Assembly (NCBI GenBank): GCA_016214855.1 | Contig: JACRMT010000012.1 | Location: forward strand, 1 to 64,000 | DNA: 64,000 bases | Source: Nitrospirota bacterium | GTDB taxonomy: Bacteria; Nitrospirota; Thermodesulfovibrionia; Thermodesulfovibrionales; UBA6898 | Direction: 5' to 3' | Shown here: positions 1 to 64,000 of the stretch, piece by piece | Layout of the letters: each line of letters opens with the position of its first letter | Position numbering within the stretch: the stretch's first letter is position 1 | Notes under the pieces: generated by a model | The model's input: only the letters and a program-made list of their open reading frames with translations | The model's database searches: none | Told to the model about the DNA's origin: nothing | Translations under genes and position numbers: made by a program

Positions 1-53
1 ACGTCATACGTTGCTCTTGACTGCTTCTCTGTCTCGGTGATACCCTTCTTCAT
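1..53 (-). CDS. 5' end of an unidentified gene (partial)
   Basis: An ATG at 51-53 on the minus strand is preceded by a clear ribosome binding site (AAGGAAGGAG, 8 nt away) and opens a frame of 17 residues (MKKGITETEKQSRATYD) that runs off the window edge. The good start signal supports a real gene, but the visible stretch is too short to assign a family. Confidence 0.5.
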   Translation of the reverse strand, partial: MKKGITETEKQSRATYD

Positions 54-288
54 GGTGGTGGCTCCTTCCTTTGTTGTTTGGTCGCAACTTGAAAGGATAC
101 ACCGCCTTCTATCTATTTACACACTTTTTGATTGTATCTCAGAAATTTATCAACCTTGGCTGCCGTTGTTGGGTGCGACGAAGAACAGACTAAAGATCAT
201 CTTATAGCTATTGGTGCTCGTGGCTCGGAGAAAAATGACGGCAAATGGGGGCTGATTTCTCAGCACCCGCTATCGGAAATCCAACGAA

Positions 289-858
289 ATGATGCATAAC
301 AAGCCCAATTACTCGACTATTGAAAAGCGGCGCTCCTTTGTCGTTTTTTTCATCTCTATGATAATTTTGGCGTGCATGTGCTCGGCCAATGTGCATGCCG
401 CCAATATTCAAATTTTCAGGACAAATGAATTCGAGATTTCATATCCTACCTCTTGGCAAAAGCTTGAAGTGCGAAACCCTACAATGGCGGTTCTTATCAG
501 CAATGGTACGTCAACTCTCGACATTAATGCGACCAATTTTTCTGGCAACAAAAATGAGTTTATGTCCGATATGAGAAAAAATGGAAAAGAGCAGATACAA
601 CTCCAGATGAGAAAACGCTTTCCAGATGCCTCTGTTGTGGAATTACGGGAGACATTTCTGGGCAGCTTTCCAGCCTACACGTATAAGACAAAATATAGCA
701 TCAAAAACTATGATAACGATATTTCCATTGCCAATATTCAGATATTTTGTATAAAAGATAGACGGATTTTCCTTGTCACTTTCGAGTCATTTGATAATGA
801 TTACGCCGCAAACCATAGCCAGTTTCTTGCCATTATCGGCAGCTTCAACTTCAGATAA
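289..858 (+). CDS. secreted PsbP/DUF1795-like protein
   Basis: A 189-residue protein. Residues 1 to about 38 form a signal peptide: basic RR, a hydrophobic run, then an AxA-like cleavage site (VHAAN). The mature part has the pattern of the PsbP/DUF1795 (Mog1-like) fold: an opening strand with F-E-I-S-Y-P-x-x-W, a central variable part and a final strand ending in IIGSFNF. Such domains occur in periplasmic or lipid-anchored bacterial proteins of mostly unknown role. Two ATG codons are adjacent at the start and no strong ribosome site is visible. It is the only plus-strand gene in the first 24 kb and sits alone. The fold is an inference from motif layout; no function is assigned. Confidence 0.6.
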   Translation: MMHNKPNYSTIEKRRSFVVFFISMIILACMCSANVHAANIQIFRTNEFEISYPTSWQKLEVRNPTMAVLISNGTSTLDINATNFSGNKNEFMSDMRKNGKEQIQLQMRKRFPDASVVELRETFLGSFPAYTYKTKYSIKNYDNDISIANIQIFCIKDRRIFLVTFESFDNDYAANHSQFLAIIGSFNFR

Positions 859-893
859 TTACCGCCGATATCTTCTGCTGTTATGCAAAACTG

Positions 894-1217
894 CTAAGGA
901 CACACAGACTTTGAAATCGCCTCCCAGAGCGAATCGGGTGGTATGCTTTTTTCCCACTCATAGCCAGAATCGTATCGTCTTCCCGCACAATCAATATAAA
1001 ATTCTTGTTTAATAGCATCACATTTAACCCAACCCTTAATAAAATTTTTGTCTGGTCCGGTTTCAAAGCCAAGTGTTTTTTTTGAGCGCGGATAATTAAG
1101 AGTTTCAGTGTCAATGTAGCACCCTCTCCCTTTGTTGTTCATAACAAATTGCCAATTCGAAGCTGAAGCTACCGCAGTCGTCACAATTAAGAAACCTATC
1201 ACTATTGCTGTCTTCAT
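894..1217 (-). CDS. secreted small protein, surface-adhesin E-like
   Basis: A 107-residue protein with an N-terminal signal peptide (about 19 residues, cleavage after ASA). The mature domain begins W-Q-F-V and contains a Y-I-D-T-E-T-L segment, a W-V-K-C segment, a second cysteine in Y-I-D-C, and a final C-P. This arrangement resembles the surface-adhesin E / lipoprotein E-like domain of small periplasmic proteins. The three mature cysteines could form disulfides. The start is supported by AAAGGAGGAG close upstream. It lies just after the 425-residue secreted protein on the same strand (36 bp gap), so the two may be co-transcribed. Its function is unknown. Confidence 0.6.
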   Translation of the reverse strand: MKTAIVIGFLIVTTAVASASNWQFVMNNKGRGCYIDTETLNYPRSKKTLGFETGPDKNFIKGWVKCDAIKQEFYIDCAGRRYDSGYEWEKSIPPDSLWEAISKSVCP

Positions 1218-1253
1218 TGATCTACTCCTCCTTTAGAATAAATATATATATGA

Positions 1254-2531
1254 TCATTTCGCGCACAACTTATATTTTTTATCGCAGCGATAACCAATTG
1301 GGCAGTCAGTATTAAAATTGCAGCCATTCTGGTCCATATTAGGTCCTATACTGTTAAGACTATGTGCTCGGTAAGTCGGCAATCCATATTTATCAACCTC
1401 TTTCATGCACTCACCCTTGGACTTTAGCGGTGCTTTAACGCATTTGTAGCCCAGTCCACAACTGAAATCACTGCTGCACTCTTTACTACTTTGACTATAA
1501 ACATCCTGCAAATCTCCAGATTTGTAAGAACTGCCTATGCCAGATGGATTAGTGCTATAGTTATATCTATCTAATGCAGGAAGGCCATTGGACTGTCCAA
1601 AGCTTGATATCCCCGGTGTGCTGTTCGGCTTCTGGCATCGTAATTTGTATTGCGCTATTGCCTGATACCTTGCCATTATATCCCCATAGAAACCTTGACC
1701 AAGACGTATTTTTTGGCTAAACAACTGTTGTTCAAGACTTTCACACTCAGTGTCGTTACCAAGGGCATTCTGTGCATCAGTCGGATTTCCATATTTAGTC
1801 AAATCGGCATCTGAATATGCCGCAATAGTAGAATTTTCACTCTGGGCCGGTTGCTGAGCCAAAGGCTGAATACGATTAGAGGTTTGTTTTTTAATAACAC
1901 CCTCTTTGATTACAGACCCCGCCATCGGCAGATCATCAATTTTGTTTCCCGCATGTAACCAGCTGTTGCTCCAAAGATCGACAATCTCATTTACAAGTAA
2001 GTTATAAAATAATTTCATTCTCTCGGTTTCAGTCTTACCCTCAAACTTCATTGCATGCTCAGCAAAATCGCTATTGGTCAGCTTTGAATAATTGGGCTGC
2101 TCATCATAGCCATCATAGATCAGAGCTGCTTCCTTAATTATGCGTACTGCATCACATGAATCGTATGTTCTGATTGGCAAATACTTCAAGAAAGGGTAGA
2201 TCGTAATGCCGGTTAGCATCCGCTCAAGATAATCATTTCTCTTAGGATCTTGCTCCCTTAGAGTTTCGGTAAGATTCTTAAAATAGTCTTCATAACTTAA
2301 TCTATCATTTTTCGACTGAGCATGAACCGTCTGAATGCTATCGAGCATTTCACCTTCAAGAGGCTTAATGATAGTTCTGAACCCACTTGGCGATATATTA
2401 ATGGCATCTGTTATGGCTCGTTTGTGTAAAGCCTTTACGCAGTTAGAAGAGGCAGCATAGGAGTTAGACAAGCCGAATAAAAGTAAACATAGTAGTGATA
2501 TTAGATTAATTACCGCTCTTTTCGTCTCCAT
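1254..2531 (-). CDS. secreted Cys-rich protein of unknown function
   Basis: A 425-residue protein with a signal peptide (residues 1-27, ending SYAA). The N-terminal 200 residues look helical; a Gln/Ser/Asn-rich linker follows (about 215-340). The C-terminus holds two similar Cys-rich units, one with CSSDFSCGLGYKC and one with CNFNTDCPIGYRC, so the pattern C-x4/5-C-x(3-4)-G-Y-x-C is repeated. Such repeats resemble disulfide-stabilised extracellular modules. I recognise no enzyme motif. The start has a G-rich ribosome site (GGGGGGA). The gene is followed by the small adhesin-E-like gene, suggesting a secreted pair. Confidence 0.6.
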   Translation of the reverse strand: METKRAVINLISLLCLLLFGLSNSYAASSNCVKALHKRAITDAINISPSGFRTIIKPLEGEMLDSIQTVHAQSKNDRLSYEDYFKNLTETLREQDPKRNDYLERMLTGITIYPFLKYLPIRTYDSCDAVRIIKEAALIYDGYDEQPNYSKLTNSDFAEHAMKFEGKTETERMKLFYNLLVNEIVDLWSNSWLHAGNKIDDLPMAGSVIKEGVIKKQTSNRIQPLAQQPAQSENSTIAAYSDADLTKYGNPTDAQNALGNDTECESLEQQLFSQKIRLGQGFYGDIMARYQAIAQYKLRCQKPNSTPGISSFGQSNGLPALDRYNYSTNPSGIGSSYKSGDLQDVYSQSSKECSSDFSCGLGYKCVKAPLKSKGECMKEVDKYGLPTYRAHSLNSIGPNMDQNGCNFNTDCPIGYRCDKKYKLCAK

Positions 2532-2593
2532 CTATCCCCCCCGCTTTATCCTAAGATCAGCGCTCGATAGCTTCTTGACGTTAATATTATCAT

Positions 2594-2626
2594 CTATGAG
2601 GTTCATTTTGGAAATGAACCTCATAG
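2594..2626. repeat. perfect 15-bp inverted repeat, 3-nt loop
   Basis: Two 15-base arms (CTATGAGGTTCATTT and its exact reverse complement) are separated by TGG. No T-run follows on either side, so it is not a standard terminator. It lies 63 bp upstream of the start of the 425-residue secreted protein and could be a strong RNA hairpin in that leader or a protein-binding site. Confidence 0.8.
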
Positions 2627-2766
2627 AGAAGTTATAAAAATTCGCTTTTTGATTCCTGCCTTTATGGGGCCGTTTAGAGCCACTCAATAAGCATGAGCGG
2701 TTGGCGACACCTGAGCCTGCTGGCAATTCAATGAAAACTCCAGGATAGTATTTGAACTCGGGCGGT

Positions 2767-2916
2767 TCATAGCTGCCAATTTGGCACAGTCACAGTCGCG
2801 AGATTCCCGATTGGTTTTTTCTTTATTTCAATTGCGATGAGATTATTCTCATCATGGCCACGCTTGTGTATGACTATGTCGGGAAAAATACGCCGCCTAC
2901 CACCTTCAAGTCCTTT
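2767..2916 (-). pseudogene. fragment of a PD-(D/E)xK-nuclease-like gene
   Basis: The minus strand encodes a roughly 49-residue open stretch between stop codons, with no plausible start. It contains RRIFPDIVIHKRG followed by NNLIAIEIKK. A buried D-I strand, then a hydrophobic strand ending in E-x-K, is the layout of restriction-like (PD-D/ExK) nuclease folds, and this wording recurs in conserved uncharacterised proteins. With no N-terminus and an in-frame stop just upstream, it looks like a decayed remnant. The remaining 477-bp gap (2532-3008) holds the hairpin at 2594-2626 and nothing else I can support. Confidence 0.45.
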
Positions 2917-3008
2917 TCACAGAAGGATTCCACTCCACAAGGGAGTGCAAGCGGACGCGCCGGAATAACGAAGCATAGGACAATACTTCTGCATCTTTCA
3001 ATAGCTGC

Positions 3009-6000
3009 CTAAGCGTCGCGGTGATATTCCTGTATCGACTTGATATTGATCTTCTTTTTCTGGAGCTGTTCGATCGCAGTAACGACTGCCTTTGCCCCTG
3101 AGACAGTGGTGGTGTAGGGCACACCATACTGGAGCGCACTTCGTCTGATCGACATGGAGTCCATCTTTGCCTGCGCCCCGCTTACCGTGTTTATGACAAA
3201 GACGACCTCTTTGTTCTTTATGAGATCAACGATATGAGGCCTGCCTTCGGTCACTTTATTGATCACCTCAACATCGTGCCCCTTTTCGTTAAGGAACTTA
3301 GCCGTGCCTTTGGTTGCAACGACCGTGAAACCTGCGGCATAGAGTCTGGTCACAAGGTCACAGATGCCGGGCTTGTCTTTGTCCCTGATGCTGATCACGA
3401 TCTTGCCGGAAAGCGGGAGCTTGTTGTTGCTCGCTGCCTGGGCCTTTGCGTAAGCCCTGCCAAAGTCATTGTCTATGCCCATAACCTCGCCGGTTGACTT
3501 CATCTCCGGCCCGAGTATGGTGTCAACACCGGGGAACTTATCAAAGGGAAATACAGCCTCTTTTACCGCAACATGTTTTATCTGCACCTCGGTTGTTATG
3601 CCGAGTTCTTTCAGGGTCTTGCCGGTCATCACCTTTGCTGCGAGCTTTGCAAGCGGAACGCCGGTTGCCTTTGAGACGAACGGCACGGTCCTTGAACCGC
3701 GAGGATTCACTTCAAGGATATAGATCTCATCCTTTTTCACGGCGAACTGCACATTCATAAGGCCGATGACGCCAAGGTCAAGTGCAAGCTCTTTTGATTG
3801 TCTCTTTATCTCATCGATGATCTCTTTGCTCAGGGAATAAGGCGGCAATGAGCAGGCAGAGTCTCCTGAGTGGATGCCTGCTTCTTCAATATGCTCCATG
3901 ACGCCGCCGATGATGACGTCCTTGCCGTCAGAGAGCGCGTCAACATCAACTTCTATGGCATCGTCGAGATATTTATCAACAAGGATCGGGTGCTCAGGCG
4001 ATGCCTTGACCGTGCGCGCCATATAGTTCCTGATAGAGTCTTCGTCATACACGATCTCCATGGCCCTGCCGCCCAGAACATAGGACGGCCTCACCATGAC
4101 CGGGTACCCTATGATATTTGCAGCAGCCACTGCCTCTTCGACCGACATGACCGTGTCGCTCTCCGGCTGTTTCAGGTTCAGCTTGTGCAGGAGCGTCTTA
4201 AAGCGCTTTCTATCTTCAGCCCTGTCGATCGCATCCGGAGATGTGCCTAATATCTTTATACCCTCTCTTTCAAGGGGCACGGCAAGCTTGAGCGGCGTCT
4301 GGCCTCCGAACTGTACGATCACGCCGATCGGTTTTTCCGCATCAATGATATTGAGCACGTCCTCGATCGTAAGCGGCTCAAAATAAAGCCTGTCTGCGGT
4401 GTCATAGTCTGTGCTGACAGTCTCAGGATTACAGTTCACCATGATCGTTTCGTATCCGAGCTCCCTGAGCGCGTACACGGCATGCACGCAGCAATAGTCA
4501 AATTCTATTCCCTGTCCGATCCTGTTCGGGCCGGAACCGAGGATAACGATCTTCTGTTTGTCTGTAGGCGCGGCCTCTGAATCAAAAAAGCTTGCAGGCT
4601 TGCCAGTCTGCAGGCTATCCAGCCTGTAAAACGGTCGTTCATAGGTTGAATACAGATACGGCGTATATGCGGCAAATTCTGCAGCGCAGGTGTCGACCAT
4701 TTTATACACAGGCCTAATGTTATTATCTCTTCTGAAGTTCCTGATCTCAGCCTCCTGCAGTCCGAGGAGCTGCCCCAGTCTTCTATCAGAAAAACCATAC
4801 TCCTTCGCCTGCCGCACAAGGTCTGCCTTTGCTGATAGCTGACCGCTGATAGCTGACCGCTTTATCTCTTCTTCCATCTCAATGATCTCTCTCAGATTGT
4901 TCAGGAACCAGGGGTCGATCATCGAATGCTCGTAGATCTCCTGAACGGTCATGCCTGTGCGCAGGGCCTGTGCAACATACCACATGCGCTCGGCGCTCGG
5001 GATCTTCAGTTTTTTCTTGATCTTCTCGAAATCCCCGGCAACTTCTTCAAGGCCGTAGCTGCCGTTTTCGAGGCTCCGCAGGGCCTTCTGGAGGGACTCC
5101 TTAAAAGTCCTGCCTATGGACATCGCCTCTCCGACTGACTTCATCTGCGTGGTCAGCAGCGGATCAGCCTCGGGGAACTTTTCAAAGGCAAACCGTGGGA
5201 ACTTTGTGACCACATAGTCAATGGTCGGTTCAAAGGATGCAGGGGTTTCGCGTGTGATATCGTTCCTGATCTCATCAAGCGTGAGCCCAACTGCCAACTT
5301 TGCCGCTATCTTGGCAATCGGGAAGCCGGTTGCCTTGGACGCAAGCGCAGAACTGCGTGAGACCCGGGGATTCATTTCTATGATGATCATGCGGCCTGTC
5401 TCCGGATTGAGCGCAAACTGGATATTCGAGCCGCCGGTGTCAACACCGATCTCGCGGATGATCGCGATCGAGGCGTCACGCATGCGCTGATACTCCTTGT
5501 CCGTTAGCGTCTGGGCTGGGGCCACGGTTATCGAATCGCCGGTATGCACACCCATGGGATCAAAGTTCTCGATCGAGCAGATGATGACCACATTGTCCTT
5601 TGTGTCGCGCATCACCTCGAGTTCGTATTCTTTCCATCCGAGGCACGATTCTTCAACCAATATCTGACTCACCGGGCTGAGCTTAAGCCCTTTGTCGAGC
5701 AGCTCTGCATACTCCTCGATGTTGTACGCAATGCCTCCGCCTGTGCCGCCGAGCGTAAAGGCAGGACGCATGATCGCAGGGAATCCGATCTGGTCGATCG
5801 CATCGAGTCCTTGCTTCAGTGTCGAGACGGTCGAACTCTTCGGAAGGTCAAGGCCGATCTTGAGCATGGCCTGTTTGAACAGCTCTCTGTCTTCAGCCTT
5901 TTTGATCGCATGAAGTTTTGCGCCGATAAGTTCTACCTTATATTTATCAAGAATGCCGCCTTCTGCAAGTTTTACTGCAAGGTTGAGCGCGGTCTGGCCG

Positions 6001-6272
6001 CCCATGGTCGGAAGAATGGCATCAGGCCGTTCTTTTTCGATGATCATTTCGAGGACCTCGACGGTCAGCGGCTCGATATAGGTAACATCAGCGGTCTCAG
6101 GGTCTGTCATGATCGTGGCAGGATTGGAGTTGACGAGAACCACCTGATATCCTTCGTCACGCAGGGCCTTGCATGCCTGGGTGCCGGAATAGTCAAACTC
6201 GCATGCCTGGCCGATCACGATCGGCCCTGAACCGATGAGCAGTATCTTCCTGATGTCTTCTCTCTTGGGCAC
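3009..6272 (-). CDS. carB: carbamoyl-phosphate synthase large subunit CarB
   Basis: CarB makes carbamoyl phosphate from bicarbonate, ammonia (from CarA) and two ATP, for pyrimidines and arginine. The protein is 1087 residues, close to the usual 1070-1080. Two homologous ATP-grasp halves are clear: N-terminal [17 protein letters not shown] and, near 580, [17 protein letters not shown], each followed by the ATP-grasp and metal-binding ENP-type signatures ([26 protein letters not shown]). The C-terminal 130 residues form the allosteric MGS-like domain. The start is GTG with AGAGGT upstream. A repeat-derived insert (about residues 471-481) sits in the middle oligomerisation region. It is the last gene of the pyr operon, separated from carA by a membrane-protein gene and repeats. 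Confidence 0.97.
4830..4861. repeat. GCTGATAGCTGA-type repeat inside carB
   Basis: Tandem degenerate copies of an AGCTGATAGCTGA-like unit are read in frame as SAISGQLSA in CarB, in the loop between EMEEEIK and [12 protein letters not shown]. The same unit occurs in carA, the nifEN gene and several nif spacers in this window. Confidence 0.75.
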
Positions 6273-6322
6273 AATTACCTCTCAGATACTAATAAGTTCA
6301 TAGGTAAGCTGACACAGTTCAA

Positions 6323-6400
6323 AAATCTCCCCTCACCCCTCTTTACCAAAGAGGGGCATGATACCTCCCTTTGACAAAGGGAGGATAGGAGGGATTTTCC
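6323..6400. repeat. palindromic CCTCCC...GGGAGG intergenic repeat
   Basis: Two hairpin units (arms around ACCAAAG and GACAAAG) are bounded by AATCTCCCCTC at one end and GGAGGGATTTT at the other. It is part of a dispersed family also seen at 27486-27572 and 61812-61890 with the same end sequences. It fills the carB-upstream gap. Confidence 0.75.
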
Positions 6401-6440
6401 AGTCGATGTCTTCATGCTTTTGAACTCCTTAGCATATACA

Positions 6441-7046
6441 TTAGATTTTCAGAAATTCCTTTATCTCGTCATACACAGAGATCACGTCCTGCATGCTGCG
6501 CTCTGCAAATATTGTTCTGTCTGTTCCGTCAGCACGTTTGAGCTTGAGCGAGTAGAAGACCGTTTCTTCGCCGAACCCGGGTATCGCCGCATTGTGCTGC
6601 GCCGAGATCTTCTGAACAAATTCCACACCGTCACGGTTAATAACCTCTGTCTTCTGCGTATCTATCCAGAGGCTCGAAATATCTGCAGTCGGGATCGTCT
6701 CCAGGACCTTTTTTCGAATGCCGTACCGCGTTATTTTGGCCTTTGCTTCTTCCCTGTCTATCACGGTCTCAAGGAACTGCTCCCTGAAGACATATTTTCT
6801 GAAGAGCGGGAAGGTCCCGATAAACAGAACCATGGCGATCGCGTAAAACAGTATCTCCTTTCCAAAACTCATCACCAGAAAAAAATAGGCTATACCTGCA
6901 AGCGTAAAAGATGCGAGCCAGGACGAAAACTCCCTATTGTATACGCCGCTATGCAGCACGCTGCCCTGGCCGGCAATAAAGTTTGCTGTCCTGAAGACAA
7001 GCCTTGCTTCGTCCTTTGACAGGCTGTATGGTAACGCCGCAGTCAC
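6441..7046 (-). CDS. membrane protein of unknown function in the pyr operon
   Basis: A 201-residue protein with a hydrophobic region near residues 43-80 that could form two membrane segments (SWLASFTLAGIAYFFLVM, then EILFYAIAMVLFIGTF). The rest is cytosolic, with a PH-like strand-rich pattern. I chose the GTG at 7044-7046 because AAGGAGGGG lies 9 nt upstream. The frame stays open to a TTG at 7103, but those extra residues (PKPPQPLLGKEG) are translated repeat DNA. It lies between carA and carB, in the same direction; no link to pyrimidine synthesis is evident. Function unknown. Confidence 0.6.
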   Translation of the reverse strand: MTAALPYSLSKDEARLVFRTANFIAGQGSVLHSGVYNREFSSWLASFTLAGIAYFFLVMSFGKEILFYAIAMVLFIGTFPLFRKYVFREQFLETVIDREEAKAKITRYGIRKKVLETIPTADISSLWIDTQKTEVINRDGVEFVQKISAQHNAAIPGFGEETVFYSLKLKRADGTDRTIFAERSMQDVISVYDEIKEFLKI

Positions 7047-7139
7047 CGGTGGTAGCCCCTCCTTACCAAGGAGGGGTTGGGGAGGTTTTGGCAGATATTC
7101 CAATACCCCACCTAACCTCCCCTTGCAAAGGGGAGGACT
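7047..7139. repeat. palindromic CCTCC repeat, two-hairpin form
   Basis: Contains a CCCCTCCTTACCAAGGAGGGG palindrome-like hairpin and a second one around CCTCCCCTTGCAAAGGGGAGG, joined by GGTTTTGG...CAATACCCCACC. A near copy of this two-part form lies at 24593-24653. Read on the minus strand, the first arm supplies AAGGAGGGG as the ribosome binding site of the downstream membrane-protein gene. Confidence 0.75.
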
Positions 7140-7182
7140 TTATTAATCTGTAACAGGGTGTATGTGCCGGTCTGTTTCTCAA

Positions 7183-8334
7183 TCAAGCCGCACCTTTTTC
7201 TATCATCTGCCTGAACTGCGTGAATATATGCGTCGAGTCATTGGGGCCGGGCCCAGCCTCCGGGTGGTGCTGGACAGAAAAGACCGGGAGTTCAACATGA
7301 CGCATGCCCTCCTCAGACCCGTCGAACAGATTCCGGTGCGTCAATTCGACCTTGCCCTTGAGGCTGCTGATGTCAACGCAGTAGTTATGGTTCTGCGAGG
7401 TTATTTCGACCTTCCCTGTTGCAAGGTCCTTGACCGGATGGTTGCCGCCGTGATGGCCGAATTTTAATTTATAGGTCCTGCCGCCCAGGGCAAGGCCGAG
7501 GATCTGGTGGCCGAGGCAGATGCCGAAGACCGGCAGTTTTCCGATGAGCTTCCGGGCGTTTTCAATGCCGTATGTTATACGCTCGGGATCGCCCGGACCG
7601 TTGCTCAGAAGCACTGCATCAGGCTTCATTTCGAACACAGCTTCAGCCGGTGTCTGGGCAGGCACAACCGTAATATTGAACCCTGCATCAGCAAGATTCC
7701 TCAGAATGTTCATCTTTATGCCGAAGTCGTAAACGACCATTTTTTTCTGCTGTGCGAGACTGCTGCTGACTGCTGACTGCTGATTGCTGACCGCTGAACA
7801 TGCCCATTTCCAGCAGCCTTCTTTCCAGTCATAGATCTTTTTTGTGGAGACCTCTTTCACATAGTCAAAGGCAGAGATGCCGGGATGGGCCTTAACCTTC
7901 TCCAGAAGCGCAAGCGGGTCTGCGCTGTCTGTAGAGATAATGCCCATCTGGGCCCCATGGTTCCGCAAATGACGCGTGAGCGCCCTGGTGTCAATGGCCT
8001 GTATGCCGACGATATTGGATCTTTTCATGTATTCGGTCAGACTTGATGATGACCGCCAGTTCGAGGGGTACTCGCAGGCCTCTTTTACGATAAAGCCTTC
8101 TGCCTTGATGCCTCCAACAGATTCGATATCCTCTTCATTGACTCCATAGTTGCCCATCTGCGTATAGGTCATGGTGACGATCTGTCCCTTGTATGAAGGA
8201 TCAGTCAGGATCTCCTGATACCCGGTCATTGAGGTATTGAAGACCACCTCGCCGATCGTCTCACCTTCTGCGCCAAAGCTTTTCCCTTCGAAGACTGTGC
8301 CGTCCGCAAGGACGAGCAGCGTTTTCACTCCCAT
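7183..8334 (-). CDS. carA: carbamoyl-phosphate synthase small subunit CarA
   Basis: CarA is the glutaminase that feeds ammonia to CarB. At 383 residues it has normal family length. The N-terminal CPSase domain carries DGTVFEGKSFG and NTSMTGYQEILTDPSY. The C-terminal class I glutamine amidotransferase domain has LSNGPGDP, the nucleophile elbow FGICLGHQ (catalytic Cys) and VQHHPEAGPGP (catalytic His). I placed the start at the ATG at 8332-8334, which has GGGAAGGA upstream and overlaps the end of pyrC by 10 bp. Upstream in-frame codons would extend deep into pyrC. An insert near residues 179-191 (SAVSNQQSAVSS) is encoded by a dispersed repeat. Confidence 0.96.
   Translation of the reverse strand: MGVKTLLVLADGTVFEGKSFGAEGETIGEVVFNTSMTGYQEILTDPSYKGQIVTMTYTQMGNYGVNEEDIESVGGIKAEGFIVKEACEYPSNWRSSSSLTEYMKRSNIVGIQAIDTRALTRHLRNHGAQMGIISTDSADPLALLEKVKAHPGISAFDYVKEVSTKKIYDWKEGCWKWACSAVSNQQSAVSSSLAQQKKMVVYDFGIKMNILRNLADAGFNITVVPAQTPAEAVFEMKPDAVLLSNGPGDPERITYGIENARKLIGKLPVFGICLGHQILGLALGGRTYKLKFGHHGGNHPVKDLATGKVEITSQNHNYCVDISSLKGKVELTHRNLFDGSEEGMRHVELPVFSVQHHPEAGPGPNDSTHIFTQFRQMIEKGAA
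7761..7798. repeat. GCTGACTGCTGA-type repeat inside carA
   Basis: Tandem TGCTGACTGCTGACTGCTGA-like units are read in frame as SAVSNQQSAVSS in CarA, in the linker between the N-terminal domain and the glutaminase domain. Same family as the carB insert. Confidence 0.75.
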
Positions 8335-9643
8335 CGGTATATCCTTCCCTTTGCAATGGTGACGGCGGGCTGTGCCTTCAGGGTCCACCCTTCAAAGGGC
8401 GTATTCCTGCCCTTTGACCTGAAGTCCGCTCCACTGACTGTATATTCTTTGTTCGTGTCGATGATCACAATATCTGCGTCTGCCCCGGCTCTGATCGCAC
8501 CCTTTTTATCCGCTATGCCGAGGATCCTTGCCGGAGCAGCGCTCATCTTTTCGACAAGCTGGCTGAGCGTAAGTATCCTGTCATCCACAAGCCTCATGCT
8601 CAGGCCGAGCGAGGTCTCGAGACCGGAAATACCTGAAGGTGCGTTGTCAAATTCTCCGGACTTCTCATCTTTATGGTGCGGAGCATGATCTGTTGCTATG
8701 GCATCTATCGTCCCGTCCTGCAGGCCGTCTCTGATCGCGTCCACGTCTTTCTTCCTGCGCAGGGGAGGGTTCACCTTTGCATTTCCGTTATACCCGACGA
8801 CAGCCTCTTCTGTGATCGAGAAGTAATGGGGGCAGGTCTCTGCTGTGATCTCGGCAACACCCCGCTTCTTTGCCGTTCTGAGAAGTTCGACCGAGCCTGC
8901 TGTTGAGACATGGGCAATATGGAGCCTGCCGCCGGTGAGTTCGGCAAGAGCAATGTCCCGGCTGATCATGACCTCTTCTGCCTGGGCAGGGATGCCTTTC
9001 AGTCCGAGGGTAATCGAAAGGAGCCCTTCATTCATCACGCCGCCCGCTGCCAGGGACATATCTTCAGCATGGGATATGATGAGGGCCTTTCTGATCCTCG
9101 AATACTCGAGGGCCCTTCGCATGAGAAGGCTGTCCATTACCGGCCGCCCGTCATCAGAGAAGGCTACGCAGCCGGCATCGTACATCATGCCAAGTTCTGC
9201 CAGTTCCTCACCCTTCTGGCCCTTGGTGATGGCGCCGATCGGGAATATGGTGCAGGAGCCCTCCTGTATCGCCTTTCTGAGGATAAACTCGGTAATACCA
9301 GGGTTATCATTCACCGGGTTCGTGTTCGGCATGCAGCAGACCGACGTGATACCTCCCCTGACAGCCGCTTCAGTGCCGGTCTTTATGGTCTCTTTATATT
9401 CGAACCCCGGCTCCCTCAGATGCACATGCATGTCAACAAGGCCGGGCATAACGATCATGCCGGATGCATCGATGATCTCCTGTTCAGGGTTCTGGGTTCG
9501 AGGTTCTGAACTGTTCGCTTGCCCTTTGCCTCTTGCCTTTAGCCGCTGCAGTTCCTTTATCTTCCCGTCTTCAATGAGGATGTCGCAGATCTCATCTATC
9601 TTCCGGGTCGGGTCAATGAGATGTCCGTTCTTTATGAATATCT

Positions 9644-9647
<4 letters not shown>
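8325..9647 (-). CDS. pyrC: dihydroorotase PyrC
   Basis: Dihydroorotase cyclises carbamoyl aspartate to dihydroorotate. The 440-residue protein is a class I amidohydrolase. The first metal site is [15 protein letters not shown], the substrate-binding region follows ([14 protein letters not shown]), then H in IISHAED and IAHVST, and the catalytic aspartate in [10 protein letters not shown]. Its start overlaps the end of pyrB by 4 bp and its end overlaps carA, so translation is probably coupled. Residues about 36-54 ([19 protein letters not shown] and on) are not family-like and come from repeat DNA placed just before the first metal-binding strand. Confidence 0.96.
9484..9540. repeat. GGTTCTGGGTTCGAGG-type repeat inside pyrC
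   Basis: Degenerate tandem units (GTTCTGGGTTCGAGGTTCTG followed by GCCCTTTGCCTCTTGCC) are read in frame as ARGKGQ...EPRTQNPEQ in PyrC. This is a different unit from the carA/carB repeats. Confidence 0.6.
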
Positions 9648-11167
<1,520 letters not shown>

Positions 11168-11259
11168 GGAAAAAAAGGGAATACGTGCCTGTGGATTTTT
11201 CGAGGCGGAAGAGAAGGGTTCTTTGTTGCGAATGCAGCTCACGCTGACTCCTTTGCTTT

Positions 11260-11275
11260 TAGCCTCACAGGGCTA
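11260..11275 (-). ncRNA. PyrR-binding RNA loop in the pyr leader
   Basis: On the minus strand the sequence is TAGCCCTGTGAGGCTA: a 5-bp stem (TAGCC/GGCTA) with the loop residues of the PyrR recognition motif ARUCCNGNGAGGYU. All fixed positions match except one stem base, which is compensated. A predicted promoter lies just upstream and pyrR follows about 170 nt downstream. A C/T-rich segment (CCCTTCTCTTCCGCC) follows, as half of an attenuator might, but I could not find its full pairing partner. Confidence 0.7.
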
Positions 11276-11291
11276 TTCTTAAAGCGTAGCT

Positions 11292-11321
11292 ATTAAACCA
11301 CAGCTGATAAAACGATGTCAA
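11292..11321 (-). promoter_or_regulatory. sigma-70-type promoter of the pyr operon
   Basis: On the minus strand a perfect -35 TTGACA (11316-11321), an 18-bp spacer and a -10 TTTAAT (11292-11297) place the transcript start near 11285. That is just ahead of the PyrR-binding loop, about 200 nt before pyrR. The rest of the 341-bp gap before pyrR holds the loop and a repeat array. Confidence 0.5.
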
Positions 11322-11429
11322 TTACTACAGCATGATCGTGCGCACGGAAAATGCTGCTAATTCAGCCCGAGCTGACCGCCTCACTATCCGTAATGTCCGG
11401 CTGACCTGACCGAGCAGTAACACCCTGCT

Positions 11430-12605
11430 TTATGCTGCCGGCGCTGCAGCTTCTGCCTGTTTCGCCTTCTTTGCAGCGGCTGCTGCGAATACTTCCTGCG
11501 CATTGAACGTGCCGTCTATTGCCTGTGTCGGACACTTTGCCGTGCAGATGCCGCAGCCGATGCACTTTACCTGATCGATCGAATGTTTCTTCTTCAATTC
11601 TCCGGCAGGGGCATCCACAGGGCACACCTTTGTACAGATCTGGCAGCCGATGCATTTGTCGGTAATAAATGCCTTTGGACGCACAGGCAGAAGATCAACA
11701 ATAGCCTTGGTCGGGCACTTGGGTACGCAGAGGCCGCAGACCTTGCACTTATTGATATCGATGCGCGAGAAATTATTTTGTATGGACGGAGCGTCGAACG
11801 GACAGACCTTTACGCAGGCGCCGCAGGCAATACAGCCAAGGTCGCAGTTCTTTCTTGTCTCTCCGCCTTTGTCCCTTGAGTGGCAGGCAACAAGCACCAT
11901 CCTGGATGCAGGAAGGACCTCGATGACCTTTTTGGGGCACGCCTGCTCGCATTTTCTGCAGCCGGTGCATTTTGTGATGTCAACGACCGGAAGACCTTCA
12001 TTGCCCATATGCAGCGCATCAAAAGGACATACCCTCGTGCAGGTGCCGTATCCGAGACAGCCATTGGCGCAGGATTTGTCTCCGCCCCCCGCAAGCACTG
12101 CTGCCCTGCAGTCAATAACACCCTCGTAGATAAACTTCCTTCTTGATCTGCTGGTCGAGCCCTGGCACATGATGCGCGCAAATATCGGCTCCCTTAAATC
12201 TGCCTTCTTCCCGGTAATCAGCGCGACCGCCTCAGCGCCTTTAGCACCGGCAGGGGTACAAAGATTCGGTGCGACATCCGCGTTTTTGACCACAGCCTCG
12301 GCATACTGCTCGCATCCTGCATAGCCGCAGGCTCCGCAATGAGCATGGGCAAGCACGTCCAAAACTTTCTCTACCCGCGGATCGACCTGCACAGCAAATC
12401 TCTTCGCGGCAATGGCAAGGCCAGCGCCAAAGACCGTCCCGAGACCTGCCAGGAAGACGAGCGTCCATTTAACGAGCGGTATAATATCGACCGTCTCTTT
12501 TGCCTCGATCCCACCGCCGACACCGGCAAAGGCAACAGCAGCAAAAAGCAGAATCAGGAAGATGGCTGTCAGGCCAATCTTCTTGTTATTAAATCCTGTA
12601 GACAT
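11430..12605 (-). CDS. rnfB: Rnf electron transport complex subunit RnfB
   Basis: RnfB is the polyferredoxin of the membrane Rnf complex, which couples ferredoxin oxidation and NAD reduction to ion transport (or the reverse, making low-potential ferredoxin). The chosen start (ATG at 12603-12605) has GAAGGAG upstream and gives 391 residues. There are N-terminal hydrophobic segments, then a CxxCGYxxCxxYAEAV cluster motif, then six CxxCxxC-x(n)-CP ferredoxin motifs. This makes it much longer than the short enterobacterial form and like the extended versions of anaerobes. The C-terminus ends in an Ala-rich tail. It is the last gene of rnfCDGEAB. Confidence 0.95.
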   Translation of the reverse strand: MSTGFNNKKIGLTAIFLILLFAAVAFAGVGGGIEAKETVDIIPLVKWTLVFLAGLGTVFGAGLAIAAKRFAVQVDPRVEKVLDVLAHAHCGACGYAGCEQYAEAVVKNADVAPNLCTPAGAKGAEAVALITGKKADLREPIFARIMCQGSTSRSRRKFIYEGVIDCRAAVLAGGGDKSCANGCLGYGTCTRVCPFDALHMGNEGLPVVDITKCTGCRKCEQACPKKVIEVLPASRMVLVACHSRDKGGETRKNCDLGCIACGACVKVCPFDAPSIQNNFSRIDINKCKVCGLCVPKCPTKAIVDLLPVRPKAFITDKCIGCQICTKVCPVDAPAGELKKKHSIDQVKCIGCGICTAKCPTQAIDGTFNAQEVFAAAAAKKAKQAEAAAPAA

Positions 12606-12639
12606 AATTATTGGCTCCTTCTTTTCCATTGTATCTTGC

Positions 12640-12670
12640 AGCACTCATTACTCATCACTCTTAACACATC
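12640..12670. repeat. ACTCATTACTCATCAC-type repeat between rnfA and rnfB
   Basis: One to two degenerate units of the same family as the array before pyrR lie in the rnfA-rnfB junction. Confidence 0.6.
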
Positions 12671-12678
12671 ACGGTCTC

Positions 12679-13272
12679 TTACAGTGTAATGAGACCTGAA
12701 AATCCGGTGAATGCAAGGGCTATCAGGCTGGTTACCACGAATGCCATAGGAAGCCCTTTGAATGCTACAGGAACATCCGCAAGCTCGAGTTTCTCACGGA
12801 TGCTTGCCATAATTACCAGGGCCAATCCGAATCCCAGGCCTGAACCAAGGCCAAAGGCAAGGCTCTGAATAAAGGTATATTTTTCACCCGCGTTTATCAG
12901 AGGGACAGCAAGGATGATACAGTTTGTAGAGATCAGGGCAAGATAAATACCGAGCTTGTAGTAAAGACCGGGAGATACCTTTCTCATGATCGTATCCGAT
13001 GCCTGGACCAATCCGGCGATAATGCCGATAAAAACAATAATCTCCAGGTATGAGATTTCAAGAGGGACCATCACCTTGGTGTACACAACCCAACTGAGTG
13101 CTGCACTGATCATCATAACCGCAGTAAAGGTGATGCTCATGCCGACCGCTGTCTCCATCTTCTTCGATACGCCAAAGAAGATGCAGAGGCCGAGGAACCG
13201 CGTAAAGACGAAGTTATTAATGAGCGATGCAGAGACGATAAGCTCAAAATATTTAATGAAGTCGCTTTCCAT
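12679..13272 (-). CDS. rnfA: Rnf complex subunit RnfA
   Basis: RnfA is an integral membrane subunit of the Rnf ion-pumping complex. The 197-residue length is typical and six hydrophobic segments can be traced. The opening (YFELIVSASLINNFVFTRFLG) and the central L-N-T/TNCIILAVPL segment, with its conserved cysteine, are characteristic of the RnfA/NqrE family. It is preceded by rnfE with a 12-bp gap and followed by rnfB. NqrE of Na-NQR is the nearest alternative, but the RnfB neighbour settles the assignment. Confidence 0.95.
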   Translation of the reverse strand: MESDFIKYFELIVSASLINNFVFTRFLGLCIFFGVSKKMETAVGMSITFTAVMMISAALSWVVYTKVMVPLEISYLEIIVFIGIIAGLVQASDTIMRKVSPGLYYKLGIYLALISTNCIILAVPLINAGEKYTFIQSLAFGLGSGLGFGLALVIMASIREKLELADVPVAFKGLPMAFVVTSLIALAFTGFSGLITL

Positions 13273-13284
13273 TGTTATCTCCTT

Positions 13285-13938
13285 CTAATGCGAAACCGCG
13301 CCCTTCTTCATATACCGGATATCGATCCAGTTGAAGAGGGCCATGAGTATCCCGACCGCAAGGAACCCGCCTGCAGGCAGGACCATGATCAGGACAGGCT
13401 TTGTGTTGATAAAGGTAAAAACATGCTGGGTCGAGAGGCCCGTCGGAACGGTCAGCGTTCCCTTGCCGACCAGTTCCCTGAAGAAACTGATCACCGTAAG
13501 CGCGAACAAAAATCCGACACCCATGCCGAGCCCGTCAACCATGGACGGGACAATGCTGTTTTTTGACGCGAACATCTCTGCTCTTGCCAGGATCGACGCA
13601 AAAGCAACGATCAGCGCAATGTACAGACCCACCTTGGCATAAACATCCGGGACAAAAGCTGCCATAAGCATCTGGGTTATGGTGACCCAGCCGGAAATGA
13701 CCAGCATGAAGATCGGCAGCCTTACTTTGGGCTCTATGATCTTTCTCATCAGGGAGATGGTTATATTCACCATGGTCTGGACAAACAGCACTGCCAGTCC
13801 CATAAATATCCCGTTCTTCAGATTGTTCGTAACAGCGATCGAAGGGCAGAGGCTCAGTGCGAGCTTGAAGATCGTATTCTCTTTAATGATCCCGTTAAGG
13901 AACAGGTCCTTGAGATTAATTGTGCTTGTGCTCGACAT
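13285..13938 (-). CDS. rnfE: Rnf complex subunit RnfE
   Basis: RnfE is the membrane subunit paired with RnfA across the complex. At 217 residues it has six hydrophobic stretches. The conserved LCPSIAVTNNLKNGIFMG segment carries the cysteine that, with the RnfA cysteine, is thought to bind an iron-sulfur centre within the membrane. The start overlaps the end of rnfG by 23 bp. The C-terminus ends in a short basic tail. Confidence 0.95.
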   Translation of the reverse strand: MSSTSTINLKDLFLNGIIKENTIFKLALSLCPSIAVTNNLKNGIFMGLAVLFVQTMVNITISLMRKIIEPKVRLPIFMLVISGWVTITQMLMAAFVPDVYAKVGLYIALIVAFASILARAEMFASKNSIVPSMVDGLGMGVGFLFALTVISFFRELVGKGTLTVPTGLSTQHVFTFINTKPVLIMVLPAGGFLAVGILMALFNWIDIRYMKKGAVSH

Positions 13939-14506
13939 CTTTATTGCCTCCTTCCTTGATCGTCTTGATGAGAAATGCTACACCGTTTTTGACAGCGTCC
14001 TCAGAGACCGCACGGGTTGAGATCGTAGCACCTGAGATGGCCTGAATATATTCCGTTGTTTCGGTCTTCAGGACTTTCAGGTGATCAATGTCCTTGCCCG
14101 CGAACTGGTTCTTGAAGGAATCGGTCTCGATCTCATCTCCGAGTCCCGGCGTCTCACCATGACCGAGTATATTGATCTTCTGCACCTTGAAATCTTTGTC
14201 CACAGCAATGAACGTATTGATATAGCTTGAATACCCTTTACCAAAGGATTGGATCACATATCCCGCGATTTCGCCGTCTTTTTGGGCCTCGAAGTATTTG
14301 GCGTGCTTGTCATGGATCGTCCAGTCTCCCAGTTTCCTGAAATCAGCGCCGGGGATCAGGAGCTTCAATGCGTCCTGCTCAGCCTTTTCGTTGTTTCTGA
14401 ATACTTTCGGCGATGCATTCGCATACACAAAGGCGAGAATGAACCCGCCGATGAGATACACGACAACGAGGTTTAAGGTTATCTTGAAAATGTCCTTGCC
14501 GGTCAT
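13916..14506 (-). CDS. rnfG: Rnf complex subunit RnfG (FMN-binding)
   Basis: RnfG carries a covalently bound FMN on a threonine in a periplasm-facing domain. The 196-residue protein has one N-terminal membrane helix (residues 8-29) and an FMN-binding domain. The flavinylation motif SGATISTRAV is present near residue 170. The preceding ILGHGETPGLGDEI motif is also typical. It overlaps rnfD by one base and rnfE by 23 bp. The C-terminus is unusually basic and His-rich. Confidence 0.95.
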   Translation of the reverse strand: MTGKDIFKITLNLVVVYLIGGFILAFVYANASPKVFRNNEKAEQDALKLLIPGADFRKLGDWTIHDKHAKYFEAQKDGEIAGYVIQSFGKGYSSYINTFIAVDKDFKVQKINILGHGETPGLGDEIETDSFKNQFAGKDIDHLKVLKTETTEYIQAISGATISTRAVSEDAVKNGVAFLIKTIKEGGNKDVEHKHN

Positions 14507-15561
14507 TACTTGCTCTCCTTTGCCTTTTCCTGCTTCACCGCACCGAAGACCTTTGCCTGGAAGCTGCGGTCGATCAGGGGAGCAAAGCAGTTCATGATAA
14601 GTATCGCGAACATGACGCCTTCGGGAAACCCGCCTTTCAGCCGGATCAGCATGGTCAGAAAGCCACAGCCGATACCGAAGAGGATCTGTCCATTACGGAC
14701 AGACGGCGAAGTGACATAGTCTGTTGCCATGAACCAGGCGCCCAGCATCAGGCCGCCGCTCAAAAGGTGAATGACAGGATCGCCGGCCATCAGGATCATC
14801 TTGCCGGTCGCAGGGTCCTTGCCGCCAAATACATATGCCATCACCGCAACCGTACCGAGAAATGACACAGGGATATGCCAGGTTATATATTTCTTGTACA
14901 GGAGGAAAAGGCCACCGATCAGGATGGCAATGGCCGAGACCTCGCCGATCGAGCCTGCCCTGTTGCCGGTCAGGAGATGCATATACAGGTTCATCTTATC
15001 GCCGAACACCTCTATCAGTTTGGCTATGCCTTCTTCCTTTAATATGCCGAGCGGGGTCGCTGTTGTCTTTGCGTCCATGGCAAGAAATGCGACAGCCGGC
15101 TCGTTCCAGATGGTCATTGCCTTTGGCCAGGATATGAGCGCAAACGCCCTTCCTATCAGCGCAGGGTTAAAGACGTTGAAACCAAGACCGCCGAAAAGCT
15201 GCTTGGTTATGACGATTGCCACAAATGATGCGATGACCGGAACATGGACCGTGAATGGCGAGAACGACCAGAGAGATGCCGGCATGTTCATGCCGAGAAG
15301 CAGGCCGGTAAGAAAGGCGCTGCCGTCGCCCACAACCGTCTTCTTGCCGACCATCTTCATGTACCACTGCTCAGAGACCATACAGCTGATGACGCAGAGC
15401 GCTGTAACGAAGAGCCCCTTGAGGCCGAAAAAATAGATGCCTGCAAGCATGGCAGGCATAAGCGCTATGCTCACGGTCCACATGATGCGGCTTGTGGTCT
15501 CGTCGCTTCTGACATGGGGACTTACCGATACGATCAATTGTTCTTTTTTTGTTGCCTCCAT
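14506..15561 (-). CDS. rnfD: Rnf complex subunit RnfD
   Basis: RnfD is a membrane subunit with a covalent FMN. The 351-residue protein has about nine hydrophobic segments. The N-terminal region VSPHVRSDETTSRIM is family-like, as are DGSAFLTGLLLGMNMP and the GGLGFNVFNPALIGRAF motif. The putative flavinylated residue lies in DAKTTATPLG. It starts 10 bp after rnfC and ends at the rnfG start, consistent with a single transcript. Confidence 0.95.
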   Translation of the reverse strand: MEATKKEQLIVSVSPHVRSDETTSRIMWTVSIALMPAMLAGIYFFGLKGLFVTALCVISCMVSEQWYMKMVGKKTVVGDGSAFLTGLLLGMNMPASLWSFSPFTVHVPVIASFVAIVITKQLFGGLGFNVFNPALIGRAFALISWPKAMTIWNEPAVAFLAMDAKTTATPLGILKEEGIAKLIEVFGDKMNLYMHLLTGNRAGSIGEVSAIAILIGGLFLLYKKYITWHIPVSFLGTVAVMAYVFGGKDPATGKMILMAGDPVIHLLSGGLMLGAWFMATDYVTSPSVRNGQILFGIGCGFLTMLIRLKGGFPEGVMFAILIMNCFAPLIDRSFQAKVFGAVKQEKAKESK

Positions 15562-15571
15562 CTATATCTCC

Positions 15572-16879
15572 TTACGGCTTTACCATAGATTTCGCTAATC
15601 TTACGAGCTGAACGATCGGCCTCTTTGAAGGGCAGACATACGCACAGGAGCCGCATTCAAAACAGTCGAACAAATTATATGTCTTTGCCTCTTCATAAAA
15701 CCCTTTTTCCGAGAGCACGCTCAGCATCGACGGCATCAGCCCCATGGGACAGATGTCAATGCATCTGCCGCACCGGATGCAGGGGCCGTACTCCGCCGTA
15801 TGCGTAACAATCTCTTCCGGCAGTACAAGGATGCCGGATGTGCCTTTTGTTACAGCCACGTCAAGAGAAGAAAGGGCAAAGCCCATCATCGGGCCGCCTG
15901 AAATGACCTTTGCAACGCCATCCCTGAACCCGCCGCATTCTTCCACCAGATCGCCGACCTTGGAACCGATCCTGGCCATGAGGTTCTTCGGCTGCTTTAT
16001 GCCTTCACCGGTCACGGTCACGACCCTTTCGATCAGGGGCTTGCCATACCGCGCAGCTTCATAAATTGCAAGCGCTGTGCCCACATTCTGGACTACAACA
16101 CCGACATCCATGGGCAGAGCCCTTGGCGGAACTTCGCGGCCAAGCGCTGCCTTGATAAGCATCTTTTCTGCGCCCTGGGGATATTTCACCTCACAGGTAA
16201 TAATGCTGATCCCTGATTCACCTGCGGCAGCTTCCTTCATCTTTGCTATGGCATCAGGTTTGTTATCCTCTATGCCGACATAGCCTTTCTGTACACCGCG
16301 GATCTTCATCGTGATCTTAAGACCTTCGATTATCTCTTTCGGCTTCTCGAGCATAAGCCGGTAGTCTGCCGTAAGGTAAGGCTCGCACTCTGCGCCGTTC
16401 AGCAGGATCGCATCGATCGTCTTTTCCTTGGGTGGGGACAGTTTCACCACGGTCGGGAATGCTGCTCCGCCCATGCCGACAATGCCTGCTGCCTTGACCT
16501 TTTCTTTGAGCTCATCAGGAGACAGGCTCATATAATCAGGATTATCTTTGAGCGCTGTCCATTCTTCTTTGCCGTCATTCTCTATGACAATAGAATTGAT
16601 CATCCTTCCCATGGCATTCGGGAATTCGCCGACCGCCACCACCTTGCCGGAAACAGAGGCATGAACAGGCGATGAGACAAAGGCTGAAGCTTCTCCCACA
16701 ACCTCTCCCTTCTTCACTTCCTGGCCGATCGATACGACAGCGTTGCAGGGTGCGCCGATATGCTGACTGAGAGGAATAACCACGATCTTGGGGGCTTTTG
16801 CATCAATAATAGGTGAGTTGGCCGCTAATTCTTTTTTGTCGGGCGGATGTATCCCGCCTTTAAACGTTGCTGTGCCCAT
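15572..16879 (-). CDS. rnfC: Rnf complex subunit RnfC
   Basis: RnfC is the soluble NADH/FMN and iron-sulfur subunit. The start at 16877-16879 follows AGGAGG and gives 435 residues. It opens with the family-specific FKGGIHPPDKKELA, then a biotin-carboxyl-carrier-like domain, then the NADH-dehydrogenase 51-kDa-type fold (GMGGAAFPTVVKL, NGAECEPYLTADYRLM). Two ferredoxin motifs end the protein (CIRCGRCIDICP and CFECGSCAYVCPSKRP). It is the first gene of the rnf operon, with a sigma-70-like promoter about 40 bp upstream. Confidence 0.96.
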   Translation of the reverse strand: MGTATFKGGIHPPDKKELAANSPIIDAKAPKIVVIPLSQHIGAPCNAVVSIGQEVKKGEVVGEASAFVSSPVHASVSGKVVAVGEFPNAMGRMINSIVIENDGKEEWTALKDNPDYMSLSPDELKEKVKAAGIVGMGGAAFPTVVKLSPPKEKTIDAILLNGAECEPYLTADYRLMLEKPKEIIEGLKITMKIRGVQKGYVGIEDNKPDAIAKMKEAAAGESGISIITCEVKYPQGAEKMLIKAALGREVPPRALPMDVGVVVQNVGTALAIYEAARYGKPLIERVVTVTGEGIKQPKNLMARIGSKVGDLVEECGGFRDGVAKVISGGPMMGFALSSLDVAVTKGTSGILVLPEEIVTHTAEYGPCIRCGRCIDICPMGLMPSMLSVLSEKGFYEEAKTYNLFDCFECGSCAYVCPSKRPIVQLVRLAKSMVKP

Positions 16880-16925
16880 TATGAAGATTTCCTCCTTGGG
16901 ATTTTGGGAGAACAAAAAACACTAT

Positions 16926-16955
16926 TTGATACCATGAGAAAGAGTGATCTGTCAA
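16926..16955 (-). promoter_or_regulatory. sigma-70-type promoter of rnfCDGEAB
   Basis: On the minus strand TTGACA (16950-16955), an 18-bp spacer and TATCAA (16926-16931) put a transcript start near 16919, about 40 nt before the rnfC start codon. The -35 is perfect and the -10 matches 4 of 6. Confidence 0.5.
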
Positions 16956-17072
16956 GCTGCCGCTTATTTTTTTATAACAATAACTTATGGATCGAGAGAT
17001 ATTTATTTATCACTTTCGACAGCGACTGCTGTATCGCCCTCGATGTCAGGCTGAACCGAAAGCATTCCTTAA

Positions 17073-17507
17073 TCATGGCTCAATAATCTTGATATCTTCC
17101 TGTTGTTTCAGCCTCACAAAATCTGCTGCATTCAATGTCAATAAAGTAGCAGCTTTTGATTTTACAGCAGCAAAGAATATAAGGGCATCATAGACAATTC
17201 CACCTGAAAAACCCCTTTCTTTTAACCGCAGGATAGTTTCAGTATAATCTGCTGCATCCATGGATATGACTGTTGCCGTCTTTTCTATATTTTCATGAAT
17301 AAGCCGCCATGCCATATCCGGAGATATCCGGGGGCTCACAGGCAGAGTCGTCAAGACAGCGTAGAGTTCTGCGAGGGTATGAGAGGAGATAGCCATAATC
17401 ACCTCACCGGTTTTAGCCCGCTTCAGCCACGAAACAGCCCTCTCATGCACTGGATGCGCCTTGACAAGAGCAGCAACCAGAACACTGGTGTCAAACAGGA
17501 TTGTCAT
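17073..17507 (-). CDS. vapC: PIN-domain toxin (VapC family)
   Basis: VapC-type toxins are PIN-domain ribonucleases that cleave tRNA or rRNA. The 144-residue protein opens with the first acidic strand (ILFDTSVLVAAL), has the second acidic residue in SSHTLAELYAVL, then GGIVYDALIFFAA and a closing LLTLNAADF strand. It overlaps the AbrB-type antitoxin gene by one base, the usual antitoxin-toxin order. The first three acidic positions look intact, so it is probably active. Confidence 0.85.
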   Translation of the reverse strand: MTILFDTSVLVAALVKAHPVHERAVSWLKRAKTGEVIMAISSHTLAELYAVLTTLPVSPRISPDMAWRLIHENIEKTATVISMDAADYTETILRLKERGFSGGIVYDALIFFAAVKSKAATLLTLNAADFVRLKQQEDIKIIEP

Positions 17508-17767
17508 CAGATTAAGCCTGATGAGAATTTCTGCAAGCGTTTCTCCCGTTGAGCGAGAATACCGGAGGAGATATCCCCGATTGCCTTTCCTGCAAAGACC
17601 AGCACCCCGTCTTCATCCTGCAGTGGAGATACCTGGTCGGCCTGTTTTAGCACGATCTCCCTGTCATGCTCGTCGATTTCAATTTCAGTGCCGGGCTGAA
17701 AACCAAATCTGTCCCTCAATTCCTTTGGCACCACCACTCTGCCGAACCTGTCAATAGTTGTTCTCAT
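17507..17767 (-). CDS. AbrB/MazE-family antitoxin
   Basis: An 86-residue protein with the SpoVT/AbrB swapped-hairpin DNA-binding domain at its N-terminus: RFGRVVVPKELRDRFGFQPG then EIEIDEHDREIVLK. The C-terminal half is a presumed toxin-neutralising tail. It precedes and overlaps the VapC gene, so it probably represses the pair and neutralises the nuclease. Confidence 0.85.
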   Translation of the reverse strand: MRTTIDRFGRVVVPKELRDRFGFQPGTEIEIDEHDREIVLKQADQVSPLQDEDGVLVFAGKAIGDISSGILAQREKRLQKFSSGLI

Positions 17768-17839
17768 GACTATTCTCCCTTTATTGGCATTCTAACATGC
17801 CAAATGGCAATTTACAATGCCATAACATTAAGGAAAGGT

Positions 17840-18180
17840 GAATTTTTGCGGATTAACACCACGGGAGATAAAGAGAATCCTCGATATTGCACGGCTGATA
17901 CACGAACAGCGGGACGAGTAGGTGATTCTTTGATGCAGGATGCTGATACGAAGACTTTGAACCGCTGCCTGGACCTGGGAAAAGCGTTGAATTGATCAAT
18001 ACCGCTCTTTGACAACCCTCTCTGAGATAACAGCCTCAATCTGCCCTGTATTGAGAAGCTCTAATACCTTGCCTGAATCGCTATCAGGAAACTCAAAGGC
18101 ATAAATGAAGATGTTGGATCGAGAAAGACCCTATCTAAAGCGTCTTCTGCTTTTTCAATTGTGATAGCTGATGCTCTCAC
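17840..18180 (-). pseudogene. frameshifted PIN-domain toxin remnant
   Basis: A GTG with AAGGAGGTG upstream (18178-18180) opens a frame whose PIN-like sequence continues only after a one-base shift. NIFIYAFEFPDSDSGK, then LNTGQIEAVISERVVKE lead to a stop at 17996-17998. A further shift restores RFKVFVSASCIKES. The pieces align in order with a typical PIN domain, but the frame is broken at least twice and the catalytic C-terminal part is missing. It lies next to the intact VapC/AbrB pair. Nothing else is visible in the 17768-18260 gap. Confidence 0.55.
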
Positions 18181-18260
18181 AATAAACACCTCCTTCTTTA
18201 AAATATTACCACTTTTGAGAAATTCAACACCTCTTTTTCTTTTTCACAACTACATGCTTG

Positions 18261-21200
18261 TTAGCTATTTTCTTCACACCACTGTCGGGCATTCTGGAAC
18301 ATCCTGAGCCACGGTGATGCCGTTAATTCCCTTTTCCATTCCTCAGGCATATATGCCCACTGCCATTTCAGGAAGACACGCTCAGGATGCGGCATGATCG
18401 CAAGATGCCTTCCGTCCGGAGAACAGAGCGCTGCAATACCTTCCGGCGAGCCGTTGGGATTGAATGGGTAGACCTCGGTGGGATTACCGCTGTCGTCTGC
18501 ATAGCGCGCAGGAGCAAGGCCTTCGCGAAGGACTCTCTCCTTTATTGAACTGTCCGGGAAATAGGCATGACCTTCGCCATGAGCAACCCAGATACCGAGC
18601 ACGGAGTTCTCCATGCCCTTCAGCATGATCGACGGACTTTCGAGGATCTTTAAGGATGAGAATCGAGACTCGAATCTGCCGGATGTATTATGGATAAATC
18701 GCGGCTGGTCCCTGTTATCGATACCCTGCCATGGCACCCAGCCGAGCAGGGCAGAAAGCTGGCATCCATTGCATACGCCGAGGCTGAAGGTGTCCGGCCT
18801 GTTATAAAAGGTCTGGAACTGCTGCCAGATATCCTTATTGAACCGTATGACTCCTGCCCAGCCCTTGGCAGAATCAAGCACGTCCGCATAACTGAACCCG
18901 CCGACAAAGACTATGCCTCTGAAATGCTCAAGCCTCACCTTCTGCTCAAGGAGATCGGTCATGGTCACATCCCAGGTCTCGAACCCTGCCCGGAAAAAGG
19001 CTGCGGTCATCTCCCTGTCGCCGTTGCTGCCCTCCTCACGGATGATCGCGACCCTGGGCTTATTGCCCCTTTCGAGGATCTCTGCGTGCGTGTCTTCAGG
19101 GACAAAGGAAAGCCGGAATGTCTGGCCCTTTCTGTTATAAATGGCCTTCTTTTCTTCCTTTGCAGATGCAGGGTTTCTCTGAAGCCTGTCAAGCTGATGG
19201 CTCGTCTCTTCCCAGACCCCCCTGAGGATCTTCATATCCTCCTTCAGCACCTGTTCGTTGTTGACAGAAACAGTGATCGTCTTCTTCCTGGTGGTCCTGC
19301 CGATGCATTGATAGGGCAGCCCTTCTCCCTCCAGGATCTTTCTGATCTTTCTTTCATGTTTCTGCTGATATTCGATCACCATGCCGAGTTCTTCAGCAAA
19401 TAAAAGGTTAATTGTTCCAACATCCGGTCGCTGACTGCTTATATTTATCTCTATCCCGCAATTGCCGGCAAAGGCCATTTCAAGAAGCGTGGTGACGAGA
19501 CCGCCGTCGCTCCGGTCATGGCCCGACAGGATCAATCCTTCATCGATACATTTCTGGATCGCATGAAAGCCGTTCCTGAGCAGAGCCGTATCATCAACAT
19601 CAGGCGACTCATTGCCAACCTGGCCATAGCATTGCGCAAGGGCTGATCCGCCGGTCCTGGCCCTGCCATTGCTGATATCAACAAAGATAAGCCTGCTTTT
19701 GCCCGGCTGCTTTATATCCGGGGTTATGACCTTATTAATATCCGGACAGGTCGCATACGCAGAGATGACCAGTGTTCCCGGTGACTTCACGATCTCGGTC
19801 GTGCCGTCAGCATTCGTGACCTTTGCTGCCATGGAAAGGCTGTCCTTGCCGCCGTCGATCGCAATGCCGAGGCTGATCATGATGTCCCGCATCGCAATGG
19901 CAGCGTCATAAAGATCAGCACCCTCACCCGGAAGTTTGGGAGCCCACATCCAGTTGCCTGAGCATTTGATGTCCTCAAGAGCACTTATCTTTGCCCAGAT
20001 GATATTCGTGACCGCCTCTGCCACAGACATCCTTGCCATTGCAGCCGGATCGATAAGGCCTTTTAACGGCTGCTCGCCGATCGAGATGACAGCACCGGTT
20101 GTTCCGAAATGGCTCTGTGCTATGACAGCCACATCAGAGACCGTAAGCTGGAGCGGCCCGACGCACTGTTGTTGCGCAATCAGGCCGGTAACTGAACGGT
20201 CTACCTTGCTTGCGAGGAATCTTTTTGAACCAACAGAAATAAGCCTCAGCACGCGGTCAAGGGCGTCCCTTACCGTAAGCCCTTCCGGAAGGACAAGAGG
20301 GCTTCTTTGACGTTTTATCCGGTCGAGAACAAACGTCTTTTGCGGCATACTGCCGAGGATCTTTTCGAGGTGCAGGTTAACCGGTGTGCTGCCGTCTGTC
20401 TCGTCATGCAGCACAATGTATCCATCGCCCGAGATCTCTCCGATAAATGCACAGGGGACCTTCTCTCTTCTGCAGAGACTCAAAAACTCCTCTGACCTTT
20501 CAGGGCTGATAAGCAGGGCATTCTGCTCCTGATACTCTGCGCCCCATATTTCGAGCACGGAAAGCGTAGCATCTCCGAGCTGAATCTTTCTGATTTCTAT
20601 CTTTGCACCTGCAGGATAGATAATCTCCTTCACCACATTGCAATTGCCGCCTGCTCCCTGGTCATGGATGGACACGATCGGGTTTCGGTCGCCAAGCTCG
20701 ACACATGCCCGGATCACCCGGTTCATCTTCTGCTCCATCTCTGCATCGCCGCGCTGCACAGCATTGAAATCAAGCTCAGCAACATTCTGTCCCTGAATCA
20801 TGCTTGACGCTGCGCCGCCGCCCATGCCGATGCGATATGCAGGACCACCTACCTTCGTAACGAGCATGCCCTTTGCCGGTTCGTTCTTTTCCGAATGGCT
20901 CGCATCCATCTGACCAACTCCGGCAGTGAACATGATCGGCTTAAGCCATTCTCTCCGCTCATGGTCAGGCAGCCGCAGGCCAAGTGAACGGGTAAACCCC
21001 TGGATCATCGGCTCGCCGAACTTGTTGCCGTAATCCGATGCGCCGTCGCTCGCCTGGATCTCGATGGTCAGGGGGCTTGCAAGGTTTGCAGGATAGGCAA
21101 AGGAACTGTCTTCCCACGGCAGTTCATACCCGGGGATCTGCAGATTTCCGACACAATAAGCAGCAGTGCCAGCAATAACAAGCGAGCCTGTTCCCGTTGC

Positions 21201-22235
21201 CTGCACATCCCTGATCCTGCCTCCTGTCCCTGTTTCCGCACCAGGGAAAGGAGCAACGCCAGAGGGAAAGTTATGTGTCTCTGCAGTAAAGATAATGTTA
21301 TAGGTGCGCTGCACCTTATCGAACCGTGATACATTGCCCGGCTGTTCAGGGATGATCGTTTTGATCTCATATCCTCGGATCGCACTTGAGTTGTCCTTGA
21401 ACGCAATGACGCTGTTTCCGGGGTTTGCATCAAGCGTCTGTTTGATGATCTTCATCAGATTGCCCGGCACTTCTTCACCATCAACAACAAGCCTGCCCCT
21501 GAAAAACCAGTGGCGCGAGTGTTCGCTGTTCGACTGGCTCAGATCAAAACATTCCACATTGGTCGGGTTCCTGCCAATATCCTTCACAAAGAGGTTGTAG
21601 TAATAGTCAATGTCCCAGTCATCGAGACCGAGACCCATCTCCCGGTTGACCCTCTCAAGCGCTGCTCTGCCTTCCTCGACCAGGGGGATAGAGCTGACCC
21701 GCTCCGGGGTGATGCCTGTTTCAAAGGTCTTGAGCTGCTCAGGGTACACGCACTCGGTCATGCGATCATAAAGAAGTGACGAGTAATGGGTAATGAGTGA
21801 CGAGTTAAAAGCTGCAAGATCTTTTCCGGAAACATGTTTCTTATCAAATACAAAAAGGAACCGGCGGGACCGCTCTATCCTCGATATCTTGGTAATGCCG
21901 CAGGAATGGCAGACAGCAACAGCATTCGTTGACCAGGCAGTGGTAAAGTTCATGCGGGGGCCGATCTCCAAAAGGCAGTGATGAGTGACGGTTGATGGGT
22001 GATGGGCAAAAAAACTGTTTTCGGAATACTGGTCAGGCTCGAAGGTCTCGCTCAGGAGCCAGCGAAGGAGTTCCGATTCATCAGAAGTCAACGCAGAAGA
22101 TGCATCGATATAAAAACAGAACTCTGTCTCGATATTCTTTATCGAGCCGGAGATCGTCTTTTTTGCCCGGGCAAGAAGGTCTTTCTTCTGTGCGTCCGTA
22201 ACAGCAGGCGATTTATACCGATAGATCAAGGGCAT
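18261..22235 (-). CDS. purL: phosphoribosylformylglycinamidine synthase PurL
   Basis: PurL converts FGAR, ATP and glutamine to FGAM in purine synthesis. At 1324 residues this is the long single-chain form. The order is N-terminal PurS-like domain, the AIRS-like synthetase domains (TAETHNFPSGVAPFPGAETGTGG, MGGGAASSMIQGQN, IHDQGAGGN) and a C-terminal class I glutaminase (ILREEGSNGDREM; LGVCNGCQ nucleophile; MPHPERVFLKWQW). Two inserts in the N-terminal region (about 73-88 and 145-156) are read from dispersed repeats. It starts 12 bp after purB. TGAGGA precedes the ATG. Confidence 0.96.
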   Translation of the reverse strand: MPLIYRYKSPAVTDAQKKDLLARAKKTISGSIKNIETEFCFYIDASSALTSDESELLRWLLSETFEPDQYSENSFFAHHPSTVTHHCLLEIGPRMNFTTAWSTNAVAVCHSCGITKISRIERSRRFLFVFDKKHVSGKDLAAFNSSLITHYSSLLYDRMTECVYPEQLKTFETGITPERVSSIPLVEEGRAALERVNREMGLGLDDWDIDYYYNLFVKDIGRNPTNVECFDLSQSNSEHSRHWFFRGRLVVDGEEVPGNLMKIIKQTLDANPGNSVIAFKDNSSAIRGYEIKTIIPEQPGNVSRFDKVQRTYNIIFTAETHNFPSGVAPFPGAETGTGGRIRDVQATGTGSLVIAGTAAYCVGNLQIPGYELPWEDSSFAYPANLASPLTIEIQASDGASDYGNKFGEPMIQGFTRSLGLRLPDHERREWLKPIMFTAGVGQMDASHSEKNEPAKGMLVTKVGGPAYRIGMGGGAASSMIQGQNVAELDFNAVQRGDAEMEQKMNRVIRACVELGDRNPIVSIHDQGAGGNCNVVKEIIYPAGAKIEIRKIQLGDATLSVLEIWGAEYQEQNALLISPERSEEFLSLCRREKVPCAFIGEISGDGYIVLHDETDGSTPVNLHLEKILGSMPQKTFVLDRIKRQRSPLVLPEGLTVRDALDRVLRLISVGSKRFLASKVDRSVTGLIAQQQCVGPLQLTVSDVAVIAQSHFGTTGAVISIGEQPLKGLIDPAAMARMSVAEAVTNIIWAKISALEDIKCSGNWMWAPKLPGEGADLYDAAIAMRDIMISLGIAIDGGKDSLSMAAKVTNADGTTEIVKSPGTLVISAYATCPDINKVITPDIKQPGKSRLIFVDISNGRARTGGSALAQCYGQVGNESPDVDDTALLRNGFHAIQKCIDEGLILSGHDRSDGGLVTTLLEMAFAGNCGIEINISSQRPDVGTINLLFAEELGMVIEYQQKHERKIRKILEGEGLPYQCIGRTTRKKTITVSVNNEQVLKEDMKILRGVWEETSHQLDRLQRNPASAKEEKKAIYNRKGQTFRLSFVPEDTHAEILERGNKPRVAIIREEGSNGDREMTAAFFRAGFETWDVTMTDLLEQKVRLEHFRGIVFVGGFSYADVLDSAKGWAGVIRFNKDIWQQFQTFYNRPDTFSLGVCNGCQLSALLGWVPWQGIDNRDQPRFIHNTSGRFESRFSSLKILESPSIMLKGMENSVLGIWVAHGEGHAYFPDSSIKERVLREGLAPARYADDSGNPTEVYPFNPNGSPEGIAALCSPDGRHLAIMPHPERVFLKWQWAYMPEEWKRELTASPWLRMFQNARQWCEENS
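21774..21807. repeat. GAGTAATGGGTAATGAG-type repeat inside purL
   Basis: Degenerate tandem units read in frame on the minus strand as SSLITHYSSLL, about residues 145-154 of PurL. Same family as the array before pyrR. Confidence 0.7.
21976..22011. repeat. GTGATGAGTGACGGTTGATG-type repeat inside purL
   Basis: Second copy in purL, read in frame as AHHPSTVTHH at about residues 76-85. Confidence 0.7.
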
Positions 22236-22247
22236 TGCTGTAATTCC

Positions 22248-23546
22248 TCAGGCCTTACCGAATACTCGCTTGAAGATGTAATCGACATTCCTGAAATAAT
22301 TCTTCAGATCAAAAATATTGTTCAGCTCTTTTGCTGAGAGGTATTTTTTCACTTCTCTATCTTTTGACAGCAGTGCCTTGAACTGTTTTCTGGTCTTCCA
22401 GCTCATCATCGCATTCTTCTGGACCAGTGCGTATGCATCTTCACGGGACATGCCCTTTTCCGTAAGACTGATCAGCACGTTCTGGGAGTTATAAAGGCCA
22501 TAGCTTCTGTTCAGGTTCTCCATCATCCGCTCCGGGTACACCTGGAGACCTGAAAGGATGCCTGTCAGCCGGTTCAGCATATAGTCAACCAAAATGGTGC
22601 TGTCCGGAATGATCACCCGCTCGACAGAGGAGTGCGAAATATCACGTTCATGCCAGAGAGCTACATTTTCCATGGCAGCAAGGGCGTTCGTTCTCACAAC
22701 GCGCGCTAACCCTGAGAGGTTCTCGCAGCCGACCGGATTGCGCTTATGCGGCATGGCTGATGAGCCCTTCTGGCCTTTTGCAAAAGGCTCCTCTGCCTCT
22801 AGTACCTCTGTCCTCTGAAGGTGCCTGATCTCCACAACGATCTTCTCGATAGAGGCTGCAATGATCGCGAGGGTCGAAAGGTATTCAGCATGTCTGTCCC
22901 TCTGCACCACCTGGGTCGCGATCGGTTCGGGCTTCAGGCCGAGCTTCTTGCAGACCTTCTCCTCAATCGCAACAGGAATATTCGAGAAGGTCCCGACAGC
23001 GCCGGAGAATTTGCCGATGCTGATGGTCTTCCGTGCCCTCTCCATCCGCTCAAGGTTCCTCTTCGCCTCTTCATACCAGAGGGTGAACTTGAGCCCAAAG
23101 GTCATCGGCTCTGCATGCACGCCATGGCTCCTGCCAATGCAGACCGTATTTTTATATCTGAACGCCTGCTCCTTCAGAACAGCAATAAGGATCTTGAGGT
23201 CCTTGATGATGATGCCTGCAGCCTCTTTCATGAGCAGGGACTGTGCCGTGTCCACAATATCTGAAGAGGTGAGCCCTTTATGCACATACCGCGACTCAGG
23301 GCCGACCTTCTCGGCAACAGAGGTGAGAAATGCTATGACATCATGCTTTACGACCGCCTCTATCTCATCAATGCGCGTTACGTCAAAGCCGGCCTTCTGC
23401 TTTATCACGCTGAGCGCTGCCCTGGGGATCTTGCCCAGATCAGTCCATGCCTCGCATGCCGCGATCTCGACATCAAGCCACTTCTGAAACCTGTTTTCAG
23501 GCTCCCAAAGCCTTCCCATCTCTTTTCGTGTATATCGTTCGATCAT
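22248..23546 (-). CDS. purB: adenylosuccinate lyase PurB
   Basis: PurB cleaves SAICAR and adenylosuccinate, releasing fumarate, in purine synthesis. The 432-residue protein starts MIERYTRKEMGRLWEPENRF, typical of the short PurB form, and has the fumarase/ASL superfamily signature SSAMPHKRNPVGCEN. The conserved TSSDIVDTAQ and GRSHGVHAEP motifs supply active-site residues. GAGGT precedes the start. purL follows after 12 bp, so the two form a purine operon. Confidence 0.97.
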   Translation of the reverse strand: MIERYTRKEMGRLWEPENRFQKWLDVEIAACEAWTDLGKIPRAALSVIKQKAGFDVTRIDEIEAVVKHDVIAFLTSVAEKVGPESRYVHKGLTSSDIVDTAQSLLMKEAAGIIIKDLKILIAVLKEQAFRYKNTVCIGRSHGVHAEPMTFGLKFTLWYEEAKRNLERMERARKTISIGKFSGAVGTFSNIPVAIEEKVCKKLGLKPEPIATQVVQRDRHAEYLSTLAIIAASIEKIVVEIRHLQRTEVLEAEEPFAKGQKGSSAMPHKRNPVGCENLSGLARVVRTNALAAMENVALWHERDISHSSVERVIIPDSTILVDYMLNRLTGILSGLQVYPERMMENLNRSYGLYNSQNVLISLTEKGMSREDAYALVQKNAMMSWKTRKQFKALLSKDREVKKYLSAKELNNIFDLKNYFRNVDYIFKRVFGKA

Positions 23547-23616
23547 TGATCATTACCTCTTCAGTTTATTGTCTGATGCTTATTTGTATTCGTCAAACAC
23601 AGTTGATGAAGGTCTG

Positions 23617-23649
23617 TATTTTAACAATATCGGGGATATAATGAAAACT
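23617..23649. repeat. 33-bp direct repeat, copy 1 (radC flank)
   Basis: TATTTTAACAATATCGGGGA then TATAATGAAAACT is identical to 24494-24526. Weaker similarity extends the match about 25 bp upstream (GTCAAACA...TTGA...AAGGT). It contains TATAAT next to an ATG, so it may carry a promoter. Copy spacing is 877 bp and the unit between contains all of radC. Confidence 0.85.
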
Positions 23650-23735
23650 GTTGCTCTGTTCACCTTCGTTCCTGAGCACCATGAGAAATATGTAGTGCGA
23701 CCAGCTCAATCTAAATTGCGCAGACGGTGTCTGCG

Positions 23736-24452
23736 TTATCCAGCACTCTCATATACTGGCAACGTGCCTTCCCGCGAAAAGCTGTAGATCAGCTCACCGG
23801 CCACAATAACATGATCAACGACCTGGACATTGATTCCGCCAAGCGCCTGCACCAGATTGCGGGTCAGCTTGTGATCATGGACAGATGGCTTAACACTTCC
23901 CGCAGGGTGATTATGCGCCAGAATTACTGAGGCCGCCTTATGTCTTACCGCAGCTTCAGCAACATGACGTGGATGCACAAGGGCATCCTTCACTGTGCCT
24001 TCGCTTATCAAGGCAGGATAGAGAACTCTGAGTTGAGAATCAAGGCAGATAACATAGAACACCTCTTCAGAACGGCCTGCCATAAGAGGGACAAGATATT
24101 CAGCAGCCGACTCAGAATTGTTCAGGGGCTTGCGGGAATGTTTGACACGATCATGAAAATAGCGGCGGGTAACATGAGGAATCATCGAAAGAAAGGCAGC
24201 AGCATTTTCGCCGACACCTTCAACAGATGCCAAATCCTTTGGATCGGCCTCAAGCACAGCCGAAAGACTGCCAAATCTCTTCATTAGTCCATGCGCTATA
24301 GGGTTTGTATCCAAACGGGGAACGGCCTGAAAGAGAAGCAGTTCGAGCACCTGATGGTCCTCAAAACTATCCAGGCCTTCTTTGAGAAAACGCATACGCA
24401 ACCGTTTGCGATGACCTGAGTGCAATTGCCCCCCTGAAACTGATTTAGCCAT
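23736..24452 (-). CDS. radC: RadC family JAMM-motif protein
   Basis: RadC-like proteins are JAB1/MPN (JAMM) metal-dependent domain proteins once linked to DNA repair; their real activity is not settled. The 238-residue protein has N-terminal helix-hairpin-helix-like motifs (the GVGENAAAFL segment) and the C-terminal JAMM site, with the H-x-H-x(7)-S-x-x-D pattern in ILAHNHPAGSVKPSVHD. It lies between two exact 33-bp direct repeats. The plus-strand short frame over its 3' end is not a gene. Confidence 0.92.
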   Translation of the reverse strand: MAKSVSGGQLHSGHRKRLRMRFLKEGLDSFEDHQVLELLLFQAVPRLDTNPIAHGLMKRFGSLSAVLEADPKDLASVEGVGENAAAFLSMIPHVTRRYFHDRVKHSRKPLNNSESAAEYLVPLMAGRSEEVFYVICLDSQLRVLYPALISEGTVKDALVHPRHVAEAAVRHKAASVILAHNHPAGSVKPSVHDHKLTRNLVQALGGINVQVVDHVIVAGELIYSFSREGTLPVYESAG

Positions 24453-24493
24453 GCGTTATCCCCATTGAGTCAAACAGAAATATTGAAGGTTTT

Positions 24494-24526
24494 TATTTTA
24501 ACAATATCGGGGATATAATGAAAACT
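24494..24526. repeat. 33-bp direct repeat, copy 2 (radC flank)
   Basis: Identical to 23617-23649. It lies just upstream of radC, reading away from it. With the palindromic repeat at 24593-24653 it fills most of the 338-bp gap between radC and the next gene. Confidence 0.85.
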
Positions 24527-24592
24527 ATCGCTCCATGTTATTTGCCGATCATATCTCATCAAAAAAACACGTTAAATAAAGCGTCTTGCAGG

Positions 24593-24653
24593 GGTTGGGG
24601 AGGTTTTGGTAATTTTATCAATACCCCACCACACCTCCCCTTGGAAAGGAGAG
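24593..24653. repeat. palindromic CCTCC repeat, two-hairpin form
   Basis: Near copy of the element at 7047-7139: GGTTGGGGAGGTTTTGG, a short spacer, CAATACCCCACC and a final CCTCCCCTTGGAAAGGAGAGG hairpin. Confidence 0.75.
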
Positions 24654-24790
24654 GCTTTTACAACCCATAACTGCAGGTATGAGAAAAAGCACATTGTCCG
24701 ACTCATCGATAAAGTATCTCCCCCTCGGGAACTTTTTTCTCTCTCCTTCTGTCTAACCCATCAAAGACCATCAGCAGAAAGGAGAAGGAC

Positions 24791-25588
24791 ATGAAAACAG
24801 CGACAGCAGTTATTTTGGGGATCGTTATGGTATTGATGGCAGTGCCGGTATTTGCGTCGCGGGGAAACAATGTGGACGTAGAGGTTGTCTCAGACAGGGG
24901 TGCTGTATTTCAGCTTATACCGCACAAGGAATTCAGCAGCGGATCAACTTATGTATTCAAGCAGTATCTCGAAGCGCGGAAAGGGGAGAACTACAATATC
25001 CAGATCAGGAACCATTTATCTGAAAGGATCGGGGTTGTGGTCGCTGTTGACGGCAGAAACATCATCACCGGCAAAAAGTCATATCTGGGCAGCAACGAGA
25101 TGATGTACATAGTCGAACCCTACGGGCAGGCGCGTCTCGAAGGCTGGAGGACCAGCGACGACAAGGTGAACCGGTTCTATTTCACCAGCAGCGCTGACTC
25201 CTATTCTGTCAGGACCTTCAGCGATACCTCTGCCATGGGTGTGATAGCAGTTGCCGTGTTCCGCGAAAAGCAGCGGCCGGTTGTTCTCCATGAACAGGAG
25301 CGGTCCCTGGGAAAAGCTCAGGGCGCACCTGCACCTTCGGCGTCAAGAAGCGAGGCGAAAAGAGCTGCAAAGGATGAGGCGGGCACAGGCTTTGGTAATG
25401 AGCACTATTCACCGGTTGTAAAGGTCGAGTTCGAACCGGAAGCTATTCCTGTTGAGAAGTTTCTGGTGAAATACGAATGGAGGAATGAACTCTGCAAGAA
25501 AGGGATTATCCAGTGCAGGCCTGAAGCAAGGAACCGCTTATGGGACCGCGATGAATATGCCCCCTACCCTCCAGACTATCAGCGCTAA
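24791..25588 (+). CDS. secreted protein of unknown function
   Basis: A 265-residue protein with a signal peptide (residues 1-22, ending VFAS) and AAGGAGAAGGAC before the start. The mature part looks beta-rich: a region with ARKGENYNIQIRNHLSERIG and VAVDGRNIITGKKS suggests an immunoglobulin-like or lectin-like sandwich decorating a surface structure. An Ala/Ser/Glu linker (about 165-200) precedes a C-terminal domain with EFEPEAIPVEKFLVKYEWR and two Cys. I recognise no enzyme family. It is alone on the plus strand; a palindromic repeat downstream may terminate it. Confidence 0.7.
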   Translation: MKTATAVILGIVMVLMAVPVFASRGNNVDVEVVSDRGAVFQLIPHKEFSSGSTYVFKQYLEARKGENYNIQIRNHLSERIGVVVAVDGRNIITGKKSYLGSNEMMYIVEPYGQARLEGWRTSDDKVNRFYFTSSADSYSVRTFSDTSAMGVIAVAVFREKQRPVVLHEQERSLGKAQGAPAPSASRSEAKRAAKDEAGTGFGNEHYSPVVKVEFEPEAIPVEKFLVKYEWRNELCKKGIIQCRPEARNRLWDRDEYAPYPPDYQR

Positions 25589-25635
25589 GAAAACATTCGA
25601 TTCCGAAATTTGTGGGATGATTAGGGGAGTGTTTT

Positions 25636-25680
25636 AGAACCTCCCCCAAACCCCTCCTTGGTAAGGAGGGGAGGAGAGAA
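25636..25680. repeat. palindromic CCCCTCC repeat
   Basis: A hairpin with arms CCCCTCCTT/AAGGAGGGG flanked by CCTCCCCCAAA and GAGGAG. It lies between two convergent genes and may act as a terminator for either. Confidence 0.7.
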
Positions 25681-25694
25681 TGAACATGTTCGAT

Positions 25695-26870
25695 CTACAG
25701 CAGTTTCTTGATCTTGCTGAATGCCTCTTCAATGATCTTCGGTTCCGGCAGGAACGTTGTCCTGAAATAGACGCCATCCTCCTGCCTGCCAAACCCTGAA
25801 CCAGGCACAAAGACAACACCTTCCTTCAGTGCAGCACGCACGAACTCGATATCCTTCCGCCATTTCGGCGTCTCTATCTTCATGAACGCATAGAAGGCGC
25901 CCATCGGCACCGGGAAGGAGAGCGGCAGTTTCTTCGCCATCTTTATGAAGGTATCCCGCCTTTCGACCAGCCTCTTCTTCATATCATCAATATAGGCCGG
26001 ATATGCACGATCAACAAGCGCAGCTGCAGCAGCCTTCTGGTATTCCCAATTTACAGACAACCTCTGATTGCAGAGCAGGAAAAAAGCATTTTTCACCTCT
26101 GCCCATTTGTCACCGTGAAAGGCCACCCATCCGATCCGGGCCCCCGTATAACAGAAGTCCTTTGAGAGCGAGCTCCCGTAAATGAACGGTATCTTGTTTC
26201 TGGCGATCTTCCTAAAGTCTATCAGCTTGCCCTCAAGGATAAGCTGGTCGTATGACCCGTCATAGAATATGGGGACATCATACTCGGCACAGAGTTCAAC
26301 AACCTCGGTAAGGTTCTTTTCAGAATAGACCGAACCGAGCGGATTGTTCGGATTGATGATCACCATCGCCTTGGCGCCCTCGATCTTCTTTGCCAGATAT
26401 GCCACGTCGATCTGGCCATTCGCATCGTGCCGATAGAAGACACTCTCACCCTCGAACTGTTTTGCTTTGCTCAGATAGAGCGGATATACCGGATTGGGCA
26501 GGAGCACCTTTTCTCCAAAGCCTATGAACGAATGGAAGAAAAAATCTATCCCCTCAGTAAGGCCCGCAACAGCAAAGACATCCTCAGGCCGGCATTTCTC
26601 GATCTTTGCCACCGTAGTCCTGAACTGTTCGTCACCTTCAGAAGGGGCATAACCCTTCCAGTTCTCGTCAAGCGCGCTCTTTACCCGGTCCGCTATCACC
26701 CTGAACGGCTCAAACCCGTACTGGGGCGGATCGCCGATATTCAGATAGATCATCTTCTTGCCTTTGGCCTCTTCGCGCTTTGCCTCCATCACGATATCCC
26801 GGATCGGATAGCTCACGACATTCATCCTCTCCGTGGGCCTGTAAGGCAATTGGCGTTTTAGATGTAACAT
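25695..26870 (-). CDS. class I/II PLP aminotransferase
   Basis: A 391-residue fold-type I aminotransferase, most like alanine or aspartate-type transaminases. Visible marks are YLNIGDPPQYGF, the cofactor-binding NPNNPLGSVY, an aspartate/tyrosine pair in FYDGSYDQ (bacterial relatives usually have DEIY), the Schiff-base lysine in SSLSKDFCYTGARIGW, and the carboxylate-binding Arg near the C-terminus (FRTTFLP). The start has AAGGAG. It stands alone between repeats, so the substrate is not indicated; alanine/valine-pyruvate or a methionine-salvage role are alternatives. Confidence 0.85.
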   Translation of the reverse strand: MLHLKRQLPYRPTERMNVVSYPIRDIVMEAKREEAKGKKMIYLNIGDPPQYGFEPFRVIADRVKSALDENWKGYAPSEGDEQFRTTVAKIEKCRPEDVFAVAGLTEGIDFFFHSFIGFGEKVLLPNPVYPLYLSKAKQFEGESVFYRHDANGQIDVAYLAKKIEGAKAMVIINPNNPLGSVYSEKNLTEVVELCAEYDVPIFYDGSYDQLILEGKLIDFRKIARNKIPFIYGSSLSKDFCYTGARIGWVAFHGDKWAEVKNAFFLLCNQRLSVNWEYQKAAAAALVDRAYPAYIDDMKKRLVERRDTFIKMAKKLPLSFPVPMGAFYAFMKIETPKWRKDIEFVRAALKEGVVFVPGSGFGRQEDGVYFRTTFLPEPKIIEEAFSKIKKLL

Positions 26871-27016
26871 ACTTTACTCCTTATCGTTTATAGCTTAATT
26901 TCTTGATATCCGGGACACCCATATCTATGAATAAAGCAGATATGCGCTCAATTACACCGGATTGAAAAGAATAACACACGGGAAAAATAAATTGCCCGAA
27001 TTTGAGATCAATGGTT

Positions 27017-27433
27017 CTAATACGTCATGCAGGCTGCGTTGATCATGCCTGTCGCGACAGAGACGATCCCGAGGAAGCAGCCTGTTGCCACCTTGTTGGC
27101 CGGGATATCAGATACGATCCTGGGCATTGACAGTCGCACCGCCAAAAAGGTAACGATCTGCACAACGAGGGCCACAATGCCCCAGATGACCATGTCGACA
27201 AGACTGACGCTGTGGGAGATGGCACTCGAAAGGGGGAATGCAAAACCGAGCAAGGCTCCGCCGTAGCTCAGTGCCGCCGCAATATTGCCGTCAGCAATAA
27301 GGGCAAACTCCTTGTACGGCGTGACCCTACCGTACACCACCAGAAAGAGCAGCACCAGCAGGACCGATGCCCCAAAATATGAGAGAAAGGCTGTCATGCC
27401 TGCCAGTGATGTGCCTATGGTTCCTGTGATCAT
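27017..27433 (-). CDS. DUF350 membrane protein (YjfL-like)
   Basis: A 138-residue protein with four hydrophobic segments and the DUF350 pattern: ALIADGNIAAALSYGGALLG, then PLSSAISHSVSL, and a final MINAACMTY. In other bacteria DUF350 proteins are encoded beside glutathionylspermidine-synthase-like ATP-grasp proteins and DUF1190 lipoproteins, the same company as here. A membrane role with the YgiC/YgiB pair is inferred from that context. Confidence 0.85.
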   Translation of the reverse strand: MITGTIGTSLAGMTAFLSYFGASVLLVLLFLVVYGRVTPYKEFALIADGNIAAALSYGGALLGFAFPLSSAISHSVSLVDMVIWGIVALVVQIVTFLAVRLSMPRIVSDIPANKVATGCFLGIVSVATGMINAACMTY

Positions 27434-27485
27434 TTCTCGTTCTCCTTTTTATGAATAGTACACAATGAAAATATTAGATCCAAAA

Positions 27486-27572
27486 TCCCTCCTAACCTCC
27501 CCCCATCCGGGGACAGGCCTTTTTTGAAAGGGAGGAATAACCCCACTTTGGAAAAGGGGGGCAAGGGGGGAT
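27486..27572. repeat. palindromic CCTCCC...GGGAGG repeat
   Basis: Starts AATCCCTCCTAACCTCC and ends GGGGGGATTT, enclosing two degenerate hairpins. Same family and end sequences as 6323-6400 and 61812-61890. Fills the gap before the DUF350 gene. Confidence 0.75.
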
Positions 27573-27667
27573 TTGTACGAATGAGAAACAAACACTATTT
27601 TCGAAACAATGACACCAATAACAAACATCCAAATAATTGACGCACTGCAGCAGAGACTGCAAGGTCT

Positions 27668-28813
27668 TCATGAATTCGGCCGGAACAGATGCGGCACAAA
27701 CCGGCTGGTATTCTTTGTGATGGGAGTATCGTCCTCCCGTATGCCGATGCCTGCAGGCAGACCGTTAACCACCCATGACCCGATGATCGCGTAGTTTCCG
27801 TCAAAACAGGGAGGCTTGGCGATCTCCTGATAAATATACCCTTCTTCCCCATAGGTGCCGTCTGTCTCTTCATGGTAATGCATGCGCCTGTCCTGCATCA
27901 GGATATTCGCGCCCTCCCGGGAAAAGAGCGGTTTGCGCACATAGCCATCCTTCAACCTCTCAGCATCGAAATACGCGGCCAACAGGTTCGGATGATCCGG
28001 ATACAACTCCCAGAGGATCGGAAGGATTGCCTTGTTCGAAAGCACCATCTTCCATGCAGGCTCAAAGAGGGTTATTGCAGAGGCAGATATATGAGGACCA
28101 AAATCCTCTGCCAGAAGCCACTCCCAGGGATAAAGTTTGAAGAGGCAGCGCATCTCGTTTTCCTCGATGTCATAAAACCTGTTCGTCTCACTGCTGAATC
28201 CGATATCCTCCATAGAAACATACCGGGCATCGAAGCCTGCCTGAAGCGCAACATCTCTCAGATATTCGACCGTTACGCGGTCCTCTTCATGGTCCCTGAC
28301 CGAGGAAAAATAGAAGGGCTGCAACGTCCCTCTGGAAGAGGCTACTGCTCCAAAGGCATCCATCAGTTTTTCATGGACCGAATTGAACTGATCCATGTCA
28401 GGGAATTGCTCCTGCAGCCAGACCCACTGAACAACTGCTGTCTCAAAAAGAGAGGTCGGCGTATCTGCATTGTATTCAAGAAGCCTCAACTCCTGTTTGC
28501 TGTCATAGACCAGATCGAACCGTCCATATAATGAGCGGTCAGCTCTGGACCACGAATCTCTGGCAAGGGCTGCGCCTGCCCCGGTGATGCCCATTTTCAG
28601 GAACAGATCATTCCTGACCACATGATCGACAGCCTCAAGACAGATAGCGTGGAGATCTTCAGTGACAGCCTCGAGATGGTCGACCTGATCACTTGAAAAT
28701 TCGTAGTATGCGTCCTCCTGCCAATAGGTGCTGCCGGGAGTGTGAAAGGTAAAACCGATCTCCTCCATGCGCTCCTGCCAGTTCTTCCGCGGAGCGATCG
28801 TCAGCCTCTTCAT
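27668..28813 (-). CDS. glutathionylspermidine synthase-like ATP-grasp protein (YgiC/YjfC)
   Basis: A protein of about 381 residues of the GSP-synthase ATP-grasp family. Typical segments are YWQEDAYYEF, SLYGRFDLVYD, LLEYNADTPTSLFE (the metal/ATP acidic motif), KPLFSREGANI and SWVVNGLPAGIGIRED near the end. It lacks the amidase half of true glutathionylspermidine synthase. GTG and ATG are adjacent at the start; I use the ATG. It begins right after the YgiB-like lipoprotein stop and precedes DUF350, matching the yjfL-yjfM-yjfC arrangement. The natural ligation product is unknown. Confidence 0.88.
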   Translation of the reverse strand: MKRLTIAPRKNWQERMEEIGFTFHTPGSTYWQEDAYYEFSSDQVDHLEAVTEDLHAICLEAVDHVVRNDLFLKMGITGAGAALARDSWSRADRSLYGRFDLVYDSKQELRLLEYNADTPTSLFETAVVQWVWLQEQFPDMDQFNSVHEKLMDAFGAVASSRGTLQPFYFSSVRDHEEDRVTVEYLRDVALQAGFDARYVSMEDIGFSSETNRFYDIEENEMRCLFKLYPWEWLLAEDFGPHISASAITLFEPAWKMVLSNKAILPILWELYPDHPNLLAAYFDAERLKDGYVRKPLFSREGANILMQDRRMHYHEETDGTYGEEGYIYQEIAKPPCFDGNYAIIGSWVVNGLPAGIGIREDDTPITKNTSRFVPHLFRPNS

Positions 28814-28816
28814 CAC

Positions 28817-29197
28817 TTATGATCCGGAACCATGGAAAGAGCCGAGCCTGCCGAAGCCGCCCCGGCTGATATGCGTTGAGGTTACGCGGCTTGTTGAATG
28901 GCTGGATTTCGCACCTTCGGGTACCCCGGAGAATCTTGCGTTAGTACCCACCGGCACAGGCTCGTCGCCGCCTCGGGGAAAATACAGCGGCCTGCCGCCG
29001 CGATAAAAGTAATGCGGGCCGTAATAATACCGGGTATTCTTGTCTTCTTCGCAGTCCTGCTCAGAACCCCAGTCCTCAATGCACTTCTGTTTGGTCTCAT
29101 ACAGCTCTCTGCTCGTGGCCTGCTTATGGCTGCAGCCCTGGAGGCCAAGAGAGAGCGTTGCGATAAGGGACAGGGTTATGGTGCGCGACCGTTTCAT
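28817..29197 (-). CDS. lipoprotein, YgiB/DUF1190-like
   Basis: A 126-residue lipoprotein: signal peptide with lipobox LSLGLQGC (Cys at about residue 22). The mature part has a Cys pair in KQKCIEDWGSEQDCEED, a Tyr/Gly-rich YYYGPHYFYRGG region and a Gly/Ser-rich end with HSTSRVTSTHISRGGFG. This is the usual style of YgiB/YjfM (DUF1190) proteins, which precede YgiC-type genes. The gene abuts the YgiC-like gene with no gap and follows ychJ by 6 bp. Confidence 0.75.
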   Translation of the reverse strand: MKRSRTITLSLIATLSLGLQGCSHKQATSRELYETKQKCIEDWGSEQDCEEDKNTRYYYGPHYFYRGGRPLYFPRGGDEPVPVGTNARFSGVPEGAKSSHSTSRVTSTHISRGGFGRLGSFHGSGS

Positions 29198-29203
29198 GCC
29201 CTA

Positions 29204-29692
29204 TTACTGTGCGCAGCACTTTTTGAATTTCTTTCCGCTGCCGCAGGGACATGGATCGTTGCGGCCGGTCTTCGGCGCTTCACGGACAACCGGCTTGACA
29301 GACAGCGGCTCTCCGCCCACAAGGAACCATGTACCGTCTTTCTTGCTGAACGTGGCCCGCTCGCGATAATCCTTCCTGGTCCCCTGCTCTGAATAGGATA
29401 CGGCAAATGCAACCTTCCCTTCACTGTCGTCAGGCCCGCCACCAATGGTTTCGATGATCTCCAGGCCGTGCCACTCAGCGCCCTCTGCCCAGGCACGAGT
29501 CGTCTTTTCATTGAAGTCAGCACAGTGATCCGGATGGAGAGAAGTGCGGAGAAAATCTATTTCCTTCATGGCGTAAGCGCTGTACCGGGAACGCATAAGC
29601 TGTTCAGCAGTCTCCGCCGGTCTCTCACCTTTTATTATGGCCTGGCAGCATGCTTCATAAGCCAGGGTTGATCCGCAGGGGCATACATTCAT
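29204..29692 (-). CDS. ychJ: YchJ/UPF0225 protein with SEC-C motifs
   Basis: A 162-residue protein with a short zinc-binding SEC-C motif at each end: [13 protein letters not shown] at the start and [15 protein letters not shown] at the end. The middle holds the NTF2-like YchJ domain ([27 protein letters not shown]). SEC-C motifs bind zinc and often nucleic acid or protein partners; YchJ function is unknown. It is followed closely by the YgiB/YgiC pair, with TGTCTCC-type signals before the ATG. Confidence 0.9.
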
Positions 29693-29774
29693 ATCTGTCT
29701 CCTTCTGAAAAATATTGAAATTATATCACATATCGATATGCTCTCTTTGCCATCTGAAGCCGGACAATATAAAA

Positions 29775-29805
29775 AGGGTGGCAGTATGGAACATTCTGCC
29801 ACCCT
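29775..29805 (-). terminator. rho-independent terminator after the FecR-type gene
   Basis: On the minus strand AGGGTGGCAG and CTGCCACCCT arms with an 11-nt loop are followed by TTTTTAT. It lies 24 bp downstream of the stop codon of the large FecR-domain gene. Confidence 0.85.
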
Positions 29806-29828
29806 CTATCAGTCCGCTGTCCTTTTGT

Positions 29829-31913
29829 CTATCGAAGGCCCGGGCCTCCACCTGAACCCGGTTTCTGCTGGCCGCTTTCCTCTGAAGGCTTTGCCCCCGC
29901 CTTCTTCTCTTCTGCCTTTTTCTCCTGTTTTTCCTGCTGTTTATCCTGTTTATTGGACGGAGTTATCTGCTGTTTCTGCGGACGTTCCTCCCGCTGTATC
30001 TGCCTGTTCTGTGCAGGTGCGCTCTCCCTCTGTTTTATCGGCTGCTGTGCAGGCGCAACTTCGTCAGTTCTCCTGAACTCTCTCTGCTTTGGACGCTCAG
30101 GCGGCATAACCTGTTGCGGACGTTGTGCAGGCCCCTGCTGTTCAATCTGACGCTGTTTCATGTTCTGTACAGGCGCGCCCTCCCTCTGTTTTATCGGCTG
30201 CTGTGCAGGCGCAACTTCGTCAGTTCTCCTGATCTCTCTCTGCTTTGAACGATCAGGCGGTACAACCTGCTGCTGACGCTGCGCAGGCTTATCCTGCTGT
30301 TCAACCTGACGCTGTTTCATGTTCTGGGCAGGGGCGCTCTCCTTTTCTTTTCGCGTCCTTTCCCTGGGGTCCTGTTGAAACATATTTCTTTCAGCCGGCG
30401 CCCTCTTTTCAGCAGGCGCTACTGCCCTTCCCTTCTCTCCTGTTTGCGGCCTTTCTGAAGGCCTGAACGTTCTCTCCCGCTCCTTTGCTCTTTCTTCAAA
30501 TGCATCTCTCTTCCGTTCCCTCGGCGTCTCTATTGCCTTAACCCCCATCTGCTTATCCGCTCTTCCCGGAGAGAACAGGGATCTATCTCTCTCCCTGATC
30601 ATGGGTCTTGCCTCCCTGATCTCCCTGAGCTTCGTTTCCCTGATCTTCATCGGCGGCTCTTTGGCTCTCGGGATCTCCCTGATAACTGCCATTCTCGATT
30701 CTCTTTCCGGCTTTATGTCAGGCCTGCCGACGCTGATCTTCTCCCGGAGAAATGGATTATCATTGACCTTGAAGTCAAGACGTCGTCCCCTTACAAACGT
30801 GTCACGATGAAGCGCGGTCACGGCATTATTGATATGAGCATTCCGATAAGTATCTCTCACCACGATGGTGTTGATATTCACATTGATAATGTTCACACTG
30901 TGTGATCCAAAGTGGCCGTACCCGTAATAGGTCTCACGGGGAGCAAGAGGTACCCATGCAACATAGGTCGGTGTATTTACCCAGCCGACATAACCCGGGC
31001 CCCAATAGACATCTCCTCTTGCAGGCGGAACCCAGAACCAGCCCACAGACGCCGCGTATGCCCATCTGCCGTAATGGTACGGTGCCCATCCCCAGGGCTC
31101 ATACCCTATCCAGACATAGTCACTGCCGACCCAGCTCCAGCGCCCGTTTCTGAAGGGCGACCAGCCCACAGAGACCTGCACGGTCGGCGTCCAGACATAC
31201 CCATAATCACTTACCGAGATCCATTTTCCGTTGTCATCGAAGTCGCTTGCATAGGTATCGAGTTCATCAGGCAGATACCGGGTGCTCTGTCTCCGCTCTT
31301 CAAATCTGCGGTCCCTCTCCGCGTTCCATCGCTCCCACGCATCAGCACGGCCCAGAGGTGCAAGGTCGGCATAATCATCGCTGATCTCGATGTTGTTCCC
31401 GGCAATAACTCTGGTAATGCCTCTTCTGCTCTCTGCATAGACCTGGCCGATATATACCGATACATTGGTGTAGCCGCTGCCGGCCGCATCAATATTAAAG
31501 ACCGCCCTGTCATAAACCCTGACAGAGGATACCGGTGTATCGACCTGTACAAGACTACCGCTCCTTTTACCCCTGAAGTTTACGTACACGCTGCCTTCAG
31601 TCAGATAAAACTGTGAGGAATCTGTGTTGATATTCAGAAGGTCAAGGGATGACCTCTCGTCAAGTCTCACCTGTGTGCCGCCAGCCAACTGTACCTCAGC
31701 CCTTGAACCGTCAGGCACCCAAACACTGTCTCCGTCCCGAAGCGGCATATTGACAGAGGCAGGAAACCACTCGGAAGAATCCTCGGATCTGATCTGCACA
31801 TCGCCGACCAGGTAGCTGAGGCGCGCATTGCCAAGACCTCCGGCATTGGCTGATACAGGGATCATGATCAGAATGATCATGATCGCAAGGCCTATTCTCT
31901 TAAAATGTTTCAT
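29829..31913 (-). CDS. FecR/DUF6600-type secreted protein with repeat-rich tail
   Basis: A 694-residue protein; the ATG at 31911-31913 has AAAGGAGG upstream and starts directly before the signal peptide (ends SANA). Residues about 30-190 match a FecR-type domain (LVGDVQIRSEDSSEW, AQLAGGTQVRLDERSSL). A Trp/Tyr/Gly-rich domain follows (WTPTVQVSVGWSPFRNG, GYEPWGWAPYHYGRW, WVPPARGDVYWGPGY), the DUF6600 pattern. From about residue 390 it is highly charged, Arg/Glu/Gln/Pro-rich and repetitive. Two copies of a roughly 50-residue unit containing RRTDEVAPAQQPIKQRE are evident. An envelope or extracellular role is likely; exact function is unknown. Confidence 0.8.
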   Translation of the reverse strand: MKHFKRIGLAIMIILIMIPVSANAGGLGNARLSYLVGDVQIRSEDSSEWFPASVNMPLRDGDSVWVPDGSRAEVQLAGGTQVRLDERSSLDLLNINTDSSQFYLTEGSVYVNFRGKRSGSLVQVDTPVSSVRVYDRAVFNIDAAGSGYTNVSVYIGQVYAESRRGITRVIAGNNIEISDDYADLAPLGRADAWERWNAERDRRFEERRQSTRYLPDELDTYASDFDDNGKWISVSDYGYVWTPTVQVSVGWSPFRNGRWSWVGSDYVWIGYEPWGWAPYHYGRWAYAASVGWFWVPPARGDVYWGPGYVGWVNTPTYVAWVPLAPRETYYGYGHFGSHSVNIINVNINTIVVRDTYRNAHINNAVTALHRDTFVRGRRLDFKVNDNPFLREKISVGRPDIKPERESRMAVIREIPRAKEPPMKIRETKLREIREARPMIRERDRSLFSPGRADKQMGVKAIETPRERKRDAFEERAKERERTFRPSERPQTGEKGRAVAPAEKRAPAERNMFQQDPRERTRKEKESAPAQNMKQRQVEQQDKPAQRQQQVVPPDRSKQREIRRTDEVAPAQQPIKQREGAPVQNMKQRQIEQQGPAQRPQQVMPPERPKQREFRRTDEVAPAQQPIKQRESAPAQNRQIQREERPQKQQITPSNKQDKQQEKQEKKAEEKKAGAKPSEESGQQKPGSGGGPGLR

Positions 31914-32150
31914 AACTCTTTCCTCCTTTTTCTGCTCCTGCTGTTTAAACATCGCATGGTTCATCTGGTTTCTCCCTTATTCTTTCAAAGCATATCGTCT
32001 TTGAGGTTATTTCACCAGTATTTTGTGAATGCTTTATGAACTTCACAATGTTTCATAATTTCAGGACATGACTGCATTGAAAAACATTGATTGCTGGCGA
32101 CTGCCGAAACTGAAATCAAGGGGCGCCAGTCGGAAAATTCCAGAAATCGT

Positions 32151-32663
32151 TCAGATGATCACCTCTTCAATCGCAAGGACAACGTCTCCGCGTGAAGCAT
32201 CGGGAACAATCCATCGCAATGTCCATCGTGATTCCGGTGTCTGTTCAGGCGCAGCAGAGTCCGGCAAGCGGTATTCGGCCCGGCAGGCAAGATCGAACCT
32301 CCAGTTCAGGGCTGCCCGGTACCCGAACATATGTAATTTGCTGGCTGCCCCAGGATGGGCAGTGAGCAGAAGGTCATACAGATCCCATCTGACGATCCCC
32401 AAGGGAGGAATTGACGCAGGCACAGAATGAGCGAGTGAATCCGTGATATCCTGAATCGTGCCGCCTTCCTGTCCGAGAGTGGCATGGAGGACAACGTTTG
32501 TCAGCTCAACATCGGAAACATTGCGGATCGTCAGAATAGCTCTTTCAAAAGGAATCTCCCTGTTGCCGCTCGCCGGCATTTGAGAAGCCTCGGGCTGCAA
32601 TGAGATTACAGGGGAACGCTCCCGGCTGTCCTGTCCTGATTTTCCTTGCCCGGTGTTTGTCAT
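32151..32663 (-). CDS. conserved protein of unknown function near the AOR module
   Basis: A 170-residue protein with AAGGAGG before the ATG and no signal peptide. It has a disordered polar N-terminus (about 1-35), then a beta-rich stretch with ERAILTIRNVSDVELTNVVLHA, which reads like an Ig/arrestin-like strand pattern, and a C-terminal TLRWIVPDASRGDVVLAIEE. I do not recognise the family. It follows the radical SAM maturase gene with a 69-bp gap on the same strand, so it may belong to the tungsten-enzyme module. Confidence 0.6.
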   Translation of the reverse strand: MTNTGQGKSGQDSRERSPVISLQPEASQMPASGNREIPFERAILTIRNVSDVELTNVVLHATLGQEGGTIQDITDSLAHSVPASIPPLGIVRWDLYDLLLTAHPGAASKLHMFGYRAALNWRFDLACRAEYRLPDSAAPEQTPESRWTLRWIVPDASRGDVVLAIEEVII

Positions 32664-32732
32664 GATAAATACCTCCTTATCGCCGATCTTCTGCCTTCAG
32701 CATATCACGGTCTGGTGCAAGGGCCAAGCAGG

Positions 32733-34022
32733 TTATTGGAGGCAATGAAAGAGCCCGGTGCACCAAAGGCAGGCACCGCAGGGCACAGACTCAAGATAAC
32801 AGTCCTGTTCAAATTCCTCCTCGCTCACATAGTCGCACAGAGCGAATCCGCAGTCAAAGCAGAAGGGGAATTTGTAATCAAGCACGTTATTTCGAAAGGA
32901 GCGGGAGGATGCATCGTTCCAGATCGCATGAATATCCCGGTCATGGAGATTGCCAAAAACCCAGGGCTTCACCTTTTTGGCAAGGCCGCCCACATAACAG
33001 GCGTACCGGTGCCAGAGGAAATAGCAGGGATGGATATCTCCGTCCCAGGAGACAAAGGCACTGTTTCCCTCGACAAACTCGCACTTTCTTGTGTTACGCG
33101 GCGCCATACCAGGCAGCGTCAGTTCAACACCGGCCTCCCGTGCAGCCAGCCTTGCCTCATCAAAGACCTTTTCAGCAGACACCAGCCAGTCCTCGTCCCG
33201 CCTGAGCAGACGGTCCAGGTGAAGGGTAATACCCTGCGCCTCTGCGTCGCCCCGCATCTGTGCTACAAGATCAACGATCCGCTCTTCTTCCGACGTTCTT
33301 GCCACCTTCGTAAGAGTATCGGTATATTGCCTGAGGTCAAGACCTTTCTGCCGTGCATCTGTTTTCCAACGCTCGTACAGGGCAATGGCATTGGCAGTAT
33401 TGGTATCGTAAGCAGTCTGTTCGACAAGGTCTTTATGATAAGGCAGCAGGTGAGTGACGATCGCAAAGCTGGCGCCGTTTCTGCCTGCCCAGCGAACAAC
33501 TTCAGGCAGCTCAGCGAGGTTGCTGCGCATCAGCACGAACTCTATACCAATACGGAGATCACGTCCGCTGCCTCGCGCTTTGGCCTTGTTCAGACTCGAA
33601 ACTGCGGCCACAATGCCGCTCATCTGCCCGCCGCTCCGGATCGTGCGGAAACTCTCATCTGAAACCGTATCGATCGACAGGCAGATGCGGTCGAGCCCTG
33701 CGTCAAGAAGAGAGACAGCACGCTGATCGTTCAGCGCCATGCCATTAGACTGAAATCCGACCCATGCCTTCTCCGGCATGAGGGCCTTTGCCTTGCGTAT
33801 AAACGTCTCAAGATGCGGATTAAGCAGGGACTCTCCTATCCCGTTCAGCACGAGCGCATCAAGATGAGGGAATGCCGGGGCCAGGGCCTCAAAGGTCTCC
33901 GGCGTCATACTGCCTTCAGGAATGCCTCCATTGTCATTCTGCTTCACGCACATGCCGCATTTCAGGTTGCAGCTGGTCGTGAGCTCGACAAAAAGACGGG
34001 ATGGATAAGTATTGGCTGCCAT
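32733..34022 (-). CDS. radical SAM/SPASM protein, probable tungsten-oxidoreductase cofactor maturase
   Basis: A 429-residue radical SAM enzyme: the AdoMet cluster motif is CNLKCGMC near residue 14. The TIM-barrel marks are LNGIGESLLNPH and DRICLSIDT. The C-terminal SPASM/auxiliary cluster region is Cys-rich (CYFLWHRYACYVGG; FCFDCGFALCDY; CGACLWCTGLFHC). This combination matches radical SAM maturases encoded next to aldehyde:ferredoxin oxidoreductases (tungsten cofactor modification family). Here an AOR and a MoaD-like protein are neighbours, which supports the call. Function as a maturase is family-based inference. Confidence 0.8.
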   Translation of the reverse strand: MAANTYPSRLFVELTTSCNLKCGMCVKQNDNGGIPEGSMTPETFEALAPAFPHLDALVLNGIGESLLNPHLETFIRKAKALMPEKAWVGFQSNGMALNDQRAVSLLDAGLDRICLSIDTVSDESFRTIRSGGQMSGIVAAVSSLNKAKARGSGRDLRIGIEFVLMRSNLAELPEVVRWAGRNGASFAIVTHLLPYHKDLVEQTAYDTNTANAIALYERWKTDARQKGLDLRQYTDTLTKVARTSEEERIVDLVAQMRGDAEAQGITLHLDRLLRRDEDWLVSAEKVFDEARLAAREAGVELTLPGMAPRNTRKCEFVEGNSAFVSWDGDIHPCYFLWHRYACYVGGLAKKVKPWVFGNLHDRDIHAIWNDASSRSFRNNVLDYKFPFCFDCGFALCDYVSEEEFEQDCYLESVPCGACLWCTGLFHCLQ

Positions 34023-34159
34023 AGCTTTATTTTATCATTCCGGTCACAAACTGCTATGACGCCTGTCATGTTCGATCCACCTCTGCTTTAAGGCAGCACG
34101 CCTGTCTTCAGTGCCAGGGGATCAGATTCGCGAAACTCAAATCATGCCGGCACGTCTGC

Positions 34160-34165
34160 TATAAT
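34160..34165 (+). promoter_or_regulatory. -10 hexamer TATAAT of the moaD-like gene
   Basis: A perfect TATAAT ends 5 bp before the ATG at 34171. Transcription would be expected to begin at or next to the start codon, with no room for a Shine-Dalgarno site. No matching -35 hexamer is evident. Confidence 0.4.
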
Positions 34166-34170
34166 AAACT

Positions 34171-34392
34171 ATGCAGGTGAAGATCAAGCTTTTCGCATCA
34201 TTGCGCAAGTTCGGCCCAGATGAGCAGATCATTGAATTGCCTGACAATGCTACGATCGACGATGCAATAAACTCACTGAACATTCCGAAGACCGCCCTGC
34301 TCAGGATCGTCAACGGGGAACACAGACCTGCAGTACACCAGATGAAGGACGGGGATGAACTGGCACTCTTCCCGCCCATAGCGGGCGGATAG
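34171..34392 (+). CDS. MoaD/ThiS-like sulfur carrier protein
   Basis: A 73-residue beta-grasp protein ending in the diagnostic Gly-Gly (PPIAGG), which is adenylated and thiocarboxylated to donate sulfur to molybdopterin or thiazole. MQVKIKLFASLRK and DGDELALFPP are the MoaD-type edges. It reads opposite to the AOR, radical SAM and unknown neighbours, but lies within the same module, so sulfur donation for the tungsten pterin is the likely role. A TATAAT ends 5 bp before the ATG, so the transcript may be leaderless. Confidence 0.85.
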   Translation: MQVKIKLFASLRKFGPDEQIIELPDNATIDDAINSLNIPKTALLRIVNGEHRPAVHQMKDGDELALFPPIAGG

Positions 34393-34413
34393 ACTCCGCT
34401 GCCCGGCTTCTGC

Positions 34414-35022
34414 CTATGCTGGAGATACCGATAGAAGAATCTCGTCCCCTCCTGTCAGACTGTCCTGCAGTTTTCTGAGATCAACAGGCCTGTTGTCAAG
34501 CTCGGTCCTTATGCATCCCTTCCAGAAATCCTGAGACAGGCCGGCCATAAAGCTCAGAAGATCTTCCGCCTTCAGGGAAACTCCCCTCTGCAACAGGCAG
34601 GGCCCCATTTCTGCCATAAGAAGATTGAAGAGTTTTATTCTCACATACCCCTCTTTTACGCTGCACGTTTCCGCTTTTTCATGATAGGTGATCGCATTGC
34701 GAAATGAGGAATATGCACCTCCCCTCCTGAGCGTTGCGCCTACAAGACCGGGCATGGCAGCAGAAAGGGCGAGAACAGAACCGTCCTTTACTATAGCTGT
34801 TTCGATATCATCGACCGGTTTGCCGTCAAGGATGATCGACTGTATCTTTGCTATGGTTTCCTCTCCTGCCCTGAGCTCGTCCGTGAGAAATGCAGCTACA
34901 CTGCAGCAGATACGGCACCTGAGGTCCACGCCCTGCTGAAGCAGCAGGAAGAATTCCGGGAGAAGTGGTTTATCCAGAACAAACTCAAGATGGGGAAGTT
35001 GCTGCATCTCAGTAAAATACAT
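34414..35022 (-). CDS. unknown protein in the tungsten AOR module
   Basis: A 202-residue protein with no signal peptide. Notable are a Cys cluster RCRICCSV near residue 36-41, a central SAAMPGLVGATLRRGGAY segment, and a second half resembling the beginning of a beta-grasp (VDLRKLQDSLTGGDEILLSVSPA). The closing G-G-D-E-I-L-L pattern recalls MoaD-type C-terminal strands, but there is no terminal Gly-Gly. It is divergent from the MoaD-like gene's direction and immediately downstream of AOR (133-bp gap with a terminator). I do not recognise the family. Confidence 0.6.
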   Translation of the reverse strand: MYFTEMQQLPHLEFVLDKPLLPEFFLLLQQGVDLRCRICCSVAAFLTDELRAGEETIAKIQSIILDGKPVDDIETAIVKDGSVLALSAAMPGLVGATLRRGGAYSSFRNAITYHEKAETCSVKEGYVRIKLFNLLMAEMGPCLLQRGVSLKAEDLLSFMAGLSQDFWKGCIRTELDNRPVDLRKLQDSLTGGDEILLSVSPA

Positions 35023-35103
35023 TAGGGGCCGGTTTCATGTTTTTTCGCCTCACGCCATGCTCCTTTGGAAGGGCTTTCTTGGTGTTCGGCCATGCCATGT
35101 CAC

Positions 35104-35135
35104 AAAAAAGAAGGAGAGACTTTCGCCTCTCCTTC
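35104..35135 (-). terminator. rho-independent terminator after AOR
   Basis: On the minus strand arms GAAGGAGAGGC and GTCTCTCCTTC around a GAAA tetraloop are followed by six T. It separates the AOR gene from the downstream unknown gene. Confidence 0.9.
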
Positions 35136-35155
35136 CTCTGACATAGCGGTCCGGT

Positions 35156-36892
35156 TTACCAGTTGAAAACCTTGTCCAGATCCTCGTCTTTGACATCAAA
35201 GGTAACATTATGCGGTGCGAATTTCTCGGTTTTGAAGTAGCTCGGCAGCCGATCGTGCTGCGGGGTGAAGCCGGCAGCCTTGTTGAAGTCCCGTTCCATC
35301 TTGAGGACCATTTTGCCCAGATCGGTCACGCCGTCACCGGTCAGATTCAGGCCGTAGAAGGCATTGAGCAGATCGAGCAGTGCCTGGAAGGTATCGGGCT
35401 GATCGAGCACCGCAAAGGCAATGAAGAGACACATGCCTGTGGAATCGATCGCCGCAGTCGCGATCTGCAGGTTCCGCGAGAGCTCGACCTGGCCTTCAGG
35501 CCTGAGCGCGTTTACATCGCCACCCACCTTCAGGACGTTTGCAGTAACAGCGTACCCTGCAGTGTGGTCCGCGCCCATGGGGCTCGTGGCATAGGTGACG
35601 CCAATGCCCTGCACTGCACGGGGATCGTACGCCGGCATGGCCTGTCCCTTGACCACCGGCACACGCTCTACGCCAAAGGCCTTGCCGGTCAGGGCAGCGC
35701 CGTTGCCGAGAATCCTGCCGAGGTCTGTTCCCTTGCCAACCTCATGCACCATCTTGATCGCAGCGTCTGCATCGCCGAATTTCGCAAGTCCTGCTTCCAT
35801 CGCAACGGCTATGGTCGCGCCCATCTCGATCGTATCAATGCCATAGGTGTCATCCAGGAAATCGAGCATCGCGATCTTGTCCATGTCATTGATGCCGCAG
35901 TTGCCGCCGTGAGCCCAGACCGTCTCGTATTCCGGCTGTTTGGTCAGGAAATGACCGTCCTTGTCATTATAAGTACCCGAACACTGAATAACACAACCGC
36001 GGTGGCAGCCGTGGGTCGGGTTCGCCCCTCGCTTCTTTTCGGTCTCTGCCAGGGTCTCTCCGCTGATCGCAGCAGCTCCGTCAAAGCGGCCCTGTTTAAA
36101 GTTATATGTCGGGTACCCGCCGACTTCGTTCAGAATGTTCGTAAGCACGTTCGTGCCATACGCAGGAAGGCCCTGTCCGGTGACCGGGTGCTTCTTAAGA
36201 CCGTCGACAAACCTCTTGTTGGCATCCTTGAACTTCTCAGGGTCCTTCGGCGGCCGCATCGGCATGCCGGTATCGTCAAGCACAATAACCTTGACGTTCT
36301 TGGCGCCCATGACAGCACCGACGCCACCACGGCCGGCATGACGGGTCGGCCGCAATTCCATGTCCGTAAACGCAACAGTCGCTGCGCCCATTTTCATCTC
36401 ACCGGCAGGCCCGATCGAGATACAGCATATCTTATCGCCGAATTCTGCCTTCATCTTTGCGACAAGATCGTAATTAGTGAGCATTTTGAGGCTGTTATCA
36501 GCCGTGATCCTGACCCCGTCCTTGTTGATGAAAACCTTGTGCAGATCATCGCTCTTCGGTTTCCCTTCAAGCACGATCGCACTGTACCCAAGCCGCGCCA
36601 AGACCTGTGACGCCTGACCTCCGGAGTTCGCCTCCTTAATGCCGCCCGTAAGCGGACTCTTACAGCCGACAGAGATCCTGCCTGACATGGCACTCGCTGT
36701 CCCGCTCAGGAGGCCAGGGGCTATGACCAGCTTATTATCTGCGCCCAGAGGATGGCATAATGGAGGAACTTCCTTCGAAATAATCGCCGAAGTCATCGCC
36801 CTGCCGCCAAGACCGGCATAGTCGCCAACCGGAACTTCTGTTGCCTTGGGACCGCCTTCCGCTCCCACATCGATTCTCAGGATCTTGTCCAT
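35156..36892 (-). CDS. aor: tungsten-dependent aldehyde:ferredoxin oxidoreductase
   Basis: AOR oxidises aldehydes to acids (or the reverse) with ferredoxin, using a bis-pterin tungsten cofactor and one 4Fe-4S cluster. The 578-residue length is standard. The N-terminal domain has GLGGRAMTSAII and GRISVGCKSPLTGG. The cluster cysteines are in HGCHRGCVIQCSG and the last one in IDSTGMCLF. The pterin/substrate motif SPMGADHTAGYA and the RPTRHAGRGGVGAVMG strand are family-specific. AAGGAGG precedes the ATG. A strong terminator follows. The neighbouring radical SAM maturase and MoaD-like protein fit cofactor assembly. Confidence 0.92.
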   Translation of the reverse strand: MDKILRIDVGAEGGPKATEVPVGDYAGLGGRAMTSAIISKEVPPLCHPLGADNKLVIAPGLLSGTASAMSGRISVGCKSPLTGGIKEANSGGQASQVLARLGYSAIVLEGKPKSDDLHKVFINKDGVRITADNSLKMLTNYDLVAKMKAEFGDKICCISIGPAGEMKMGAATVAFTDMELRPTRHAGRGGVGAVMGAKNVKVIVLDDTGMPMRPPKDPEKFKDANKRFVDGLKKHPVTGQGLPAYGTNVLTNILNEVGGYPTYNFKQGRFDGAAAISGETLAETEKKRGANPTHGCHRGCVIQCSGTYNDKDGHFLTKQPEYETVWAHGGNCGINDMDKIAMLDFLDDTYGIDTIEMGATIAVAMEAGLAKFGDADAAIKMVHEVGKGTDLGRILGNGAALTGKAFGVERVPVVKGQAMPAYDPRAVQGIGVTYATSPMGADHTAGYAVTANVLKVGGDVNALRPEGQVELSRNLQIATAAIDSTGMCLFIAFAVLDQPDTFQALLDLLNAFYGLNLTGDGVTDLGKMVLKMERDFNKAAGFTPQHDRLPSYFKTEKFAPHNVTFDVKDEDLDKVFNW

Positions 36893-37131
36893 AACTGCCT
36901 CCTTTTCTTTACCGGGTTTTTTGTTGAAGTTATTACCATATCAGGCTGGCTTTCTCATAGTGTCGTTATCTTTCAGGGATATAATTTTATGCGCTTGTAT
37001 AGACCAAATATTAGGACAATAGCGACCGTTTGTCAAACAAAAAACCGCTTACGGTCAAGCCAATATCAGGATTACATGACTGACATAAGAATAGCCTGGC
37101 TGCTGACATTACTGAACCTGTCTCAGCAGAC

Positions 37132-37163
37132 AAAAAAAGAGGGGCAGATCACCTGCCCCTCTT
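37132..37163. terminator. bidirectional-looking terminator hairpin
   Basis: Arms AAGAGGGGCAG and CTGCCCCTCTT; on the minus strand T-runs follow, terminating the ammonium transporter gene that ends at 37233. It lies in the 340-bp gap between the AOR start and amt; the rest of that gap shows a THY-type repeat remnant at 37179-37226 but no further gene. Confidence 0.8.
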
Positions 37164-37178
37164 TTGCATTCCCTATTT

Positions 37179-37226
37179 GCTCCATTTCTTGTCAATTACT
37201 CTTTACACATAACTCTTCACGTTTTA
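37179..37226. repeat. degenerate ACTCATTACTC-type repeat
   Basis: Weakly conserved AATTACTCTTTACACATAAC-like units follow the ammonium transporter stop codon, like the arrays at 39155-39241. Confidence 0.4.
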
Positions 37227-37232
37227 CTGCCT

Positions 37233-38537
37233 CTACAACTGGTATCCGTTCTCCTCGTGCTGGCTGAGGTCAAGGCCCATCAGTTCCTCCTCATCAGACA
37301 CCCTGAGCCCGATTGTCCAGTCTATCGCCTTGAGAAGTATCAGGCTGGCAACAAAGGAAAAGACCGCAACCACCGCTATCGCCATGAGCTGGACCATAAG
37401 CTGGTGAGGGTTGCCGAAGAAGAGTCCGTCAGCACCTGCTGCATTGATCGCCTTCTGCGCAAACAGTCCGGCACCGATCGTGCCGAGAATGCCGCCGACA
37501 CCATGCACGCCAAAGGCATCAAGCGAGTCATCGAATTTGAATTTCGGTTTCAGGGAAAGCGAAAGGTAGCATATCGAGCCTGCTGCAGCGCCGATCATCA
37601 GCGCACCCAGAGGTCCTACAAAACCGGACGCAGGCGTGATCGTCGCCAATCCTGCGATCGAACCGGTTGCAGCGCCGAACATGGTCGGCTTGCCCCTGTG
37701 GAGCCACTCTATTATTACCCACACTACCGTTGCCGTAACTGCAGCGATATGTGTTGTGACAAAGGCCATGGTGCTGAGACCGCCGGCAGACAGAGCGCTT
37801 CCCGCATTAAAGCCGAACCAGCCGAACCAGAGCAGACCGGCGCCTAACACGGTCATCGGAAGGTTGTGCGGCGGCATGGCCTCCCGCAGATAGCCCCTTC
37901 TTTTACCGATCACAAGCGCAGCTGCAAGCGCAGATATGCCTGAGGTGATATGCACGACAATGCCGCCTGCGAAATCGAGCGCGCCGAGGTTCCTGAGCCA
38001 TCCTCCGGTTCCCCATACCCAGTGTGCAACAGGGTCATAGACCAGTGTTGACCAGAGGAGCGTAAAGATCAGGAATGCCGAGAACTTCATCCGCTCGGCA
38101 AAGGCTCCGGCGATCAGCGCAGGGGTTATGACCGCAAACATCGCCTGATAGATCATGAAGGCCATATGCGGTATGGTCGCTGCATAATCAGGATTCGGCT
38201 CAACGCCGACGCCCCGCAGACCGATCCAGTCCAGACTGCCGATAAGGCCGTTGATATCAGGGCCAAAGGAGATGCTGTAACCGACAAGGATCCACTGGAC
38301 GCTCACCAGAGCAATGGCAACAAAGCTGTGCATCAACGTGCCGAGCACATTCTTCTTTCTGACCATGCCGCCGTAGAACATGGCAAGGCCGGGTGTCATC
38401 AGCATCACCAGCGCAGCAGAAAGGAGAACAAATGCGGTATCTCCGGAATCCACCTTGCTGCCTCCCTCTGCAAAGGCAGACAGCGGCATGAGCAGCAGGG
38501 TCATCATGCCAAAGAGTATAAGTGTCTGTTTTTTCAA
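37233..38537 (-). CDS. amt: ammonium transporter Amt (1 of 3)
   Basis: Amt proteins are trimeric channels passing ammonium/ammonia and are shut by GlnK/GlnB. The 434-residue protein has a signal peptide (AFAEGG) and about eleven hydrophobic segments. Family marks are AMFYGGMVRKKN, LIAGAFAERMKFSAFLIFTLLW, the pore His of the DFAGGIVVHITSG strand and of DAFGVHGVGG. The start is TTG at 38535-38537 with GGGAGG upstream. A weak sigma-54 site and palindromic operator-like sites lie upstream. It is downstream of glnB and ends at a terminator. Confidence 0.92.
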   Translation of the reverse strand: MKKQTLILFGMMTLLLMPLSAFAEGGSKVDSGDTAFVLLSAALVMLMTPGLAMFYGGMVRKKNVLGTLMHSFVAIALVSVQWILVGYSISFGPDINGLIGSLDWIGLRGVGVEPNPDYAATIPHMAFMIYQAMFAVITPALIAGAFAERMKFSAFLIFTLLWSTLVYDPVAHWVWGTGGWLRNLGALDFAGGIVVHITSGISALAAALVIGKRRGYLREAMPPHNLPMTVLGAGLLWFGWFGFNAGSALSAGGLSTMAFVTTHIAAVTATVVWVIIEWLHRGKPTMFGAATGSIAGLATITPASGFVGPLGALMIGAAAGSICYLSLSLKPKFKFDDSLDAFGVHGVGGILGTIGAGLFAQKAINAAGADGLFFGNPHQLMVQLMAIAVVAVFSFVASLILLKAIDWTIGLRVSDEEELMGLDLSQHEENGYQL

Positions 38538-38581
38538 AGAAAACCTCCCTATGCGAAATATAATCGTATCGATGAGCAGGA

Positions 38582-38597
38582 GGCGAAAAGCATGCCA
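38582..38597 (-). promoter_or_regulatory. putative sigma-54 promoter of the first amt gene
   Basis: On the minus strand TGGCATGCTTTTCGCC has GG and GC at the sigma-54 spacing; the -12 element is imperfect (TCGCC for TTGCW). Predicted start about 38571, 34 nt before the TTG start codon. Confidence 0.5.
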
Positions 38598-38650
38598 GAG
38601 TTGATTTCTTTGATTTTAAAGGAAAAAAGGAAGGAAGACCCTGAAACTTC

Positions 38651-38664
38651 CTACAATTTTGTAG
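38651..38664. promoter_or_regulatory. palindromic operator-like site CTACAA-nn-TTGTAG
   Basis: CTACAATTTTGTAG has exact 6-bp arms. Its centre is about 86 bp upstream of the predicted sigma-54 start for this amt gene. The same motif occurs upstream of the other two amt operons. Confidence 0.5.
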
Positions 38665-38719
38665 CAAGCCTCAGGGCAATCGCAGCAATTCTCTTGTTAA
38701 TCAAGCGGTTATGCAGATA

Positions 38720-38750
38720 CTACAGTTTTGTATTAATTACATTTTTGTCG
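38720..38750. promoter_or_regulatory. pair of TACAA-nn-TTGTA-like sites upstream of amt
   Basis: CTACAGTTTTGTAT at 38720-38733 and TTACATTTTTGTCG at 38737-38750 are 17 bp apart; each has one or two mismatches to the palindrome. This is the degenerate counterpart of the 18-bp-spaced pairs at 40826-40857 and 44503-44534. Confidence 0.4.
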
Positions 38751-38755
38751 CTAAA

Positions 38756-39239
<484 letters not shown>

Positions 39240-39241
<2 letters not shown>

Positions 39242-40619
39242 ACAGATTGTATGCCTTCTCGCCATGCTGGCTTTCGTCAAGACCGATGAACTCATCTTCT
39301 TCATCAACGCGCAGGCCGACTGTGTATTTGATGAGCAGAAAAATGACCGCTGTTACCACTGCGCTGTAAGCAAAGGTTATCAGTGATGCCAGGATTTGGG
39401 TCCAGAGCTGGCCGGGATTGCCATACAGCAGCCCCTTGCCGAGTTCGTTGACCGAGGGGTCTGCAAAGACACCGGTCAGTACGGCGCCGATCGTTCCGCC
39501 GATGCCATGGATGCCGAAGGCATCGAGCGTGTCGTCATAGCCGAGCTTCGGCTTCAGATATGCCACCGCAAAGAACGGAATGATACCTGCTGCAAGCCCG
39601 ATACAGATCGCTCCGCTTATGTTCACAAAACCCGCTGCAGGGGTGATCGCAACCAGTCCGCCCACTGCTCCTGATGCCAGGCCGAGAACGGTCGCCTTCT
39701 TTGAGTGCATCCATTCGACCACCATCCAGGCCAGGGCTGCAACTGCTGCTGCGGTGTTGGTGTTGATGAAGGCTGCGCCTGCCAGGCCGTTTGCACCAAG
39801 GGCAGAGCCGGCATTGAATCCGAACCACCCGAACCAGAGCAGACCGGCTCCGGTAACGACAAGGGTAAGATTACCAGGAAGAAGAGCCTTTTCCTTCCTC
39901 TTGCCGAGGATCAGTGCGCCTACCAGCGCAGCAGCTCCGGCATTAATATGCACAACCGTTCCTCCTGCAAAATCGAGAGCGCCCATCTTTGCAAGAAATC
40001 CTCCGCCCCAGACCCAATGGGCAACTGGTATATAAGCCGCCACGAACCACAGAATTGTGAAAAGGATCCATGCAGAGAATTTCATCCTCTCAATATAGGC
40101 ACCGCTTGCCAGGGCGACGGTGATCGCTGCAAAGGTCAGCTGATACACTATAAAGATGTACTCCGGAATCGTCTTGGCCAGATCATTGATGCTATTTGGC
40201 CCTACACCGCTCAGAAAGGTCTTGGCGCCATCACCGATGAACCCTGCCATATCTCCGTTAAAGGAAAAACTGAAGCCGAAGATCACCCAGAGCACGCTCA
40301 CAATGCAGAACGTCACAAAGGACATGGCCATGGTATTGAGCGAGTCTTTCCTCTTGGCCAGACCGCCGTAAAAGAGAGCCAGGCCGGGAATGGTCATAAG
40401 CATGACCAGAGCTGTTGCCACGATCATCCAGGCTGTATCGCCTGTGTCAATCTTGGGTGCAGCCGGGGCTGCAACTGCCGGAACTGCAGGGGCTTCTGCT
40501 GCCGGGGCTGCCACCGCTGTCGGGGCAGGTGCTTCTGCAGTCTTTGCCTCCTCGGCAAATGCCAGACCCGCAAACATCACTAAGCCGAGTAAAACGGTGA
40601 TACTGATAAACCTTTTCAT
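39240..40619 (-). CDS. amt: ammonium transporter Amt (2 of 3)
   Basis: A 459-residue ammonium channel (ATG at 40617-40619, AAGGAGG upstream). It has a signal peptide (LAFAEE), an unusual Ala/Pro-rich linker (about 22-55: PAPTAVAAPAAEAPAVPAV) and then the Amt core: LALFYGGLAKRKDSLN, YIERMKFSAWILF, DFAGGTVVHINAGAAALVGALI and DAFGIHGIGGTIG. The P-II-interacting C-terminal tail (GLRVDEEDEFIGLDESQHGEKAY) is intact. It has its own strong sigma-54 promoter and paired palindromes upstream, and is followed by glnB. Confidence 0.95.
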
Positions 40620-40764
40620 GATAAACCTCCTTGATATTTTTTCAGGTGCGCTGTCCTGTTTCATGCCTCTATCCTCAAGCGTATGCCTTGTTGTATATCT
40701 CTCATAATGCCGGACCCTCCTCTTTCTTTATTGACCGCGTCTTATTGCCGTCGTAGCAGAATAA

Positions 40765-40780
40765 TGCGAGAACCGTGCCA
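40765..40780 (-). promoter_or_regulatory. sigma-54 promoter of amt-glnB-amt
   Basis: On the minus strand TGGCACGGTTCTCGCA matches the TGGCACG-N4-TTGCW consensus except one base in the -12 element. Predicted start near 40754, with a leader of about 135 nt to the amt start codon. Confidence 0.8.
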
Positions 40781-40825
40781 ACACATAACTACTTGAAAAG
40801 ACATGTTATTTCCTAAATGTCATGA

Positions 40826-40857
40826 TTACAATATTGTAAGCTGCTACAAAGTTGTCA
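40826..40857. promoter_or_regulatory. paired palindromes / TTGTA-N6-TACAA dyad upstream of amt
   Basis: TTACAATATTGTAA (perfect palindrome) and CTACAAAGTTGTCA are 18 bp apart. Their facing halves form TTGTA-N6-TACAA at 40834-40849, centred 87.5 bp upstream of the predicted sigma-54 start. The layout is the same at 44503-44534. Probable enhancer sites for an unidentified activator. Confidence 0.65.
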
Positions 40858-40920
40858 CAAATACAATGATGAAGCAGAGACGATTAAGTGGAAGAGAAAC
40901 GCCATGCCCGTGCCGCATTA

Positions 40921-40946
40921 AATAAAAGGCCCCGCAAAGCGGGGCC
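40921..40946 (-). terminator. rho-independent terminator after the amt-glnB operon
   Basis: On the minus strand GGCCCCGC-TTT-GCGGGGCC is followed by TTTTATT. It closes the porin-amt-glnB operon 36 bp past the glnB stop codon. Confidence 0.95.
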
Positions 40947-40981
40947 AGATACAGGAACTCTTTGTTGATGTTGCGTTTCTC

Positions 40982-42995
<2,014 letters not shown>

Positions 42996-43018
42996 GATGA
43001 TCTCCTTTTTCTCTCAGA

Positions 43019-44155
43019 CTACCAGGAATACATAACCGCCAAAGCGATCGTGTCCTGACTCTTCTTGTTTGTGAGATCATGGCGGCTGTCAAAGGTCTGC
43101 TTATCCGACCAGTCATGCCTGTATTCAGGTCTGATGATTATGCCGTTTGCAAGCCTGATCTCCGGGGTAATGGTGATCTCCTTGACGCTCTGTTTGATGC
43201 CGGTCCTTGCACCGTCACTGTCCTTGAAATATTCACCCCGGACTGCGAGGCTGTACCGACCGGTAAAATCATATTTTGCTATAGCGGCAAACCCATGCCA
43301 TTTAACGTCATCTGCAAGCGGCCCCATATCCTCTGTTGCATAGTCCGCATTCAGGATCAGGCTCAGATTCTTTACGGGCTTTATGGTTGCAACCCAGTCA
43401 AAGAGGAATCTGTTGTTTGAGCTGTTGTCGAGCTGCTCAGGACCATAGCAGGTGTTGAAATACATGGAGAGCTGCTCCATCGGCGCATAGCCGACGCTTA
43501 ATCCTACGGTCTTTCCCTTGTTGTTGTCGCTGGTATTGTCCCAGCCGTTGACAACATGAAGATTTGCGCTCAGGGCGTCCGTAAAGCTATACCCCACCAT
43601 GAGACCTGTGTGGGTGAAGGGTATGGCGTAGTTGAACAGGAGTGAACGCGAATAATTCGGATTGTCTTTTGCCTCTATCACCTCTGCGCCGAAATAGGTG
43701 GCATATTTACCAAACCGGAGCTTGAGCCCCTTGCCGACAGGCGCAAGATAGTCGATGTACGCCTCGGTAAGATCAAAGGCATCGCTCTTTGAAGGATCAT
43801 CGCCGTCATTGATGCCCAAGCCGCGCGAATGTATCCATTTTGCAGTCTCGCCGGCTGAAAGCTTCAATTTGAAGCCCACTCCGTTCATCGGCGCATCCTT
43901 GGCAAAGACGATCTGCGCAAGGTCAAGATTAAAGCTGTTTGCTTCATGATCAAAAACGCGGAGCCTGTTTTCTCCTGAATCAGGATTTCTGAAATTATAC
44001 GTGTACCCGCCCTGCAGATTGATGCTCAGACCCAAAGCCTTCTTGATCTCGTCTGCATTCAGACCAACAGGCTTTGCCTCTTCCGCAAAACTGCTGAATA
44101 CCATTGCAAATACAAAAATCAATGTGAACCACATGCTAAAAATAACCCTTTTCAT
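43019..44155 (-). CDS. outer-membrane beta-barrel porin
   Basis: A 378-residue outer-membrane protein: signal peptide (SSFAEE), alternating amphipathic strands throughout, Tyr/Phe/Trp girdle residues, and a terminal aromatic residue (AVMYSW) as needed for barrel assembly. Its style is that of the BBP2/OmpL-like porins. AGGAGGAG precedes the ATG. It sits between an orphan NifA-type HTH gene and amt-glnB on the same strand, so it is probably induced under nitrogen limitation to admit a nitrogen source through the outer membrane. The substrate is inference. Confidence 0.85.
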   Translation of the reverse strand: MKRVIFSMWFTLIFVFAMVFSSFAEEAKPVGLNADEIKKALGLSINLQGGYTYNFRNPDSGENRLRVFDHEANSFNLDLAQIVFAKDAPMNGVGFKLKLSAGETAKWIHSRGLGINDGDDPSKSDAFDLTEAYIDYLAPVGKGLKLRFGKYATYFGAEVIEAKDNPNYSRSLLFNYAIPFTHTGLMVGYSFTDALSANLHVVNGWDNTSDNNKGKTVGLSVGYAPMEQLSMYFNTCYGPEQLDNSSNNRFLFDWVATIKPVKNLSLILNADYATEDMGPLADDVKWHGFAAIAKYDFTGRYSLAVRGEYFKDSDGARTGIKQSVKEITITPEIRLANGIIIRPEYRHDWSDKQTFDSRHDLTNKKSQDTIALAVMYSW

Positions 44156-44187
44156 AATCTCCTCCTGGAATAATATTTTTTTACCGC

Positions 44188-44427
44188 TTAAAGCGATTTC
44201 TTTTGCTCCTGACTGTCTTCATGCTCTTCTTCTGCTCCCTCGTTCCAACGCACCTCCTTTATTCTCAAGCCGTATTTGTGGATCTTATATCCGATCATCC
44301 TCTCGGTAATGCCAAGACTCTTTGCCGCACGAGCCATTACCCAGTTGCATTCCTTTAAAGCCTTTATGATCTCTTCTTTCTCAAGTTCTTCAATTCTGTT
44401 CTTAAGAGAAGTTCCTGCGTTATTCAT
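44188..44427 (-). CDS. stand-alone NifA-type Fis/HTH DNA-binding protein
   Basis: About 79 residues from the ATG at 44425-44427. The sequence EIIKALKECNWVMARAAKSL, then GITERMIGYKIHKYGL, is the C-terminal Fis-like DNA-binding domain of NifA-class activators. The GAF and AAA+ domains are absent and there is no room for them upstream (nifV ends the next 170 bp away). A charged Glu-rich tail follows. The frame stays open further upstream, but a sigma-54 promoter lies across it, giving a predicted start about 4 nt before this ATG. First gene of the porin-amt-glnB operon. It cannot activate sigma-54 itself; a competitor or partner role is inference. Confidence 0.75.
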   Translation of the reverse strand: MNNAGTSLKNRIEELEKEEIIKALKECNWVMARAAKSLGITERMIGYKIHKYGLRIKEVRWNEGAEEEHEDSQEQKKSL

Positions 44428-44441
44428 AATGCAGGTAACAT

Positions 44442-44457
44442 TGCCAAAACCATGCCA
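44442..44457 (-). promoter_or_regulatory. sigma-54 promoter of the HTH-porin-amt-glnB operon
   Basis: On the minus strand TGGCATGGTTTTGGCA has the GG and GC at the correct 10-bp spacing; the -12 element is TGGCA. Predicted start near 44431. Confidence 0.7.
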
Positions 44458-44502
44458 GATCAAAACTGTTTGATTTTTCATAATAATTTGCGTGCACATG
44501 GC

Positions 44503-44534
44503 CTACAATATTGTATTTTACTACAAAAATGTCT
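44503..44534. promoter_or_regulatory. paired palindromes / TTGTA-N6-TACAA dyad, porin-amt operon
   Basis: CTACAATATTGTAT and CTACAAAAATGTCT are 18 bp apart. The facing halves form TTGTA-N6-TACAA at 44511-44526, centred 87.5 bp upstream of the predicted sigma-54 start, the same position as upstream of the second amt gene. Confidence 0.65.
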
Positions 44535-44598
44535 GTGATATTAAGACAGACCGATCGAGGACGACAGTCATGCAGCGCGAAGCAAACTAATCGCAGAA

Positions 44599-45834
44599 TC
44601 AGGGAGAAACAGTGAGGACCCTCTCAGCAATATCCGGATAATTGGCAACAAAGACCAATTCATCGTCAGTCAGGGCCTTCTGCGTGTGAAGGTTGGCATA
44701 TTGAACCAGATCGAGAACCCGCCTGGCCTCCTGATCACTCTCGAACGATATGCCGAGCTTGTCGTATACATGTCTGAAGCCCTTGATGCCTCCATATTCA
44801 CCGGTCGTAATGACACGGCCTGTTTCAAGAAGTTCAGGCTCACCCCTGCCGACATCCTCAGGGTCGTAAAGCTCGTAATTCCTCCTGTCTTTCAGCGCTC
44901 CGTCCGCATGGATCCCTGACTCATGGGCAAAGGCGTTGGCTCCCACGCCCGGCTGGTTGATCGGAATCGGCAGGCCAAAGGCGTACGAGGCATATTTCGC
45001 GATCTTCCAGGACTTTCTGAGGTCCATCTGCCTGTCGCACTGTAACTTCCTGCTGAGCCCGTGAGAAAATTTCAGTGCAAGCATCGAGGATACCAGATCG
45101 CAGTTTCCGCACCGCTCTCCGTATCCGTTGAGCGTGGTATTTATGTAACAGTCTATGCCTGCCTCTGCAGCACCCAGAGCACCTGCCACCGAGACAGCCT
45201 CGGCCATGCCGAGGTCATTATGGCAATGCATTTCGATCGGGAATTGCGTTGCCTCTCCCAAAGCCCTGATTCGCTCATAGATGGTGATGGGGTCGTCTGC
45301 GCCAAGGGTATCGCAATAACGGAGGCGGTCCGCGCCTGCTTCCTTGCCGGCAAGCGCAAAATCGATCAGCCGCTGAAGATCGGTCCGGGAAGCATCCTCG
45401 GCATTGATGCCGACCGTCTCGGCGCCAAACTCCCTGGCAAGTCTGACTGCCCTGGTCATTGACTCAGCAATGTCAGACCATGCTGTCCTGCCCTGGAATT
45501 TACCGCTGATCATAATGTCAGAGGTAGAGACCGACAGGTTCAGGTGCCGCAGGTCCGGACAGTTCTGAAAGGCAAGTTCAACATCACCGGGTATTGCCCT
45601 GCACCAGCCTTCAAGACGGATACGCCTGAAGGCGCCTGCTTTTTCAAGCTGCAGATTGGCATTGATATAGTTTCTTTCGTGCCTGAGCGTAGGGAAGCCG
45701 ATCTCGCTCTGAAACACGCCCATCTCGTCAAGATAGAGGTTGATCATGGTCTTGGCAAGCTTCGGCAGCAGAATGCGCGAGGTCTGCACACCATCCCGGT
45801 TTGTGACATCAATAAAATATATCTCTCTGGTCAT
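44599..45834 (-). CDS. nifV: homocitrate synthase NifV
   Basis: NifV condenses acetyl-CoA and 2-oxoglutarate to homocitrate, the organic ligand of the FeMo cofactor. The protein is 411 residues from the ATG at 45832-45834; the longer frame would overlap modC. It is an HMGL-like TIM barrel: IDVTNRDGVQTSRI (metal-binding Asp and catalytic Arg variant), MHCHNDLGMA, GYGERCGNCDL and HESGIHADG. Isopropylmalate synthase is the nearest alternative, but the position after nifB-modABC supports NifV. The ribosome site is weak. A GERCGNCD motif is typical of this superfamily. Confidence 0.85.
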   Translation of the reverse strand: MTREIYFIDVTNRDGVQTSRILLPKLAKTMINLYLDEMGVFQSEIGFPTLRHERNYINANLQLEKAGAFRRIRLEGWCRAIPGDVELAFQNCPDLRHLNLSVSTSDIMISGKFQGRTAWSDIAESMTRAVRLAREFGAETVGINAEDASRTDLQRLIDFALAGKEAGADRLRYCDTLGADDPITIYERIRALGEATQFPIEMHCHNDLGMAEAVSVAGALGAAEAGIDCYINTTLNGYGERCGNCDLVSSMLALKFSHGLSRKLQCDRQMDLRKSWKIAKYASYAFGLPIPINQPGVGANAFAHESGIHADGALKDRRNYELYDPEDVGRGEPELLETGRVITTGEYGGIKGFRHVYDKLGISFESDQEARRVLDLVQYANLHTQKALTDDELVFVANYPDIAERVLTVSP

Positions 45835-45848
45835 AGTCAATTCACTCT

Positions 45849-46616
45849 TCAATTCATGCTGCTGCAGAGTTTGCGGCTCAGGCTTGGCGCGTAACGCTGC
45901 AATTTCCCGGTGAAACGGGACAGTGGCAAGACTTCCTCGCACGATGGCTCCATAAATATCTCCTCAGGAGGACCGGCCTGTATGACCCTGCCTTCTGCAT
46001 AAACGATCACGCGGTCTGCAAGAGCAAGGGCTTCATCTGCGTCGTGCGTTATCAGCACGACCGGTATATCGAACGTCTGCTGGATCTCCTTCAGGATCGC
46101 CCGCATTTCGAATCGGATCGGCATATCCAGCGCAGAAAATGGCTCATCAAGGAGCAGTGCCCCTGGCCGTCTGATCAATGCACGAGCCAGGGCGACCCGC
46201 TGCTTCTGTCCGCCAGAAATCTGCGATGGCAGGCGGTCTTCGAGACCTGTTATGCGGAACATCCGAAGCAGTTCTTTGCAGCGCTGCTCCTGTTCGGTCT
46301 TATCGATGCCATGGCCGCCATAACGGATATTCTCTCCTGATGTCATATGCGGAAAGAGCGCAAGGTCCTGAAATACATACCCTATCGAACGCCTCTGGGG
46401 GCCGACATTCACGCCTTGCCCTGAATCGAACAGAAGCGTCTCTCCCAGAACTATTTTCCCGTTATCAGGCGCCAGCAGCCCGGCGATCATCTGGAGGGTC
46501 ATCGATTTTCCGGCACCGGAGTAACCGAAGATCGCCGCGAGTTCATTGCCGATCTCCCATGAAGCATCAAGCGTGAATCCGCTGAGCGCTTTTCGTGCTG
46601 AGAATGAGATGCCCAT
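45849..46616 (-). CDS. modC: molybdate ABC transporter ATP-binding protein ModC
   Basis: ModC powers molybdate import. The 255-residue protein has Walker A FGYSGAGKSM, signature QISGGQKQRVALARAL, Walker B LLLDEPFSALD and the H-loop THD. It is shorter than E. coli ModC and lacks the C-terminal MOP (molybdate-binding) domain, ending in a basic tail. It overlaps modB and precedes nifV by 14 bp, so molybdate transport and homocitrate synthesis share a transcript. Confidence 0.93.
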   Translation of the reverse strand: MGISFSARKALSGFTLDASWEIGNELAAIFGYSGAGKSMTLQMIAGLLAPDNGKIVLGETLLFDSGQGVNVGPQRRSIGYVFQDLALFPHMTSGENIRYGGHGIDKTEQEQRCKELLRMFRITGLEDRLPSQISGGQKQRVALARALIRRPGALLLDEPFSALDMPIRFEMRAILKEIQQTFDIPVVLITHDADEALALADRVIVYAEGRVIQAGPPEEIFMEPSCEEVLPLSRFTGKLQRYAPSLSRKLCSSMN

Positions 46617-47281
46617 CAGACCGCCCTCCTGTTATACAGGTTTGCGATATAGAGGAATGCCCCGGAGACCGCGGTAAAAAAAGCAACCATGGTTCCGGAG
46701 CGGGCCCACTCTCCGCTGCTTGCCATGGAATAGATCGCTATCGGCATGGTGTCGGTCCTTCCCGGGATGTTGCCGGCAAGCATCAGAGTCGCTCCGAACT
46801 CACCCATGGCCCTCGCAAAAGAGAGCACTGCCCCGGCTATGATCCCCCTCTTTGCAAGCGGCAGTATGACGCGGAGAGCCGTTTCGAATTTCGAGTGGCC
46901 AAGCGTGTATGATGCATTGATCAGGTTCCGGTCGACTGACTCGACTGCAGCACGGGCTGTCTTGATCATGAGCGGAAGGGCAACCACAAAAGATGCCAGC
47001 ACAGCCGCCTGCCAGGTGAACATAATGGACCATCCGGTCAGTTCATAGAGCGGCCTGCCGAGATATCCATTCCTGCCGAAGATGAGAACGAGGAAGAACC
47101 CGGTCACGGTCGGCGGCAGTACGAGCGGCAGCGTCAGGAACATGTCCAGCATTTCTTTGCCTCTGAAACTTTTCATGGCAAGCAGATAGGCAAGGGCCAC
47201 GCCGACGATAACTATCATTGTCGTCGCAAGAAAAGCGACCTGAATTGATAGTTTGAGCGAAAACCATGCTGCGCTGTCCAT
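46616..47281 (-). CDS. modB: molybdate ABC transporter permease ModB
   Basis: ModB is the membrane channel of the molybdate importer. At 221 residues it has about five hydrophobic segments and the EAA-type loop (NASYTLGHSKFETALRVILPLAKRGIIAGA) that contacts ModC. PTVTGFFLVLIFGRNG and ARAMGEFGATLMLAGN are characteristic. It overlaps modC by one base and lies 155 bp after modA; that gap contains two palindromic repeats. Confidence 0.94.
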   Translation of the reverse strand: MDSAAWFSLKLSIQVAFLATTMIVIVGVALAYLLAMKSFRGKEMLDMFLTLPLVLPPTVTGFFLVLIFGRNGYLGRPLYELTGWSIMFTWQAAVLASFVVALPLMIKTARAAVESVDRNLINASYTLGHSKFETALRVILPLAKRGIIAGAVLSFARAMGEFGATLMLAGNIPGRTDTMPIAIYSMASSGEWARSGTMVAFFTAVSGAFLYIANLYNRRAV

Positions 47282-47292
47282 GAAAATATCCT

Positions 47293-47336
47293 TCTTTCCC
47301 TCACCCTACCCTCTCCCTAAAGGAGAGGGAGAGAAG
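47293..47336. repeat. palindromic CCCTCTCCC repeat
   Basis: Hairpin with arms CCCTCTCC/GGAGAGGG and loop CTAAA, in the modA-modB gap. One of the dispersed C-rich palindromes. Confidence 0.6.
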
Positions 47337-47429
47337 AAGGTGAACACAAGACTTTTTTTAACCTCGACCTGTCTTTCTCTTATGGTTCTTCCTTCATCGC
47401 AAGATACCATTTTACAGTTTCTCATCATG

Positions 47430-47467
47430 GCCCCCTCTACCTCGGGGAGAGGGCTGGGTGAGGGGCC
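47430..47467. repeat. palindromic CCTCTACCTCGGGGAGAGG repeat overlapping modA end
   Basis: The element reads CCCTCTACCTCGGGGAGAGG, then GCTGGGTGAGGGG. Its outer part is translated as the last residues of ModA (MAPHPALSPR). Confidence 0.6.
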
Positions 47468-48234
47468 ATCTTAAACCCGTATCTTCTCAGGATATCGCTG
47501 CCTTCCCTTGAAATGACTATGGAAATAAAATTCCGTGCTGCAGCCTCGTTCTTTGTCCCTTTTATTGCGGCTATCTCATATTTTACCGGTGAGTGGCTTG
47601 ATGCCGGAGCCTCTGCAATGACCTTCAGCTCCCTGTCTCTTACGTTGGCATCAGTGAGAAATACCATGCCGGCATCTGCTTCATTGCGTTCCACATAATC
47701 CATAACCTGTCGCACATTTTCAGCGTACACCAGTTTTGACTTAAGATCGTTCCAGAGCCCGAGGGTCCTCAGGGTCTCCTCAGCATACTTACCGGCCGGC
47801 ACTGTAGCCGGGTTGCCTATGGCGAGCCTGACTACATCACTCTTCTTCAGATCGCTGAATGAAGAGATCCTCACTGATGCGTTCTTCGCTGCAATAAGCA
47901 CGATCTTATTGCCGGAAAAATCAGCCCTGCTGGTTTCCAGAAGCAGACCTGCGGCCTTCAGCGCATCCATCTCCTTCGATGAAGCCGAAGCGAAGACATC
48001 TGCAGGCGCACCCGCCTCAATCTGCTTCTGGAGAAGGCCGGAGGCTGCAAAGTTGAAGACAACCTTTGAGCCAGGATGCTTCTTCTCATAAGACCTGCCG
48101 ATCTCCTCAAAGGGCGCCTTAAGACTGAGCGCTGCAGAGACCGTGATCTCTGTCCCTGCAGCAGCTTCTTCTGCAAAGAGGACTGCAAGCATGCAGCAGA
48201 GAAAAAATAAAAGCAGCCTCTCAAACCATTTCAC
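47437..48234 (-). CDS. modA: molybdate-binding protein ModA
   Basis: ModA is the periplasmic molybdate receptor. The 265-residue protein has a signal peptide (AEEAAAG), the opening ITVSAALSLKAPFEEIG, a central NFAASGLLQKQIEAGAPADVF and YAENVRQVMDYVERNEADAGMVFLTDA near the end, all diagnostic. The start is GTG with GAGGAATACT upstream and overlaps nifB by 14 bp. The last ten residues (MAPHPALSPR) derive from a C-rich palindromic repeat, so the original C-terminus has been replaced. Confidence 0.94.
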   Translation of the reverse strand: MKWFERLLLFFLCCMLAVLFAEEAAAGTEITVSAALSLKAPFEEIGRSYEKKHPGSKVVFNFAASGLLQKQIEAGAPADVFASASSKEMDALKAAGLLLETSRADFSGNKIVLIAAKNASVRISSFSDLKKSDVVRLAIGNPATVPAGKYAEETLRTLGLWNDLKSKLVYAENVRQVMDYVERNEADAGMVFLTDANVRDRELKVIAEAPASSHSPVKYEIAAIKGTKNEAAARNFISIVISREGSDILRRYGFKMAPHPALSPR

Positions 48235-49111
48235 AGTATTCCTCTCCTATGCGGGCATTCAGCACCTCAAGTTCCATGTCTTTATCTTCGCCGAGCACAC
48301 CGCAGGCGTCAGCGCGGCACTGCTTGCAATGGGTCATCTGCTCGATATGGGGAGCACAGTCACTCCGCATCTTCGCGATCATATCATTCGACGGCCTCTG
48401 CAGGGAGGCGAATTCAGCCTGAGGGATCAGCGGCATGATGTTATGGATGTCAGCCCCCTTCATTCCGGCGAACCAGGCGATCATCGGTATTTCGACATCG
48501 TTGATCCCGGGTATGTAGACGGTATTCACCTTCACCATAAACCCTGCATCGATGGCATTAATAAGACCTCTCTGCTGATTGATAACCATCTGTTCAGCAG
48601 CCTCCCTGCCCCGGAGCGTTCTTCCCCGATAGCTGACCCAGGAATAGACCTTCTCGGCTACCATATGGGTGAGGGCATTGATCGTGATCGTGATACTCCT
48701 GACGCCCACTCGCATGAGGTCTTCTATCCTGTCAGGCAGGCAGAGTCCGTTAGTCGAAACGCAGAGCGTCAGATCAGGAAACGCACGGTGAATGGACGCC
48801 ATGGTCTCAAAGGTCGAGTCATTGGCCAGAGGATCACCCGGGCCGGCTATGCCGACGACGGTCAGATTATCATTTCGGTCGAGCAGTGCCTCGACCCTCT
48901 CCAGGGCCTCATACGATTTCAGAACGCGGCTGGTTATGCCGGGCCGTGATTCGTTTGCACAGTCGTATTTACGAATACAATACCGGCACTGTATGTTGCA
49001 TGCTGGCGCAACCGGCAGATGTATCCTGCCGAACTTGTGATGCGCTTCCTTCGAAAAGCACGGATGGGTCTTCTTTATGTCTCTGCTCTTGAATAATGGC
49101 ATCCCTGTCAT
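48221..49111 (-). CDS. nifB: nitrogenase cofactor radical SAM protein NifB
   Basis: NifB builds the 8Fe-9S-C precursor (NifB-co) of the FeMo cofactor. The 296-residue protein has HPCFSKEAHHKFGRIHLPVA, the radical SAM motif CNIQCRYC, GIAGPGDPLAN and a C-terminal cluster motif HCKQCRADACG. It is the short form without the NifX-like domain; a separate NifX is at 53218-53613. The start has GAGAGGTGG. A near-perfect sigma-54 promoter and a NifA site lie upstream. It heads the nifB-modA-modB-modC-nifV operon and overlaps modA. Confidence 0.95.
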   Translation of the reverse strand: MTGMPLFKSRDIKKTHPCFSKEAHHKFGRIHLPVAPACNIQCRYCIRKYDCANESRPGITSRVLKSYEALERVEALLDRNDNLTVVGIAGPGDPLANDSTFETMASIHRAFPDLTLCVSTNGLCLPDRIEDLMRVGVRSITITINALTHMVAEKVYSWVSYRGRTLRGREAAEQMVINQQRGLINAIDAGFMVKVNTVYIPGINDVEIPMIAWFAGMKGADIHNIMPLIPQAEFASLQRPSNDMIAKMRSDCAPHIEQMTHCKQCRADACGVLGEDKDMELEVLNARIGEEYCEMV

Positions 49112-49148
49112 GATCGTCCACCTCTCTTTCGTAATTTAATATATCTAT

Positions 49149-49164
49149 TGCAAGTGAGGTGCCA
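49149..49164 (-). promoter_or_regulatory. sigma-54 promoter of nifB-modABC-nifV
   Basis: On the minus strand TGGCACCTCACTTGCA fits TGGCACG-N4-TTGCW with a single mismatch. Predicted start about 49138, 27 nt before the nifB ATG. Confidence 0.85.
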
Positions 49165-49228
49165 TTCGCTAAGAGGCCGGAAAGACAGGAGGTTTGGGCT
49201 TCACACGAGGGGCGCTTTGCGCCAGTGT

Positions 49229-49244
49229 TGTAGTTGGTCAGACA
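49229..49244. promoter_or_regulatory. NifA upstream activator site (TGT-N10-ACA) of nifB
   Basis: TGTAGTTGGTCAGACA fits TGT-N10-ACA and is centred about 98 bp upstream of the predicted nifB start. The remainder of the 322-bp gap 49112-49433 shows no other gene. Confidence 0.7.
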
Positions 49245-49433
49245 AAATTGTAGGTTTCAGCGTGCCGACAGGGGCAGAGATCATGATAACGACAGGCGGA
49301 GGCGATTAAGATAGCAGAGGCTCTCCTGGCTGATAATAGATAGCGTCAAGAATGTTTCGCACATTTCCCTGTAGTTTACGCCGAGTTCTTCATGATTGTG
49401 CAACGTTCTTTATGGAGCAGAATGATCGTCCTT

Positions 49434-49985
49434 TTACGCTAATGCCTTCTCCGGCACATGTTCAGCCGGAATTTCGATATGGACCAGAATATCAGGTTTG
49501 ATCCTGATGGCGCCAAAGAGGGCGCTGAAGGGGGTGATGCCAAAATCCGGCAGGTGCAGGCTGACATCAACAACGTACCGGCTCCTGCTCTCTTTCCTGA
49601 CATTGAGTGATATTTCCCTTGCCTGACCATGCACGATGAGTTGGCCGGTAACAAGATAGTCCCCATCATGCTTTTTGATTGATGAAGAAGTCAGGGCAAT
49701 CTCGGGGTAGGTTTCAGCTTGCAGCACTTCTCTGATGATATTATTGTTTATGTCATCCTTGTCCCTGAGGCTCAGGAGATCAGGTCTTTCCCTGCCATCT
49801 GCCATGGCGCAATCAACGCGCAACGACTGGGTATCGAAACGGGCGCTGATGAAGTGGTCCGCACCGCCAACGTCGATAAAGAAAGAAGTGACATTAATTC
49901 GCAGATCATGCGCAAAACGAGACAGCATGCCTTCTTTGAAGGTGAATATCTGACATGCTGCTGTTGACTGGTCAACTCTCTGCAT
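49434..49985 (-). CDS. YceI-like lipid-binding-fold protein
   Basis: A 183-residue protein with the YceI pattern: the opening STAACQIFTFKEGMLSRFAHDLRI, a central LRDKDDINNNIIREVLQAETYPEI and a final lipocalin-like strand set. It lacks a signal peptide, unlike most YceI proteins, so it is cytosolic or mis-started. YceI family members bind isoprenoids. TCTCC-type ribosome site upstream. It lies between nifB and small unknown genes; a nitrogenase link is not evident. Confidence 0.8.
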   Translation of the reverse strand: MQRVDQSTAACQIFTFKEGMLSRFAHDLRINVTSFFIDVGGADHFISARFDTQSLRVDCAMADGRERPDLLSLRDKDDINNNIIREVLQAETYPEIALTSSSIKKHDGDYLVTGQLIVHGQAREISLNVRKESRSRYVVDVSLHLPDFGITPFSALFGAIRIKPDILVHIEIPAEHVPEKALA

Positions 49986-50230
49986 TGAAAATCTCCTGGA
50001 ACAATGTGCCTTAATTATATCTTATGGAAGCAGAGAGAGGCAGGTGGTTATCTCTTTGCAGAGCTATAGCAACCGCGCAGAACAGAAATAGTGAAAGAGA
50101 TCAGGATGTAATGAGGTGATTAGTGAAGAGAAGGCAGAACGACACCAATGAGCCGACCGTGCAACCAGCATAAGCCAAAACCAAACAGCGTTTATTCCGG
50201 GTCGGCTCGATTGATTTGTTCTAAGTTTTT

Positions 50231-50497
50231 TCATGTTATTTTGTATCCTGAATATATAAACAGGAAGATGTATGCAATAGTGAATAATGTTGATAAATAG
50301 CCAAGGGCGAGCCCGACAAGAATTAGTCTTTTCCCTGTATTATTTGAAAGTCTCTTGAGTCTGGCGAAGGAGATATGACCGCACACAATGGCGGGCAGAC
50401 CGGTAATGATGCCAAAGAATAGGCTTGAAATACCAAGCCATAGACACCACTTGGAAAGAGGTTGCCTTTCTTGAGTTGAATTTTCTATTGCCGTCAT
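50231..50497 (-). CDS. DUF4190-type small membrane protein
   Basis: An 88-residue protein with two hydrophobic segments (WLGISSLFFGIITGLPAIVCG and LVGLALGYLSTLFTIAYIFLF) separated by a basic loop HISFARLKR. This is the DUF4190 pattern of small membrane proteins of unknown role. No strong ribosome site precedes the ATG. A 10-bp inverted repeat (TTGTTCTAAG at 50216-50225 and its complement at 50545-50554) brackets the gene. Confidence 0.7.
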   Translation of the reverse strand: MTAIENSTQERQPLSKWCLWLGISSLFFGIITGLPAIVCGHISFARLKRLSNNTGKRLILVGLALGYLSTLFTIAYIFLFIYSGYKIT

Positions 50498-50573
50498 TGT
50501 CTTGGACTTTATTGCCGTTAATTGCTGTTATTTGTCTTTATTGACTTAGAACAAGTTATTATCTAGTTTCAGG

Positions 50574-50664
50574 AAAGCATATAATATTAGATACTTCCAA
50601 AGCATATAGCTTTAGATGCTTTTGGATTTTTTACCTGCCCGGCAAAGCATCTAATACTATATGC
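50574..50664. repeat. three related AT-rich palindromic units
   Basis: AAAGCATATAATATTAGATA (50574-50596), AAAGCATATAGCTTTAGATG (50599-50621) and AAAGCATCTAATACTATATG (50643-50664). Each begins AAAGCAT and pairs with its neighbours as an inverted repeat. They occupy the 386-bp gap before hicA; nothing else is visible there. Confidence 0.6.
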
Positions 50665-50883
50665 ATTTCCATTTTTATTCTCAGGCCTGGAATTGACGCG
50701 GCGGATGGATCTTGTTTCTGAAAGTCCTGATTGTCTCCCCATTCATTTCGGCCCCTCCAAAAGAACTGAGGCTAATATATCAAGCAGGAAATTATGTGTC
50801 AATCCAAAAAGGGATGATCGTGAAAGGCGAGGGTTACGGGGTTCTCCAGCCGCTTGGCCGGGTCATCAAATAGAGCTCTGAGA

Positions 50884-51105
50884 TTACAGATTATTGAATT
50901 CATCTACTGAAAGGCCTGCCTGAGATATGAGTTTGCGGAGCAGGCCGGGGCCAAGTTCGTCATGCTGGGGAATTGACAGGGTCCACTGAAAGCCGGGTTT
51001 TGTCATCATTACATGAGAACCCTTCTGACGGGAGACAGTCCAGCCAGCTTTCTGGAACTTCCTGACCGCCTCCGGACCGGAACAGAGTCTCAGACTGCCT
51101 GCCAT
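50884..51105 (-). CDS. hicA: HicA family toxin
   Basis: A 73-residue mRNA-interferase-like HicA toxin with the double-stranded-RNA-binding fold: KAGWTVSRQKGSHVMM contains the catalytic His, and SIPQHDELGPGLLRKLISQAGL is the usual end. It overlaps the HicB start/stop (TAATG). The toxin gene follows the antitoxin gene. Confidence 0.9.
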   Translation of the reverse strand: MAGSLRLCSGPEAVRKFQKAGWTVSRQKGSHVMMTKPGFQWTLSIPQHDELGPGLLRKLISQAGLSVDEFNNL

Positions 51106-51305
51106 TAAACCGCGACTTCAACCAAGCCGGAAGAATCATGCTCCTGTTTCGACTCCATTACTTCAAGCCATCCTTCAACAGCTTCCTTTATATTGGAGAT
51201 AGCTTCTTCATAGGTCTTGCCCTGGGAAAGGCAGCCCGGAAGCGCAGGAACTTCTGCAACATAATAACCCGCCTCATCCTGTTCAATTCTCACATGCAGT
51301 TTCAT
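51105..51305 (-). CDS. hicB: HicB family antitoxin
   Basis: A 66-residue HicB antitoxin from the ATG at 51303-51305, with AAAGGAG upstream. It opens with HVRIEQDEAGYYVAEVPALPGC, the partial RNase H-like fold, followed by TYEEAISNIKEAVEGWLEVM. It lacks the C-terminal DNA-binding domain of longer HicB, so autoregulation is uncertain. Confidence 0.9.
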   Translation of the reverse strand: MKLHVRIEQDEAGYYVAEVPALPGCLSQGKTYEEAISNIKEAVEGWLEVMESKQEHDSSGLVEVAV

Positions 51306-51437
51306 GCACTCTCCTTTATTCACAAGCTTAAATGCAATTTACCACATGGACTATTTAATGTCAAAACGGTCAGGGTGCCGGCCAATATGAAGACTATTCT
51401 CTCGACCGAAAGAAGATCGACGCACCAGTCTGCTGAC

Positions 51438-51890
51438 TCAGGCCATCTTCCTCAAACAGATAAGACCGGTCTTTTCCCACCGGAGCCCTGAATAAAAAGC
51501 CAATGCCGGAAGGTTATCCTTATCAGCCAGGAGCTGGAGGCGTTTCAGTTTCCGCTCTTGCGCCCATTTCATGACATATTCAAGCAGTCGGGAGCCGATT
51601 CCCTTTCCCCTGTGTTCCCGTGCCACCACAACATCCTCGACCAGGCCGACGCGGCCGCCTTCTGCTGTCGAGATGAGCGTCTGGACTGTGGCCATCCCTA
51701 CGACAGCACTACCTGACTCAGCGACCAGCAGCAGCGAACCACCCGAGGGATCGTTGATCATACAGCCCAACCCACGGGTCTGTTTCCCGGGATCGGGCTT
51801 AAAGTCAGCCTCGATGCTGAAGAGCTCAGTGAGCAGGGCGCACATGCCGGAGATGTCATCTGTCCGGGCCGGCCGTATTGTGACTTCCAT
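51438..51890 (-). CDS. GNAT acetyltransferase
   Basis: A 150-residue GNAT-family N-acetyltransferase. The acetyl-CoA motif A is VEDVVVAREHRGKGIGSRLLEYV, with the R-x-x-G-x-G loop, and LQLLADKDNLPALAFY is motif B. The substrate is unknown. It follows the nif ferredoxin gene by 6 bp and is the last gene of the nif cluster, an arrangement seen in other nif clusters. Confidence 0.85.
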   Translation of the reverse strand: MEVTIRPARTDDISGMCALLTELFSIEADFKPDPGKQTRGLGCMINDPSGGSLLLVAESGSAVVGMATVQTLISTAEGGRVGLVEDVVVAREHRGKGIGSRLLEYVMKWAQERKLKRLQLLADKDNLPALAFYSGLRWEKTGLICLRKMA

Positions 51891-51896
51891 GCAATG

Positions 51897-52172
51897 TTAG
51901 AGCGAAATATGGGTCTGACATTTTTTTGTGCAGGTGCGTGCACAGGCCTCGCAACCGATGCAGTTATCCGGATGTGCGACAGACATCACCTTGTTGCCCA
52001 TGTCGTCGCCGTATTCGTCCTCACCCTCAAAGGGCTTTTCTATCAATTCCAGCACGTCTCTGCTGCAGACCTTGTAGCAGCGTCCGCAGCCGATGCATTT
52101 GTTCACATCGATTGATTCAATGAATCGCGGCGTCCATGTCAGGCCGCCCCGCGTATAACTTATGGTTGCCAT
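51897..52172 (-). CDS. fdxB: nif-specific 2x[4Fe-4S] ferredoxin (FdxN/FdxB-like)
   Basis: A 91-residue ferredoxin from the ATG at 52170-52172 after AAGGAGG. The opening TRGGLTWTPRFIESID, the first cluster CIGCGRCYKVCSRDVLEL, an acidic insert, and CIGCEACARTCTKKCQTH match the nif-specific ferredoxin III family. It likely donates electrons to or within nitrogenase assembly. It follows nifI2 and a repeat-filled gap. Confidence 0.9.
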   Translation of the reverse strand: MATISYTRGGLTWTPRFIESIDVNKCIGCGRCYKVCSRDVLELIEKPFEGEDEYGDDMGNKVMSVAHPDNCIGCEACARTCTKKCQTHISL

Positions 52173-52185
52173 AATTTCCTCCTTT

Positions 52186-52376
52186 TTGATAAAGCGATCA
52201 GCTGTCAGCATTCAGCTTTCAGTTCAAACAAAACAAATCCTCGCCATGCGCTAATCATTTGTTTTGATGATAGTTGATTGCTCTTATCAGCCTTTCTAAT
52301 TGCTGACGGCTGATCGCTATTTACTTCTTTTGTCTCGCTGATTGCTAACAGCTGATAGCTGAATGCTTTTTTTACG
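52186..52376. repeat. GCTGATAGCTGA-type repeats between nifI2 and ferredoxin gene
   Basis: Several degenerate units (GATCAGCTGTCAGCATTCAG; GCTGATTGCTAACAGCTGATAG) fill the 199-bp gap. Same family as the units in carA, carB and nifEN. Confidence 0.65.
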
Positions 52377-52791
52377 CTATCGCCTCTCCGCCGGTTTCTG
52401 ATGTCCTGACCCTTATTGCATTTTCAATGGGCGATACAAAGATCTTGCCATCACCTGTCTTACCGGTCTGATTCAGCTTTATCAGTGACTTCACGATCTT
52501 GCCAACCAGGTCATCAGGCACCACCATGGTCAGCATCCTCTTGGGAACGAAAAGTGCGACCGTCGGGAGCGCATGCTCAAGGGCATAGGCCGCAGGTGTC
52601 GGTTTCAGCTTTGCGGGGGTGCAGAAGCTGTCCGGCAGGTCAGGGTCAAGGTCGTTGTTGCAGACCATTCCCCTCTGCTTGCCTCTGCCGTCAACGCTCT
52701 GGATAGAGAGAGAAGGAAAGCCGAGGTCCTCCAGCACCTTCTTGGTCTCCGGAAGCTTGTCTCTCCGAATGATGGCGGTGATCTCTTTCAT
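52372..52791 (-). CDS. nifI2: nitrogenase P-II-like regulator NifI2
   Basis: A 139-residue P-II paralogue that, with NifI1, binds nitrogenase and switches it off on ammonium. It has MKEITAIIRRDKLPETKKVL, an unusual long T-loop (GRGKQRGMVCNNDLDPDLPD and on) and the C-terminal [18 protein letters not shown]. No modifiable tyrosine is at the T-loop tip. It overlaps nifI1 by 4 bp. In most anaerobes nifI1-nifI2 lie between nifH and nifD; here they are downstream of nifX. Confidence 0.92.
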   Translation of the reverse strand: MKEITAIIRRDKLPETKKVLEDLGFPSLSIQSVDGRGKQRGMVCNNDLDPDLPDSFCTPAKLKPTPAAYALEHALPTVALFVPKRMLTMVVPDDLVGKIVKSLIKLNQTGKTGDGKIFVSPIENAIRVRTSETGGEAIA

Positions 52792-53105
52792 AGCACCGCC
52801 TCCCCGGTCCGAACTGTGTACGCAGTCTCAACAGGGCTTATGAAGATCTTGCCGTCACCGACAAAGCCAGTTCTGGATTTGTCCATCATGAGCTTGACCA
52901 CCTTGTCTACATCCGTGTCGTTGACGACCATCATGACCAGCATTTTTGGCAGCTCGTCATAATGTATCGGCCCTACCTGCAATCCCTTCTGCTTTCCTCT
53001 GCCGAATACCGGCATCTTGGTGAGCGACGGAAAGCCTGCCCCCTCCAGTGCCTGGACCACCTCCTGCTCTTTTTCCGGCCGTATAAACGCTCTGATCATC
53101 TTCAT
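52788..53105 (-). CDS. nifI1: nitrogenase P-II-like regulator NifI1
   Basis: A 105-residue P-II paralogue. It opens MKMIRAFIRPEKEQEVVQAL, has the NifI1-type T-loop PVFGRGKQKGLQVGPIHYDE, and ends VGDGKIFISPVETAYTVRTGE. The pair with NifI2 predicts rapid post-translational inhibition of nitrogenase by ammonium, relieved by 2-oxoglutarate. ATG has AGGAGG-type signal upstream (CCAAGGAGGAAG). It follows nifX by 112 bp of repeats. Confidence 0.92.
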   Translation of the reverse strand: MKMIRAFIRPEKEQEVVQALEGAGFPSLTKMPVFGRGKQKGLQVGPIHYDELPKMLVMMVVNDTDVDKVVKLMMDKSRTGFVGDGKIFISPVETAYTVRTGEAVL

Positions 53106-53111
53106 GGTTAC

Positions 53112-53226
53112 TTCCTCCTTGGTAGTAGCTGTCAGCTATCAGCCAACAGCTGTCAGTTAAAATAATTTTTAATACGCTGCTATCATCCGCTTTAAGCTGT
53201 GCGCTGACAGCTGATGGCTAATCGCT
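53112..53226. repeat. GCTGTCAGCTATCAGC-type repeats between nifX and nifI1
   Basis: Degenerate AGCTGTCAGCTATCAGCCAA and GCTGACAGCTGATGGCTAAT units lie at both ends of the gap (53112-53158 and 53198-53226); the latter overlaps the nifX stop. Confidence 0.6.
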
Positions 53227-53613
53227 ATTCAACGCTTTTCTGAGCCATGGCGGCGGCGAACTTTTTATAGTCTCAGACAGTTTCAGTACAGACTCCTCAA
53301 TGCTCACCGGCTCTTTCACCTTCACCGGCATGATGCCCTTCCGGGCAAGACGCGCTGCGGAAGGTCCGCCGATCTCCGTCAGATATATGATCTTGCAATC
53401 TGATATCCGGTCTACCTTGTTCTCGACACGCTCGTCATGGATCTTGCCCATGCCCTTTGTCTCTTCAACTGCAGTGTCTCTGCCCTCAGAGAACCTTCGG
53501 ATCTCGACCAGGGAATGTCCGCTGCTATTGAGTTCATAAATGACAAACATGCCGGCCCTTCCGAAATGCTCGTTTACGCTTATCCCGTCTGTTGTCGCAA
53601 ATGCAACTTTCAT
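53218..53613 (-). CDS. nifX: FeMo-cofactor carrier NifX-like protein
   Basis: A 131-residue member of the NifX/NifB-C-terminal/NafY family that binds cofactor precursors. It has MKVAFATTDGISVNEHFGRAG, a central DRISDCKIIYLTEIGGPSAA and an RKGIMPVKV strand. The start overlaps the nifEN stop by 4 bp, so it is made with NifEN, the scaffold it serves. NifB here lacks this domain, so it is supplied as a separate protein. Confidence 0.9.
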   Translation of the reverse strand: MKVAFATTDGISVNEHFGRAGMFVIYELNSSGHSLVEIRRFSEGRDTAVEETKGMGKIHDERVENKVDRISDCKIIYLTEIGGPSAARLARKGIMPVKVKEPVSIEESVLKLSETIKSSPPPWLRKALNSD

Positions 53614-56312
53614 GAGTGCACCTCCTTAGCAAATAATGTTGCTGCTTCCTGTATCAGGGACTGAGTCCCGCGATATCCTATAGTGATCCTGTTGGTATTG
53701 CCAAAGACCTTGTACACAGGGAAGCCCGTCTGGAGCAGTGAAGTTCCCAATCGCTTCGCAGTCTCTTCTGCATGGGAGTTCGATATGATCAGATCAAACT
53801 CCCCATTAATAGAAAAAAGGTCTCCGACTGCGATACTGTCTGCCTGAATCTTTCCTGCAGCAGCAGAGGACTGAGGCACTACTGCAAGAGAAATATCTGC
53901 TGCCATCTCTATGACCCATTTCGAGGTCTGGAGCGCATGATCAGGCTCAAGTGCAATGCATATCCGTTTTGAAGCGAAGAAGGCATGTGCGTCTCTCATG
54001 CTGTCTGAAAGGATACGCCGCTGCCTTTCATATTGCGTTGGAACCGGTCTTCCGGCAAGCATGCCGAGCATCTCCATGAATCGGGAAGTGTCCTCCAGGC
54101 CCGCAAGACTGTCAAACACCCTGTACTCGACGCCGAACCGTTCTTTCAAGGCTTGTGCTGCAGGCTCCAGGCTCATGCCGATTGCTATGGTAAATTCTGA
54201 AGAGCCCATTGCTGCGATCTCCTGCAGCGTGGTGCCTCCTGATGCAAGAGGCGAGATGCCCTGCCTGCTTCCGTCAAGACAGGAGAGGTCCGGCAGAATA
54301 ATCGGTCTCAGGCCGAATGCCTCTGCCATCTCCCGCAGTTCAAGAAAATCGGCAGGAGTGAGATGAGATCCGGCAAGGATATTGACCTGTCCCTTGACGC
54401 ACAGAGCATGAGGAAATGCGCCTGGGGCAGAGGCAAGGCCCACAAGGGCCTCAACTGCCTTTGTATAACCTGTTTCGAGCCCGCCCTCATAGTCCGGTGT
54501 CGGTATATGCAGGACCGTTGACGCTGAACCGTCAACTGTCAACGTCCTTATTACGGCTGCGATATCATCGCCTTTCACCTCGGTCAGGCCTGATGTCAGC
54601 ACGCCGATCATATCAGGACTGTTCTTCTCAATGAATCCCCCGACTGTCTTTGACAGTGCCTCATCGCTGCCCATCACCACATCCTCAGCAAAGAGCTTGG
54701 TCCCTGCAAGGGCTATCGGCTCTCTGAAATGCTTTGTGAGGAGCACCTTGCCGAGAAAGGTGCAGCCCTGTGCCCCGTGTATAACCGGCAGCGCATTGTC
54801 TATGCCCTGCAATGCCATGGCCGCGCCGATCGACGCTGAATGCTTCAGGGGATTGATGAGGCAGCTTTCAGCGGTCAGCTTTAGGCTTTCAGCTTTTTCT
54901 CCATCATCTGTATCTGATTTATTTTCTTGTCTGCAAGCTGATCGCTGATCGCTGAATGCCGGCTGTCTGCTGTAAAACCTGATGCTGTTGCTGATCTGCT
55001 CTGCGATATTGACCAGCCCGTCATATCCTGCATACGCGACATGCCGCTCCTGGTTAACATCGATAAAAGGGTATCCTTCCTTGATCGCGAGATACTGGTT
55101 TCTTCCTCCTGCCACAAGAATGTCGGCGCCCCGGTCTCTCAGCAGCTTCTTCAGATTTTTCGGCGTTACGTCTTCAACAAGCAGAGCATCATTGCCAAGG
55201 ATCTGCTTCATCTTTTCTTCGTCCTCGGCAGTGCTCTTCTTTGTTCCTACAGCAACAATCTCTATGCCAAGGTCCATAAGTGCTGATATGAACGACCAGC
55301 TCTTCACCCCGCCCGTATAGAGCACAGCTTTTTTGCCGCGCAGATCTTCATAAGGCCTGAGCTTTTCATGCAGCTTCTGCTCTTCAACAGCAATGACCTC
55401 TTCAATCCTATCCGGCAGTTGTGGGCTGACAGCTGACAGCTGATCGCTGATCGCTCTTAGTGCCTTCGCCATTTCGGTTCTGCCGAAGAACGAAACCTCC
55501 AGATAGGGAATACCGTATTTCTGCTCCATGCCTTTGGCAATGTTGATCAGAGCCCTGCTGCATACAACCACATTCAGCTTTGCCTGGTGAGCCCGGGTGA
55601 TCTCCTCAAAGGTCGCATTCCCGGTCATACGGGACAATATCGTAATTCCGGCACGCTTCAGAACAGGTTCGATCAGCCAGAGGTCACCAGCAATGTTATA
55701 TTCTCCGATCAGGTTGATACTGTTTATGAGACCTGCATCGACATCGCCTTCCTGCCCCACTTTGGCAAAGGGGGGTGAGGGGGGATTTTCTGGCCTTTCA
55801 CCTGTTCCGATGACATGCTCAAGCAGCACTTCACCGGCAATGCGGTTACCAAGGTTCTTGGGTCCGACAAATCCTGGCGCACTCACCGGTATGACCCTGA
55901 TGCCGAGTTCTTCCTCAGCCTTTTTGCAGACGGCCACAACGTCTTCTCCGATCAGTCCGGACACGCAGGTTGCATAGACGAATATCGCCTTCGGTTTTAC
56001 GACATCTGCAGTCTTCAATATCCCACGATAGAGCTTCTCTTCCGAGCCATAGACAATGTCCAGCTCGGTCATATCTGTGGTGAAGCCCATTTTATGGAGG
56101 CTGCCCTGTGAAGAGCGTGTGCCCCTGCCTTCCCAGGAATTCCCGCAACAGGCGATGGGGCCGTGGACAAGATGGGCCGTGTCCGCAATGGGCTGAAGCA
56201 CGATCATTGCACCGTCAAAGGCACAGGACTCGCCGCCACGTGAACGGCAGACCTTGTCGCTCTTCCCTGTGCTGCATCCGTGCTCTGTTAATTTATCTAT
56301 GTTCGTGATCAT
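53610..56312 (-). CDS. nifEN: fused FeMo-cofactor scaffold NifE-NifN
   Basis: NifE and NifN normally form a heterotetramer that matures NifB-co to the FeMo cofactor. Here one 900-residue frame contains both: NifE about 1-450 (CSTGKSDKVCRSRGG, GPIACCGNSWEGR, YATCVSGLIGED, GEYNIAGD) and NifN about 484-900 (LPVIHGAQGCTFLGKVLL, VLTSGLTEVKGDDI, TVFGNTNR-type end). The joining linker (about 449-483) and two more segments (176-191 NPPSPPFAKVGQEGDV; 285-298 AISDQLSAVSPQLP) are translated repeats. The reading frame is open throughout. It follows nifK and overlaps nifX. Confidence 0.92.
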   Translation of the reverse strand: MITNIDKLTEHGCSTGKSDKVCRSRGGESCAFDGAMIVLQPIADTAHLVHGPIACCGNSWEGRGTRSSQGSLHKMGFTTDMTELDIVYGSEEKLYRGILKTADVVKPKAIFVYATCVSGLIGEDVVAVCKKAEEELGIRVIPVSAPGFVGPKNLGNRIAGEVLLEHVIGTGERPENPPSPPFAKVGQEGDVDAGLINSINLIGEYNIAGDLWLIEPVLKRAGITILSRMTGNATFEEITRAHQAKLNVVVCSRALINIAKGMEQKYGIPYLEVSFFGRTEMAKALRAISDQLSAVSPQLPDRIEEVIAVEEQKLHEKLRPYEDLRGKKAVLYTGGVKSWSFISALMDLGIEIVAVGTKKSTAEDEEKMKQILGNDALLVEDVTPKNLKKLLRDRGADILVAGGRNQYLAIKEGYPFIDVNQERHVAYAGYDGLVNIAEQISNSIRFYSRQPAFSDQRSACRQENKSDTDDGEKAESLKLTAESCLINPLKHSASIGAAMALQGIDNALPVIHGAQGCTFLGKVLLTKHFREPIALAGTKLFAEDVVMGSDEALSKTVGGFIEKNSPDMIGVLTSGLTEVKGDDIAAVIRTLTVDGSASTVLHIPTPDYEGGLETGYTKAVEALVGLASAPGAFPHALCVKGQVNILAGSHLTPADFLELREMAEAFGLRPIILPDLSCLDGSRQGISPLASGGTTLQEIAAMGSSEFTIAIGMSLEPAAQALKERFGVEYRVFDSLAGLEDTSRFMEMLGMLAGRPVPTQYERQRRILSDSMRDAHAFFASKRICIALEPDHALQTSKWVIEMAADISLAVVPQSSAAAGKIQADSIAVGDLFSINGEFDLIISNSHAEETAKRLGTSLLQTGFPVYKVFGNTNRITIGYRGTQSLIQEAATLFAKEVHS
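54866..54967. repeat. GCTTTCAGCGGTCAGC-type repeat, NifE-NifN junction
   Basis: Degenerate units GCGGTCAGCTTTAGGCTTTC and GCTGATCGCTGATCGCTGAA are read in frame at the joint of the NifE and NifN halves (about residues 449-483). Confidence 0.7.
55423..55460. repeat. GCTGACAGCTGATCGCTGA-type repeat inside nifE half
   Basis: Tandem GCTGACAGCTGACAGCTGAT-like units are read in frame as AISDQLSAVSPQL. Confidence 0.75.
55749..55796. repeat. palindromic CCCCACTTTGGCAAAGGGGGG repeat inside nifE half
   Basis: A copy of the C-rich palindromic family (hairpin around TTTGGCAAAG, outer GGGGGATTT) is read in frame as NPPSPPFAKVGQEGDV. Confidence 0.8.
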
Positions 56313-56330
56313 AGGTGTACCTTCGTCTTA

Positions 56331-56426
56331 ACCCCACCTGACCTCCCCTTGGTAAGGGGAGGAAATATTTCGTTGGATCTCCCCTTTTCATCTCCCCTCC
56401 TTACCAAGGAGGGGCAGGGGGAGGTT
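56331..56426. repeat. palindromic CCTCCCC repeat, nifK-nifEN gap
   Basis: Two hairpins (CTCCCCTTGGTAAGGGGAG and CCCCTCCTTACCAAGGAGGG) with their flanks occupy most of the gap. Confidence 0.75.
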
Positions 56427-56471
56427 ATCTTTGTCTTTTCACCCATATTTATTACTCTTAACTGCTATTCC

Positions 56472-57980
56472 TTACCGAATTACATCAAAGCTCGTCGTAT
56501 CGATCGTATTCCTGTCCAGCTCGTCCAGAATAGTGTTCACGATCATGGTTATCAGATTGAGCGCGCCCTGGTACCCGATGATCGGATACCGGTGCAGATG
56601 GTGCCGGTCAAAGAGCGGGAATCCGATCCTGATGAGCGGTGTCCCTGTGTCGCGCGTCAGGAACTTCGCGTACGAGTTGCCTATCAGGACATCAACAGGC
56701 TCGGTGAACAGGAGCGACCGCATATGCCACATATCCTTGCCTATATACACCTTGCCATTGACGCCAAAGGGGCTCGATGCAAGCAGCTCGTTTGCCTCTG
56801 CCTCGAAGTGTTTGTCGCCATTCGTGCAGACGATATGCACCGGCTCGCCTCCCATCTCCATGATAAGGCTCATCATGCCGAGCAGTTGATCAGGGTCACC
56901 GACCAGGGCAAAACGTTTTCCATGCACGTACGGGTGTGAGTCCACCATTGCGTCCACAACCCTTCCGCGCTCTTCCTCGATCGCAGCAGGGACCGGCTTG
57001 CCGGTCAGTTTGCTCAGTTCAGCAAAAAAGGCATCCGTGTTCTTGATGCCGATCATCGGAAGGGTCAGTGCCTTCTGGCCCCATTCTTTCTGGATATAAT
57101 CCATGGTCTTCATCGTCGAATATCTTTGGAGTGCGATCGTTCCGGTTGCATTCACTGCATCCATGGCATCCGGCAGCGGGGTGCCGCCCGGATAGAGCTT
57201 GTATTCACCGGTGTTCGGCGAATCAAAGGTCTCGCTCACATCCGCAAGGAGAGTGGCTTCTACTCCCATCAATGCCATCAGCCGCTTGATCTCATGGTAG
57301 TTTCCTGTATAGGTGTCGAACCCTGGAATGATATTCACCTTCCCGTTCGATTCGCCCTTCTTACCTTCAGAAAGAGCCTTAAGAATGCCTTTCAGCATGT
57401 TGTCGTACCCAACGATATGGGAGCCGACAAAGCTCGGGGTATGTGCAAAGGGCACGGGCAGGTCGTCGGGTATTACATTCTTTTCGCGTGCTGTCTTGAT
57501 ATACGCGTTCAGGTCGTCGCCGATCACCTCTGCCATGCAGGTTGTCGAGACGGCGATCATCTTCGGTTTATAGAGCGTATAGGTGTTCTCCAGACCTTCG
57601 ATCATGTTGTTCAGTCCGCCAAAGACCGCTGCGTCCTCGGTCATGGAGGTCGAGATCGCAGCAAACGGCTCCTTGAAGTGCCTGCTCAGATGACTCCTGA
57701 AGTATGCAACACATCCCTGGGCTCCCTGCACAAAAGGCATGGTGCCGTCGAAGCCTGAGGCACAGAAGACTGCGCCGAGAGGCTGGCATGCCTTTGCAGG
57801 ATTGATCTTGATGTTCTCCCTCTTGAAGTTGAGCTCCTTATATTCTTCGGTCTTGGTCCAGTCCGAAACTTCCTTCACCTTTTCTGCGGGCCAGGGCCTT
57901 TCGAACTCTTTCTTGCGCTCGAACTGGGCCTGATAATCAGGCTGATTGAATAATTCGTTATGGTCTTTTATCTTGATCAT
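56472..57980 (-). CDS. nifK: nitrogenase MoFe protein beta chain NifK
   Basis: NifK is the beta subunit of the MoFe protein and shares the P-cluster. The 502-residue length is normal. P-cluster cysteines are in INPAKACQPLGA, VQGAQGCVAYFR and STTCMAEVIGDDL. The GSHIVGYDNMLKG segment and closing GYQGALNLITMIVNTILDE are typical. CTTCCTCC-type signal (AAGGAGGAA) precedes the ATG. Between nifD and nifEN, with a repeat on each side. Confidence 0.97.
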   Translation of the reverse strand: MIKIKDHNELFNQPDYQAQFERKKEFERPWPAEKVKEVSDWTKTEEYKELNFKRENIKINPAKACQPLGAVFCASGFDGTMPFVQGAQGCVAYFRSHLSRHFKEPFAAISTSMTEDAAVFGGLNNMIEGLENTYTLYKPKMIAVSTTCMAEVIGDDLNAYIKTAREKNVIPDDLPVPFAHTPSFVGSHIVGYDNMLKGILKALSEGKKGESNGKVNIIPGFDTYTGNYHEIKRLMALMGVEATLLADVSETFDSPNTGEYKLYPGGTPLPDAMDAVNATGTIALQRYSTMKTMDYIQKEWGQKALTLPMIGIKNTDAFFAELSKLTGKPVPAAIEEERGRVVDAMVDSHPYVHGKRFALVGDPDQLLGMMSLIMEMGGEPVHIVCTNGDKHFEAEANELLASSPFGVNGKVYIGKDMWHMRSLLFTEPVDVLIGNSYAKFLTRDTGTPLIRIGFPLFDRHHLHRYPIIGYQGALNLITMIVNTILDELDRNTIDTTSFDVIR

Positions 57981-57993
57981 TTCTTCCTCCTTA

Positions 57994-58083
57994 AATTACA
58001 CCCTCCCCTTTGTCCCCTCCCCTCAAGGGAGGGGGTTATATGGTCCCTCGCCCCATAAGTGAGGGAGAGGGCTGGGTGAGGGG
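57994..58083. repeat. palindromic CCCTCCC repeat, nifD-nifK gap
   Basis: CCTCCCCTTTGTCCCCTCCC then CTCAAGGGAGGGGG and GGGAGAGGGCTGGGTGAGGG; a further member of the C-rich family. Confidence 0.65.
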
Positions 58084-58088
58084 CTTTG

Positions 58089-59519
58089 CTATGCTTTCTT
58101 CCTCCGTATCAAATCCCATGTGGGGCTGTTGACCGTCATGTCCATGTCCCGGGCAAAGACCGGAAATCCGTCAAACCCATGGTAGGGTCCCGAGTAATCC
58201 CAGGAATGCATCTGACGGAACGGCACGCCGAGTTTGTGGTATGAATATTTTTCCTTGATGCCAGAGCCGACCATGTCCGGCTTCAGCCTTCTGGTGAACT
58301 CCTCAAGCTCATATAACGTGGCGTCGTCCATGATGACCGCACCCTCCTTCAGTTCCGGGTATGTGCGCTTATAGTCATCGCTGTGGCCGAACTCATAACC
58401 CGAGGCAACCACTTCCATGCCAAGATCTTCATATGCCCCGATGGTGTGGCGGGGGCGAAGGCCTCCGACATAGAGCATCACTTTCTTTCCTTCAAGCTTT
58501 GCCCTGTACTGTTCCACGACTGCATCCATGATCGGCGTGTACTTTGCAATTACCTCTTCCGCATTCTTCTGGATCTTCTCGTCGAATTTGGCAGCGATCT
58601 TCCTGATGCTGTCATACGTCTTTGTGGGACCGAAGAAATTGAACTCCATCCAGGGAATGCCGTATTCCTCTTCCATATGTCTGCATATGTAGTTCATCGA
58701 CCGGTAGCAGTGGATCAGGTTCAGTTTTGCCTTGGTCGCGATGGCGATCTCGTTGAGCGTTGCATCACCCGTGTACTGTGAGATAACGCGAAGCCCCATC
58801 TCCTCAAGGATCTTGCGCGAGGCCCAGGCGTCGCCACCGATATTGTAGTCGCCGATCAGGGCAACATCGTAAGGAGTCGAAACATCAAGCTGCCCTTTGC
58901 CAAGCACGTAATCCTTGATCGTATCGTTCGCAATATGATGACCCAGGGATTGGCTCACACCGCGGAACCCTTCACATCTCACCGGGACGATCGGATAGTT
59001 GAACTCCTTTGCCACGCGCTTGGACACAGCCTCGATATCGTCTCCGATCAGACCGACCGGACATTCGGAGAGTATGCCGATGCCCTTGGCGAGCGGGAAG
59101 AGCCCCTTCAACTCATGGAGCGCGGCATCAAGCCCCTTGTCACCGCCGTACACGATATTCTTTTCCTGAAAGTCAGTGGTGATATGCATGGTGCCGAACG
59201 TATCGATGCCGGTCTGACCGTTATAGTAGTTGCGGCGCGACCACCAGCTGTACTGACCGCAGCCTATGGGGCCGTGGCTGACCGTGATCTGATCTTTGAC
59301 CGGGCCCCAGACAACGCCCTTTGCCCCTGCATACGCGCAGCCCCTGACCGTCATAACGCCCGGACGGGACTTGACGTTCGACTTCACCTGGCAGGTGCTG
59401 CACTGGCCCGAAGGATCGTTCGCAGCAAGATGCTTTGCCCGGTCCTTCTTCGACTTTTCCGGATATGCATCCAGGACTTCCTCTATCATTTTTTGTGTAT
59501 CTTTAATTGCAGTGCTCAT
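58089..59519 (-). CDS. nifD: nitrogenase MoFe protein alpha chain NifD
   Basis: NifD holds the FeMo cofactor. The 476-residue protein has P-cluster cysteines in [26 protein letters not shown] and [12 protein letters not shown]. FeMo-cofactor ligands are the Cys in [10 protein letters not shown] and the His in [13 protein letters not shown]; the Gln/His environment (SWWSRRN, HSWDYSG) indicates the Mo type, not V or Fe-only. TTCTCC-type signal before the ATG. It follows nifH by 110 bp. Confidence 0.98.
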
Positions 59520-59542
59520 TGGTTTCTCCTTCTGTATTGGAT

Positions 59543-60562
<1,020 letters not shown>

Positions 60563-60596
60563 TCAATACGTCCCTGTCATTACTTGAAGACATTTA

Positions 60597-60612
60597 TGTA
60601 GGCTAATAAACA
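60597..60612. promoter_or_regulatory. NifA upstream activator site (TGT-N10-ACA) of nifH
   Basis: On the minus strand TGTTTATTAGCCTACA fits TGT-N10-ACA exactly, centred about 97.5 bp upstream of the predicted start, the usual NifA distance. It also lies ahead of the divergent flavoprotein gene at 60681. Confidence 0.8.
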
Positions 60613-60680
60613 ATTCTGTTGTTTGCAAAATACCCGGCGTCTGCGGATAGAAGAGCATGCTTATGTGGTATAGTTTCCCT

Positions 60681-61154
60681 ATGAGGAAGGCAACGAAAGA
60701 GATAGCAGACAGAGCGGTTATTATCAACCTTCTAAACAGCTGCCATGTCGGCAGACTCGGCACGAACGGGAGAGACGGATACCCCATGGTCAAGCCGCTG
60801 AATTTCGCCTGCTCTGACGACCGGCTCTATTTTCATTCGGCGATTGAGGGCGAAAAGATCGATGATATACAGCGGGACAACCGGGTCTGTTTTGAAATTG
60901 ACCTGCCGATCGCGTTCGTGAAAGGCGAAGAAGATCCCTGCAAAGCCTCATATCGTTACCAAAGTGTGATCATCAGGGGAAGAGCATCTATCGTGGAGGA
61001 CCGGCAGGAAAAGGTGTTTGCCCTTTCCTGTCTTATGAACAAATACCAGCCTGAGGGCGGATATGGGGACTTTCCGGAAGAGAAGCTGAGGATAACCGGT
61101 GTTGTCAGAATTGATATCGAGGAGATGGTCGGCAAGGAAGACCTGGGCAGGTAG
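60681..61154 (+). CDS. NimA/PNPOx-like FMN-binding protein
   Basis: A 157-residue split-barrel flavin-binding protein of the pyridoxamine phosphate oxidase-like superfamily; nearest are the NimA (nitroimidazole-resistance) type: MRKATKEIADRAVIINLLNS, RDGYPMVKPLNFA, LYFHSAIEGEKIDDI, VCFEIDLP and a SVIIRGRASIV strand. The reaction is unknown. I start at the second ATG (60681) because the family begins there. TATAGT ends 6 bp before it, suggesting a leaderless transcript. Divergent from nifH. Confidence 0.82.
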   Translation: MRKATKEIADRAVIINLLNSCHVGRLGTNGRDGYPMVKPLNFACSDDRLYFHSAIEGEKIDDIQRDNRVCFEIDLPIAFVKGEEDPCKASYRYQSVIIRGRASIVEDRQEKVFALSCLMNKYQPEGGYGDFPEEKLRITGVVRIDIEEMVGKEDLGR

Positions 61155-61241
61155 ATTTGCCATGATGAGTGATCACTGTTACGTGTTTAATTGCAGCCTC
61201 ATTTACTAACAATTCAATATTCAAGACTATGGAGGCATGGT

Positions 61242-61802
61242 ATGGAACTTTTCGAGGCGATCGAGACAAGAAGAAGTGTGAGAAAGTTTTCGGACAGGCC
61301 CGTTGAAGACGAGAAACTGCAGCGGGTCCTTGAAGCAGTACGCATGGCCCCTTCGTGGGCAAACATGCAGTGCTGGCGTTTCGTCGTAGTGAAGGAAAAG
61401 GCGGTCAAAGAGCAGATCAGCGAGTTGTCCTATGTGGAGTCTTTCTTTGCACCAAAGGGATATAAGGTCAATCCTGCAAAAAAGGCACTTGCCGAAGCCC
61501 CTGTAGTGATCGTTGCCTGCGCAGACCCTGAGAAATCAGGGGTATTGTGGGACCAGACGTATTATATGACCGATCTCGGCATTGCCTGCCAGAACCTTTG
61601 GCTCGCTGCCCGCGGACTTGGCCTCGGCACGGTCTTTGTCGGTGTGTTCGACGAAATAAAACTCAGGGAACTTCTCGGCATTCCCTCGAATATCAGGGTC
61701 GTGGGCCTTTTTCCTCTCGGCTATCCTTTTGAGGAAAAGACAGGAGGGCCTGTACGGAAACCGCTGAACGAGATCGTTTTTATGGAGAAATGGCAGAGTT
61801 AA
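61242..61802 (+). CDS. nitroreductase family protein
   Basis: A 186-residue FMN-dependent nitroreductase-family protein from the ATG at 61242, with GGAGG 6 nt upstream. [19 protein letters not shown] is the FMN-phosphate-binding start; [15 protein letters not shown] and the [21 protein letters not shown] motif are typical. Substrate unknown. It follows the NimA-like gene on the same strand, as a pair of flavoproteins. Confidence 0.9.
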
Positions 61803-61811
61803 TTTTATTCA

Positions 61812-61890
61812 TAAAATCCCTCCTAACCTCCCTTTGCCAAAGGGAGGAATTAGTGACCCCTCTTTGGCAAAGAGGGGCGAGGGGAGATTT
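61812..61890. repeat. palindromic CCTCCC...GGGAGG repeat, complete form
   Basis: AAATCCCTCCTAACCTCCCT, TTGGCAAAGAGG and GGGGAGATTT: two hairpins with TTTGCCAAAG and TTTGGCAAAG loops and matching ends, the clearest example of the family (compare 6323-6400, 27486-27572). Confidence 0.8.
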
Positions 61891-61935
61891 ATTCAATGCA
61901 AACACTATTTCAAGAACTGCTGATAATCTGCCTGC

Positions 61936-62643
61936 ATGAACCTCATTCTTCTTTCTGAAGACGATTTCACGGGGCAGAACTGTGTACAGCTAAAGGGCCG
62001 CAGACTGAAACATATCCTGACCGTGCACCGCGCCGTTCTGGGCGACCAGTTATCAGTAGGCCTGCTGAACGGACCGCTCGGAAAAGGGACCGTCACCACG
62101 GTGACGTCTGAGACCATCACCCTGGAGCTGCATCTCGGCCAGAAGCCGCCTGCCCCGCTTCCAATCACGCTTATCCTCGCCCTGCCACGCCCCAAGGTGC
62201 TGAAGCGCGTGCTCATTGCCGCATCCTCCATGGGCGCGAAAGAGATCTTTCTGATCAACGCCTTTCGCGTAGAAAAAAGCTTCTGGAAAAGCCCGCTGCT
62301 GAACAGGGAACGCATTGATGAATTTCTGACCCTCGGCCTTGAACAGGCAAAGGATACGCTTATGCCTGAGGTGCATCTCAGACCGCTGTTCAAACCGTTT
62401 GCAGAGGACGAACTGCCTGCGATCATAAAAAACAGTCTCGCGCTTGTCGCCCATCCTGCAGCGCAGCATCCCTGCCCCCGGGGCACGAAGGAACAGGTCA
62501 CCCTTGCGATCGGCCCTGAGGGAGGTTTTATTGCTTATGAGATCGAAAAACTTGTCTCTCTCGGGTTCAGCCCTATAAGCCTCGGAGAACGTCCCCTGCG
62601 TGTCGAAACAGTTGTGCCTGCCCTGCTTTCAAAGTTATTCTAA
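61936..62643 (+). CDS. rsmE: 16S rRNA m3U1498 methyltransferase RsmE
   Basis: RsmE methylates U1498 of 16S rRNA. The 235-residue protein has an N-terminal PUA-like domain and a C-terminal SPOUT (trefoil-knot) domain: KRVLIAASSMGAKEIFLIN, TKEQVTLAIGPEGGFIAYEIE and LGERPLRVETVVPALLS, the AdoMet knot. No clear ribosome site. PHP-protein gene follows 3 bp on. Confidence 0.95.
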   Translation: MNLILLSEDDFTGQNCVQLKGRRLKHILTVHRAVLGDQLSVGLLNGPLGKGTVTTVTSETITLELHLGQKPPAPLPITLILALPRPKVLKRVLIAASSMGAKEIFLINAFRVEKSFWKSPLLNRERIDEFLTLGLEQAKDTLMPEVHLRPLFKPFAEDELPAIIKNSLALVAHPAAQHPCPRGTKEQVTLAIGPEGGFIAYEIEKLVSLGFSPISLGERPLRVETVVPALLSKLF

Positions 62644-62646
62644 GAC

Positions 62647-63276
62647 ATGCGATGCAATATCGATCTTCACGTTCATTCAGTCAACAGCGGAGACAACCCG
62701 GCCGATCCAGAGGAAGTGGTCCAGAAGGCCATCGAGCGAGGACTGGACGGCATCGCCTTTACAGAGCACTACTATTATGAGGCTTCTGAAGGCGTCGAAC
62801 TCCTGCGCGAGAAATACGGCAGTCAGATCATGATCTTCAGGGGTGTCGAGTTCTCTGCTGCTGAAGGCCACTGTCTTGTTTTTGGCGTGAACACGGACAG
62901 GCTGTCGATCAAATACGCACCGATAGCAGACCTGGTCAGGATCGTGAACGAACATGGCGGCATCTCGATTCCGTCACATCCTTACCGCGGAGTCAACAGC
63001 ATCGGCGACATGATAAAGAACCTGCACGGGCTTTGCGCCCTGGAAGGATACAACGGCTGCAATATGCACCCCTTCAACAAGAAGGCTGTTGATACAGCAC
63101 AGGCACTGAACCTCCCTTTCACAGGAGGTTCAGATGCACATGCTGCCGGGGAAATCGGTTCGTGCTACACGGAATTTTCTGATATCGTTACGTACGACAA
63201 TTTCATTTCTCTGCTGAAACTGGGCAGGTATAAAGGTATTGATACCCGCAGAGTCAGCCGGATGTGGCCATTCTGA
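62647..63276 (+). CDS. PHP-domain phosphoesterase-like protein
   Basis: A 209-residue PHP-superfamily metal hydrolase: the first motif CNIDLHVHSVNSGDN, then GIAFTEHYYYE, FRGVEFSAAEGH, ISIPSHPYRG, and GGSDAHAAGEIG supply the expected His/Asp/Glu ligands. Such proteins cleave phosphate esters (often histidinol phosphate-like or nucleotides). The specific substrate is unknown. It starts 3 bp after rsmE, so the two are co-transcribed. Confidence 0.88.
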   Translation: MRCNIDLHVHSVNSGDNPADPEEVVQKAIERGLDGIAFTEHYYYEASEGVELLREKYGSQIMIFRGVEFSAAEGHCLVFGVNTDRLSIKYAPIADLVRIVNEHGGISIPSHPYRGVNSIGDMIKNLHGLCALEGYNGCNMHPFNKKAVDTAQALNLPFTGGSDAHAAGEIGSCYTEFSDIVTYDNFISLLKLGRYKGIDTRRVSRMWPF

Positions 63277-63289
63277 CAGGTCTTCGCCT

Positions 63290-63646
63290 CTATGCTGCCG
63301 CAAGGGCTGCGCCTTTTCCGTTATATACCTCTGCTGAGCGCTCTTTCGGAATGAACTGCAGCCCCAGGTTCCCTTTCTCATCATAGTCAAAGACAACCTT
63401 TTCCCTGACCAGGACCGAAACAGTATAGGCAAGGTCTTCGAGCTTTTCTGCCAGGCCTGCAGGAGTCCTGTCCTCAATATCGTAAAGTTCAAGGATATCA
63501 ATGATATCCTCAATGTCGCCGGTATTGTAAGACTCGAGGATAATGCCGCCCTCCGGCGCTGAACCATCGCCGAGCCTCTCATTGGCCTTTGTGATCTGGT
63601 GTTTAACTCTCATAAGGCATACATTGTATATTTTTGCATCATCCAT
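63290..63646 (-). CDS. small acidic protein of unknown function
   Basis: A 118-residue acidic protein with AAGGAGAAGGAT before its ATG. It is helix-forming with a NTGDIEDIIDILELYDIED stretch and a C-terminal Ala-rich tail. I recognise no family. It follows another small gene by 11 bp on the same strand and ends against the convergent PHP gene. Confidence 0.65.
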   Translation of the reverse strand: MDDAKIYNVCLMRVKHQITKANERLGDGSAPEGGIILESYNTGDIEDIIDILELYDIEDRTPAGLAEKLEDLAYTVSVLVREKVVFDYDEKGNLGLQFIPKERSAEVYNGKGAALAAA

Positions 63647-63657
63647 GATCCTTCTCC

Positions 63658-63930
63658 TTACCTTAAGTATTGATTATCTCCATAATTAGCAAGCTCCGTG
63701 CCAGGCCTATAATGAAGCATTACCGGGCCATTATAGCCATACAACACGCCTTTAATGATTAAATAATGCCCATTGTGTATATTATTTATACAGATAAATG
63801 GGCTTTCAGCGGCAATGGCAGCAAACATGATCGCCAACCTCCTTTCCACGGCACTTTTCATGCCTTCAGACCCCGGGAGCAGGACTAATTTACCCAAAAA
63901 ATCTGAACAAATGCCCTCTCTCCAAGTCAT
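63658..63930 (-). CDS. small hypothetical protein
   Basis: A 90-residue frame. The last 67 residues from an internal Met (MKSAVERRLAIMFAAIAAES) look more protein-like than the first 23. Its stop is 11 bp before the next gene's start, which supports a two-gene unit. I do not recognise it, and the correct start is uncertain. Confidence 0.4.
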   Translation of the reverse strand: MTWREGICSDFLGKLVLLPGSEGMKSAVERRLAIMFAAIAAESPFICINNIHNGHYLIIKGVLYGYNGPVMLHYRPGTELANYGDNQYLR

Positions 63931-64000
63931 ATGGTCTCATGCGTAAAGGGATAAAAGGGGGGGCGTTGCTCCTGGCAAGACCTGTTTAAGAGGCCTGATT

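Follow-up and report, generated by a model that had tools for sequence, protein, structure and literature searches.

A small gene for a stand-alone NifA-type domain

The 64,000-nucleotide stretch of Nitrospirota DNA analysed here (the window) carries, at the head of an ammonium-transport operon, a small gene for a stand-alone NifA-type helix-turn-helix (HTH) protein, which we name SHORT. The locus raises the question of whether SHORT is a fragment of nifA or a regulator in its own right and, if the latter, what it may do at the operon that it heads. An earlier note on this DNA took it for a minimal decoy that could occupy NifA or amt sites without activating them, giving negative feedback on nitrogen genes. 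The genes concerned are as follows.

44188..44427, minus strand: SHORT, stand-alone NifA-type HTH_8 protein, first gene of the operon, 79 aa (HTH_8, E-value 1.1e-12)
43019..44155, minus strand: outer-membrane porin (BBP2), second gene of the operon (PF07642, 5.6e-83)
41331..42995, minus strand: ammonium transporter Amt1 (PF00909, 4.6e-112)
40982..41410, minus strand: PII protein, GlnK/GlnB (PF00543, 2.8e-32)

The SHORT reading frame runs from an ATG at 44427 to a stop at 44188. Its only matches in the Pfam scan were HTH_8 (PF02954; 47.9 bits against a gathering threshold of 22) and HTH_50, with HTH_8 the sole domain above cut-off. The top NCBIfam match was to NifA (TIGR01817, E-value 1.1e-9), but it was confined to the last 45 of the 534 model positions (489-533), and its 37.7 bits compare with a full-protein cut-off of 528.85, so that SHORT, which corresponds to the HTH part alone, is not itself a NifA. 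Neither a GAF nor an AAA+ domain was found by the Pfam and NCBIfam scans, and SHORT is absent from the genome's list of proteins with the Sigma54_activat AAA+ domain (PF00158), i.e., it does not class as an enhancer-binding protein. With nifV ending at 44599, only about 170 bp lie 5′ of the gene. Hence, the earlier description of SHORT as an orphan NifA-type HTH, with no space upstream for the missing domains, was borne out. The ATG at 44427 was taken as the start because the start motif, M-x-x-x-G-[TA]-S-L-K, is common to the relatives within the genus; an ATG at 44499 was rejected, since it precedes the promoter and is therefore outside the transcript.

In the AlphaFold model SHORT has the three helices (residues 4-26, 31-38 and 42-52) of a Fis/NtrC-type fold, with a core (residues ~11-50) at a pLDDT of about 94, above 90, and a disordered tail. 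A Foldseek search with this model gave a probability of 1.00 to 2M8G, 4L5E and 4FTH, with rmsd values of 0.7-1.1 and E-values that, for so short a chain, reached only 0.005-0.24; by sequence, 2M8G was matched at 2e-13 and 4L5E at 1.1e-6. The nearest solved structures were DNA-binding domains of sigma-54 activators first and Fis after. By both fold and sequence these were the domains of NtrC1 and NtrC4 and 2M8G, which, unlike SHORT, are parts of full activators and not separate genes. Fis of Escherichia coli and its relatives, an abundant nucleoid-associated homodimer that bends DNA at many sites, evolved out of NtrC's DNA-binding domain (Morett and Bork 1998, as cited in PMC7962754 and PMC7166090). 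It resembles SHORT in structure, in being small and stand-alone, and in having such a domain of a sigma-54 activator as its source. SHORT differs from it in its source, NifA, in its linkage to amt operons, and in showing no sign of the gene context of a nucleoid protein. NinH of phage lambda is also a small stand-alone Fis-like HTH protein, a DNA binder and homodimer (PMC7166090), but it is a phage protein from an unrelated context. In the part of the literature covered, no published description of the SHORT gene, or of the tandem ACA-N4-TGT operator described below, was found.

Conservation and descent of SHORT

Homologues were sought, as stand-alone frames mostly of 55-125 aa, in the contigs of the same genome and in 60 relatives. 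After removal of identical proteins, the stand-alone homologues compared numbered 74, from 66 genomes or records, and a phylum-wide profile search located copies elsewhere in the class, in further families, as well as in other classes (e.g., f23, f28 and f34). Among close relatives, and where computable, dN/dS (NG86) was 0.02-0.16, values that are rough because synonymous sites were saturated in several pairs; 22 of the 29 changes between SHORT and the copy in G003 are at third codon positions. By these measures the reading frames of the relatives are intact and under purifying selection, and SHORT is a real gene, conserved across much of the Nitrospirota. The earlier note had named a nifA broken in assembly, or a frame decayed in relatives, as what could overturn its view. 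Neither was found, and a separate full-length NifA is encoded in the same genome (G000:C2:200068-201561; 576 bits, above the cut-off). A pseudogene, a truncated or decayed nifA or an assembly break, any of which would fit a NifA represented by its C-terminal 45 positions alone, was rejected as having practically no chance of being right in view of that full-length NifA, the intact homologues, the low dN/dS, the third-position changes, and a start and promoter of SHORT's own.

The full-length protein closest to SHORT in its own genome is NifA. In an HTH tree, built on about 48 columns, the small proteins form one clade (support 0.82) nested among NifA HTHs, and the deeper node that joins them with NifA is weak (support 0.13). 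Multiple copies (2-3), in tandem or each heading an amt/porin operon, were seen at L187 (G052), L175/L176 (G030) and L298 (G311).

Gene order and the link to ammonium transport

The porin gene begins 32 bp after SHORT and carries its own ribosome-binding site (AGGAGGAG), and the Amt1 and PII genes are next in line, which agrees with the earlier placing of SHORT at the head of a porin-amt operon. The same short gene was also found beside amt operons in relatives, as the note had suggested looking for: porin, amt or PII genes lie downstream of 69 of the 71 assessable homologues, including those from other orders and classes of Nitrospirota. A script counted 67 cases (with one of these genes as the first or second next gene), 4 exceptions, and 3 genes at the end of a contig. 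Among the exceptions, G009 and the second copy in G019 were recounted, since a porin does follow, with a called frame that overlaps SHORT; the homologues outside the pattern are those of G172, located after an amt gene, and G289.

The porin type varies by lineage (BBP2; a Gcw_chp-like barrel that scores under its Pfam cut-off; or a third type, which Pfam does not match), and some genomes have no porin, SHORT then lying directly 5′ of amt. Therefore, the constant partner of SHORT is amt. Where a genome has more than one such operon, each often has its own copy of SHORT (G015, G019, G020 and G030), and glutamine synthetase is often encoded farther downstream. Among 61 genomes, nifH was present in 33 and NifA in 50, and SHORT and NifA occurred with nifH below the threshold used in G019, G022, G030, G031, G034, G036, G043, G044, G048, G052 and G059. 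Judged by gene content, SHORT tracks amt and NifA rather than nitrogenase. With at least 11 SHORT genomes lacking nifH, the feedback on nitrogen genes that had been proposed is too broad, and a scope limited to amt is better supported.

Promoter and operator of SHORT

Four elements were located upstream of the gene.

44442..44457, minus strand: sigma-54 -24/-12 promoter, TGGCATGGTTTTGGCA, of the form TGGCAYG-N-TTYTNGC
44463..44475, minus strand: IHF-like site, AATCAAACAGTTT, in the interval between operator and promoter, with 8 of the 9 specified positions of WATCAA-N4-TTR
44505..44514, minus strand: proximal operator palindrome, ACAATATTGT, an ACA-N4-TGT unit
44523..44532, minus strand: distal operator palindrome, ACATTTTTGT, ACA-N4-TGT; with the proximal one, a 12/12 operator match

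The promoter form is retained 5′ of the SHORT homologues (44 aligned promoters), and no obvious second conserved motif was seen in the aligned promoters. With the promoter GC at 44444-44443, we infer that transcription begins near 44431, some 4 nt ahead of the ATG. In the genus of the window translation of SHORT may be almost leaderless (44431-44427); a ribosome-binding site is present in other families.

The conserved operator units are two ACA-N4-TGT palindromes, with a consensus near CTACAAAATTGTAG, situated 17-20 bp apart. The proximal ACA lies 55-57 nt 5′ of TGGCA in 43/43 homologous promoters analysed, and the IHF-like site has a fixed place in most of 43. The operator was perfect (12/12) at 38 of the 53 SHORT homologues and in 0 of 1060 shuffles under a first-order Markov model (best, 11); since the operator and IHF consensus were picked after viewing the sequences, these figures describe conservation and are no independent test. 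The earlier note had given SHORT its own sigma-54 promoter and a TTGTA-N6-TACAA dyad. The promoter stands and the dyad is present (44526-44511), but it is the stretch that spans the gap between both palindromes and not the operator unit. As a private site of SHORT the dyad was rejected, because amt promoters in genomes lacking SHORT have it too. Across the 3.3 Mb of the genome, only three promoters combine the strict operator with TGGCA, those of SHORT, amt2 and nifH (a fourth match listed is the 44442-44532 site counted twice), and the strict tandem operator occurs in two places only, both amt promoters.

Two classes of site and a candidate activator

The two further promoters with the operator are the following.

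40765..40855, minus strand: amt-type operator and sigma-54 promoter of amt2, with no SHORT gene
60518..60619, minus strand: nif-type operator (palindrome spacing, 20 bp) and sigma-54 promoter of nifH

They represent two architectures: at amt the spacing is 17-20 bp and an IHF-like site is fixed, whereas at nifH the spacing is 20 bp and the operator lies about 10 bp, or one turn, farther out. The sites that had been taken as one class thus separate into 44511 and 40834, which are amt-type with N8 between the palindromes, and 60597 (nifH) and 49229 (nifB), which are nif-type with N10 and farther from the -24 box. The spacer at SHORT (N8; N7-N10, mostly 8-9, in homologues) differs from that of the known NifA site, TGT-N10-ACA (PMC4999443), whereas nifH promoters of the same genomes have N10 in 23/30 and are without the fixed IHF-like site. 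IHF between an enhancer and an RpoN promoter is common (PMC7962754).

The same operator is found at amt genes without SHORT in G006, G028, G035, G040, G047, G051, G053, G054, G055, G056 and G060. Hence, another protein must act there and SHORT is not needed for activation, nor, lacking AAA+, can it open a sigma-54 promoter. The natural candidate, and probably the activator at the amt operator, is NifA, on a correlation that is not proof: NifA is nearly universal in the genomes examined, and the NifA-less G027 and G041 have neither the operator nor SHORT. G046, initially scored as NifA-less, has a NifA beside amt. NifA was not detected in the fragmented assemblies of G012, with an 11/12 operator, and of G013 and G016, in which SHORT is present. 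No operator was found at nifA itself in its own genome, the best match, 8/12, being at chance level.

In a family without SHORT (G028, G040, G051 and G060) the amt promoters L221, L242, L245, L249 and L255 keep the tandem palindromes; their -12 element is poor (ATGAT, TTGAT or GTGAT, not TTGCA). A split activator, made of SHORT and an AAA+ partner without a DNA-binding domain, was rejected, since no such partner was found in the genome. The sole activator without an HTH_8 match (G000:C4:203566-204378, locus L067) is a sigma-54 activator whose sequence ends in an HTH-like stretch.

A possible self-damping of the amt operon

Like the C-terminal domain of NifA (TIGR01817), SHORT has the HTH_8 fold and a T-x-R-x-I-G-Y-K recognition helix; unlike NifA it has no GAF, AAA+ or linker, E and M replace P and Q, and the charges of the long helix are inverted. 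The recognition helix reads T-E-R-M in SHORT (E in 52/53, M in 50/53) and T-P-R-Q in NifA (Q in 36/36, P in 30/36), at positions that presumably align with Arg85 and Thr87 of Fis. Since both changes, P to E and Q to M, are fixed in the subfamily, the specificity may have shifted, which argues against a simple decoy. In the long helix, position -14 is acidic in 48/53 SHORT proteins and basic in 30/36 NifA, position -11 basic in 23/53 and acidic in 29/36, and position -7 acidic in 47/53 and basic in 25/36.

The sequence comparisons support the existence and conservation of SHORT, the order of the genes around it, and the operator and promoter; from these we infer NifA as the activator, whereas operator binding by the SHORT protein and its negative sign are hypothetical. 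In the scheme that we prefer, SHORT would be a regulator derived from the Fis-like C-terminus of NifA that competes for the operator and so exerts negative feedback locally. When nitrogen is limiting, NifA bound to the tandem ACA-N4-TGT operator, and looped through an IHF-like bend, would activate the sigma-54 promoter. The SHORT protein would be made first and, without AAA+, would be unable to activate; by occupying the same class of operator it would lower NifA occupancy, so that the operon damps itself (negative autoregulation), and it might also act at the second amt operon. Self-damping appears the most likely role because SHORT is the first gene behind a parent-type operator and is dispensable for the existence of that operator, and a modulator is favoured because SHORT is not needed for activation. 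We nevertheless hold the chance of such feedback at slightly below even, because the recognition helix has changed and isolated NifA domains bind weakly: that of the proteobacterial G. diazotrophicus NifA is monomeric in solution and binds its site with a Kd of about 20 uM (PMC10590331).

SHORT could instead serve as an accessory activator or have an architectural role, bending or pre-marking the amt operator as a Fis-like dimer and thereby aiding the loading of NifA. The two palindromes could seat two proteins, the geometry is strictly fixed with an IHF-like site, and the fold is Fis-like; this role is unlikely all the same, given the identical operators and amt operons without SHORT in other genomes and, in the same genome, an amt2 that has the operator without a SHORT of its own (action in trans being possible). 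The charges inverted relative to NifA at the three long-helix positions could mean that the target of SHORT is NifA itself, the long helix of SHORT pairing with the NifA DNA-binding domain into mixed dimers that bind poorly or differently. This we consider improbable, because these charges equally fit salt bridges within the helix, or pairing apart from NifA, and the isolated G. diazotrophicus domain is not dimeric (PMC10590331). It is also rather doubtful that SHORT has another DNA specificity and other target genes, with the amt operon merely providing nitrogen-dependent expression: the two subfamily-fixed recognition-helix positions are conserved across families, as this would predict, but the near-invariant amt linkage and the lack of an obvious second promoter motif favour a local role.

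Meaning for the Nitrospirota

Extended to much of the phylum, the self-damping scheme would give each main ammonium-transport operon its own feedback regulator, split from NifA and with its own recognition helix, and an undescribed tandem ACA-N4-TGT sigma-54 operator, a tentative generalization that we think has rather less than an even chance. If true, a Fis-like protein would have arisen from an enhancer-binding protein for a second time, now as an operon-specific one, and in bacteria whose ammonium uptake is run by NifA even where nitrogenase is absent. As a regulator gene SHORT is ancient and conserved, and annotation would overlook it as a short HTH protein. It offers a testable case of how an activator, stripped of its engine, can go on as a separate regulator at the same promoter. 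NifA and the operator are also present in genomes that lack nifH, and this distribution indicates that NifA in the Nitrospirota is a general ammonium-uptake regulator and not a nitrogenase-only switch, and the sharp operator motif is now usable for mapping the NifA ammonium-uptake regulon.

Neighbouring nif genes

The nif genes of the window show three further features, all on the minus strand. A single 900-aa protein is a fusion of NifE and NifN (53610-56312). Two PII-like genes (52372-53105), flanked by the nifEN fusion and the gene of the nif ferredoxin, would be nifI1 and nifI2 by their position and pairing. NifB (48221-49111) has 296 aa and matches positions 10-285 of the 441-position model, without the C-terminal NifX-like part.
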